Part shown: positions 1 through 41,406 of the stretch, one piece after another | Numbering within the stretch: the stretch's first letter is position 1 | Layout: the number at the start of each line of letters is the position of its first letter | Made by a program: the position numbers and the translations under genes | The notes under the pieces: model-generated | What the model was told of the DNA's origin: nothing | Database searches by the model: none | Seen by the model: only the letters and a program-made list of their open reading frames with translations | Assembly (NCBI GenBank): GCA_018400755.1 | Contig: JAGYLU010000013.1 | Span: forward strand, 1-41,406 | DNA: 41,406 bases | Source: Acholeplasmataceae bacterium | GTDB lineage: Bacteria > Bacillota_I > Bacilli_A > Acholeplasmatales > Acholeplasmataceae | Reading direction: 5' to 3'

Positions 1-1
1 C

Positions 2-349
2 CATCAGTTCAAGACAATGGTGCCCAAGATCAAAGCGGAGAACTATGAGGGCATCGAGCTGATCAGACCGATGGTCCTGATCAGGGAGCACGATATCCTG
101 AGGTTCGCTATCAGCCACAATATCCCGCAGATGGCGTGTGCGTGTACCGTCACCGCCAAAAAGGTGTCTTCAAAGCGACGCGAGGTCAAACAGCTGATCG
201 CCCAGCTCAAACAAGACAATCCTGATATCGAGAAGTCTATTTTTTCAGCCGCGGCGAACATCGATCTTGGGGCTGTCTACGGTGTGCGAAACAATGAAGA
301 AATCAAAACATTCAATGATTTATATAAGGAAGGGAGAAACAAGATATGA
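2..349 (+). CDS. TtcA-like tRNA 2-thiolation ATP pyrophosphatase, C-terminal part
   Basis: The reading frame is open from the left edge, so the N-terminus, including the SGGxDS ATP-pyrophosphatase loop, lies outside the window. What is visible starts with FKTMVPKIK, continues with IRPMVLIREHDILRF, then a Cys-Ala-Cys pair, a basic helix (SSKRREVKQLIAQL) and a C-terminal segment with AAANIDLGAVYG. This order matches the C-terminal half of the TtcA/TilS-type N-type ATP pyrophosphatases that thiolate or otherwise modify tRNA; classical TtcA has a CxxC pair where this protein shows CxC. The stop codon overlaps the next start by four bases (ATGA), so the two are probably co-translated. The family call is fairly safe; the exact tRNA substrate is not. 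Confidence 0.7.
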   Translation, partial: HQFKTMVPKIKAENYEGIELIRPMVLIREHDILRFAISHNIPQMACACTVTAKKVSSKRREVKQLIAQLKQDNPDIEKSIFSAAANIDLGAVYGVRNNEEIKTFNDLYKEGRNKI

Positions 350-864
350 CATATATTCTGGATGGCAACCTAGGCTTTATGGATTATCTGATGAAAATGG
401 TTGTACCCCTGGCAATGACATTCGCGATCGCCGGATTGGTTGGTCTCGAGCGTCAGAACGTTGGGAAAGCCGCGGGGATCTCATCCCATATTCTCGTCGC
501 GATGGGGGCGTCAGCGGTCGCGATCATGCAGCGGCTGATGTTTGAATACGAGATCAGTCTCGTCCTATCAGGGGTTGCGATGGATCCTCAGGCCCAGCGC
601 GTGATCGCGCAAGTCGTCACCGGTGTCGGTTTTGTCGGAGCCGGTGTCATCATCAAGGATTCATCAAACGTTGTCAAAGGGATCACAACCGCCTCAACCA
701 TCTGGTCAACTGCCATGCTCGGACTGATTCTGGGCAGTGGGTATCTGGTGCTTGGAACCATTCTTGGCATCTTCCTGGTGCTGTTCATCGCTCTTCGGGA
801 TTACTCAAGAGGATTTAGTCCATTCAGACCCCATCACGCCAAAGACTTTGAGGATCAGGATTGA
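346..864 (+). CDS. MgtC/SapB family membrane protein
   Basis: A 172-residue integral membrane protein with the MgtC N-terminal family signatures: GLVGLERQ near residue 32, RVIAQVVTGVGFVGAGVII around residues 84-102, and VKGITTASTIWSTAMLGL following. Four to five hydrophobic segments are visible. MgtC proteins are linked to growth at low magnesium and, in pathogens, to modulation of F-type ATP synthase; in environmental Bacillota their role is less clear. This is the short form, with only a brief charged tail after the last helix and no large cytosolic ACT-like domain. The start overlaps the upstream stop (ATGA) and an AGGGAG ribosome binding site precedes it; the stop overlaps mnmE by one base, giving a three-gene run. 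Confidence 0.85.
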   Translation: MTYILDGNLGFMDYLMKMVVPLAMTFAIAGLVGLERQNVGKAAGISSHILVAMGASAVAIMQRLMFEYEISLVLSGVAMDPQAQRVIAQVVTGVGFVGAGVIIKDSSNVVKGITTASTIWSTAMLGLILGSGYLVLGTILGIFLVLFIALRDYSRGFSPFRPHHAKDFEDQD

Positions 865-2210
865 TGTTTGAAGAATCGATTGCTGCCATCGCGACAGCGT
901 ATGGCACCGCGGCCATCGCCATGATCCGTATCAGTGGACCGGACGCGATCAGCCGTTTTTCCACTGTCTTCAAAGGTCGTGACCTAAGCACTGCAAAGAG
1001 TCACACCGTTCATTTCGGACATATCATGGCCGAAGATGAGAGCATCATCGATGATGTCCTGGCCACGGTCATGTATGGTCCGAAGACATTCACAGGGGAG
1101 GATACCGTCGAAGTCTCGACGCATGGCGGGGTGCTCGTCACGAGACGGGTACTCGAACGGATTTTATCGACGGGTATCAGACTCGCCAATCCGGGTGAGT
1201 TCAGCGAACGGGCGTTTCTGAATGGAAAAATCGATCTGGTCCAGGCCGAATCGATTATGGATATGATTCATGCGAGAAGCGAGAAAGCCCTTAAAATCGC
1301 CACTTTAGGCCTTCATAAACACACAACGGAGCTGATCAGGTCGCTTCGCGACCGGTTGATTGGAATCATTGCTGCGATCGAGGTCAATATCGATTATCCG
1401 GAATACGATGACGCGATTGTCATGGGCCATTCAATCATCAGACCGGATGTGATGACCTTGAAAAGCGATATGGATATCCTACTTATGGAGTCTCGTAAGA
1501 ACCGGATGATCAGAGACGGAGTCAAAACTGTGATCATCGGAAAGCCCAATGTTGGTAAGAGCAGTCTCTTGAATGCCTTGATTGATGAGGATAAGGCCAT
1601 CGTGACTGATATTCCCGGAACAACCAGGGACATGGTCGAGGCGATCTTGGATATCCGGGGCGTCACCTTGAACCTGATCGATACCGCCGGGATCAGACAG
1701 ACTGAGGACACGGTTGAGAAAATCGGTGTCTCGAAGTCCAAGAAAGCGATCGAAGAGGCTGAACTGGTCTTGCTTGTCCTTGACCAAAGCAAAGCGATGA
1801 CAGAAGAGGATGAAGCCCTGCTTGCCTTGACCAGCGAGAAACGGCGTCTCGTCATTTTGAACAAGGCGGATCTGCCGCCAGCGCTCTCTTTGGAAGAGAC
1901 CGTGAGAATCTCATCTTTGAACAAAACAGGGTTACGGACGCTTGAGGATGCGATTCTTCGAGTTCTTGAACTCTCCGATATTGATCACCGTGATTTGAAT
2001 TATCTGGCCAATCAAAGGCAGATCGATCATGTTGTCAAAGCCAGGCAAGCGCTCACAGACGCCCTTGAATCAATCGATCATGAGATGCCAGTCGATCTAT
2101 ACGTGACCGATTTGTCATCCGCGTGGCGGATGCTCGGAGAGATTTTGGGAGAGACGCCGGATGATGCCCTCCTTGATGAACTCTTTTCAAGGTTCTGTCT
2201 TGGCAAATAA
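864..2210 (+). CDS. mnmE: tRNA uridine-5-carboxymethylaminomethyl(34) modification GTPase MnmE
   Basis: MnmE works with MnmG to install the carboxymethylaminomethyl group at wobble uridine 34. The 448 residues match the usual length. The N-terminal tetrahydrofolate-binding domain carries GEFSERAFLNGKIDLVQAESIMDMI. The inserted G domain shows GKPNVGKSSLLNAL (G1), DIPGTTRD (G2 region), DTAG (G3) and NKAD (G4). The protein ends in CLGK, the C-terminal cysteine motif typical of MnmE. I place the start at the ATG at 864, which overlaps the TGA of the MgtC-like gene by one base (TGATG); an in-frame TTG directly before it is less likely. In many Bacillota mnmE sits near the origin with mnmG; here it is followed by dnaX. 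Confidence 0.95.
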   Translation: MFEESIAAIATAYGTAAIAMIRISGPDAISRFSTVFKGRDLSTAKSHTVHFGHIMAEDESIIDDVLATVMYGPKTFTGEDTVEVSTHGGVLVTRRVLERILSTGIRLANPGEFSERAFLNGKIDLVQAESIMDMIHARSEKALKIATLGLHKHTTELIRSLRDRLIGIIAAIEVNIDYPEYDDAIVMGHSIIRPDVMTLKSDMDILLMESRKNRMIRDGVKTVIIGKPNVGKSSLLNALIDEDKAIVTDIPGTTRDMVEAILDIRGVTLNLIDTAGIRQTEDTVEKIGVSKSKKAIEEAELVLLVLDQSKAMTEEDEALLALTSEKRRLVILNKADLPPALSLEETVRISSLNKTGLRTLEDAILRVLELSDIDHRDLNYLANQRQIDHVVKARQALTDALESIDHEMPVDLYVTDLSSAWRMLGEILGETPDDALLDELFSRFCLGK

Positions 2211-2238
2211 GTGACGACAGGCCGTGATGTGCTATAAT
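2211..2238 (+). promoter_or_regulatory. sigma-A-type promoter of dnaX
   Basis: GTGACG at 2211-2216, a 16-base spacer and a perfect TATAAT at 2233-2238, preceded by TGC, which makes an extended -10. Transcription would begin near 2245, leaving a short leader before the dnaX start at 2267. The in-frame ATG at 2237 lies inside the -10 element and so cannot be the real start from this promoter. Confidence 0.7.
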
Positions 2239-2266
2239 GGTTTATGAGACGGAGAGTGAAAAGCCA

Positions 2267-3919
2267 ATGTCATATGTCGCGCTTTATCGCGCCTACCGGC
2301 CTAAGTCGTTTGATGAGGTCGCAGGTCAAAAAGTCATCATCAAAACCCTTAAAAATGCCCTCTTGCACTCGAAGATTGCCCACGCCTATCTGTTCTCCGG
2401 ACCACGAGGCACGGGGAAGACATCGGTGGCTAAGATTTTTGCCAAGGCGGTCAATTGCCTGAATCAGCCCAATGAGAATCCATGTAACACGTGTGATGTT
2501 TGTATCGGGATTGACAAGGGTGACATACCAGACGTCATTGAGATTGACGCGGCATCCAACAATGGTGTTGACGAGATCCGTGAGCTTCGTGACCGGGTCA
2601 AGTACATGCCCTCAGTCGGCAGGTACAAAGTCTATATCGTCGATGAGGTTCATATGCTTTCGACAGCAGCATTCAATGCTTTGCTCAAGACGTTGGAAGA
2701 ACCACCAAAGCACGTGATTTTCATTTTGGCGACCACTGAAGTGCATAAGATTCCCGCGACCATCCTCTCTAGGTGTCAGCGGTTTGATTTCAAGAACATC
2801 GAAACCGACGAGATCATCGGTAAGCTCAATGAGATCATCAAAGCGGAAGGGATTTCAATCGACCAGGATGCGATCATGGCCATTGCCCAGAACGCCGAAG
2901 GTGGTCTTCGTGACGCCATCAGTCTGCTTGACCAGACGGTCTCCTTCTCAGGGAAGACCATCTCCGCCGATGATGTCCATCAGGTTTTTGGATCGGTCTC
3001 TAAATCAGCCTTGAAAGAGATCTTGTTATCGATTTCAAACAAAGAGACCAGCAAAGCGATGATGAAGCTGAAGGCTCTTCTTTCCGATGGAAAAGACATC
3101 TCGAGAATCGTGAGTGACCTGATTCTCGCGCTCAGAGACATCTTGATTGAGAAAACGACCGATGTCGAAAAGCCCTTTTACGAGGAACTTTCCAGCGTCC
3201 TTTCCCTTGATAAGATCTATGTCTATCTTGATATCTTGAATGCCTTGCAGCAAGACATCAAGTGGACCCATCAGAAACGGGCGTATGTCGAGCTCGCGAT
3301 CGTCAAAATGATCGAGCATAAAAGCATCCAGATGGCCGACAACAAGGCCGCGATTGATGATCTTCGGGCCACAATCCAATCTCTTGAAAAGAAACTGACA
3401 CAAGCCCCCGCGAGGGCAGTCAGTCCCCAGACAACCAAACCGCTTGTCACGATCAAGGATGTCCAAAACATCCTTAATGACAGCGACAAAGAAAAGAAAT
3501 CACTGCTTCTTCTGGGATGGCCTCATCTTGAGACCTATCCCAAGGAACATCTGAAGATGACGGCGTACATGCTGTTTCAAGGTGAGCTTGAAGCCGTGTC
3601 TTCCAATCAGATGCTTCTGGTCTATGACAGTCTTGAGCAGTGTCGGCACATCATGGAACCTGAGGTCAAGAAACAGGTCTTGGAAATCCTGAACGCCAAG
3701 ACCGAGTTTGTAAGTGATTATGTCGCCATTCTTAGAACCGACTGGCTTGTGATCAAAGAGACCTATGTGACTTTGTGGAAAAAGGGACAGAAGAAACCAA
3801 TCCTGCCCCCATATGATCTGAAACTCTATGAAAAAGAGATATCAAAAGAGGAAGACCCCGAAATCGTCGCCTTGGCAAAATCATTCTTTGGCGACAAAAC
3901 CACGATTAAGGAGACATAA
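2267..3919 (+). CDS. dnaX: DNA polymerase III subunit gamma/tau
   Basis: The clamp-loader ATPase of the replicative polymerase. From the chosen start the protein has 550 residues. Walker A is GPRGTGKT at residues 45-52. The four zinc-binding cysteines follow (about residues 64, 73, 76 and 79, pattern C-x8-C-x2-C-x2-C), then VDEVHMLS (Walker B), LEEPPKHVIFILATTE and the RCQRFDFK segment (sensor 1 and SRC region). The C-terminal third is a less conserved tau-like region. The start at 2267 is chosen because GGAGAG lies ten bases upstream and the next upstream ATG is within the promoter. Downstream ybaB follows after three bases, then recR, the classic dnaX-ybaB-recR operon. No slippery A-run for gamma production was noticed. 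Confidence 0.95.
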   Translation: MSYVALYRAYRPKSFDEVAGQKVIIKTLKNALLHSKIAHAYLFSGPRGTGKTSVAKIFAKAVNCLNQPNENPCNTCDVCIGIDKGDIPDVIEIDAASNNGVDEIRELRDRVKYMPSVGRYKVYIVDEVHMLSTAAFNALLKTLEEPPKHVIFILATTEVHKIPATILSRCQRFDFKNIETDEIIGKLNEIIKAEGISIDQDAIMAIAQNAEGGLRDAISLLDQTVSFSGKTISADDVHQVFGSVSKSALKEILLSISNKETSKAMMKLKALLSDGKDISRIVSDLILALRDILIEKTTDVEKPFYEELSSVLSLDKIYVYLDILNALQQDIKWTHQKRAYVELAIVKMIEHKSIQMADNKAAIDDLRATIQSLEKKLTQAPARAVSPQTTKPLVTIKDVQNILNDSDKEKKSLLLLGWPHLETYPKEHLKMTAYMLFQGELEAVSSNQMLLVYDSLEQCRHIMEPEVKKQVLEILNAKTEFVSDYVAILRTDWLVIKETYVTLWKKGQKKPILPPYDLKLYEKEISKEEDPEIVALAKSFFGDKTTIKET

Positions 3920-3922
3920 CCA

Positions 3923-4213
3923 ATGAACCCGAACATGCTCAACAAACTTAAGAAAATGCAAAAACAGATGATGGAAGCACAAGAAGCCCTCGAACGCCGT
4001 GAGTTTTTCGGTAAGGCATCCGGTGTCACCATCATCATGCAAGGCACCAGACAGATCATCGATGTCCAGATTGACCCCGATCTGACCGAAGAAATCGACA
4101 TCCTCCAAGATGCCGTCCTTCTCGCTGTCAACGACGCACTCAAGCAAATCGAAAAAGCCACCGAGGAGACCATGGGTCAGTTCAGTGGCGGTATGGGTGG
4201 TTTTGGCTTCTGA
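3923..4213 (+). CDS. ybaB: YbaB/EbfC family nucleoid-associated protein
   Basis: A 96-residue DNA-binding protein of the YbaB/EbfC family, which forms dimers that bind nucleoid DNA and is nearly always found between dnaX and recR. It starts with MNPNMLNKLKKMQKQMMEAQEAL, the long N-terminal helix of the family, followed by the beta-rich core (GVTIIMQGTRQIIDVQIDP) and a glycine-rich, methionine-containing tail (FSGGMGGFGF). AAGGAGA sits nine bases before the ATG. The last base of its stop is the first base of the recR ATG, so translation of the two is likely coupled. Confidence 0.93.
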   Translation: MNPNMLNKLKKMQKQMMEAQEALERREFFGKASGVTIIMQGTRQIIDVQIDPDLTEEIDILQDAVLLAVNDALKQIEKATEETMGQFSGGMGGFGF

Positions 4214-4803
4214 TGATGCCGCATAGTCTCAAGAAAGTCATTGACGGATTTTCCAAGCTTCCGGGCATCGGTGAGAAAACCGCGGAGCGACTCGCTTTGT
4301 TCATGGCCACCCAGATGGATGACCATGACATCATCCTCTTCGCTGAGGATATCAGGATGCTCAAAGCGTCACTCAAGACATGTCCGGTGTGCCATATGCT
4401 CACCGATGAGGTGCCATGTCCGGTGTGCAGCGATGTCTCAAGAGATACCAAGACCTTGATGGTCGTGGCGGAAGCAAAGGATGTTTTCGCTCTTGAGAAG
4501 ATGAATTCATATCAGGGGCTATATCATGTCCTAGGAGGCGTCATTGATTTCTCCAGAGGGATCACTGACAAAGACCTTTCTGTCGATTTGCTCGAAAAGC
4601 GGCTTTCCGGGATTGATGAGATGATCATCGCCACGTCCGGGACCGTCGAAGGGGAAACGACCGCGAAATACCTGAAATCGCTGTTTACGGGTGATCAATT
4701 GCGGATCACGCGATTGGCGTATGGCCTGCCGGTCGGAACCGACCTCAAGTATGCGGATTTGTTGACGTTGGCCAAAGCTGTTGAAAACAGACAAAAATAC
4801 TAA
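4213..4803 (+). CDS. recR: Recombination mediator protein RecR
   Basis: RecR acts with RecO/RecF in loading RecA at gaps and breaks. The 196 residues match the family length. The N-terminal helix-hairpin-helix contains KLPGIGEKTAERLALF, the zinc finger has CPVC and CPVC separated by about ten residues, the Toprim domain starts with TLMVVAEAKDVFALEK and contains YHVLGGVIDF, and the C-terminal segment carries RLAYGLPVGTDLKYAD, all as expected. The start overlaps the ybaB stop in a TGATGATG sequence. A small membrane-protein gene follows twelve bases later. Confidence 0.95.
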   Translation: MMPHSLKKVIDGFSKLPGIGEKTAERLALFMATQMDDHDIILFAEDIRMLKASLKTCPVCHMLTDEVPCPVCSDVSRDTKTLMVVAEAKDVFALEKMNSYQGLYHVLGGVIDFSRGITDKDLSVDLLEKRLSGIDEMIIATSGTVEGETTAKYLKSLFTGDQLRITRLAYGLPVGTDLKYADLLTLAKAVENRQKY

Positions 4804-4815
4804 GGAGAGAACATC

Positions 4816-5091
4816 ATGGTCATTTGGGAATGGATTCAAAATGTGTTCGGATTGCTTTATGGGAAGTTCAATGAGATGCTTCAGAGTTCACTTGATATTG
4901 ATGGGAAGCTGATTGCCCTCTATCAGGAGTTTGTTTCACCGCTTCCTGAGGTCATCAAGATTGCCGGACTTGCGTTTCTTGCCATCATCATCGTGCTCGG
5001 TGTGTTCAGTTTCGTCAAGAAGATGTTGAAGCTCTTCATTGTGATTGCTGTCATCTTGGCCATTATTTTGTTCCTATCACGGATGGCATGA
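4816..5091 (+). CDS. small two-helix membrane protein, unknown function
   Basis: A 91-residue protein with a clear AAGGAGAG ribosome binding site, immediately downstream of recR. The first half is amphipathic (WEWIQNVFGLLYGKFNEML); the second half holds two hydrophobic stretches, roughly residues 48-64 and 71-88, separated by VKKMLK. I do not recognise a family. In B. subtilis a small protein gene (bofA/yaaL region) also follows recR, and BofA has two membrane helices, but the sequence here gives no convincing BofA motif. The promoter of rpoE starts just after its stop, so it is probably the last gene of the dnaX operon. Confidence 0.75.
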   Translation: MVIWEWIQNVFGLLYGKFNEMLQSSLDIDGKLIALYQEFVSPLPEVIKIAGLAFLAIIIVLGVFSFVKKMLKLFIVIAVILAIILFLSRMA

Positions 5092-5101
5092 CCTTTTATC
5101 C

Positions 5102-5130
5102 TTGCATTCAAGCGTTCATTGTTATACAAT
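5102..5130 (+). promoter_or_regulatory. sigma-A-type promoter of rpoE
   Basis: TTGCAT (5102-5107), a 17-base spacer and TACAAT (5125-5130). The expected start point is near 5137, about 17 bases before the rpoE start codon, with the ribosome binding site AGGAGGG at 5144-5150 in this short leader. Confidence 0.8.
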
Positions 5131-5153
5131 AGATACGGTTTTCAGGAGGGAAT

Positions 5154-5726
5154 ATGAGCGACAAAATGAAATCGTTGTCCATGCTAGAAATTGCTGAGGC
5201 AACACTCCGTGACAGCAAAGCACCAATGACAATCCAACAGTTGATCGAAACCATTACCACCATCAAGGAGATGGATGGCGATGATGTCGACCGCCTGACA
5301 CAGTTTTACATGGACTTCACGCAAAGCGCGAAGTTTGTTTACTGTGGCGACGATCTATGGGATCTCAAAGAACGCAATCTTGAACTCTGGGACAAGGATG
5401 GACATGCCTTCGCATCAGACGAACCAATCGATGATGACATCGAGGAAGATCTTGACTTTACCGAGTTCGTTCTTGAGGATACCGAAGACGAGGAAGACAA
5501 AGACACCAAGAGCAAAGATGACGACGAGGATGAGAAAGATGATGTTGAGGAAGAAGACGAAGACATCAAAGAAGAAAAGGAATACATCGAAGTCGAACTC
5601 CCCATCAAGTCCACTGATGACGACGATGAGGATGAAGCGGAAATCGAATTTGACAGTGATGACTATGATGAGGATGACTACAACGAGATCATGGACGAAT
5701 TCGAAGACATGTATGACGATGAATAA
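5154..5726 (+). CDS. rpoE: DNA-directed RNA polymerase subunit delta
   Basis: The delta subunit, specific to Bacillota, improves RNA polymerase recycling and promoter selectivity. The N-terminal HARE-HTH globular domain covers about residues 5-85 (LSMLEIAEATLRDSKAPM, then AKFVYCGDDLWDLKE and the W-D-K core). From about residue 90 the chain is almost purely Asp/Glu with scattered Lys and Ser, the disordered polyanionic tail typical of delta, 190 residues in all. It has its own promoter and an efficient terminator directly at its stop, so it is a single-gene unit, as in B. subtilis, where rpoE also lies next to pyrG. Confidence 0.95.
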   Translation: MSDKMKSLSMLEIAEATLRDSKAPMTIQQLIETITTIKEMDGDDVDRLTQFYMDFTQSAKFVYCGDDLWDLKERNLELWDKDGHAFASDEPIDDDIEEDLDFTEFVLEDTEDEEDKDTKSKDDDEDEKDDVEEEDEDIKEEKEYIEVELPIKSTDDDDEDEAEIEFDSDDYDEDDYNEIMDEFEDMYDDE

Positions 5727-5749
5727 AAGGCCGATGGCCTTTTTTCTTT
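5726..5749 (+). terminator. rho-independent terminator of rpoE
   Basis: Stem AAAGGCC (5726-5732), loop GAT, stem GGCCTTT (5736-5742), then a T-rich run. It begins on the last base of the rpoE stop codon. Confidence 0.9.
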
Positions 5750-5770
5750 GTTGAAGTGATGACTTCAATC

Positions 5771-5799
5771 TTGCAGGCATCGCGTATGAATGATATAAT
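5771..5799 (+). promoter_or_regulatory. sigma-A-type promoter of pyrG
   Basis: TTGCAG (5771-5776), a 17-base spacer and a perfect TATAAT (5794-5799). Seven bases past the -10 the sequence is GGGC (5806-5809), the start-site sequence known from B. subtilis pyrG. Confidence 0.85.
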
Positions 5800-5805
5800 G
5801 TTTGA

Positions 5806-7467
<1,662 letters not shown>

Positions 7468-7486
7468 CCATGGCAACTTAAGACGT

Positions 7487-7515
7487 TTGCCAAACACACC
7501 TGATTGGTATATAAT
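7487..7515 (+). promoter_or_regulatory. sigma-A-type promoter of fba
   Basis: TTGCCA (7487-7492), a 17-base spacer and TATAAT (7510-7515). The start codon at 7543 follows after a short leader with AAGGAGG (7528-7534). Confidence 0.85.
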
Positions 7516-7542
7516 AGCATTGGAAAAAAGGAGGACACACAT

Positions 7543-8409
7543 ATGTCACTTGTATCAGCAAAAGAAATGCTTCTAAAGGCCCGTAACGAAGGTTACGGTG
7601 TCGCACAAATCAACATCAACAACCTTGAATGGATCAAATCGGTTCTGACCACGGTCGAAGAACTGAAGTCACCTGTGATCCTAGGCGTCTCCGAAGGCGC
7701 AGCGAAATATATGGGCGGTTATAAGAACGTCATGGCCATGGTCCGTGAACTCGATGAATTCTATAACGTCACTGTTCCGGTCGCGGTCCATCTCGACCAC
7801 GGTACCTATGAAGGATCTTTCAAAGCCCTTGCTGCGGGATTCACATCCATCATGTTTGACGGCTCTCATTATCCTTTCGAGGAGAACCTTGCCAAGACCA
7901 AGGAAGTTGTCGCGGCTTGTCACGCCAAGGGCGTGTCTGTTGAAGCTGAAGTCGGCGCCATTGGCGGCGAAGAAGATGGTGTCATCGGTGGCGGTGAGAT
8001 CGCTGACCCCGAAGAATGTCGTCTGATCGCAGCGACCGGTGTTGATATGTTCGCCGCTGGAATCGGAAACATCCACGGCATGTATCCCCCGAATTGGAAA
8101 GGCCTTGACTTTGATGTGCTAAAAGAAGTTCAGCGTGTGACCAACAATGTCCCGCTCGTCCTTCATGGCGGTTCCGGGATTCCTGAGGACATGATCAAGA
8201 AAGCGGTCTCCATGGGTGTCTCAAAAATCAATGTCAACACCGAATGCCAAATCGAATTCGCAAAAGCCACCAGGGCATATATCGAAGCCGGTAAAGATCT
8301 TGTCGGAAAAGGATTTGATCCCCGCAAACTTCTCGCACCAGGCGCGGAAGCCATCAAAAACGTCGTTCGCGAAAAACTCACTCTGTTCGGTTCTGTCAAC
8401 AAGGCCTGA
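7543..8409 (+). CDS. fba: class II fructose-1,6-bisphosphate aldolase
   Basis: Cleaves fructose-1,6-bisphosphate to dihydroxyacetone phosphate and glyceraldehyde-3-phosphate in glycolysis, in the cytosol, using zinc. The 288 residues start MSLVSAKEMLLKARNEGYGV. Class II signatures are visible: VAVHLDHG with the catalytic Asp and metal-binding His, FTSIMFDGSHYPFEENLAKTKEVV, AEVGAIGGEEDG, a metal-ligand His in GNIHGMYPP, LVLHGGSGIP with the third metal His, and INVNTECQ. The start is fixed by AAGGAGG eight bases upstream. The next gene begins twenty bases after its stop without a good ribosome binding site. Confidence 0.95.
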   Translation: MSLVSAKEMLLKARNEGYGVAQININNLEWIKSVLTTVEELKSPVILGVSEGAAKYMGGYKNVMAMVRELDEFYNVTVPVAVHLDHGTYEGSFKALAAGFTSIMFDGSHYPFEENLAKTKEVVAACHAKGVSVEAEVGAIGGEEDGVIGGGEIADPEECRLIAATGVDMFAAGIGNIHGMYPPNWKGLDFDVLKEVQRVTNNVPLVLHGGSGIPEDMIKKAVSMGVSKINVNTECQIEFAKATRAYIEAGKDLVGKGFDPRKLLAPGAEAIKNVVREKLTLFGSVNKA

Positions 8410-8429
8410 GGTCACAAACCATCAGCACC

Positions 8430-8981
8430 ATGCGTGACGAAGCGCTTTATCACCAGTACGCCAACTGGAAAATGGAAAACGACGACGTTTTGAAGTATCT
8501 GATTGACCATGATTCCGACTTGCTGATCCGCTTCAGACATGTGATTGAAGTCACCGATCATCTTTATGACCGTTTGATTGATGATCCATCATATTCACAA
8601 GAGGAACACAGCATTTTCGAAACCGGATTTTACTACATGCTTTCGCAGTTGGAAGAAATCACAGCACTTCTTGAAAAAGCATACAACAATGACATCAAGA
8701 AGCTAGAAGCACAGGCCGCTGGTGTGAATTTGCTGCTCGCGACCATCGATTTTCAAAATGAGTTGCTTTCAGCCGGCGAATTCGATCAAAAGGATTACGA
8801 CATGCTCGTCGCTTTCGAGAAGGATATACTGAACCATCTTGAAAAGCAGGAGACTGTGCCCGAATCCGTGTATGAGATGATTGACAAGGCATCGACTGAG
8901 ATGTTTTCGAAGATGGATGTCGATTATTTTCCAGTCAATGACATCTTTCTGGAAATTGCCGATGAGCTTGGTTTGATCTGA
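8430..8981 (+). CDS. hypothetical acidic helical protein
   Basis: A 183-residue, mostly alpha-helical, acidic protein with no signal peptide and no membrane segment. I do not recognise a family. It follows fba by twenty bases and ends at a strong terminator, so it is probably co-transcribed with fba. The ATG at 8430 has only a poor ribosome binding site (TGAGGT about fifteen bases upstream), so the start is uncertain; an in-frame ATG at 8472 (MENDDVLKYL) is an alternative with no better signal. The coding frame is supported by codon use like its neighbours and by tight flanking signals rather than by homology. Confidence 0.7.
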   Translation: MRDEALYHQYANWKMENDDVLKYLIDHDSDLLIRFRHVIEVTDHLYDRLIDDPSYSQEEHSIFETGFYYMLSQLEEITALLEKAYNNDIKKLEAQAAGVNLLLATIDFQNELLSAGEFDQKDYDMLVAFEKDILNHLEKQETVPESVYEMIDKASTEMFSKMDVDYFPVNDIFLEIADELGLI

Positions 8982-8990
8982 TAAAAAGCA

Positions 8991-9025
8991 AGAGACCTTT
9001 TGGAATCCTGAAAGGTCTTTTTTTT
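8991..9025 (+). terminator. rho-independent terminator after fba and the 8430 gene
   Basis: Stem AGACCTTT (8993-9000), ten-base loop, AAAGGTCT (9011-9018), followed by a run of T. Confidence 0.9.
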
Positions 9026-9029
9026 CATG

Positions 9030-9060
9030 AAAAAAGCACGATGCCAGAGGCACCGTGCTC
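9030..9060 (-). terminator. rho-independent terminator of the minus-strand surface-protein locus
   Basis: Read on the minus strand, AGCACG-GTGCC-TCT-GGCAT-CGTGCT (9059 down to 9035) forms a long hairpin with one internal mismatch pair, followed by TTTTTT (9035-9030). It lies 215 bases beyond the stop of the 9276 reading frame; the interval 9061-9275 holds only short, broken frames and no gene I can support. Confidence 0.8.
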
Positions 9061-9275
9061 TGTGTTGTCATATGACTGACGATTAGAGTCTGAGACGCAT
9101 CAATATGGGATTGGTTCTTGCCGCCGCCATAGAGGAATGAAGCAAGAGTTCTCAAGACCGTCAAAGAAGTACATCGATCCGATTTCTAAAAGGTGCCGAC
9201 GGTTGTGTAAATCGTCCGGCAACGACTTCCGAGGATTCATCCATGATGCCAGCGAAGGTCATGAGAACCTCATCT

Positions 9276-10835
9276 CTACATCGCTTGAAGCGAAAGAAGG
9301 TCAAGTTCAAACATCATCAGGAAGAGATCATTGGCAAGCAAGTCATCAAAGATGGTGGAGACCATGCCTTCAAAGACCAATTCGATATCTTCTGAGAAGG
9401 TGGCGTCAAGACCGAGCAGGACAACGCCCATCAATGCTTCCTCGCCTTGGAGGACCCATCCGGAGTTGTACATGAGTTCAGAAACCGCAAGCGCATCGGC
9501 TTCAGCAACTGCTTTGGACTCAATGGTTGCGAATCCTTCAATCAGAGATGACAATGCGCCAACGACGTCATCGAAGAAGAGATCAAAGTCAGCATAGGTC
9601 TGGAACATGCCGGTCTGCATGGTTGCGAACATGATCGGGACGCGGAAGGCACTTAGGACACCTTCGATGGTGGCAGCATCGCCATAGGCGAAGAGCACAT
9701 CATTCAAGGTGGCGATTTCAGCGATCAAGGATTCAACCTGAAGCACAGCAAGATAAGGATCAACCATCTCATCATTCATGAGGTCAGCGGTCGTGAAGAG
9801 TTCATGGAAGAAGGATCCTTCAGTCAGGAGGAACCAATCAATCAGGTCATTGCCAAGTGTTCCAAAGACAGCAAGACCAGCTTCGATGTTTGGAAGATCG
9901 AGAACAAGTTCATCGATCATGCCAGAAATCATCATGAATTCTTCCGGAGACACGGCCTGTTGAAGCAATGTCTTTACAAAGACAACAAGATCAGCAATGA
10001 AGAGATCACCGAAGGCAACGTCATAGTAAGATTCAATCGCGGCAATCTCGGTCGCGTAGTCGGTCTTGACAGTTTCCGCATAACCAACGATATAGACCAT
10101 CAGGTCAACAAGCGTATAGGGATTGACAGAATCATCGACCCAATACTCGTCAGTCTGAGTCTCAATGACCCATTCCTGTAAGAATTCATCCCAGTATTCA
10201 ATCTCATATTCATAGGTCTCAAAATAGCCAGGGATGATCAGATCTTCAGAAATCAACATGATATCTTCAATCGTCGCCTGATCAACATCACCGATGACAT
10301 CAAGCAACAGGTTCAAAGTCATGTGCTCGATGTCAGCGAGATCGCCGGCACGGGACTGGATGAATTGAAGGTCGAATCCAGACATGCTTTCGGCGACAAA
10401 GAACATCGTTGTGTAAAGTGCTTCGAAGTCTTCAGGGGTCGGAAGGGTTGTCTGAAGGACATAGACAATCTCATCTTTGAGGATCAGTGATTCCTCAAGG
10501 GTCAGATAACCATTGAGAATAAGGGTGTCGATCTGATCAACAAGGTCTTGAGTGAGGGTGTCGTAGACAAGTGAGACATATTCTAGAACGTCTCCAAGCA
10601 TGTCGACAAACATCTGGGGATCGTCACCGAGCATCTCTTCGACGCTATCAAGCATCAGGAGTTGTTGCTCAATCGAGCCCAATTGTTCACGGGCCCCATA
10701 AGCTTCTTCAGAAGCATCAATGGCATCATAGAAAGGTGCCACAAAATAATTTTTCTGGGAGTCACCACAACAGGGAGAAACACCAAGGAAGCCTGGCTGG
10801 AGTTTCAGGTGAGCCATGGCAGGGAAGGGTGGCAT
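9276..10835 (-). CDS. large, extremely acidic helical extracellular-type protein, N-terminus apparently lost
   Basis: A 519-codon open frame. From about residue 36 (APFYDAIDASEEAYG) to the end, Asp and Glu are very frequent while I count only about four Lys and three Arg, together with many Leu/Met/Phe/Tyr. This resembles the C-terminal half of the lipoprotein encoded just upstream; for example DDPQMFVDMLGDVLEYV here against DNPEAFYDLNKAFKNIAYI there. The first 35 residues differ: they hold two adjacent Cys and basic residues, and come from a CpG-free stretch. There is no signal peptide and no ribosome binding site at 10835 or at the next ATG (10817). I read it as the downstream part of a paralogous or once-continuous surface protein; the true start is unknown. 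Confidence 0.55.
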   Translation of the reverse strand: MPPFPAMAHLKLQPGFLGVSPCCGDSQKNYFVAPFYDAIDASEEAYGAREQLGSIEQQLLMLDSVEEMLGDDPQMFVDMLGDVLEYVSLVYDTLTQDLVDQIDTLILNGYLTLEESLILKDEIVYVLQTTLPTPEDFEALYTTMFFVAESMSGFDLQFIQSRAGDLADIEHMTLNLLLDVIGDVDQATIEDIMLISEDLIIPGYFETYEYEIEYWDEFLQEWVIETQTDEYWVDDSVNPYTLVDLMVYIVGYAETVKTDYATEIAAIESYYDVAFGDLFIADLVVFVKTLLQQAVSPEEFMMISGMIDELVLDLPNIEAGLAVFGTLGNDLIDWFLLTEGSFFHELFTTADLMNDEMVDPYLAVLQVESLIAEIATLNDVLFAYGDAATIEGVLSAFRVPIMFATMQTGMFQTYADFDLFFDDVVGALSSLIEGFATIESKAVAEADALAVSELMYNSGWVLQGEEALMGVVLLGLDATFSEDIELVFEGMVSTIFDDLLANDLFLMMFELDLLSLQAM

Positions 10836-10913
10836 AGAACATGTTGGTGTAATTGCCCACTTTTGCCCTTAAATTGATAAATTATAAATTCAAGTTATAA
10901 ACCATATCTGATG
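10692..10913. other. CpG-free segment at the junction of two acidic surface-protein reading frames
   Basis: These 222 bases contain no CG dinucleotide, whereas the 60 bases at 10621-10680 alone contain six. The segment covers the end of the lipoprotein gene, the 46-base gap and the atypical N-terminal codons of the 9276-10835 frame. It could be an inserted or misassembled piece, or a chance low. Confidence 0.6.
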
Positions 10914-12042
10914 CGATGTATGCGATGTTCTTGAAGGCTTTATTCAGGTCATAGAAGGCTTCGGGATTATCAAACATCATCTGGAAATCGACAAGATAAT
11001 AAGACGGAACGAAAGGCAGGAACATGTTGTAGAGGTCAAGGAATGCCTGACTTGTCATCAAGTCAGCAAGCGCATCTTCAGCGAATGTGACTTCATCAGC
11101 AAAGAAGAGGAGTTCCTCATTCATTTGGGCCCGGCCTTGTTCAAGGGCATACATCAACAGATGCATCAAAATGTTCGCGATTTCCTGTTCACCAACATCC
11201 ATGCCGTCCATCATGCCATCCACCATCAACATGACGGCTGACAAGTTCTCAGCACCACCAACGGCCATTGGCATGTCACTGACCATACCAAAGAGTTCGA
11301 TGGCTTCATCAGATGTGAGCTGGGAAGTGGCAGCGGCATTGACATAAGCCATCGCCATGCCTGACATTTGCAGGTATTCACCATAGGCCCAAGGATCATC
11401 AAGGAAGTCTGTTTCATCCATGTCAGGGACAAAAGACTCATTCATTGAGGCGAGCACTGAGGCATAGACGGTATTAACATCTAGTTGAACGGCAACCGTA
11501 TACGCAGCTGGAAGTGATTCAGATGTATCATCACCACGGACAGCGGTGACAACGATTGAATATGTGCCTTCCGGAAGGAAGAGAGCGCCCAAGTCAAATG
11601 ACGTTGTTGAAACCGGATAGTCGGTTCCATCAACCGTGACAACATAACTCTGGGCGGTATCAACCGGGGCCCAAGCGAGAACGCCATCGGTGATGCCGCT
11701 CACGATCGGCACATCAAGTTCGGTGTCATCAATCACAACAAATGTGACTGAGGATGACGGAAGTGAGACAGCAGTGCCTGCTGTGGCGACCACGGTGATC
11801 GTGTATGAACCAGGGGCAAGCCCAAGGGTTCCAAGGTCAAAGGATGTGCCGGTCACATTATGAGGTGTGACATTGACAAGGACTCTGTAGCCTTCTGCAT
11901 CAGCAACAACGTCCCAAGAGACAACAGCGCCGGTCAGGCTCACGTTGGTCGGAGCATCCAGCTCGATGGTGATCTCTTCGTCACAAGACATCAATACGAA
12001 TGCGGCGATCAAAACCATCATGGAAAAAAGCAGTTTTTTCAT
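10882..12042 (-). CDS. lipoprotein with two Fn3-like domains and an acidic helical C-terminal domain
   Basis: A 386-residue exported lipoprotein. The signal peptide MKKLLFSMMVLIAAFVLMSC ends in a lipobox with the modified Cys at residue 20. Two fibronectin type III-like modules follow: about residues 28-105 (APTNVSLTGAVVSWDVV, ending SGSYTITVVAT-like strands) and 112-190 (VPIVSGITDGVLAWAPVD, TSFDLGALFLPEGTYSIVV). The remainder is helical, rich in Asp, Glu and Met and nearly free of Lys/Arg until the end. The ribosome binding site GGGAGG is ten bases before the ATG. The last 40 bases are unusually AT-rich, and the protein ends abruptly in NLNL, in the region where its neighbour's homologous segment continues. 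It probably sits on the outer face of the membrane; ligand unknown. Confidence 0.85.
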   Translation of the reverse strand: MKKLLFSMMVLIAAFVLMSCDEEITIELDAPTNVSLTGAVVSWDVVADAEGYRVLVNVTPHNVTGTSFDLGTLGLAPGSYTITVVATAGTAVSLPSSSVTFVVIDDTELDVPIVSGITDGVLAWAPVDTAQSYVVTVDGTDYPVSTTSFDLGALFLPEGTYSIVVTAVRGDDTSESLPAAYTVAVQLDVNTVYASVLASMNESFVPDMDETDFLDDPWAYGEYLQMSGMAMAYVNAAATSQLTSDEAIELFGMVSDMPMAVGGAENLSAVMLMVDGMMDGMDVGEQEIANILMHLLMYALEQGRAQMNEELLFFADEVTFAEDALADLMTSQAFLDLYNMFLPFVPSYYLVDFQMMFDNPEAFYDLNKAFKNIAYIASDMVYNLNL

Positions 12043-12079
12043 GTTTTACATTCCTCCCTTTTTTTGATTCTCATACATG

Positions 12080-12112
12080 CCATGTCAAAACATGGTTTGT
12101 GTTTTTATTATA
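12080..12112 (-). promoter_or_regulatory. promoter -10 and inverted repeat before the lipoprotein gene
   Basis: On the minus strand a perfect TATAAT occupies 12112-12107; no good -35 is seen. Just downstream, in the predicted 5' leader, CCATGT-CAAA-ACATGG (12080-12095) is a perfect six-base inverted repeat. It could be an operator or a leader hairpin. Confidence 0.5.
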
Positions 12113-12203
12113 CACTGAATTAAGAAAAACGAAAGGCTACAACGCTTGGATTATCGTAAACTTTGCACATTGAATAGCGCATACTGTCATCATATTAAAG
12201 CCG

Positions 12204-14699
12204 TTACTGAGAAATTCTAAGGACATCTGAAGGGTGTGTGCGACCAAGCATGCCAAGGAAGACCACCACACTGATGGCATAGACGGGTAAGGCAATCAAC
12301 ATGCCGCGGACGAAAGCGATGTTTGAGAATTGCATCAGCTCATAATCATTGAAATAGATCACCAAGGGCGATACAAGGCCCACAAGAAGGACCAGAGCAA
12401 CCCCTGAAATGATAAAAATCAAAACCAGGAAGACGGCCTTTTCAAGGATGACAAGACCTTGGGCTTTGCCTTTGGAAACACCTAGGACCATCAAACGCGA
12501 GATGTTTTGTTTGCTCGCTTCAAAAAGAAGGATGGTATGGACAACGACCGCGAGCACAAAACATCCGATCATCACCCCTAAGACCAGGGTCACGTAGCTG
12601 AGAGCTTGACTGATCTCCGTCTGTTTGGCTTCAAAAGCATCCTCAAAGTCAAGCACATACACCAAAGAAGGCGCATATGTGTCAATCAAGGCATCTTTCA
12701 ATTGATCGCAATCATCCTTGGCGTTGATGAGAATGGCATTGTCTGAGAGATCATCAAAAGAGTCAAAGAGACGTAAGTTGGTGAAGGCGGTATCGCCGAT
12801 TTCTTTGGCGAAAAAGCCCACAATGGTCATCTCGACGGATTGGCTTCTAGGTGTCAGATCGAAGAGGATGACATCGCCAAGATCATAGCCTAGAAGATCC
12901 CTGTAGCGCATGGGAAGAAGGATGACCAAGCGCTCGTCTTGTTCGAGAGCATTGATCAAGTCGTCTGAGATGTCAAAATCAAAGAACTGATCAATGGCAT
13001 TATCTTCGATGGCATACATCCAACTCAAGGTTTCCACACGGCCACTCAAGGTGACATTGTTAAGGACCATGGCTTTTTTTGATATATCGATATCGTCTCT
13101 TTGGGCGATTTCAGTGGCGGTTTCAGAATACCTGTTCATGATATTGAGCAAGGCGAAATCAATCACGAACTCCTCTTCGATACGGTCAATCTTCTGGCTG
13201 ATGTGATGATGGGTCTGAACCAGAAGGAAGATAGAAAGGACACTGATCATCATGACAGAAAGCCATCTCGAGAAAGCCTTTTTCGAGATCAGCACCCGCA
13301 TGAATAACCCGAGCAGGGGTTTTTTACCGGTCTTTTGGAGTCTTGAAGCGACAAAGACGGAAGCCACTCTGAGAAGAGAAAGACCCATGACAAGGATCAG
13401 GACAGCCTCGATCAGAACGCTCTCGTCAAAGATGATGAGGTTGACAGTGATATAGACCAAAAGGGCACCAAGAAAGAGGATGATTGATCCTTTGATGTGT
13501 CCCTTGGAGTGCCCGTTCTCAGGCTTGGAGAGCCTGATCAGTTGGTCTGATGGCATCCGCATCAGATTCAAGGTTGCGACACTCGAAAATACCAGCAAAG
13601 CGATGATGACGCCCTTTAGGATGGCATCATCAGGGATAGCGAAATCAAAGGTGCGTCCGGTTGCGGAAATCCCCGAACGGAACACAAGGTTCGAAAGATA
13701 GGTTGAACCAAAAAGGGCAACCAGGAAATAGACCGATGTCTCCAGCACGACCGCCAGATAGGAGAATCCCGGTTTGCCGCCCAAAAGCGACGTGACGGCG
13801 AAGGTCTGTCTCTTTTCTTCAAAAAACAGGAGAAACGTCGTCTGCATGACGAAGATCACGGTCGCAACCATGATCCAGAAGATGACATTGAAGACCGATG
13901 TGGACCGTCTGACAAGTTGGTCGATTGCTTCCATGTTCACAGTATCTTTGATCTCTAGAGACTGATAGGCATCAAGTGATGACAGAAGCGCCAACGCCTC
14001 ATCATGCTTGCCATCAATTGAGGCGAGATAGACACGGTTATGGATGTTCGTGAAAAACACGTCTGGAAGACCGGATAACTCCGGGGAAATGGCACTGATG
14101 AACATCCGGATGCTCGAGGCTTTGTTTAGAAACAAGGTATCACCTTTGAAGAGCCGGTTGTCTTCGATGATGAGGCTGACATTGTAGTCGGCACCCGCAT
14201 TTCCAACGTTGATGGCAAGGGTGCTTCCAACCGATAAGTCCAGAGAGGTTGCGAGCGTTCTGGTGATGATGACCTCATGGTCGCCAAGCGTTGCCAGATT
14301 GGAAGGGATGCCATTGGTGACGCTTCTGAGCGCGTCCAGGGTTGATGAGAGAGAGGTGACATAAGCCCGTGTTCCATCGTTGTTGCTAGCCATGGTGGAG
14401 ACTTCGAAGAAGGGCACGATGGCTTCAATCACACCTTCGGTATCTGCCTCCATCAAAGATCGGATGGAGAAATAACGGGTGTTGCTGTTGGCATTCACAC
14501 CCATTGTGAGATCATAAGGGGCATAGGTGTTGACGGGGCCTTCCGTGTAATAGGCTCTTGAGAAGTCACCCATTGAGAACCCAAGGAAAAGGGTCACGAG
14601 AAGCATCGTGAATGAAAAGAACATCAGGATTCCGCGTAGGCGGTATCTGATGATATTCTTGTATGTCATTCTGAGCAAAAAGTGTAGTCTATGACCCAT
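12204..14699 (-). CDS. FtsX/MacB-type ABC transporter permease (two FtsX modules)
   Basis: A permease of about 831 residues with two FtsX-like units. Module one has an N-terminal membrane helix (LMFFSFTMLLVTLFLGF), an extracytoplasmic domain of about 200 residues, then three helices starting with FWIMVATVIFVMQTTFLLFF. Two further helices link to module two, which repeats the plan: a helix near KAFSRWLSVMMISVLSIFLLV, a second external domain, and three final helices ending in IALPVYAISVVVFLGMLG. The architecture is that of ten-helix permeases of lipoprotein-release or peptide-detoxification transporters. Its start lies inside the end of the ATPase gene; ATG at 14699 or at 14708 are both possible, and GGGATGATC favours the former. 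The neighbouring acidic lipoproteins may be its clients or partners, which is inference. Confidence 0.88.
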   Translation of the reverse strand: MGHRLHFLLRMTYKNIIRYRLRGILMFFSFTMLLVTLFLGFSMGDFSRAYYTEGPVNTYAPYDLTMGVNANSNTRYFSIRSLMEADTEGVIEAIVPFFEVSTMASNNDGTRAYVTSLSSTLDALRSVTNGIPSNLATLGDHEVIITRTLATSLDLSVGSTLAINVGNAGADYNVSLIIEDNRLFKGDTLFLNKASSIRMFISAISPELSGLPDVFFTNIHNRVYLASIDGKHDEALALLSSLDAYQSLEIKDTVNMEAIDQLVRRSTSVFNVIFWIMVATVIFVMQTTFLLFFEEKRQTFAVTSLLGGKPGFSYLAVVLETSVYFLVALFGSTYLSNLVFRSGISATGRTFDFAIPDDAILKGVIIALLVFSSVATLNLMRMPSDQLIRLSKPENGHSKGHIKGSIILFLGALLVYITVNLIIFDESVLIEAVLILVMGLSLLRVASVFVASRLQKTGKKPLLGLFMRVLISKKAFSRWLSVMMISVLSIFLLVQTHHHISQKIDRIEEEFVIDFALLNIMNRYSETATEIAQRDDIDISKKAMVLNNVTLSGRVETLSWMYAIEDNAIDQFFDFDISDDLINALEQDERLVILLPMRYRDLLGYDLGDVILFDLTPRSQSVEMTIVGFFAKEIGDTAFTNLRLFDSFDDLSDNAILINAKDDCDQLKDALIDTYAPSLVYVLDFEDAFEAKQTEISQALSYVTLVLGVMIGCFVLAVVVHTILLFEASKQNISRLMVLGVSKGKAQGLVILEKAVFLVLIFIISGVALVLLVGLVSPLVIYFNDYELMQFSNIAFVRGMLIALPVYAISVVVFLGMLGRTHPSDVLRISQ

Positions 14700-15369
14700 G
14701 GTGATCATCCCGGACGACAGTTCCGTCGAAGATTGAAAGGGTCCGTGTGCCGTAGGAGACGGTATCCTGGTTATGTGTGACCATCAGGATGGTCATATGG
14801 AAGGTCTGGTTCAAGGTTTTGAACAGGTCCATGATGGAAAGGCCGGTATCATGGTCAAGATTGCCGATGGGTTCATCTGCGAACAGGATTTTGGGGTTGT
14901 TGACGATGGCTCTGGCAATCGCCACCCGCTGCTGCATGCCGCCGGAGAGTTCTCCGGGATACTTGTGGGCATGTTCAGTCATGCCAACGTGCGATAAAAC
15001 CTCTTTGACACGGCTTGGTGAAGGGGTTTTTGAAAGGGCAGAAGCCATCAGGACGTTTTCATAGGCGGTGAGATTTGGTACCAGGTTATAGGACTGGAAG
15101 ACATAGGCGATGTCATTGGCACGCATGTCCGCTTTGGCTTTTCCGGACATGGATCGAAGTGATTGCCCCAAAATCATGATCTCACCGGACTCAAAAGGCT
15201 CGAGGCCCCCGAGCGTATAGAGAAAGGTTGTCTTGCCTGACCCCGAGGGACCGATGATGGAGACAAATTCTCCTTCTTTGAGGGTCATTGAAATGCCTCT
15301 GAGAACCTCAGTTCTCAGATCTTTGGTCATATAGCTTTTTTTGACGTTTGTCGCTTCGATCAGATTCAT
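14689..15369 (-). CDS. ABC transporter ATP-binding protein (LolD/MacB/FtsE type)
   Basis: A 226-residue ATPase that powers the permease encoded directly downstream and overlapping it. Walker A is GPSGSGKTT, the Q-loop is YVFQSYNL, the ABC signature is LSGGMQQR, Walker B is ILFADEP with the catalytic Glu, and the switch His is in MVTHN. NLVPNLTAYENV is typical of the MacB/LolD subfamily. The ATG at 15369 is preferred over an in-frame GTG at 15378 because GGGTGAG is placed well for it. A TACAAT -10-like sequence (15393-15388, minus strand) lies just upstream, so the pair probably has its own promoter rather than reading through from lysS. Confidence 0.92.
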   Translation of the reverse strand: MNLIEATNVKKSYMTKDLRTEVLRGISMTLKEGEFVSIIGPSGSGKTTFLYTLGGLEPFESGEIMILGQSLRSMSGKAKADMRANDIAYVFQSYNLVPNLTAYENVLMASALSKTPSPSRVKEVLSHVGMTEHAHKYPGELSGGMQQRVAIARAIVNNPKILFADEPIGNLDHDTGLSIMDLFKTLNQTFHMTILMVTHNQDTVSYGTRTLSIFDGTVVRDDHHGS

Positions 15370-15433
15370 ATGTCTCACCCTGATGTTATTGTATCACGAG
15401 AGTGTGAAAAGAGAAAAACCGATGACTGGAAGG

Positions 15434-16917
<1,484 letters not shown>

Positions 16918-16961
16918 GGTGACATCCTCCATTTCATGAGTTCATTAGATAGAATACCATA

Positions 16962-16991
16962 AGAAAGGCCATAATGTGCGAGATTATGGCC
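16962..16991 (-). terminator. terminator overlapping the rqcP stop codon
   Basis: GGCCATAAT (16967-16975), loop GTGCGAG, ATTATGGCC (16983-16991); on the minus strand it is followed by TTTCTT. The rqcP stop TAA (16986-16984) lies inside the stem. It separates the tilS-hpt-ftsH-rqcP operon from lysS. Confidence 0.8.
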
Positions 16992-17229
16992 GTTTTTCAT
17001 CACTGATGAGGTCATACATGAGTCCGTCTTTCACGGTTCCAAGCGAGGTCACTTTGACGGAGGTGATCCTAAAGCCCAGTGATAAGGTCAGGACATCACC
17101 AACTTTGACGTCTGATGACGGTTTGGCGGTTTTACCGTTGATGTCGATCCGGTCTTTGGCAGCGGCTTCCTGAATAAAGTAATATCTTTTGATCAAGCGT
17201 GCCAATTTCAGGTATTTGTCAAGCCGCAT
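16984..17229 (-). CDS. rqcP: S4-domain RNA-binding protein RqcP
   Basis: An 81-residue protein consisting almost wholly of an S4 RNA-binding domain: [45 protein letters not shown]. This size and sequence fit RqcP (YabO), which in B. subtilis works with RqcH to add alanine tails on stalled 50S subunits in ribosome-associated quality control; the Hsp15 family is related. The start overlaps the ftsH end by eleven bases. In B. subtilis yabO also lies in the region between mfd and ftsH/lysS, though there with several cell-division and sporulation genes that are absent here. Confidence 0.85.
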
Positions 17230-19147
17230 TCGGTTCCAAAGATCCGTTCTTCACGGGTGCCCATGAGAGTTTGCCGGTTTCGACGATTTCATCGATATCG
17301 GCTTTGGTGAGGGTTTCGACATCCAAGAGGTAGCCAGCGATGGTATCAAGTAAGTCGCGGTTCGCGGTGATGATCTCGCGGGCTTTGTTGAAGCAACCGG
17401 TGATGATGTTTCTGACTTCTTTGTCAATCTCGTGCGCGACTTGGTCGGAGAAGTTCTTTTCCTTGAAGTAGTCACGGCCGAGGAAAACGTTGCCGCTTTG
17501 GGTCTCATATTGGATCGGACCGAGATCGCTCATGCCGTATTCTGTGACCATTGCCCGGGCAATCGAGGTTGCCATCTGGAAATCGTTATAAGCGCCGGTA
17601 GTGACAGTGTCAAACATGATTTCCTCGGCAACACGTCCGCCGAGATAGGATGTGATCATGGCCAGAAGGGATTGCTTGGTTTCGAGGAATCGTTCCTCGG
17701 AGGGGGTCATGAGGTTGTAACCGCCGGCCCGGCCACGGGGAATGATGGTGACTTTCTGGACAATGTTGGCTTGGTCAAGCTTGAGTCCGATGATGGCGTG
17801 ACCAGCTTCGTGATAGGCCACGGTTCTCTTTTCAGAAGGGGAGAACTTGCGGCTCTTCTTGGCCGGACCCATGCGGACCCTGTCCATTGCCTCATCGAGA
17901 TCCATGAGAGAGATCATGGTACGGTTGTCACGAGCGGCGAGAAGTGCCGATTCGTTTAAGAGGTTTTCAATGTCTGCGCCTGAGAATCCGGGGATCCGTT
18001 GGGCGAGTTCGTTGAATTTGATGTCGGGATCGATTTTCTTGTTGCGGGCATGAACCTTGAGAATGGCTTCACGGCCCCGGACATCAGGAAGATCGATGGT
18101 GATCTGACGGTCGAAACGACCAGGTCTGAGAAGGGCGGGGTCGAGCACGTCAGGACGGTTGGTTGCCGCCATGATGATGATGCCGAGGTTCGCACTGAAA
18201 CCGTCCATTTCGACGAGTAGTTGGTTCAAGGTCTGCTCACGTTCATCGTGGCCGCCACCAAGACCGGCACCACGTTGGCGTCCGACGGCGTCGATTTCAT
18301 CGATGAAGATGATACAAGGGGAGTTTTCTTTGGCGACTTTGAAGAGGTCACGGACGCGGGATGCGCCGACACCGACAAACATTTCGACAAAGTCAGAGCC
18401 CGAGATTGAGAAGAAAGGAACGTTGGCTTCGCCGGAAACGGCGCGGGCAAGCAGGGTTTTCCCGGTACCAGGGGCACCGACCAAGAGAACACCTTTGGGG
18501 ATTCTCGCACCCATGTCGACATATTTCTTCGGGGTTTTCAGGAAATCAACGATTTCCTCGAGTTCTTCTTTTTCTTCGTCACATCCGGCAACATCCTTGA
18601 ATGTGACGCCTTTTTCACGGTTCAGTTTGGCGCGGTTCTTGTTGAAGTCAAATGCGCGGTTGTTCTGGCTGTTGGCATTTCTGAAGATGATGAACAGGAC
18701 CACTAGGAACAATGCAATCGGGAATAGGTTTAGGATGACAGTCCAGAAGGTGATGCCGGAGCGGGTCACAATGTTGGTGGTTCCGGTGGTTCCGACAATC
18801 TCGAAGATGGCTTCGGCCTGATCAATTCTCATGACCCGTTCGAATAAGACGATTCCGTCATATCGGGGATGATCCTTGTGTTGGTCATAGATCTTGCCGG
18901 TCACGATGACAAGGTCATAGTTGTCGCCACCGACAAGTTCATAGGTGATCTCTTCGATGTGTCCGGCAGTGGCCGCTTCCTGGATCTCGGTTGTGGTCAG
19001 TTCCTGAGTTTGGCCCTCAAGGGCGTTTCTCAGAAACAAAAAGACACCGAGAACGATGAACAAGGTGAAAATCATAATCAGATAGTCAGGCTTTTTTCTT
19101 AGGGTCGACGGCCGTTTTTGGTTTGGTCTTTTTGGATTTTGGTTCAT
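17219..19147 (-). CDS. ftsH: ATP-dependent zinc metalloprotease FtsH
   Basis: A membrane-anchored AAA protease that degrades misassembled membrane and some soluble proteins. The 642 residues show a first membrane helix at about 22-40, an external domain, a second helix at about 134-155, Walker A GAPGTGKT at 224-231, Walker [10 protein letters not shown] around 281-289, the second region of homology with [22 protein letters not shown], and the zinc site HEAGH at 446-450. The C-terminus is a short polar tail. AGAGGT precedes the ATG. It follows hpt and precedes rqcP in a compact minus-strand operon, the order tilS-hpt-ftsH being conserved across Bacillota. Confidence 0.97.
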
Positions 19148-19172
19148 AGTTTACCTCTTTTGAAAACACATG

Positions 19173-19715
19173 TCATGATGTGCGATAGATTTCCGGCTTG
19201 AGAATGCCGACATAGGGGAGATTGCGGTAGAGTTCATCGTAATCAAGCCCATATCCGACCACGAAAGCCTTGGGAATTGTTTTTCCGATATAATCGGGAA
19301 TGAAATGATGTTGGCGTCCACCTGGTTTGTCTAGCAATGTGCAAATCTTCACGGATTTCGCACCACGGTGTTCGAATAGTTTCATGATGGTGACGATGGT
19401 GTTTGCGGTATCGACGATGTCTTCGACGATCAGGATGTCCCGACCGCTGATTGGCATGTCCAAGTCTTTCTTGATCTTGACATCACCAGAGGATGAGATC
19501 CCGCCATGATAACTCGATACTGACATGTAGTCGATGTCGACATAAAGGTCAATATGCTTGGCAAGATCCGACATAAACGGCACACATCCTTTGAGCAAAC
19601 CGACCAGAACGGGTCTGGTTCCGGCGTAATCATTGGTGATTTGTGCACCTAAGTCTTTGCAAATGGTGGCGATGTCCTGTTCGGACACCAAGATGTCTGC
19701 GATATCCTTATGCAT
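19173..19715 (-). CDS. hpt: hypoxanthine phosphoribosyltransferase
   Basis: Salvages hypoxanthine and guanine to IMP and GMP using PRPP. The 180-residue protein starts MHKDIADILVSEQDI and has the family landmarks: RPVLVGLLKGCVPFMSDL, VDYMSVSSYHGG with the flexible-loop Ser-Tyr, the PRPP-binding ILIVEDIVDTANT, and the C-terminal YGLDYDELYRNLPYVG. The ATG at 19715 is chosen because AAGGAG lies eight bases upstream; it overlaps the tilS stop by eight bases (ATGCATAA). TilS and Hpt are fused or interacting in some Bacillota, and this overlap suggests coupled translation. Confidence 0.95.
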   Translation of the reverse strand: MHKDIADILVSEQDIATICKDLGAQITNDYAGTRPVLVGLLKGCVPFMSDLAKHIDLYVDIDYMSVSSYHGGISSSGDVKIKKDLDMPISGRDILIVEDIVDTANTIVTIMKLFEHRGAKSVKICTLLDKPGGRQHHFIPDYIGKTIPKAFVVGYGLDYDELYRNLPYVGILKPEIYRTS

Positions 19716-20997
19716 CAGAGGTCTCCTTGATGAGTTCGAAATAGAGTTCATAATCTGATCCCAGGGTCTGATTCAGGTAGTATCCGGGGATCCATAAGAT
19801 GGTGTCATCGCTGTCTGTGACCAGCAGTAATGACTGGCGTTCCTCAAGGGGTACTTTTGAGTCAATCAAAAGCTTTTTAAGCTTTTTATGTCCGTAATTG
19901 TAAGTCAGGATGTCGCCATCCTGACGACGTCTGACCCATAGAGGGAAAGCCAATTTATTATAACATAGTTTGACACTGTGGTCAGTAATGGACTGGGTTT
20001 TGTCAAAAAATGTGAAAATTGCCATATTATCAAGTTCTGTACGGCCCATTTCAAGTTCGATTTTGACGTTCGCCACGTCCGTTTGTTGCTTCACATAAGC
20101 GGTCTCATAGCTCTTGACGAACGTATAGTTGTTGCCAAGGCGATAGGAGAGATTCGGCCTTTTGGACAGCAATACCGACTCAATCTTCTCAATGATGCGC
20201 ATATTGAAGGGGATGTGCATGGACTCAAGGATGTAGGCGATGACATCATCCTTGAGGGCAGGATCGAGTGTTTTGTAAGCTTCGACATCAATCGTGAGAT
20301 CGGTCGTGAAAGCCATGGACTGATTACGGATGTATTTGAAAGCATTGGTCAGTTGGATGTGGAATTGTTTTACCGTCTCAAGCAACATGTCGTTTTCCTG
20401 ATGCATCAATGGAATGATCGCGTGACGGTATCTGTTCCTGAGATAGACGTTTTCCTCATTGGACTGGTCTTCTAGAAATGGGACCTTATGAGCAATCACA
20501 TACTCTGTGAGTTCATGTTTTGGAATGTATAGAAGGGGCTTGACAAAGACATAACCGTCTTTTTCATGGACTTGTTGCATGCCAGCATAACCAAGGAGAT
20601 TTGACCCTCTGGTCAGCTTGATCAGGATGTTTTCAAGCAGATCATCCAAATGATGGGCAGTCATGATATAGGTGGTGTGATGGATGTTCGCCACTTCTTT
20701 CAAATAGTGGGTTCTGAGCTGATGGGCGATGTGATGGAAGTTCCCGCTACCGATATCAAGGGCGTAATAATGATAATTGAGATCATGGGCCTTGCAATAG
20801 GACTCAACGAGTTTCGCATCCTCTTCGGATTCGCTTCGTTTCTGATGGTTGAAATGGACGACTGCCAATTGATATGGCAGACGTCTGAGCATGTCGAGTA
20901 GCGCCATCGAGTCGTTACCGCCACTGACGGAAACGACCAAGGTGTCTGTGGACTTGAGCTTGAGATCCAGTTTCAAAAATGTCAGGATTCGTTTCAT
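19708..20997 (-). CDS. tilS: tRNA(Ile)-lysidine synthase
   Basis: TilS attaches lysine to cytidine 34 of tRNA-Ile(CAU), so that it reads AUA. The 429 residues carry the ATP-pyrophosphatase motif SVSGGNDSMALLDML, then LAVVHFNHQKRSESEEDA, TAHHLDDLLENILIKLTRGS, GMQQV and RNRYRHAIIPLM, all typical of TilS, and a C-terminal domain with LWVRRRQDGD and KKLKKLLIDSKVPLEER near the end. The ATG at 20997 with GGGAGG seven bases upstream is preferred to a GTG at 21003. A TATAAT with extended TGA lies upstream on this strand (21026-21021). It heads the tilS-hpt-ftsH-rqcP operon. Confidence 0.95.
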   Translation of the reverse strand: MKRILTFLKLDLKLKSTDTLVVSVSGGNDSMALLDMLRRLPYQLAVVHFNHQKRSESEEDAKLVESYCKAHDLNYHYYALDIGSGNFHHIAHQLRTHYLKEVANIHHTTYIMTAHHLDDLLENILIKLTRGSNLLGYAGMQQVHEKDGYVFVKPLLYIPKHELTEYVIAHKVPFLEDQSNEENVYLRNRYRHAIIPLMHQENDMLLETVKQFHIQLTNAFKYIRNQSMAFTTDLTIDVEAYKTLDPALKDDVIAYILESMHIPFNMRIIEKIESVLLSKRPNLSYRLGNNYTFVKSYETAYVKQQTDVANVKIELEMGRTELDNMAIFTFFDKTQSITDHSVKLCYNKLAFPLWVRRRQDGDILTYNYGHKKLKKLLIDSKVPLEERQSLLLVTDSDDTILWIPGYYLNQTLGSDYELYFELIKETSDA

Positions 20998-21020
20998 TGA
21001 CACGCCTCCCTTGTATGTCT

Positions 21021-21073
21021 ATTATATCATGCGCGGTCTCAATTGCATGAGGACCTGCTGATTGTGTTATAAT
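21021..21073. promoter_or_regulatory. divergent promoter region between tilS and maf
   Basis: On the minus strand, TGA-TATAAT (TATAAT = 21026-21021) serves tilS; on the plus strand, TGT-TATAAT (TATAAT = 21068-21073) serves maf. Both are extended -10 elements; the -35 matches are poor. Confidence 0.65.
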
Positions 21074-21099
21074 AGGTCTCGGCAAAGGAGGATGACAAG

Positions 21100-21654
21100 A
21101 TGCTCATACTTGCTAGCAAGTCCCCACGGCGTGTGAAGCTATTGAAAGATGCCGGGTTTGATTTCATTGTTGTTCCAAGTGACATTGAAGAGACCATCGA
21201 AAAAGGATGGACACCACAAGAGGCTGTCAAGCACCTGTCCATGCAGAAGGCGATGCAGGTTGCTGTTCAATATCCGAAGGACATCGTGATTGGTTCTGAC
21301 ACGATTGTGGTTCTAGGCTCAGAGATACTCGGGAAACCGGTGGATGAGGAAGATGCCGTCAGGATGCTCAAATCGCTTTCCGGTCGGACCCATAGCGTCT
21401 ATACCGGCGTTGCTTTGGTCAAAGACGGAGCATCTGATGTGTTCTATTCGAAAACAGATGTCACGATGAGAGATTTGTCTGAACTTGAGATCAGAAACTA
21501 TGTGGCAACCAAAGAACCGATGGACAAAGCGGGAGCGTATGCCATCCAAGGCGAAGGCGCACAGCTTGTGGACCATTATGATGGAGACTTCTTCACGATT
21601 GTTGGCCTCCCGCTTAAAATGTTGATCAATCATCTGGAAATGCTGAAAGCATAA
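21100..21654 (+). CDS. maf: Maf family nucleoside triphosphate pyrophosphatase
   Basis: A 184-residue house-cleaning pyrophosphatase that hydrolyses dTTP/UTP or modified nucleotides to the monophosphates. It starts MLILASKSPRRVKLLKDAGF (the SxSPRR phosphate-binding motif), continues with IVVPSDIEET, VIGSDTIVVL with the catalytic Asp region, EDAVRMLKSLSGRTHSVYTGVAL, and ends with DKAGAYAIQGEGAQLV and FTIVGLPL. AAAGGAGG lies eight bases upstream of the ATG. The gene stands alone, convergent with hslO. Maf is also annotated as a septum inhibitor, on the basis of overexpression in B. subtilis. Confidence 0.93.
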   Translation: MLILASKSPRRVKLLKDAGFDFIVVPSDIEETIEKGWTPQEAVKHLSMQKAMQVAVQYPKDIVIGSDTIVVLGSEILGKPVDEEDAVRMLKSLSGRTHSVYTGVALVKDGASDVFYSKTDVTMRDLSELEIRNYVATKEPMDKAGAYAIQGEGAQLVDHYDGDFFTIVGLPLKMLINHLEMLKA

Positions 21655-21686
21655 AAAAGGGCTGGATGTCCATGGGACATCCGGCC
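21653..21686 (-). terminator. terminator of hslO (convergent with maf)
   Basis: A twelve-pair stem with one G-T wobble, 21660-21671 with 21675-21686 and an ATG loop; read on the minus strand it is followed by six T (21658-21653). On the plus strand only a weak T-rich sequence follows. Confidence 0.85.
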
Positions 21687-21690
21687 TCGC

Positions 21691-22572
21691 TTATTTTCTT
21701 GTGTGTTTGATGGTTTCAAGTTCCGTTTTGGAAAAATGGTATTGCTTATGACAGAAGTGGCACACCACTTCCGCTTCGCCATCCTCTTCAATCAGGACAT
21801 CCATGGTTTCGTCATCAAGAGCCGAAAGAGACCTGGCAAAGCCATCTTTTGAACAATGGCAGGCATAGGAGAGGGGATGTCTCATGATGACTTCTCCGGT
21901 CCCGTCGGATAAGAGATTCAGGATATCCTCAGATGTCATGCCTTCATCAATCATGGTTGAGACGGGTTTCAAGGATGAGATGATGGCTTCAATTCTTTGG
22001 ATGGTCTCGTCGGTTACTCCAGGCATCAATTGCAGGATATAACCTCCGGAAGCTCTGACACTTTGATCGGTTTCGACCAAAACACCTAGACCGACGGATG
22101 CTGGAGTTTGTTCGCTGGTGGCGAAATAGTAGGTGAAGTCGTCACCGATTTCGCCGGATTGAAGTTCACAAGATGACGTGAAATAATCCTTCATCTGCAA
22201 ATCCTTGGTCACGTGCAGCATGCCGTTTCCAACGGCGGCACCGACGTTCAGTTTATGACTTAAAGAAGGGTCGTCGTACTTCAGGTAGACGGCGGGATTC
22301 TTGATGTCACCACGAACCTCGCCTTCGGGGGTTGCCTCGACGGTCATTGAGCCGATGGGGCCATCGCCTTTGATTCTCAAGGTCAGGCGTTCACCCTTCT
22401 TATACATCAGTCCCATCATCGCTGAGACAGTGAGAAAACGACCGAAAGCGGCAGTGGCGGTTGGCCATGTTCCGTGGATCAAACGGGCGGTTTCAACCAG
22501 TTCGGTGGTTTGTGAGACATAGATTCTGACAGTTTGGTCATATGCGTGCGCAATGAGAGCGACATCGTTCAT
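21691..22572 (-). CDS. hslO: Hsp33 redox-regulated chaperone
   Basis: Hsp33 is a cytosolic holdase activated when oxidation releases zinc from four cysteines. The 293 residues include GTWPTATAAFGRFLTVSAMMG, GDGPIGSMTVEA, GDIKNPAVYL and, at the C-terminus, the CxC (YACHCSKDGF) and CxxC (VVCHFCHKQY) zinc motifs. The ATG at 22572 is chosen because AAAGGATG lies upstream and MNDVALIAHAYDQTVRIYV is the usual N-terminus; a longer frame extends upstream but would run through the dusB promoter region. A TACAAT (22603-22598, minus strand) is the likely -10. dusB is divergent, a neighbour pair common in Bacillota. Confidence 0.95.
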   Translation of the reverse strand: MNDVALIAHAYDQTVRIYVSQTTELVETARLIHGTWPTATAAFGRFLTVSAMMGLMYKKGERLTLRIKGDGPIGSMTVEATPEGEVRGDIKNPAVYLKYDDPSLSHKLNVGAAVGNGMLHVTKDLQMKDYFTSSCELQSGEIGDDFTYYFATSEQTPASVGLGVLVETDQSVRASGGYILQLMPGVTDETIQRIEAIISSLKPVSTMIDEGMTSEDILNLLSDGTGEVIMRHPLSYACHCSKDGFARSLSALDDETMDVLIEEDGEAEVVCHFCHKQYHFSKTELETIKHTRK

Positions 22573-22609
22573 AAAAATCACATCCTTTGATATGTCAATT
22601 GTAGCACAA

Positions 22610-22638
22610 TTGCTGTTTGCGTGCCCGTATGATACAAT
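22610..22638 (+). promoter_or_regulatory. sigma-A-type promoter of dusB
   Basis: TTGCTG (22610-22615), a 17-base spacer and TACAAT (22633-22638) preceded by TGA (extended -10). It overlaps the divergent hslO upstream region. Confidence 0.75.
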
Positions 22639-22666
22639 GGGCTCACGAATGAAAGGAATGGTTTTC

Positions 22667-23644
22667 TTGTCATTTTCAATCAGAGATCTCACAATCGAAA
22701 ACAAACTCGTTCTCGCTCCGATGGCGGGTGTTTCAAACAATGCGTTCAGAGTCATCGTAAGACAGATGGGCGCGGGGCTTGTTTTTGCCGAAATGGTATC
22801 CGACAAAGGGCTGATCTACAACAATGAGAAAACCATTAAGTTGTTGCATATGACCGAAGATGAACGACCGGTCGCGCAGCAGATCTTTGGATCCGATTTG
22901 AAGACGATGGTCGAAGCGGCGCGATTTGTTGAAATGAACACAAATGCGGACATCATTGACATCAACATGGGATGTCCGGTACCCAAAGTCGCCGTCAGGG
23001 CTCAGGCGGGCGCATCATTGATGAAGCACCCAGACCGGATCTTTGAGATTGTCAAAGCGGTGAGTGAGGCGACCAAGCGACCGGTGACCATCAAGATCCG
23101 AAGTGGTTGGGACGAACACTCAATCAATGCTGTCGAGGTCGCCAAACAAGCAGAAGCCGCAGGTGCGTCAATGATCACTGTCCATGGCCGGACCAGGGCC
23201 CAGGGATACACCGGACAGGCTGACTGGCGTGTCATCAAAAGGGTCAAGGAGGCTGTCTCCATACCGGTTATCGGAAACGGTGATGTCGTTGATGGAAAAA
23301 GCGCGAAACAAATGCTTGAAGAGACGGGATGCGATGCCATCATGATTGGTCGGGCAGCGCTTGGGAATCCTTGGATTTTCAAAGAGATTGGGCAGTACTT
23401 GAAAGATGGGACAATCATTGACAGGCCTTCTGATCAAGAGATCAGGGATATGATGATCAGACATCTGGACAGTCTGATTGCCATGAAGGGGGAACACATC
23501 GCTCTTTTGGAGATGCGCAGTCATGGACCATGGTACTTGAAAGGAATGGATCACGCCAGCAGTCTCAGAAAAGTCCTTTCACGCACATCGAAACGTGATG
23601 ACTTTGTTGTTGCGGTTGACACCTTTTTCAAAATTAAGGTATAA
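22667..23644 (+). CDS. dusB: tRNA-dihydrouridine synthase DusB
   Basis: An FMN enzyme that reduces uridines in the tRNA D-loop. It starts with SFSIRDLTIENKLVLAPMAGVSN, the FMN-binding entry strand, and has AEMVSDKGL, DINMGCPVPKV with the catalytic Cys, MTIKIRSGW, ITVHGRTRAQGYTG, PVIGNGDV and CDAIMIGRAALGNPWIF; about 325 residues. I favour a TTG start at 22667, because AAAGGA (22652-22657) is correctly spaced for it and it gives the usual N-terminus; ATG at 22658 or 22649 would add three or six residues but has badly placed signals. The last codons overlap the promoter of the tRNA-Ser gene. Confidence 0.93.
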   Translation: MSFSIRDLTIENKLVLAPMAGVSNNAFRVIVRQMGAGLVFAEMVSDKGLIYNNEKTIKLLHMTEDERPVAQQIFGSDLKTMVEAARFVEMNTNADIIDINMGCPVPKVAVRAQAGASLMKHPDRIFEIVKAVSEATKRPVTIKIRSGWDEHSINAVEVAKQAEAAGASMITVHGRTRAQGYTGQADWRVIKRVKEAVSIPVIGNGDVVDGKSAKQMLEETGCDAIMIGRAALGNPWIFKEIGQYLKDGTIIDRPSDQEIRDMMIRHLDSLIAMKGEHIALLEMRSHGPWYLKGMDHASSLRKVLSRTSKRDDFVVAVDTFFKIKV

Positions 23645-23645
23645 T
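23616..23645 (+). promoter_or_regulatory. tRNA-Ser promoter inside the end of dusB
   Basis: Consensus TTGACA (23616-23621), an 18-base spacer and consensus TATAAT (23640-23645). The dusB stop TAA is within the -10. The start point would be near 23652, eight bases before the mature tRNA. Confidence 0.85.
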
Positions 23646-23659
23646 GTTCATTGCAAGAT

Positions 23660-23751
23660 GGAAGAGTATCGAAGTGGTCATAACGAGCTGCCCTCGAAAT
23701 GCAGTTACCCTCAAAAGGGGTACATGGGTTCGAATCCCATCTCTTCCGCCA
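23660..23751 (+). tRNA. tRNA-Ser(CGA)
   Basis: A 92-base class II tRNA with encoded CCA. The acceptor stem pairs GGAAGAG (23660-23666) with CTCTTCC (23741-23747), then discriminator G and CCA. The anticodon loop CTCGAAA gives anticodon CGA (reads UCG). A long variable arm TACCC/GGGTA (with a TCAAAAG loop) is present, as expected for serine tRNA, and the T arm is TGGG-TTCGAAT-CCCA. Confidence 0.96.
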
Positions 23752-23761
23752 GATGCTGACC

Positions 23762-23786
23762 AACACCTGTTTGACAGGTGTTTTCT
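23762..23786 (+). terminator. terminator after tRNA-Ser
   Basis: ACACCTG (23763-23769), loop TTTGA, CAGGTGT (23775-23781), then TTT and a T-rich tail. Confidence 0.85.
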
Positions 23787-23860
23787 ATTGGGTGACATAT
23801 GAACATATGTCAGCAAACCATTTGATGAGGACATTGATTTTGTTGGAGACGGAGGACAAG

Positions 23861-24205
23861 ATGAAACACGTCATGAACTTGCATGAAGCACCGTTTGAAC
23901 TGATCAAAAATGGTAATAAAACGATTGAACTGAGACTGAATGATGAGAAGCGCTCCAAAATCAAAAAAGGCGACCAGATTGAATTCATCGTTTCTGGTCA
24001 CCCTGATAGGACACTTTTGGTTGAAGTCATGGACCTTCATGTCTTTGACTCGTTTCAGAGTCTCTATCAAGCGCTTCCGCTTGAGAAGTGTGGGTATAAA
24101 AATTCGGAAATTGACCAAGCAACACCTGATGACATGCTTGGCTATTATCCTAAAGAGACACAGGATCGCTACGGTGTGCTTGGAATTGAGATCAAGCGTC
24201 TATGA
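23861..24205 (+). CDS. ASCH domain-containing protein
   Basis: A 114-residue protein with an ASCH fold signature: MNLHEAPFELIKNGNKTIELRLNDEKR, then KIKKGDQIEFIVSG and VMDLHVFDSFQSLYQAL. ASCH proteins have a PUA-like beta-barrel predicted to bind RNA, and some (YqfB) hydrolyse N4-acetylcytidine; which applies here cannot be said. The ATG at 23861 follows GGAGGACAAG. A good terminator follows (24248), and the tRNA terminator precedes, so it is a single-gene unit although no clear promoter was found in the short gap. Confidence 0.82.
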   Translation: MKHVMNLHEAPFELIKNGNKTIELRLNDEKRSKIKKGDQIEFIVSGHPDRTLLVEVMDLHVFDSFQSLYQALPLEKCGYKNSEIDQATPDDMLGYYPKETQDRYGVLGIEIKRL

Positions 24206-24247
24206 GATTGGCATAGACACTTTTGAGGGTTGTTGACACATGAAAAT

Positions 24248-24273
24248 GTCGGTGCGAGATGACCGACTTTTTT
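24248..24273 (+). terminator. terminator after the ASCH gene
   Basis: GTCGGT (24248-24253), eight-base loop, ACCGAC (24262-24267), then TTTTTT. Confidence 0.88.
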
Positions 24274-24304
24274 GATGCAAAAAGAGCACTCATCCTGATA
24301 TGTT

Positions 24305-24334
24305 TTGCAATTTTAAGGAATGATAAAGTATAAT
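24305..24334 (+). promoter_or_regulatory. sigma-A-type promoter of the YwaF-like gene
   Basis: TTGCAA (24305-24310), an 18-base spacer and TATAAT (24329-24334). The start codon at 24377 follows after a leader of about 36 bases. Confidence 0.75.
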
Positions 24335-24376
24335 GGAAACAATCTCAATACTATCAAGATGAACGAGGATTATTTG

Positions 24377-25117
24377 ATGAAGGCATTCTTCTCGGCGGAC
24401 GTCAATGTGATGTTCGAGCCTTATGGCGTATGGCATTTGTTGATTTTGGGTATCGTCTTCGTTGCGGTTTTGATGCTCTTCCTGTTTCGGAAGACCATCA
24501 GGGCATCCCGGCATGAGACAGTCATCAGAATGACGTTTGGCGTCATGGGCATTCTCTTTGAGGTATCGCTTCATCTGTGGTCACTCTTCAATGGTATCTG
24601 GACATATCAGGACAATTTCCCACTGGCGATCTGTTTCTTCAGTCTGGCCATGGGTGTCTATGTGATGTTCACCAAGTCAAGGTCTGTCTTTGAGATCGGG
24701 TACTACTGGGCCATTGGCGGGTTTGTCAGTCTGCTGTTCCCAGATATCCCTTTCGGTCCTGACCGTTTCCGGTTCTATCAGTTTCTATTATCCCACATGC
24801 TCTTCTTCCTGATGTTCATGTATATGCTTTTTGTTCACCGTTACCGACCAACAGGACGGGGATTCATCAAGAGTTTCTTATGGCTTTTCGTCATTTCCTA
24901 CGGCATCATATTGCCGATTGATTGGCTTACCAATGCCAATTTCCTATTCTTCGTCACGCCCGACGGCACACCCTTTGAGATTGTTTGGGGTTATGGATAT
25001 CCGCTTTATCTTGTGGGGATCTTCTTCTTTACCCTTGGTGTTCTGCTCGTTTGGTATGCACCGATCCATCTCTTGAATATGATCGAGCGAAAAAGGTTGG
25101 TATCAGACGCTCACTGA
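24377..25117 (+). CDS. TIGR02206-type (YwaF-like) integral membrane protein
   Basis: A 246-residue protein with six to seven membrane helices. Segments such as FGVMGILFEVSLHLWSLFNG, FPLAICFFSLAMGVYVMF, PDIPFGPDRFRFYQFLLSHML and IILPIDWLTNANFLFF match the YwaF/TIGR02206 family of unknown function, found in Bacillota and Mollicutes. The charged or polar residues placed inside the membrane (Glu in FEVSLHLW, His in LLSHML) are family features. GAGGA lies eight bases before the ATG at 24377. Its stop overlaps a possible ATG for the next gene (TGATG), and the cation-efflux gene follows within 18 bases, so the two are likely co-transcribed. Confidence 0.85.
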   Translation: MKAFFSADVNVMFEPYGVWHLLILGIVFVAVLMLFLFRKTIRASRHETVIRMTFGVMGILFEVSLHLWSLFNGIWTYQDNFPLAICFFSLAMGVYVMFTKSRSVFEIGYYWAIGGFVSLLFPDIPFGPDRFRFYQFLLSHMLFFLMFMYMLFVHRYRPTGRGFIKSFLWLFVISYGIILPIDWLTNANFLFFVTPDGTPFEIVWGYGYPLYLVGIFFFTLGVLLVWYAPIHLLNMIERKRLVSDAH

Positions 25118-25134
25118 TGTTTGGAGGCAAGAGG

Positions 25135-26037
25135 ATGAAACAACGCGAAATATCACGTGAACAGGATGTGGTTATCAAAACATCGCTTGTCACGATTGTT
25201 TGGAATGTCATTTTATCGATTGTCAAACTGGTCATGGGACTGATTGGCCGTTCAAGTGCACTGGTCTCAGATGCCGCGCATTCATTGTCGGATGTTTTTT
25301 CAACCATCGCGGTGATCATTGGCGCTCGTCTATCAGGGGTTGCTGCTGACCATGATCATCCTTACGGACATGAGAAGTTCGAAGCGATTGCCTCATTGTT
25401 CCTGGCAATCATCTTGATCCTGACGGCCTTGGGGATTGGTTATGGTGGTCTGATGTCGGTGTTCAATCATCTGAGTGGCACCCATGTGATCGAACGTCCG
25501 CTTCCGATCGCTTTGGCAGGAGCGGGACTTTCAATCGTTGTCAAAGAAGCCATGTATCAATATACCGTGATTCGTGCCAATCAAGTCAAGTCGACCTCGA
25601 TGAAAGCCGATGCCTGGCACCATCGATCAGATGCATTATCTTCTTTCGGCAGTCTGATCGGGATTGGTGGCGCGATGCTAGGGGTTGTCATCCTCGATCC
25701 GATCGCGGCGTTTATCATTGCCTTGATCATACTCCGGGTGGCCTTCAAGATCATGTCACACACCATTGATCAAATTGTTGACAAGGCCCCTGATGATGAG
25801 ACCGCGAAACAAGTGATCTCAGTCATTGAAGCCGTTCGGGGCGTGATAGGAATCGATGAGATCAGGATGCGGATGCATGTTGAAAAGATGTATGTCGATC
25901 TCGAGATTGCAGTCGATCCGAGTCTGTCGTTGAAAGAGGCACATGCGATTGCCGAACAGGTCCATCACGATGTGGAGTCACATTTTCCGGATGTGAAGCA
26001 TTGTGCGGTGCATGTCAATCCAGGGCCTGGCCAATAG
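25135..26037 (+). CDS. cation diffusion facilitator family transporter
   Basis: A 300-residue CDF transporter, which exports divalent metals such as Zn, Mn or Fe in exchange for protons. Membrane helix 2 holds SDAAHSLSDVFST with the paired Asp residues, helix 5 holds WHHRSDALSS with the HxxxD pair, and DHDHPYGHEKFE is the conserved loop. The C-terminal cytosolic domain (from about residue 210) has DEIRMRMHVEKMYVDLEI, AHAIAEQVHHDVE and a final HCAVHVNP. The DxxxD/HxxxD layout is common in Mn/Fe-type CDFs, but the metal is not settled. The ATG at 25135 has GGAGG seven bases upstream; ATG at 25117 is the alternative. Confidence 0.93.
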   Translation: MKQREISREQDVVIKTSLVTIVWNVILSIVKLVMGLIGRSSALVSDAAHSLSDVFSTIAVIIGARLSGVAADHDHPYGHEKFEAIASLFLAIILILTALGIGYGGLMSVFNHLSGTHVIERPLPIALAGAGLSIVVKEAMYQYTVIRANQVKSTSMKADAWHHRSDALSSFGSLIGIGGAMLGVVILDPIAAFIIALIILRVAFKIMSHTIDQIVDKAPDDETAKQVISVIEAVRGVIGIDEIRMRMHVEKMYVDLEIAVDPSLSLKEAHAIAEQVHHDVESHFPDVKHCAVHVNPGPGQ

Positions 26038-26081
26038 AAAGAAGGCGATGTCTTACGAGAGTCAAAAGGTGGAAAAAGGTG

Positions 26082-26357
26082 ATGTCCTTAGGGATCTTCA
26101 TCCTGGTGATGATGGCCTCCATCATTGACTTCAATAGAGCAGGCAAAGACCTTAGGCCTTTGTTCTCTGTCGAAGTCGCCAACTATGATGACGGGGGAAG
26201 CACGATGTATCATGGACCTTTCTATAAGGTGTTTCACATCAAGTCGTTCAATCCTGAGGGAACTCTGCCTGATGTGATGGATTATGGATATCATCTGGGC
26301 ACATGGTTTGATACGATTGACAACGTCAAGGCACGCGTCGTTGACGAAACGGATTGA
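26082..26357 (+). CDS. small single-helix exported protein
   Basis: A 91-residue protein with one N-terminal hydrophobic helix (LGIFILVMMASIIDF) and an external part that contains DDGGSTMYHGPFYKVFHIKSF and LGTWF. Short Bacillota proteins with an N-terminal helix followed by a DGGS...Y...YKV motif are known but have no defined function. The ATG at 26082 has AAAGGTG upstream; an upstream start would add the basic segment KRWKKV, so a longer form is possible. It lies in the same direction as the CDF gene and the acetyltransferase genes. Confidence 0.65.
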   Translation: MSLGIFILVMMASIIDFNRAGKDLRPLFSVEVANYDDGGSTMYHGPFYKVFHIKSFNPEGTLPDVMDYGYHLGTWFDTIDNVKARVVDETD

Positions 26358-26378
26358 CATCATCAAGGATGTGAGACC

Positions 26379-26798
26379 GTGAGAATCATTTTGGCAAGAA
26401 AAGAACATCTTCACACACTTTCGATGCGGGAACGCATGCTGGGTTCCGATGTTCTTTTGACGAAAATCAGGCGTCGGGAAATCATATTGGCTACCACCAG
26501 TGATCAGATTCTTGGATGGCTCAGGTTTTCCATGCTCTATGATCATATCCCGATCATCACCATGCTTTATGTTGAAAAAAATCAGAGACGTCAAGGCATT
26601 GCCAGAAAGCTGGTGGCCCGTTTTGAAAAACGGATGATCGCTTCAGGAGCGTTTGTGGTCATGGCATCCTCCCCTGCCGGAGACGATGCCAGACATGTTT
26701 TCAGAAAACTCGGATATGAGGATGCCGGTATGATCGAACTCGATCCCGGTCACCGCGAACGCCTCTTCAGAAAAGGTCTTGTCAGTGCCTCTGACTAA
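26379..26798 (+). CDS. GNAT family N-acetyltransferase
   Basis: A 139-residue GNAT protein. The acetyl-CoA binding motif A is TMLYVEKNQRRQGIARKLV (QxxGxA pattern), after which comes a typical helix and strand (RMIASGAFVVMASS) and motif B-like ARHVFRKLGYED. The substrate is unknown. The start is a GTG at 26379 preceded by AAGGATG. It is 21 bases downstream of the small exported gene and 23 bases before another acetyltransferase. Confidence 0.85.
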   Translation: MRIILARKEHLHTLSMRERMLGSDVLLTKIRRREIILATTSDQILGWLRFSMLYDHIPIITMLYVEKNQRRQGIARKLVARFEKRMIASGAFVVMASSPAGDDARHVFRKLGYEDAGMIELDPGHRERLFRKGLVSASD

Positions 26799-26821
26799 GA
26801 CATGCAAAGGACAATATAAAG

Positions 26822-27308
26822 ATGATCACCATCAGAGAAACCAAAGAGAAGGACTTGAAAGACATTTTGTTGTTATGGAACAATGGTGAGGTCATGCGAT
26901 ATGTCGGCTTTCCCCAAGGTCTGGGATATGATGACGTGCACATGGCATCTTGGTTTAGGACGCTTCAAGAGAAAAACACCGCGAAGCACTACACCATCCG
27001 GGGTTCAAACGAACAATTTGTTGGTGAGACGTACTGGGGCCTTAGGACCAAAGACGGGTTGGCTGCAGTCGATATCAAGATCATGCCAGATGCCCAAGGA
27101 CGTTCATATGGACGAATTGCCCTTGCTTACGCGATTGATCAGGCATTCTTGGATCCTCGGGTGTCGGCCGTCTATGTCGATCCACACAAAGATAACGAAC
27201 GAGCGATCAGGATGTATCGCCGTCTTGGCTTCAAAGATGCTAAGACCTTCAAAGCTTGATCCGTTTGAGACATTCATGATCATCCATTCATCAACATGGA
27301 AAGAGTAG
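26822..27308 (+). CDS. GNAT family N-acetyltransferase (RimL-like), C-terminus possibly frameshifted
   Basis: The frame from 26822 to 27259 encodes 145 residues with a RimJ/RimL-like GNAT pattern: MITIRETKEKDLKDILLLWN, FVGETYWGLRT, IKIMPDAQGRSYGRIALAYAID, and VDPHKDNERAIRMYRRLGFKD. It stops soon after GFKDAKTFKA. In the neighbouring frame the codons directly after read LDPFETFMIIHSSTWKE and stop at 27308; a closing strand of the form ETFMxI...W is what such acetyltransferases normally have. Removing one base near 27256 would give a 161-residue protein. I give the longer span; if there is no frameshift the gene ends at 27259. Confidence 0.6.
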
Positions 27309-27420
27309 CTTTTATAACCCGGCAAAACTTGATCAAAGAGCGTTTGAAGGATATGGTAGATCGAAGCCCTTAAACCCACCAAGACAATGGCTGAAGATCG
27401 TAACGAAGGAGAGGATCTTT

Positions 27421-28004
27421 ATGAGCATAACCAATCAAGTACCAAAAGCGCTGATTCTGCTGGGTGGGTCCGCTCTGCTTCCGGTAAATCAACATTGTCC
27501 AAGAGACTTGCAGACAAACTCGGTTTTGTCTGTCTTAATAAGGATGACATCAAAGAGATCTTAGGGGATACGGTCGGATATCAGAATCGGGAAGGGAATC
27601 TGAAACTGAGTATCGCAACCTATCATCTCATGAGCCATGCCGCCGGGCGTATGCTCAATGCCGGTGTCGGGGTTGTTCTTGAGAGTAATTTCCGCAAGCA
27701 CGAATACCTTTCCTTGATTGATCTGGCAAAAAGCCATGGTGTTAAGGAGGTCACAGTGTTTGTGACCGCCGATGATGACGTTCTTTATGAGCGATTCAAG
27801 GCCCGTCATCCATCAAGACACCACGTCCACACCTCGGTTGGGCTTCCTGACCGGAAGACATTTTCAACATGGATCTCAAGATACAGTGACATTCCCTATG
27901 ACCCAAAAACGTTGATGATTGACACATCTGACTTTGAACAAATCAACCTGGAAGAGATTGTCGATGACCTCATCACCCGGATCAAAGAACCCTATCAAGC
28001 ATGA
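27421..28004 (+). pseudogene. P-loop kinase (zeta-toxin/AAA_33-like), frameshifted in Walker A
   Basis: From the ATG at 27421, preceded by GGAGAGG, the frame reads MSITNQVPKALILLGGS and then breaks. In another frame the sequence resumes as ASGKSTLSKRLADKLGFVCLNKDDIKE and runs to 28004. Removing the dinucleotide CT at 27474-27477 (GCTCTGCT to GCTGCT) gives LILLGGSAASGKSTLSKRL, a perfect GxxxxGKST P-loop, and a 193-residue protein. The rest has GVGVVLESNFRKHEYL and VFVTADDDVLYERFKARHPSRH, with a lid-like Arg region, as in small zeta-toxin or chloramphenicol-phosphotransferase-like kinases. The substrate is unknown. A strong terminator follows. Confidence 0.75.
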
Positions 28005-28014
28005 CATTCAAGCA

Positions 28015-28046
28015 GAAAAAAATGTGAAATCTCACATCTTTTTTTC
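28015..28046 (+). terminator. terminator after the kinase gene
   Basis: ATGTGA (28022-28027), loop AATC, TCACAT (28032-28037), then a long T run; a preceding A run extends the stem and makes it active in both directions. Confidence 0.88.
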
Positions 28047-28049
28047 TTT

Positions 28050-28090
28050 TTGACAAAGTTCACAGTGTGTTCACAAACCCTCCTTATAAT
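28050..28090 (+). promoter_or_regulatory. promoter with response-regulator-like direct repeats for the ABC/two-component operon
   Basis: A perfect TATAAT (28085-28090) has no -35 at the normal distance. Upstream are TTGACA (28050-28055), TTCACA (28059-28064) and TTCACA (28070-28075). The last two are spaced by five bases (eleven-base period), the arrangement of OmpR/PhoP-family binding sites. The OmpR-type regulator encoded in this operon is the obvious candidate ligand. Confidence 0.6.
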
Positions 28091-28119
28091 CAGGGCAATC
28101 ATAAAGGAGGCATACACAC

Positions 28120-30441
28120 ATGCTTGAACTCAAAAACATCACAAAAACCTATTTGCTTGGCAGTCAATCTGTCAATGCGCTCGATAACGTCTCATTGACG
28201 TTTGAAGACAACGCCTTTGTTTCGATTCTCGGCGTATCCGGATCCGGCAAGACCACGATGCTAAACATCATTGGCGGACTTGATCGCTACACCAAGGGCG
28301 ATCTTCTGATCGAAGGGAAATCAACGACCAAGTTTGTTGATCGTGATTGGGATGCTTATCGGAACGCGACCATCGGTTTCGTTTTCCAGAACTACAACCT
28401 GATTACCCATCTTTCGGTGCTTGACAACGTCGAGATGGCCCTAAGACTCTCAGGAGTCAGCCAGAGCGAACGCAAAGAACGGGCTCAAAAGGTCCTTGCG
28501 GATGTCGGGCTCGCGGATCACGCCACCAAGAAACCGAATCAGCTTTCTGGCGGTCAGATGCAACGCGTCGCGATCGCAAGAGCTTTGGTCAACGACCCGA
28601 AGATCCTTTTGGCGGATGAGCCAACAGGCGCGCTTGACAGCAAGACATCAACACAGATCATGGAACTGATCCAAGACATCTCCAAGGATCGTCTGGTCAT
28701 CATGGTCACCCATAACGCTGAGATCGCGGACACATACAGCGACCGGATCATCAGACTCGTTGACGGCCGGGTCGTTGAAGATACCAGACCGTATCACACC
28801 ACCCCGGAATCAAAGACCATTGGCTTGTTGAACAAACGGACGGCGATGAGTTATCTCACTGCGCTCAAAACAAGTTTCAAGAACCTGCTGACCAAAAAAG
28901 GAAGAACGTTTGTCACGGCCATTGCCGGTAGTATCGGAATCATCGGGATCGCTTTGGTTTTGTCCATCTCGACTGGTATGACTTCTTACGTCAACAAACT
29001 CGAAAGTGACACACTAGCGGGCTTTCCGATCACCATCCAAACCAATGTCATGACTGACAGTTTTGGCCCGGCAAGGGCCGAAGAAGCGCTTGCCAACGCC
29101 AACGCCTTTGATGAGTTTCCAGAAGATCAGGTGTTGCTTCCATACGATCAGGATGCCAGCACCATCATTCATACCAACAACCTCTCAGAAGATTTCCTTC
29201 AGTATCTCCAGTTGATGGATGACAGTTACTACAACACCATTTCACTCACCCGCTCATTGGCCTTGAACATGGTCACAGAAACATCAGCTGGGGCGTATGT
29301 GAAGATTGAAAACGATGCCTCGCCATCAAATCCATTCTTTGGATCGGGCAGTGTCGTGACTGAGATGCCAGACAACCCCGACTTCATTCTGTCCCAGTAT
29401 GATGTCCTCACCGGCACCTATCCACAAACCTATGATGAGATTGTCTTGGTGGTTGATGCGTATAACCGCATCAACACCGATGTTCTTGATGCTTTGGGCA
29501 TTGGGTTGGAAGAGTCCTACACATTTGAGGACTTCATAGGAATGACCCTCTATGTCATCCCCAATGATGTCTACTATCGTCAGATCGGTTCAGTATTCGT
29601 TTCTGGTTCTGATATTGAAGCCATGGCGACCAATCCTGATACCATCTCAATCACGATCACCGGCATTCTTCGGATCAACGAGGATGCGACCTCTGAGATC
29701 TTATCCGAAGGGGTTGGCTATACGACATTTCTGACCGATCATATGCTTCAGATCGAAGCCGCATCCGAGATTGTCTTGGCCCAACAGGATAGCCCAGCCA
29801 CCAATGTTCTCACCGGCATGTCGTTTGGTGCCCAGATCACCTATGACGCGGTCATGCAGGCGATCGGTGGGGATGCCACACCGACAGGTGTGCAAATCTA
29901 TCCGGTTGGCTTTGATGAGAAAGATGACATCAAGGCATATATTGACCAGTATAATGAAGGTAAGACCATTGAAGAGACGATTGTCTACAGCGATCTTGCC
30001 GAAACGCTTTCCGCCACTATCTCTAGTCTGATTGGGACCATCACAATCGTCTTGACCGCTTTCGCAGCCATCTCGCTTGTGGTCTCATCAATCATGATCG
30101 GGATCATCACTTATGTGTCAGTGGTTGAACGAACCAAGGAAATCGGAATCATGAGAAGTTTGGGCGCGAGAAAGAAAGACATCTCAAGAATCTTCAATGC
30201 CGAAACCATCCTGATTGGTTTCACAGCGGGACTTCTGGGGATTGTGATTGCGGGACTTCTGAATATTCCAGTCAACCTTGTGATCAATAACCTGATTGGT
30301 GTCGAAGGGCTTGCGATCCTGACGGTCAGTCACGCGTTGCTGCTCATTGTCCTAAGTACCATCTTGACCTTGATTGCCGGTCTGATTCCCTCAGGGATCG
30401 CTGCCCGCAAGGATCCGGTGATCGCACTAAGGACCGAATAA
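28120..30441 (+). CDS. ABC transporter with fused ATPase and FtsX-type permease
   Basis: A 773-residue MacB-like fusion. The ATPase domain (about residues 1-225) has Walker A GVSGSGKTT, Q-loop FVFQNYNL, signature LSGGQMQRV, Walker B ILLADEP and switch His in MVTHN. A linker leads to the first membrane helix (TAIAGSIGIIGIALVLSIS, near residue 265), then an external domain of over 300 residues, and three C-terminal helices (ITIVLTAFAAISLVVSSIMIG, LIGFTAGLLGIVIAGLL, LLLIVLSTILTLIAGLIP), with ERTKEIGIMRSLGA between, the FtsX hallmark. AAAGGAGG precedes the ATG. Unlike Gram-negative MacB it has no outer-membrane partner; such fusions in Bacillota often export or sense peptides. A regulator and kinase follow 20 bases later. 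Confidence 0.92.
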   Translation: MLELKNITKTYLLGSQSVNALDNVSLTFEDNAFVSILGVSGSGKTTMLNIIGGLDRYTKGDLLIEGKSTTKFVDRDWDAYRNATIGFVFQNYNLITHLSVLDNVEMALRLSGVSQSERKERAQKVLADVGLADHATKKPNQLSGGQMQRVAIARALVNDPKILLADEPTGALDSKTSTQIMELIQDISKDRLVIMVTHNAEIADTYSDRIIRLVDGRVVEDTRPYHTTPESKTIGLLNKRTAMSYLTALKTSFKNLLTKKGRTFVTAIAGSIGIIGIALVLSISTGMTSYVNKLESDTLAGFPITIQTNVMTDSFGPARAEEALANANAFDEFPEDQVLLPYDQDASTIIHTNNLSEDFLQYLQLMDDSYYNTISLTRSLALNMVTETSAGAYVKIENDASPSNPFFGSGSVVTEMPDNPDFILSQYDVLTGTYPQTYDEIVLVVDAYNRINTDVLDALGIGLEESYTFEDFIGMTLYVIPNDVYYRQIGSVFVSGSDIEAMATNPDTISITITGILRINEDATSEILSEGVGYTTFLTDHMLQIEAASEIVLAQQDSPATNVLTGMSFGAQITYDAVMQAIGGDATPTGVQIYPVGFDEKDDIKAYIDQYNEGKTIEETIVYSDLAETLSATISSLIGTITIVLTAFAAISLVVSSIMIGIITYVSVVERTKEIGIMRSLGARKKDISRIFNAETILIGFTAGLLGIVIAGLLNIPVNLVINNLIGVEGLAILTVSHALLLIVLSTILTLIAGLIPSGIAARKDPVIALRTE

Positions 30442-30461
30442 TAAAGAAGGAAGGCGTGTTC

Positions 30462-31130
30462 ATGACCCGTATTCTGATTGTTGAAGATGATCTAAGGATC
30501 CAGACATTGCTTCAGACGTTTCTTTCCCGCCAAGGTTTTGAGATCATCAAAGCCGATGATGGAAAAACAGGTCTAGACGTGTTCAAACATGAACACGTTG
30601 ACCTTGTCATCACCGATGTGATGATGCCGTTGATGGATGGGCATTCGTTGGTTTCCGCGATCAGGTCTTATGACAAGACCGTGCCTTTGTTGATGTTGAC
30701 CGCGCTCGGTGGACTTGAGGACAAAACCAAAGGGTTTGAAGGTGGCGTTGATGACTACATGGTCAAACCCATCGATCTGAGTGAATTGCTGCTTCGGATC
30801 AAGGCGTTGCTGAGACGTTATGGCATTGTCTCAGCCCAACGCATCACCCTTGAGCATACCGTGCTTGACGCAAGCAGTCTCACATGCACCGTGGATGGCA
30901 TAGAGGTCTCTCTTACGCCTAAGGCATTTCGGTTGTTGTTCAAACTTTTGGCATCCGATAACACCATCTTTACCAGGGAACAACTGATGAATGAGATCTG
31001 GGGATACGATTCGGAGTCTTATGACCGGACAGTTGATACCCACATCAAACGACTCAGGGAACACGTCAAGAGTGATGATTTCGAGATTGTGACCGTACGT
31101 GGTTTGGGGTATAAGGCGGTGATCAGATGA
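30462..31130 (+). CDS. OmpR/PhoB-family response regulator
   Basis: A 222-residue two-domain regulator. The receiver domain has the acidic pair at residues 9-10 (VEDD), the phospho-acceptor Asp52 in VITDVMMP, the Thr in LMLTAL, and the Lys in YMVKPI. The C-terminal winged helix contains VSLTPKAFRLLFKLL, FTREQLMNEIWGY, and RTVDTHIKRLREHV with VRGLGYKA. The ATG at 30462 is preferred over a GTG at 30456 because GAAGGAAGG fits it better. Its stop overlaps the kinase start (ATGA), so the two proteins are made together. It likely binds the TTCACA repeats upstream of the operon. Confidence 0.95.
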   Translation: MTRILIVEDDLRIQTLLQTFLSRQGFEIIKADDGKTGLDVFKHEHVDLVITDVMMPLMDGHSLVSAIRSYDKTVPLLMLTALGGLEDKTKGFEGGVDDYMVKPIDLSELLLRIKALLRRYGIVSAQRITLEHTVLDASSLTCTVDGIEVSLTPKAFRLLFKLLASDNTIFTREQLMNEIWGYDSESYDRTVDTHIKRLREHVKSDDFEIVTVRGLGYKAVIR

Positions 31131-32140
31131 AAAAACTCTCTGTCAAAATGATCTTGATCATCATTGCTGTCTTCTTTTTATCGACGTTCATTCCAAGACT
31201 GTTGTTCAGGGATGTCATTGACGGCATCCAAACCGGATTGATCGAGCGGGATGTCATCTTGTTCGGCATGCTGTTTTCGTCAACACTCGCCTTGCTCATG
31301 TTTGGCCTGACCATCAATCACATGATCATCAAACGGATCAGACACATCAATGATGCCACCAAGCGGGTGACGGAAGGTGATTTCGATGTCGTGATTCCCG
31401 TCATGGGGAAGGATGAGATCTCAGGACTTTCCAAAGATTTCAACACCATGGTCAAAGCTCTTCAGACCAATCATTACCTGTCATCAACGTTTGCCAGTCA
31501 GTTCTCACACGAGTTCAAGACACCGGTGACAGCCATCAATGGGTATGCCCAAATGATTGCCGGAGACCCAGACGTCTCTGATGAGATCAAAGCCTCTGCC
31601 ACGATCATCGCCGAGGAGTCAGCTCGTCTATCAAGATTGTCCGAGAGTGTCTTGGTGCTATCCCGATTGGAATCTGATCAGATCATCCGTGCCGATGAAC
31701 GCTATAACGCAGCTGAACAGGTCAGAAACATCATTCGGGTGATGCAGCATGCCTGGGAATCAAAATCGATCTCTTTTGAGATTGATATGGATGACGTCTT
31801 CCTGACTTCAAACAAAGACATGACCTATCAGGTCTTTCATAATCTGGTTGAAAACGCCATCCGCTATGGCAAGTCGCATTCAGTGGTGACGGTGACGATG
31901 AAGCGTGATCATGACTTGATGAGATTTTTGATAACCAACGAGGGGGCCGGGATTCCACTTGGTGACCGGACGCGCATCTTTGATGTGTTCGAGATGTCTG
32001 TGGCCAGAGACCAGAAGAGCACAGGCATTGGCCTCTCGATTGTGAGAACCGCCCTGTCGAAACTGAAAGGCACCATTCATGTCAAGGGTCCGGAAGAGGG
32101 ACCAATCACCTTTGAAGTGACGATGCCCATTGTTCATTAA
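31127..32140 (+). CDS. intramembrane-sensing histidine kinase
   Basis: A 337-residue kinase. Two membrane helices (about 5-25 and 43-66) flank only about 17 external residues, too few for a sensor domain, so it is of the intramembrane-sensing type. A HAMP linker follows (INHMIIKRIRHINDATKRVTEGDF and DEISGLSKDFNTM), then the phospho-acceptor His128 in FSHEFKTPVTAI. The ATPase domain has NLVENAIRYG (N box), NEGAGIP (G1), FDVFE (F box) and STGIGLSIV (G2). In similar cassettes the adjacent ABC transporter acts as the real sensor; that is inference here. A terminator starts directly at its stop. Confidence 0.93.
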   Translation: MKKLSVKMILIIIAVFFLSTFIPRLLFRDVIDGIQTGLIERDVILFGMLFSSTLALLMFGLTINHMIIKRIRHINDATKRVTEGDFDVVIPVMGKDEISGLSKDFNTMVKALQTNHYLSSTFASQFSHEFKTPVTAINGYAQMIAGDPDVSDEIKASATIIAEESARLSRLSESVLVLSRLESDQIIRADERYNAAEQVRNIIRVMQHAWESKSISFEIDMDDVFLTSNKDMTYQVFHNLVENAIRYGKSHSVVTVTMKRDHDLMRFLITNEGAGIPLGDRTRIFDVFEMSVARDQKSTGIGLSIVRTALSKLKGTIHVKGPEEGPITFEVTMPIVH

Positions 32141-32163
32141 AAAAACCGCCAGGCGGTTTTTTT
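32139..32163. terminator. bidirectional terminator between the histidine kinase and hflX
   Basis: AAAAACCGC (32141-32149), loop CAG, GCGGTTTTT (32153-32161), then T on the plus strand and A on the other side; it can serve both converging genes. Confidence 0.88.
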
Positions 32164-32180
32164 GATGGTTTCCTGAGCAT

Positions 32181-33422
32181 TCAAGAGATCATCCATTTTC
32201 GGTATAAGATCGCTTGTTCAGGGGTTAAGACAGCTCTCAGATGAATACCATCCGCCTCATAGGAGGTCTCCAGTACGGTTGTTGTGTCTTTGATCGAACT
32301 ATAGATGGCCCCATCATCAAAGGGTATGACCAGAGATTGGATACGGGAGTCTTTGTAGAGGTGTCCGTAGATGGCGTTGACCAAAGTATCGATGTTCTCA
32401 CCGGTTTTGTTGGAGACCAAGATGGCGTCATCGTCGACGTGACGATGAGCGTCTCTCAGGTCTTGTTTGGTAAGAACAAGAATGCGTTCAACCTTATCTG
32501 CACCAATGGACTTAAGGACTTCTTTGGTTGTTTCAATCCGGGAATTGTCGGGATCGGTGCCATCAGAGACCAACAAGATCAGATCGGCGATGATGACATC
32601 GGATAAGGTGGTCTCAAAGGAGCGGACGAGTTCATGGGGCAGTTTTGAGACAAAGCCAACCGTGTCGATCAGAATGAATGGAGGCATATTGTCTTTTTGA
32701 AGCTTCTTTGATTTGGTATCGAGTGTCGCGAACAGCATGTCTTTTTCGAAGACGGGATCGGAATCATGTGTGAGCGCTCGGGCAAGACTGTTCATCAGTG
32801 ATGATTTGCCGGCATTGGTATAACCGACAAGGGCGACCACTGGAATGCGGTTACGTTCACGTTGCTTGCGGGCGGTGGCTTTGTCTTTCCTGATCTTTTC
32901 AAGTCGTTGTTTGATCAGGCTGATTTCCTTTTGTAACTTCCGGCGGTCAAGCTCAAGCTTGGTTTCACCAGGACCCTTGGCGTTATAGGAACCGCCACCT
33001 TGACGGGAAAGTGATGCCCGCATGCCGACCAGACGGGGAAGCATGTACGTTTTTTGGGCCAGGTCAACCTCAAGAACCGCTTCCGCGGTCTGAGCCCGGA
33101 TCGCGAAAATCGACATGATCAAAAAACTGCGATCAATGACCTGGACGTCGAGCAATCCTTCAAGGTTCTTGAGTTGGGCAGGAGATAGGGGATCATCAAA
33201 AATGACGATATCGATATCGAGGGCGGTGATGGCTGATTTGATCTCATCGACTTTACCGCGACCGACATAGGTCGCAGCCGAGATGGTTTTCGCCCGCTGA
33301 ATGATGTGTTCGACCGCGGTGATGCCGACGGCATCAGCGAGATGGGCGAGCTCATCAAGCGATGAGCGAATGTCTGTCTCAGTGGCTTCGGTCGCACATC
33401 CGACGAGCAATGCTTTATCCAT
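32181..33422 (-). CDS. hflX: GTPase HflX
   Basis: A ribosome-binding GTPase that splits stalled or idle 70S ribosomes under stress. The 413 residues have the N-terminal HflX domain (ISAATYVGRGKVDEIK, IDRSFLIMSIFA, SRQGGGSYNAKGPGETKLELDRR) and the G domain with GYTNAGKSSLMNSL (G1), LFATLD (G2), DTVGFV (G3), LTKQD (G4; Thr in place of the usual Asn) and SNKTG (G5). AGGAGG lies seven bases before the ATG, and a promoter with consensus spacing lies upstream on the same strand. It is a single-gene unit between two plus-strand operons. Confidence 0.95.
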   Translation of the reverse strand: MDKALLVGCATEATETDIRSSLDELAHLADAVGITAVEHIIQRAKTISAATYVGRGKVDEIKSAITALDIDIVIFDDPLSPAQLKNLEGLLDVQVIDRSFLIMSIFAIRAQTAEAVLEVDLAQKTYMLPRLVGMRASLSRQGGGSYNAKGPGETKLELDRRKLQKEISLIKQRLEKIRKDKATARKQRERNRIPVVALVGYTNAGKSSLMNSLARALTHDSDPVFEKDMLFATLDTKSKKLQKDNMPPFILIDTVGFVSKLPHELVRSFETTLSDVIIADLILLVSDGTDPDNSRIETTKEVLKSIGADKVERILVLTKQDLRDAHRHVDDDAILVSNKTGENIDTLVNAIYGHLYKDSRIQSLVIPFDDGAIYSSIKDTTTVLETSYEADGIHLRAVLTPEQAILYRKWMIS

Positions 33423-33450
33423 GAATGCCTCCTAAGTGGGGTTTGTTCTT

Positions 33451-33479
33451 ATTGTATGATGAATACAGATGAAATGCAA
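33451..33479 (-). promoter_or_regulatory. sigma-A-type promoter of hflX
   Basis: On the minus strand, TTGCAT (33479-33474), a 17-base spacer and TACAAT (33456-33451). Confidence 0.8.
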
Positions 33480-33527
33480 ATAACCGCACATCCGGAAAAC
33501 ACTCAAATCACGCGTTATCAGGGGTTT

Positions 33528-33551
33528 TTGACACCGATGGTGTGATATAAT
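33528..33551 (+). promoter_or_regulatory. extended -10 promoter of the cdaA operon with an inverted repeat in the spacer
   Basis: TATAAT (33546-33551) is preceded by TGA (extended -10). TTGACA (33528-33533) is only twelve bases away, too close for a normal -35. ACACC-GAT-GGTGT (33531-33543) is a perfect inverted repeat between the two and could be an operator. Confidence 0.5.
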
Positions 33552-33575
33552 GACAGTGAAAGGCGTTGACGACAT

Positions 33576-34319
33576 ATGTTTGGCGTTCCCATCTGGAAAA
33601 TCCTCATTGATTTTTATATTGTTTGGATTGTTGTCTTTTTTGCCGTCAAGTTTCTTGTCAAGAACAAACGGGTCTTCAATATCGCGTTGACATCGCTTTT
33701 TGTCTTTGCCTTATGGATTGTTTCCGGTTTGTTGGACCTTTCAGTCAGTCGGTCAATCCTCGATGTTGCCATCCCCTTGTTACCACTCGCAGTCATTGTC
33801 ATCATGGCACCTGATCTTAGACGCGCGCTTGAGATGTTCTGGAAACGGGATGTCAGAAAAGAATCGTTTGTCATGGGGAACGAACGCACCAAGGAAAACA
33901 TCATTGACGCCGCTCTTGAACTCTCTTCAAAGAAGACCGGCGCACTGATTACCATCGAGAAGCATAACACCCTGGATCAATACGCCGAACGGGCCATCAC
34001 AATGAATGCGGATGTGACCAAGGAAGTGTTGGTCAATATTTTCACACCACTATCACCGCTGCATGATGGCGCAGTCATCATCAGGGGCGATAAGATTCTA
34101 TGTGCCGGTGCCTATTTCATTTTGTCTGACAACCAGAACTTTGACAAGACCATGGGGTCAAGACATCGTGCTGGTCTTGGAATCAGCGAAGTCTCAGACA
34201 GCATGACCATCATCGTGTCGGAAGAAACGGGATTGATGTCGATTGCCATCGAAGGCATCATGCTTAGAATCAATGATCGTGAGAAGTTGACGGAATACGT
34301 CAACATGTTCATGAAGTGA
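33576..34319 (+). CDS. cdaA: diadenylate cyclase CdaA
   Basis: Makes the second messenger c-di-AMP from two ATP at the membrane. The 247 residues begin with three membrane helices (about 8-25, 36-53, 62-78), followed by the DisA_N/DAC catalytic domain. The catalytic motifs are present: DGAVI at 164-168 and RHRAG at 196-200, followed by GISEVSDSMTIIVSEETG. In most Bacillota cdaA is followed by cdaR (YbbR domains) and glmM; here the following genes are a small membrane protein and a PAS/GGDEF-like protein instead. The ATG has only a distant AAAGG, so the start could be weak. It is the first gene of a plus-strand operon that seems to extend to ispDF. Confidence 0.95.
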   Translation: MFGVPIWKILIDFYIVWIVVFFAVKFLVKNKRVFNIALTSLFVFALWIVSGLLDLSVSRSILDVAIPLLPLAVIVIMAPDLRRALEMFWKRDVRKESFVMGNERTKENIIDAALELSSKKTGALITIEKHNTLDQYAERAITMNADVTKEVLVNIFTPLSPLHDGAVIIRGDKILCAGAYFILSDNQNFDKTMGSRHRAGLGISEVSDSMTIIVSEETGLMSIAIEGIMLRINDREKLTEYVNMFMK

Positions 34320-34327
34320 GGACCATC

Positions 34328-34504
34328 ATGAAAAAGTTTTTCAGATTTCTGGCCGACCCCATCCGTTCGGTAGGCCGAAATGACATCACTGACATCATCA
34401 TCGACCTTTTGTCAAAACATCCCGCGATCCTCGCGTTTTTTGCCTTTCTTATCACACTCGCCATCATGGCAGCAACCTACGTGCTGCCGCATCTGAGGGG
34501 GTGA
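34328..34504 (+). CDS. small membrane protein in the cdaA operon
   Basis: A 58-residue protein with a basic, amphipathic N-terminus (MKKFFRFLADPIRSVGRND) and one hydrophobic helix near the end (AILAFFAFLITLAIMAATYVL). I recognise no family. The ATG at 34328 has GTGAGGA upstream and follows cdaA by eight bases; the next gene starts three bases after its stop. Its place between a c-di-AMP cyclase and a membrane PAS/GGDEF-like protein suggests a small subunit or adaptor of that system, which is inference. Confidence 0.7.
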   Translation: MKKFFRFLADPIRSVGRNDITDIIIDLLSKHPAILAFFAFLITLAIMAATYVLPHLRG

Positions 34505-34507
34505 CGT

Positions 34508-36094
34508 ATGCTCTTCCAACATCCGATTTATCCACTTATCATCGCAGTCTTTATTGTGGTGCTGGTTATCATTCAAAGCATCCAGAGCGAGAGGGTCCTG
34601 AAGAACAGATTTGTTGTCGCGAGCTTGACCCTGACCATCTCAGTGATGGTCTTTGTTATGTATTACCAAAACGATCTGATTGAAGACGAAGGTCTCTTCA
34701 AAGAACTCTATATCGGGTTCACATTCTATAGCTACGCCTTGTTTTTGCTGGTCCTATATTCGACATTCAAAAACGCCATATTGAAGGCCAATCACTACCA
34801 ACTGTTTGTCAAAGCCATCAGGAACAGCAAACTGAACGCCTATTATGTCGTTGACAAACGCGAACGGATCAGGGACATGTCCCAAAGCATCCTCGACGAG
34901 ATTGGTCTCGAGAAAGAAGATGTCATCGGAAAGAAATTGTTTTCAGTGTTGAACAAGACCATCAGGTTCACCCATTTCAACCAGACCGATGTCAACAACC
35001 GTTCACTCGAACACTATTTTCTGGAGTTCAGGAAAAACGCCAAACCCGGAGATTCTGAGGAACAGGAACTCACCTTCTTGAACAGTGAAGGAAACCCGGT
35101 CATTTTACATCTGATCATGCAACCTCTGTTTGTGCTTGGAAAATATCGGGGACGGATCAATGTCGGCGAAACGAAGACCGATTTTGATATGCTTGCTGTT
35201 GAAAAAGAGCTCAAGGAACGAAACGATGAGCTCGAGAGCATCAGACACAAGTTTGTGGCGACCCTTGAAATCAGCGAGGAAGGGCTTTTCACCATCGATC
35301 TTGATGACCGGACCATCTGGGCAAGCGATGCCTTGGTCAAGGCTTTGGGTCTTCCCGCCAATCTCATGGACTTGACTGACTTCAGACGCCTGATTGACCC
35401 TGATGACCTGAAACAATACATCACGGTCCTAAGTGAGCTCAATATCAACCGCAGCACTTATCAGACCTCTTACCGGATCATGGTTGATGGTCAGCCCAAA
35501 TGGTTCAGGGAGAAAGGCAGACGGATCTTCGAAGACCGGAACAGCACAGTCATCATGGGAACCCTCAATCCGATGAAGACCAGACACTACATGGCCAGCG
35601 AGATCGATGAGCTCGACGGACTCTCTGACCATAACCGCCTGATTGTTGATATGCGCAAGCTTTTTGACGACAACAAGTATTTCCAACTGGTCGTCTTCAA
35701 TCTCAAGAACATGCCTTCCGTCAACGACAAACATGGACGCGAGGTCGGCAATCTCCTGATGGCAGAATATCTGAAAAACCTTAGAAAATCGTTTGTCACC
35801 GAACGCGGTGACATCTACCGGATCACAGGAATTGAATTCGCGATGCTCATCACCGATCCCCGCAAGATGGACATGCTCAAAGCCGGGATCCACGGCAACA
35901 AGACCTATCTGAACTTTGAGATGCATTACGGCTCGATCTACGCCGAACTTGAAGTCTACGCCGGAATCGCGATCAGCGCGACCGATCATATCGACCCGAA
36001 CAAACTCTATCAGGCCGCGAAACAGGCCTTGAAGATTGCTGAAAATCCCAAGTTTGATGGTCAAGGATGTTATTATAAGGACATCAGCCAATGA
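34508..36094 (+). CDS. membrane PAS-PAS-degenerate GGDEF protein
   Basis: A 528-residue protein in the cdaA operon. Three membrane helices (about 8-25, 36-53 and 67-86) are followed by a PAS-like domain (98-225), a second PAS-like domain (245-355, with EGLFTIDLDDRTIWASDALVKALG) and a C-terminal GGDEF-like domain (365-525). In the latter, the first metal Asp is Asn398 (VVFNLKN), NDKHGREVGN is kept, and the GGDEF signature is TGIEF at 440-444, so diguanylate cyclase activity is unlikely. The general order resembles the N-terminal half of GdpP, the c-di-AMP phosphodiesterase, but GdpP's DHH/DHHA1 domains are absent: the protein ends after the GGDEF-like domain. I infer a sensor regulating CdaA or c-di-AMP. 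Confidence 0.8.
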   Translation: MLFQHPIYPLIIAVFIVVLVIIQSIQSERVLKNRFVVASLTLTISVMVFVMYYQNDLIEDEGLFKELYIGFTFYSYALFLLVLYSTFKNAILKANHYQLFVKAIRNSKLNAYYVVDKRERIRDMSQSILDEIGLEKEDVIGKKLFSVLNKTIRFTHFNQTDVNNRSLEHYFLEFRKNAKPGDSEEQELTFLNSEGNPVILHLIMQPLFVLGKYRGRINVGETKTDFDMLAVEKELKERNDELESIRHKFVATLEISEEGLFTIDLDDRTIWASDALVKALGLPANLMDLTDFRRLIDPDDLKQYITVLSELNINRSTYQTSYRIMVDGQPKWFREKGRRIFEDRNSTVIMGTLNPMKTRHYMASEIDELDGLSDHNRLIVDMRKLFDDNKYFQLVVFNLKNMPSVNDKHGREVGNLLMAEYLKNLRKSFVTERGDIYRITGIEFAMLITDPRKMDMLKAGIHGNKTYLNFEMHYGSIYAELEVYAGIAISATDHIDPNKLYQAAKQALKIAENPKFDGQGCYYKDISQ

Positions 36095-36612
36095 AACAGG
36101 CGATCAGAATGTCCATGAAAGCCCTTCGGTCATCGCTGTCCGAAGCGGATGTCAAAGCCCATTCCGAGGCGATCATCCAACAGATTGAAGCCTTGCCTTA
36201 CTTTGATGACCTTTTGGTGATCGGGTCGTATATGGCCTTCAATAACGAAATCGACCTGTCCGCGCTTGTTCATCCGGATGCGGTCATTGTCTATCCGAAA
36301 GTGGATGGGGATCATATGCACTTTATCCATCCCCAAGTCCCCGACGCCTTTTCAAGAAGCCCATTTGGCGTGATGGAACCGACAAAAGGCGTCATCATGG
36401 ATGATGTCATCGATCTTTTGCTGGTCCCGGCCCTCGCCATTTCTTCTGATTGTCACCGGATCGGATACGGCAAAGGGTATTATGACCGGTTCTTGAAGAC
36501 CAACCGCCCCAAACATGTCATCGGTGTCATCCACGACATCCAACGGATTGATTCGTTTGATTCAGGACCCGATGACCAGAGACTCGATATGGTTCTCACG
36601 GAGAAGACATGA
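36091..36612 (+). CDS. 5-formyltetrahydrofolate cyclo-ligase
   Basis: Converts 5-formyl-THF to 5,10-methenyl-THF using ATP. The 173 residues show the family's key segments: an N-terminal basic helix, VIGSYMAFNNEIDLSAL, VIVYPKV, SPFGVMEP and the glycine-rich signature CHRIGYGKGYYDRFL. It starts within the last four bases of the PAS/GGDEF gene (ATGA) and overlaps ispDF by four bases, so all three are probably translated from one message. The family gene is variously called fau, ygfA or yqgN, so no symbol is given. Confidence 0.93.
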   Translation: MKQAIRMSMKALRSSLSEADVKAHSEAIIQQIEALPYFDDLLVIGSYMAFNNEIDLSALVHPDAVIVYPKVDGDHMHFIHPQVPDAFSRSPFGVMEPTKGVIMDDVIDLLLVPALAISSDCHRIGYGKGYYDRFLKTNRPKHVIGVIHDIQRIDSFDSGPDDQRLDMVLTEKT

Positions 36613-37733
36613 ACACAGCCGTTATTGTTGCTGCCGGCGCCAGCAACCGCATGCAATTGAATCAATCAAAGGTGCTGATTGACATCGGTGGGAAACCGAT
36701 GGTCATGCACAGCATCGATGTCTTCAGGGCCTTAGGCTTTGAGATTGTGGTCGTTGCCGCGAAAAGCGACATCGAACGGATGCGAGATTTCATCAACGAT
36801 CTCGCGGTCAGGATTGTCCAAGGGGGACGAACCAGGACCGAAAGTGTCCGTCTTGGTCTGATGGAAGTCTCAACCCCTTACGTCTTTATCCATGATGCCG
36901 CCAGGCCTTTGATCACCAGACATCTTGTTGAGAGAATTGAGCGTGCCCTTGAACTTCACGATGCCGTTCTTCCGGTGTCCAAGGTGACTGATGCACTCAA
37001 ACATGTCGTCGGCAAGACCGTTACCGATCTTGACCGTGAGGCTTACATGATGGCCCAGACCCCACAAGCGTTTCTGACTGAGAAAATCAGGTATGCGCAT
37101 ATCAGGGCGGATGGCCCATACGATGATGACATCAGTCTTTATCGGTCGTTTTATCCGGAAGAAGAGATCGCCATTGTCGAAAACGATCAACCGAACATCA
37201 AAGTGACAGTCTCTGATGATCTCAAAGTCTTACGCGCACTCATTGAGGAGGAACCTCCCTTGCGAATTGGTCACAGCCGAGATCTTCACCGCCTCGCAGT
37301 GGATCAGACACTGATCCTAGGCGGTATCACCATCCCTTATGAGAAAGGCCTTGTTGGCCATAGTGACGCCGATGTCTTGTTGCACACCATCGGTGAGGCC
37401 ATGCTTGGAGCGCTCGCCTTGGGTGATTTGGGCACTTACTTCCCCGATGACGATGAGACCAAGCGGGGCCAGTCATCGGTTGTGATTGTCAAACGAATTT
37501 TGGATATGGTCAAGGGTGAGGGCTATCTTCCCTCAAACATTGATGCCACAGTCTTTGCTGAAGCACCCCGGTTGAGCCCACATATCCAAGAGATCAGGGC
37601 ATCGATTGCATCAATCCTTGAGATGCCCCTCAAAGATATCAGTGTCAAAGCAACAACAAACGAAACCATGGACGCCATCGGCCGCGGCGAAGCAATCGCC
37701 GCTGAAGCCGTCGTCCTCATGAAGAAGGTGTGA
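36609..37733 (+). CDS. ispDF: bifunctional IspD-IspF (MEP pathway)
   Basis: A 374-residue fusion of two non-consecutive enzymes of the non-mevalonate isoprenoid pathway. IspD (about residues 1-213), the CTP:MEP cytidylyltransferase, has VIVAAGASNRMQLNQSKVLIDIGGKPM, GGRTRTESVRLGL, FIHDAARPLI and LDREAYMMAQTPQAF. IspF (about 217-374), the MECDP synthase, has RIGHSRDLHRLA (the usual RIGHGFDVHR is altered, but the metal-binding Asp and His remain), GLVGHSDADVLLHTIGEAMLGALALGDLG, and KATTNETMDAIGRGEAIAA. The linker is very short. The two enzymes are usually separate in Bacillota. Confidence 0.95.
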   Translation: MNTAVIVAAGASNRMQLNQSKVLIDIGGKPMVMHSIDVFRALGFEIVVVAAKSDIERMRDFINDLAVRIVQGGRTRTESVRLGLMEVSTPYVFIHDAARPLITRHLVERIERALELHDAVLPVSKVTDALKHVVGKTVTDLDREAYMMAQTPQAFLTEKIRYAHIRADGPYDDDISLYRSFYPEEEIAIVENDQPNIKVTVSDDLKVLRALIEEEPPLRIGHSRDLHRLAVDQTLILGGITIPYEKGLVGHSDADVLLHTIGEAMLGALALGDLGTYFPDDDETKRGQSSVVIVKRILDMVKGEGYLPSNIDATVFAEAPRLSPHIQEIRASIASILEMPLKDISVKATTNETMDAIGRGEAIAAEAVVLMKKV

Positions 37734-37735
37734 GT

Positions 37736-38023
37736 ATGATCATCGATACAGATTTTGGACAGTTCGAGATTCTAAAGAATCACCGGGAAGGGTTCGACCT
37801 CGTGAAATTTCACGAACGTTACGTGGATGTCACATTTGACAAGTTCACGTATATTGTCGGAGATATGTCTTCAGGGCTTCTCCGGCTCAAGGGATTCAAC
37901 CAGGATCCCAAAAGTACCAATGGCTTCAAAAGAATTCCTGATTATCTGAATGAATCTTGCAATATGAATTGTCCATATTTCGTCATCAAGCGCGTCAAGG
38001 ACACGGATTCCAAAGATGTTTGA
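37736..38023 (+). CDS. yutD: YutD family protein
   Basis: A 95-residue cytosolic protein of the YutD family: FEILKNHREGFDLVKFHERYVDV, FDKFTYIVGDMSSGLLRLKGF and, near the end, DYLNESCNMNCPYFVIKRVK with the family's conserved Cys pair. The biochemical role is unknown; in Bacillus the gene lies near other yut genes, including the nfu homologue. ATG at 37736 with AAGGTG upstream is preferred to a GTG six bases earlier that overlaps the ispDF stop. A promoter for nfu begins within two bases of its stop. Confidence 0.88.
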   Translation: MIIDTDFGQFEILKNHREGFDLVKFHERYVDVTFDKFTYIVGDMSSGLLRLKGFNQDPKSTNGFKRIPDYLNESCNMNCPYFVIKRVKDTDSKDV

Positions 38024-38024
38024 A

Positions 38025-38053
38025 TTGAATTCAATGGAAAAAACGTCTATAAT
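38025..38053 (+). promoter_or_regulatory. sigma-A-type promoter of nfu
   Basis: TTGAAT (38025-38030), a 17-base spacer and TATAAT (38048-38053); the nfu start codon lies 21 bases downstream of the -10. Confidence 0.82.
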
Positions 38054-38074
38054 GGAGACAAGAGGTGAGTGCTG

Positions 38075-38305
38075 ATGGATGAAACAAGAGAACAGGTCAT
38101 GAGCCTGATCGAAAAAGTACGGCCTTATCTGATCCGCGATGGTGGTGACATTGAAGTCGTCAATGTCGAAGATGGCATTGTCTATGTTCGCATGCTTGGC
38201 GCATGCGACGGATGTATCGCTCTTGATGTGACGCTCAAGCAAGGGATTGAGACCATGCTTCTGGAAAATGTCCCAGGCGTCATCGCAGTGATTGATGTGG
38301 ACTGA
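38075..38305 (+). CDS. nfu: NifU-like C-terminal domain Fe-S cluster scaffold
   Basis: A 76-residue Nfu-type protein that carries and delivers Fe-S clusters. The sequence consists of the single NifU C-terminal domain: IEKVRPYLIRDGGDIEVV, then the cluster-binding CxxC in MLGACDGCIALDVTLKQGIE, and a final VPGVIAVIDVD. The ATG at 38075 follows AGAGGTGA; an in-frame GTG two codons earlier is less likely. It has its own promoter and terminator. The pairing with yutD is also seen in Bacillus. Confidence 0.93.
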   Translation: MDETREQVMSLIEKVRPYLIRDGGDIEVVNVEDGIVYVRMLGACDGCIALDVTLKQGIETMLLENVPGVIAVIDVD

Positions 38306-38308
38306 TTT

Positions 38309-38332
38309 CGAGCGACATGTTCGCTCTTTTTG
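38309..38332 (+). terminator. terminator after nfu
   Basis: GAGCGA (38310-38315), loop CATGT, TCGCTC (38321-38326), then TTTTT. Confidence 0.87.
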
Positions 38333-38360
38333 ATTGATACCCGATTCAAAACACAAAATT

Positions 38361-38379
38361 AAGGAAGGTATCCCCCCCC
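38361..38379 (+). promoter_or_regulatory. degV ribosome binding site separated from the start by a poly-C tract
   Basis: AAGGAAGG (38361-38368) is followed by TAT and eight consecutive C (38372-38379), directly before the ATG at 38380. The spacing of eleven bases is longer than usual, and slippage in the C run would change it. Confidence 0.75.
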
Positions 38380-39219
38380 ATGAGAACCGTAGGATTGGTT
38401 GTTGATTCAACCTTTGGCCTCGATCTCCCGTATGTCAAAAAACATAACATCACGGTTGTCCCCTTGCATGTCTATATCGACGGCGAGGCATACATCGACG
38501 GAGAGATTGACCCAGCGCTTGTCATCCAAGCTTTGGAAGACAAGAAAGATGTCAAGACCAGCCAGCCATCACCGGAAACATTTGTAGAAGCGTTCAAGGC
38601 ACAGCTAGAAACCTATGATGAAGTGCTTTGCCTCACGCTTTCGAAGACCCTTTCCGGGACGTACAACAGTGCGATGTTGGCCGCTGAGATGATGAATGAC
38701 AGCAGAGTCTTGGTCATTGACACCGAGACCACCATTTGTGGAGGCGAGTTTTTGAGTGAACGCGCCATCGAGGTATTTGAAGCGGGACATTCGCTTGCTG
38801 AAGGCGCGAAAGTCATCGAGAAAGCCATCAAGGATGGCTATCTGCTCTTCACCGTCGACAATCTTCAGACATTGGCGAGAAACGGTCGCTTGGGGCGCGT
38901 TTCGGCTTTCATCGGAAATATCATGAAGGTCAAGCCGATTCTGAGATTCAAAGAGAACGTGTTGGAACTTGAGCACAAGGTCAGGAGCTTTCCAAATGTC
39001 CTTCTCTATCTGATTGATGCCGCCCGCAAGATCGTCGATCAAGGTGAGACCGCGATCCGGGTCGCCTACGTCGATCAAAAGGCGATGGCTGAACGGTTGA
39101 TCAATGATTTGAAAGAAGCATTGCCCGGCATCAGTGTCAAACTGTCCGGGATCATCAGTCCGGTGATTTCTGCCCATGTCGGGCTTGGTGGACTTGGCGT
39201 TTACCTAGCCAAAATCTGA
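38380..39219 (+). CDS. DegV family fatty-acid-binding protein
   Basis: A 279-residue DegV protein. Members bind a fatty acid and, as FakB, present it to the kinase FakA for incorporation into phospholipid. Key features are GLVVDSTFGLDLPYV (Ser-Thr of the lipid head-group site), VKTSQPSPETFVEAF, LCLTLSKTLSGTYNSA, VIDTETTICGGEFLSERA, LARNGRLGRVSAFIGNIMKVKPIL and the final ISAHVGLGGLGVYL. The normal family motif of the third is SGTYQSA or similar. No fakA is seen in the window. The start is fixed by AAGGAAGG, though a run of eight C lies between it and the ATG. A clear terminator follows. Confidence 0.92.
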   Translation: MRTVGLVVDSTFGLDLPYVKKHNITVVPLHVYIDGEAYIDGEIDPALVIQALEDKKDVKTSQPSPETFVEAFKAQLETYDEVLCLTLSKTLSGTYNSAMLAAEMMNDSRVLVIDTETTICGGEFLSERAIEVFEAGHSLAEGAKVIEKAIKDGYLLFTVDNLQTLARNGRLGRVSAFIGNIMKVKPILRFKENVLELEHKVRSFPNVLLYLIDAARKIVDQGETAIRVAYVDQKAMAERLINDLKEALPGISVKLSGIISPVISAHVGLGGLGVYLAKI

Positions 39220-39226
39220 ATGAATG

Positions 39227-39258
39227 AAAAGATGTCGCAGATGAGCGGCATCTTTTTT
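39227..39258 (+). terminator. terminator after degV
   Basis: GATGTCGC (39231-39238), loop AGATGA, GCGGCATC (39245-39252; one T-G pair), then TTTTTT; flanking A and T runs extend the stem. Confidence 0.87.
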
Positions 39259-39273
39259 ACGCCTGGCGTTCTA

Positions 39274-39282
39274 TGGTATAAT
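39274..39282 (+). promoter_or_regulatory. extended -10 promoter of the S1-domain gene and pgi
   Basis: TGG-TATAAT with TATAAT at 39277-39282; no clear -35 (T-rich sequence of the preceding terminator lies there). It is placed 20 bases before the next start codon. Confidence 0.6.
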
Positions 39283-39301
39283 TTTTTATGAGGTTATTGG
39301 T

Positions 39302-39628
39302 ATGGAAAAAAACGAAATGATCACATGCGTTATCACCGGAATTCAGAGTTATGGGATTTTTGTCACGTGCGATGCATATCAGGGACTTGTCCATATTTCT
39401 GAGATTTCTGACCATTACATCGACGCCATCGATGCCCTTTTTGATGTCGGTGACGACATCACATTGAGCATCATCGAAGTCGATGAGAAAAAGAAAAGGC
39501 TCCGTCTGAGTTATAAGCGGGCACATCCGGTGCACCCGAAGATTCAAAAGACAATCAAAATCAAAAAAGGCTTTCATTCGTTATCCAAAGCGTTACCGCA
39601 TTGGATCGATGAAGCCAAAAAGATGTAG
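39302..39628 (+). CDS. S1 RNA-binding domain protein (YugI/CvfD-like)
   Basis: A 108-residue protein with an N-terminal S1 domain (residues 5-70: CVITGIQSYGIFVTCDAYQGLVHISEIS, then VGDDITLSIIEVDEKKKRLRLSYK) and a short basic tail. This is the layout of YugI/CvfD (general stress protein 13), small ribosome-associated regulators in Bacillota. In B. subtilis yugI lies near pgi, and here pgi follows eleven bases later, so they are probably co-transcribed. The ATG at 39302 is supported by GAGG twelve bases upstream. Confidence 0.85.
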   Translation: MEKNEMITCVITGIQSYGIFVTCDAYQGLVHISEISDHYIDAIDALFDVGDDITLSIIEVDEKKKRLRLSYKRAHPVHPKIQKTIKIKKGFHSLSKALPHWIDEAKKM

Positions 39629-39639
39629 GAGAAGATATC

Positions 39640-40950
39640 ATGAGTTATTTGAAAATGAACTTGGACGATGTTCGTCCATTTCTAGACGAACAACCGGAAT
39701 CCTTGCAAGAGGATGTCAAGAGGATCCATCACATGATCCACGAGAAGAGTGGTGCGGGAAGCGAATTTCTGGGATGGCTTGATCTGCCCAACATCGATCA
39801 GTTGCCAGAGTATCAAAGACTGCTTGACGCTGCAAAACGGATCAGGACTCAAGCGGATATTTTGGTTGTGATTGGAATCGGTGGATCTTATCTGGGATCA
39901 AGAGCCGCTATTGATTTTTTAAGCCGCCCTTATCGGCAGGAAGGCCTTGAGGTCATGTTTGCCGGGCAGCACATGAGTGCAAGCCATCTTCATGGGCTTC
40001 TTCAGGTCCTTGATGGCAAACGGTTTGCCATCAACGTCATTTCCAAGTCCGGCACGACCACTGAGCCGGCCATCACCTTCAGGGTTTTGAAGAACGCTCT
40101 TGAACGTGCCGTCGGCAAGACCGAGGCCGCCAAGCGGATCTACGCGACAACCGACAAAGCCAAAGGGGCCTTATACAAACTTGCCAAAGCTGAAGGGTAT
40201 GAGATGTTTGTCATCCCTGATGATGTTGGCGGACGGTTCAGCGTCCTTTCTCCGGTTGGGTTGTTGCCGATTGCCGCCAAGGGCATCGATACCGACTTGC
40301 TCCTGAAAGGGGCACGTGATGCCAAAGCGCGTTATGATCATCCGAATCTCTTGGAAAACGAAAGTTATCTCTATGCTGCGACCAGACGGTTGCTATATAC
40401 CTCTGGCAAGAAGATTGAGATGCTTGTCGGATACGAACCGAACCTGCTCATGTTCAATGAATGGTGGAAACAGCTTTTCGGAGAATCGGAAGGCAAGGAC
40501 GGCAAGGGTCTCTTTGTTGCGAGCGCATCCTTCTCAACCGATTTGCACTCTTTGGGCCAATACATCCAAGATGGTGAAAGACATCTCTTCGAGACGGTCA
40601 TCAAAGTCGAGGAGACCACGGATGACGTGGTCATCCCTGAGGACCCTTCGAATCTGGATGGATTGAACTATATCGCCGGTAAGACGCTTTCCTATGTCAA
40701 TCATCAGGCCCTCAAAGGCACGATGATGGCCCATAAGGATGGTGGTGTGCCCAATGTGCTTTTGACGATTCCAAGGCTTGATGCTTATGCGTTTGGCACC
40801 CTTGTCTATTTCTTTGAGAAAGCATGCGCGATGTCAGCGTATCTGAATGATGTCAATCCCTTCAATCAGCCAGGGGTTGAGGCGTATAAGAAGAATATGT
40901 TCGCCCTGCTTGGCAAAGAGGGCTATGAAGACGTTTTGAAGAAAGGGTAA
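39640..40950 (+). CDS. pgi: glucose-6-phosphate isomerase
   Basis: Interconverts glucose-6-phosphate and fructose-6-phosphate. The 436 residues are of the short Bacillota type. Visible are VVIGIGGSYLGSRAAIDFL, INVISKSGTTTEPAITFRVLK, IPDDVGGRFSVLSPVGLLP (PGI signature 1 region), FNEWWKQLFGESEGKDGKGLF, SASFSTDLHSLGQYIQDG and the C-terminal FNQPGVEAYK with the catalytic Lys. GGAG precedes the ATG. With fba in the same window it supports a normal glycolytic route. tsaE follows after three bases. Confidence 0.96.
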   Translation: MSYLKMNLDDVRPFLDEQPESLQEDVKRIHHMIHEKSGAGSEFLGWLDLPNIDQLPEYQRLLDAAKRIRTQADILVVIGIGGSYLGSRAAIDFLSRPYRQEGLEVMFAGQHMSASHLHGLLQVLDGKRFAINVISKSGTTTEPAITFRVLKNALERAVGKTEAAKRIYATTDKAKGALYKLAKAEGYEMFVIPDDVGGRFSVLSPVGLLPIAAKGIDTDLLLKGARDAKARYDHPNLLENESYLYAATRRLLYTSGKKIEMLVGYEPNLLMFNEWWKQLFGESEGKDGKGLFVASASFSTDLHSLGQYIQDGERHLFETVIKVEETTDDVVIPEDPSNLDGLNYIAGKTLSYVNHQALKGTMMAHKDGGVPNVLLTIPRLDAYAFGTLVYFFEKACAMSAYLNDVNPFNQPGVEAYKKNMFALLGKEGYEDVLKKG

Positions 40951-40953
40951 CCT

Positions 40954-41406
40954 ATGAAGACCAAACGCGCGACATCCCCCGCCCAGACCGAGCAAATCGG
41001 GTTCGAATTAGGACTCTTGCTCAAAGACGAACCCCACGTCGTGATTCTTCTTGAAGGACCACTCGGTGCGGGCAAGACGACATTCGCCAAAGGGATCGCC
41101 CGCGGCATCGGGATCACTGAGATTGTCAACAGCCCGACGTTCGTCATCATGAAGAAATACATGGCCAAGAATGTTCTTCATACGATGGTTCATCTCGACT
41201 TGTATCGTCTTGACCATTTAGGCGATGATTTTGACCTGGAGGAATATGTGGAAGGCGATGGTATCGTCGTGATCGAATGGCCATATAACATCAAAGAATT
41301 GTTACCAAGAGACCATCTTCTGGTCTCCTTTGAGATTGTCTCAGATGATGTCAGGAACATCAGACTTGAGTGCGTTGGATATCCTTGCAAAAGGGCGGTG
41401 GCGTCG
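40954..41406 (+). CDS. tsaE: tRNA threonylcarbamoyladenosine biosynthesis ATPase TsaE, cut by window edge
   Basis: The frame from the ATG at 40954 is open through the right edge (151 codons visible), close to the usual family length, so only a few residues may be missing. Walker A is GPLGAGKTT, followed by FAKGIARGIGI, the switch-like NSPTFVIMKKY, HLDLYRL (a conserved TsaE motif), and VVIEWP (Walker B with Glu-Trp, characteristic of TsaE). The protein assists TsaB/TsaD in making t6A at position 37 of ANN-decoding tRNAs; tsaB and tsaD commonly follow tsaE, probably outside the window. GAAAGGGT overlapping the pgi end is the ribosome binding site. Confidence 0.92.
   Translation, partial: MKTKRATSPAQTEQIGFELGLLLKDEPHVVILLEGPLGAGKTTFAKGIARGIGITEIVNSPTFVIMKKYMAKNVLHTMVHLDLYRLDHLGDDFDLEEYVEGDGIVVIEWPYNIKELLPRDHLLVSFEIVSDDVRNIRLECVGYPCKRAVAS

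Follow-up and report, generated by a model that had tools for sequence, protein, structure and literature searches.

A conserved cdaA operon with a one-helix protein and a membrane PAS-PAS-degenerate-GGDEF protein at the place of CdaR in Acholeplasmataceae and their relatives

Introduction

Cyclic di-AMP (c-di-AMP) is a signal for salt and water balance. How its membrane cyclase CdaA senses the osmotic or metabolic state of the cell is an open question in the field (PMC10243994). In the systems studied, CdaR contacts CdaA via the membrane domains (PMC10243994, PMC6368335), and GlmM binds the CdaA catalytic domain (PMC10243994, PMC6368335, PMC8573169) and inhibits CdaA by blocking CdaA oligomers (PMC8573169). 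A stretch of 41,406 nt from an Acholeplasmataceae bacterium (GCA_018400755.1, contig JAGYLU010000013.1, forward strand; here called the window) carries a cdaA gene that is followed by neither cdaR nor glmM. The locus raises the question of what occupies the place of CdaR and what this could mean for the control of CdaA.

Results

Layout of the cdaA operon

The initial annotation of this DNA described cdaA followed by a gene for a 58-residue one-helix protein (sml) and a gene for a 528-residue protein (P3), and all three genes were found where it had placed them (Table 1). The interval that it assigned to the operon, 33528-36612, does contain these elements, but its right boundary is simply the end of the 5-formyltetrahydrofolate cyclo-ligase (5-FTHF cyclo-ligase) gene, and the operon runs on into ispDF. 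The genes abut or overlap as described, with gaps of 8 nt between cdaA and sml and 3 nt between sml and P3, and 4-nt overlaps between P3 and the cyclo-ligase gene (36091-36094) and between the cyclo-ligase gene and ispDF (36609-36612). No Rfam element was detected near cdaA, a tRNA being the sole Rfam match in the window, and a promoter and terminator scan returned about as many sites as shuffled sequence. The 5-FTHF cyclo-ligase and ispDF genes are operon neighbors, and the cyclo-ligase is outside the control module proposed below. Among relatives the presence of the cyclo-ligase is independent of P3, and ispDF is frequently absent from genomes that retain P3.

Table 1. Features of the cdaA operon and the separately encoded GdpP of the same genome.
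Feature	Position	Strand	Support
cdaA, membrane diadenylate cyclase, 247 aa	33576..34319	+	TIGR00159, DAC
sml, 58-aa one-helix protein, ATG at 34328	34328..34504	+	profile, AF2
P3, 528 aa, TM3-PAS-PAS-GGDEF	34508..36094	+	Pfam, AF2, Foldseek, residue conservation
Pseudo-GGDEF domain in P3, residues ~377-527	35636..36088	+	alignment, conservation
5-FTHF cyclo-ligase	36091..36612	+	PF01812 E=1e-26
ispDF fusion	36609..37733	+	IspD + YgbB domains
GdpP-L9 fusion	L056:1315-3747 (G000:C189)		

CdaR is missing and the CdaA membrane domain is changed

The absence of CdaR from its usual place, now held by sml and P3, extends to the whole genome and beyond. No YbbR domain is present in the window genome, so a cdaR located elsewhere can be set aside, and none of 61 relatives yielded a YbbR/CdaR match. 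A set of 295 genomes of the phylum contains 52 with YbbR and 42 with P3 (counting long P3 matches only), and the two overlap in no genome and no family. This mutual exclusion is backed by few independent events, because it follows a few family-level splits. The classical cdaA-cdaR-glmM order was present in all ten CdaR-bearing loci that were read over their full length. The window operon resembles this classical operon of Bacillota in that cdaA heads a tight operon and the next product has one membrane helix; it differs in that a YbbR domain is missing and glmM does not follow, with the 58-residue protein and a TM-PAS-PAS-pseudo-GGDEF protein instead. The cut-off for GlmM was passed by no genome among the window genome and 40 relatives. 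About half of this set encodes a full-length relative that scores below the cut-off. In the window genome the sole candidate is a distant relative of 584 aa.

The cyclase itself is well defined. CdaA scores 198.6 bits against TIGR00159 over residues 9-241 (curated cut-off 188.8), Pfam detects the DAC domain with E=3e-37, and the DGA and RHR motifs are readable in the sequence, with D164, G165 and R196-H197-R198 invariant across 30 relatives. It is the product of the sole DAC gene of the genome. CdaM of Mycoplasma is likewise a c-di-AMP cyclase of a wall-less bacterium, but NCBIfam assigns the window protein to the CdaA type, and its score with the CdaM model is 121.6 against a cut-off of 225.

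The membrane domain is another matter. The window CdaA, in which three N-terminal hydrophobic segments can still be seen, is not matched by the CdaA_N model (PF19293) that recognizes the CdaA of the classical operon. Of the CdaAs from CdaR operons, 12 were tested in full length and all match CdaA_N (11 above the cut-off), against none of 30 CdaAs from lineages that lack CdaR, whereas DAC scores are alike in both groups. Given the reported contact of CdaR with this domain, the part of CdaA that changed is the part that CdaR contacts. The divergence could be plain lineage drift, at least in part, since CdaA of a genus with reduced genomes (g8), which has no P3, also fails to match CdaA_N.

The cdaA-sml-P3 arrangement is conserved

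The gene neighborhood proved to be conserved in relatives. Within the order 57 cdaA loci were examined; in 54 of them an sml-type gene of ~49-71 codons follows cdaA, and in 50 of these P3 follows sml. The three loci without sml all belong to genus g8 (genomes of 0.7-0.9 Mb). The four sml loci without an adjoining P3 comprise three genomes of family f2 and one contig end; where P3 was found in f2, it lies with the cyclo-ligase gene and ispDF, away from cdaA-sml. P3 identities across the conserved loci range from ~68% to under 30%, and retention of the gene order in 50 loci despite this divergence is well beyond chance. P3 matches were obtained in 55 of 61 genomes, a count that includes weak GGDEF cross-matches. 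A profile search of genome contigs returned nothing with a single P3 query; an eight-member alignment recovered 34 named Acholeplasmataceae loci, and sml directly precedes P3 in all 34, which include Acholeplasma laidlawii, A. oculi, A. granularum and Peloplasma aerotolerans. Apparent P3 matches on plasmids were distant GGDEF/EAL cross-matches only. In-frame TGA codons flagged in alaS of relatives were nothing more than the usual ATGA overlap of a stop codon with the start of the following gene.

The reduced g8 genomes keep cdaA and lack sml, P3, the cyclo-ligase and ispDF, so that cdaA abuts a DegV-like gene.

Linkage of cdaA to P3 is also found in other families of the phylum (f10, f22 and f26), where sml is absent and the P3 relative follows cdaA either immediately or with one or two genes in between. 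The P3 relatives of f10 are TM-PAS-GGDEF proteins of ~375-420 aa, and those of f26 are full length. The presence of the pair in these families indicates that the cdaA-P3 link predates the order, that sml is specific to the order, and that one branch can do without the GGDEF domain. This last point concerns f22, where the protein after cdaA (loci L125, L126) is TM-PAS-PAS without GGDEF, a natural deletion that may reveal which part of the protein is required. A separate feature of f10 is a gene for a 700-780-residue FAD-type protein (VIIGGGLGS motif) that often separates cdaA from the short P3 relative and holds a conserved position (loci L115, L116, L117, L118, L119, L121). One genome of family f17 carries P3 without cdaA nearby.

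P3 is a membrane PAS-PAS protein with a degenerate GGDEF domain

Pfam and AF2 bore out the predicted architecture, in which three membrane helices precede a pair of PAS domains and a GGDEF domain, and DHH/DHHA1 is missing. Pfam places PAS_9 at residues 110-208, PAS_3 at 270-348 and GGDEF at 377-513 (E=1.4e-10), and does not detect DHH/DHHA1. The AF2 model (mean pLDDT 80) has helices at 7-27, 32-54 and 62-106, followed by PAS, PAS and GGDEF. Foldseek retrieves PAS-PAS-GGDEF proteins, among them DosP and PA0861, as well as the DgcB GGDEF domain, and the ordinary Pfam GGDEF model matches 27 of 28 P3 members, so the GGDEF fold is present. P3 thus shares fold, domain order and general Pfam models with PAS-GGDEF diguanylate cyclases of the DosP/PA0861 type, and differs from them by its lost metal and signature residues and its genomic tie to cdaA. 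Heme or flavin binding by the PAS domains was considered and is unsupported, because no His or Cys is among the positions conserved at ≥80%.

Alignment to a solved GGDEF domain places P3 Asn398 at the metal Asp, Lys400 at the following Asp and Ile442 at the signature Asp, with TGIEF (440-444) on the GGDEF signature. The degeneracy first noted for this one protein is seen in all homologues inspected. Among 52 of them, position 398 is R, E, K, N or S, with D in 5, and position 442 is L, I, S, V, P or T, with L and I predominating and D and E absent; shorter P3 relatives show like losses at the catalytic positions. The metal Asp is mostly gone and the signature residue is replaced throughout, so catalysis is not expected in any P3 homologue and the domain is classed as a predicted pseudo-enzyme. 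Other positions are retained: N406, G414, R438, G441 and F444 are invariant in 28 aligned P3 members, and N415 is nearly so. By comparison with PleD, N406 and N415 presumably stand at the two guanine-contacting positions, of which the latter is Asp in PleD. Retention of N406 together with the Asp-to-Asn change at N415 suggests, at the level of the alignment, a purine pocket with altered preference.

The genome encodes a separate GdpP

Of the two genes that the initial annotation took to count against its reading if encoded elsewhere in the genome, a cdaR and a full GdpP, the second is present. A complete GdpP is encoded on another contig with its C-terminus fused to a complete ribosomal protein L9 (Table 1), and it matches both PAS_GdpP and GGDEF_GdpP. 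An ORF of similar length (~815 aa) occurs in most relatives, which suggests, from the single fusion sequence read (that of the window genome), that the GdpP-L9 fusion is kept across the order. GGDEF_GdpP was found in 58 of 61 relatives and PgpH in 0 of 61, and two DHH/DHHA1 proteins of ~315 aa are also present in the window genome.

sml is a small one-helix protein specific to the order

AF2 predicts sml helices at 2-15, 18-30 and 32-57, corresponding to two short N-terminal helices with an invariant proline (P11) and one membrane helix at ~32-57. Strong matches to the sml profile within the order adjoin cdaA, and no convincing match was obtained beyond the order.

Discussion

A regulatory module at cdaA

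The cdaA-sml-P3 arrangement is a real and conserved variant of the CdaA operon, undescribed so far as is apparent, rather than a relative of GdpP. The open-licence papers searched on Acholeplasma and c-di-AMP and on CdaA with PAS/GGDEF operons contained no description of such a module. Its retention across a whole order in place of CdaR makes sml and P3 probable parts of CdaA control, and we lean toward the explanation that they replace CdaR as regulators of CdaA, the three genes forming a regulatory module. CdaA would make c-di-AMP at the membrane, and the sml helix would pack on the CdaA membrane helices as the single helix of CdaR does elsewhere. With its three-helix bundle and PAS domains, P3 may sense the state of either the membrane or the cytosol; little of the protein lies outside, so sensing would face the cytosol and the membrane. 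The GGDEF domain, no longer making c-di-GMP, may bind a purine nucleotide, given that the base-contacting Asn is kept. P3 would relay this state to CdaA, perhaps by promoting or hindering the oligomers that CdaA requires for catalysis, and the way GlmM blocks these oligomers (PMC8573169) makes a similar steric mode plausible. Physical contact, the direction of control and the ligand are elements that we infer. Loss of sml and P3 in g8, where cdaA is kept, is as expected of an optional regulator. Acholeplasma-type bacteria lack a cell wall, and wall-less cells may need no extracytoplasmic YbbR sensor, which is our guess as to why CdaR was lost.

Alternative explanations

Three other origins or roles of P3 were weighed. 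In both P3 and GdpP the membrane helices come first, then PAS, then a degenerate GGDEF; this shared order led the initial annotation to a GdpP-like sensor, and P3 might accordingly be a GdpP-derived regulator that lost its hydrolase. The domain order stands, but kinship in sequence was rejected: none of 28 P3 members matches PAS_GdpP or GGDEF_GdpP, against 27 that match ordinary GGDEF, and a P3 profile aligned with the GdpP of the same genome reaches an HH probability of 1.8%. P3 also differs from GdpP by its three membrane helices, two PAS domains and missing DHH/DHHA1, and a true GdpP coexists with it in a genome whose relatives nearly all have GGDEF_GdpP already. What the two proteins share is limited to an analogous domain order, and descent from GdpP is very improbable. 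An active diguanylate cyclase that couples c-di-GMP to CdaA would fit the GGDEF fold and general PAS-GGDEF order, but no homologue inspected keeps the third signature residue and very few keep the metal Asp, losses that led us to reject this reading as scarcely credible. P3 could instead be co-transcribed with cdaA but act as a sensor outside c-di-AMP, linked to the downstream folate and isoprenoid genes or to cell-wide c-di-GMP signaling. Its separation from cdaA in f2 and f17 means that it could serve the cyclo-ligase/ispDF neighborhood: f2 and f4 genomes keep P3 beside the cyclo-ligase-ispDF block, and f17 keeps it beside ispDF. Acholeplasmas have other GGDEF proteins (PMC2408644). A distance-correlation (mirror-tree) analysis was uninformative, as CdaA-P3 performs no better in it than CdaA-cyclo-ligase. 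On the other side, P3 persists where the cyclo-ligase or IspDF was lost, which counts for the link to cdaA, it directly adjoins cdaA in f22 and some f10 genomes, and its GGDEF domain cannot be a cyclase. We consider this co-transcribed role unlikely.

The origin of sml bears on the replacement of CdaR by sml and P3 as a refinement of it and not as an exclusive alternative. sml may be a stripped-down CdaR that lost its YbbR domains and kept the pre-membrane stretch and the CdaA-contacting helix, with P3 added as the sensor. It occupies the operon position of CdaR, and CdaR N-termini of family f14 (...RFLTTPS..LG....LDH.YES.LRNE...K.LAL...) score better on the sml profile than their order-shuffled versions (p 0, 0.0025, 0.005). 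In the reverse direction, the best of 2012 ORFs on a profile of five f14 CdaR N-termini is an sml protein, and sml proteins outscore TM-matched controls on that profile, although this group test is inflated because sml proteins are mutually related. The HH alignment of sml with f14 CdaR (E=3e-4) spans 53 columns, nearly all of sml, and sets Pro on Pro; 2 of 200 shuffles equal its score, but the HH probability is just 38%. CdaR families other than f14 give no signal, and a whole-genome search with the sml profile fails to single out CdaR. A general resemblance of sml to CdaR N-termini is weak apart from f14, and descent from CdaR is possible but somewhat doubtful.

Significance

The whole order, which lacks CdaR, retains a minimal one-helix protein, a cytosol-facing sensor and a changed CdaA membrane domain. 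This arrangement may separate the part that contacts the membrane from the part that senses, and both parts are testable in a cultured organism, A. laidlawii. The data suggest that control of c-di-AMP outlived the loss of CdaR in these lineages. A bolder proposal, on the unlikely side in our estimation, is a new CdaA control complex in which a bare CdaR-type helix joins P3, whose Asn pocket would read a purine nucleotide or c-di-AMP and thereby set CdaA activity. If true, this complex would be the missing c-di-AMP input in wall-less bacteria.
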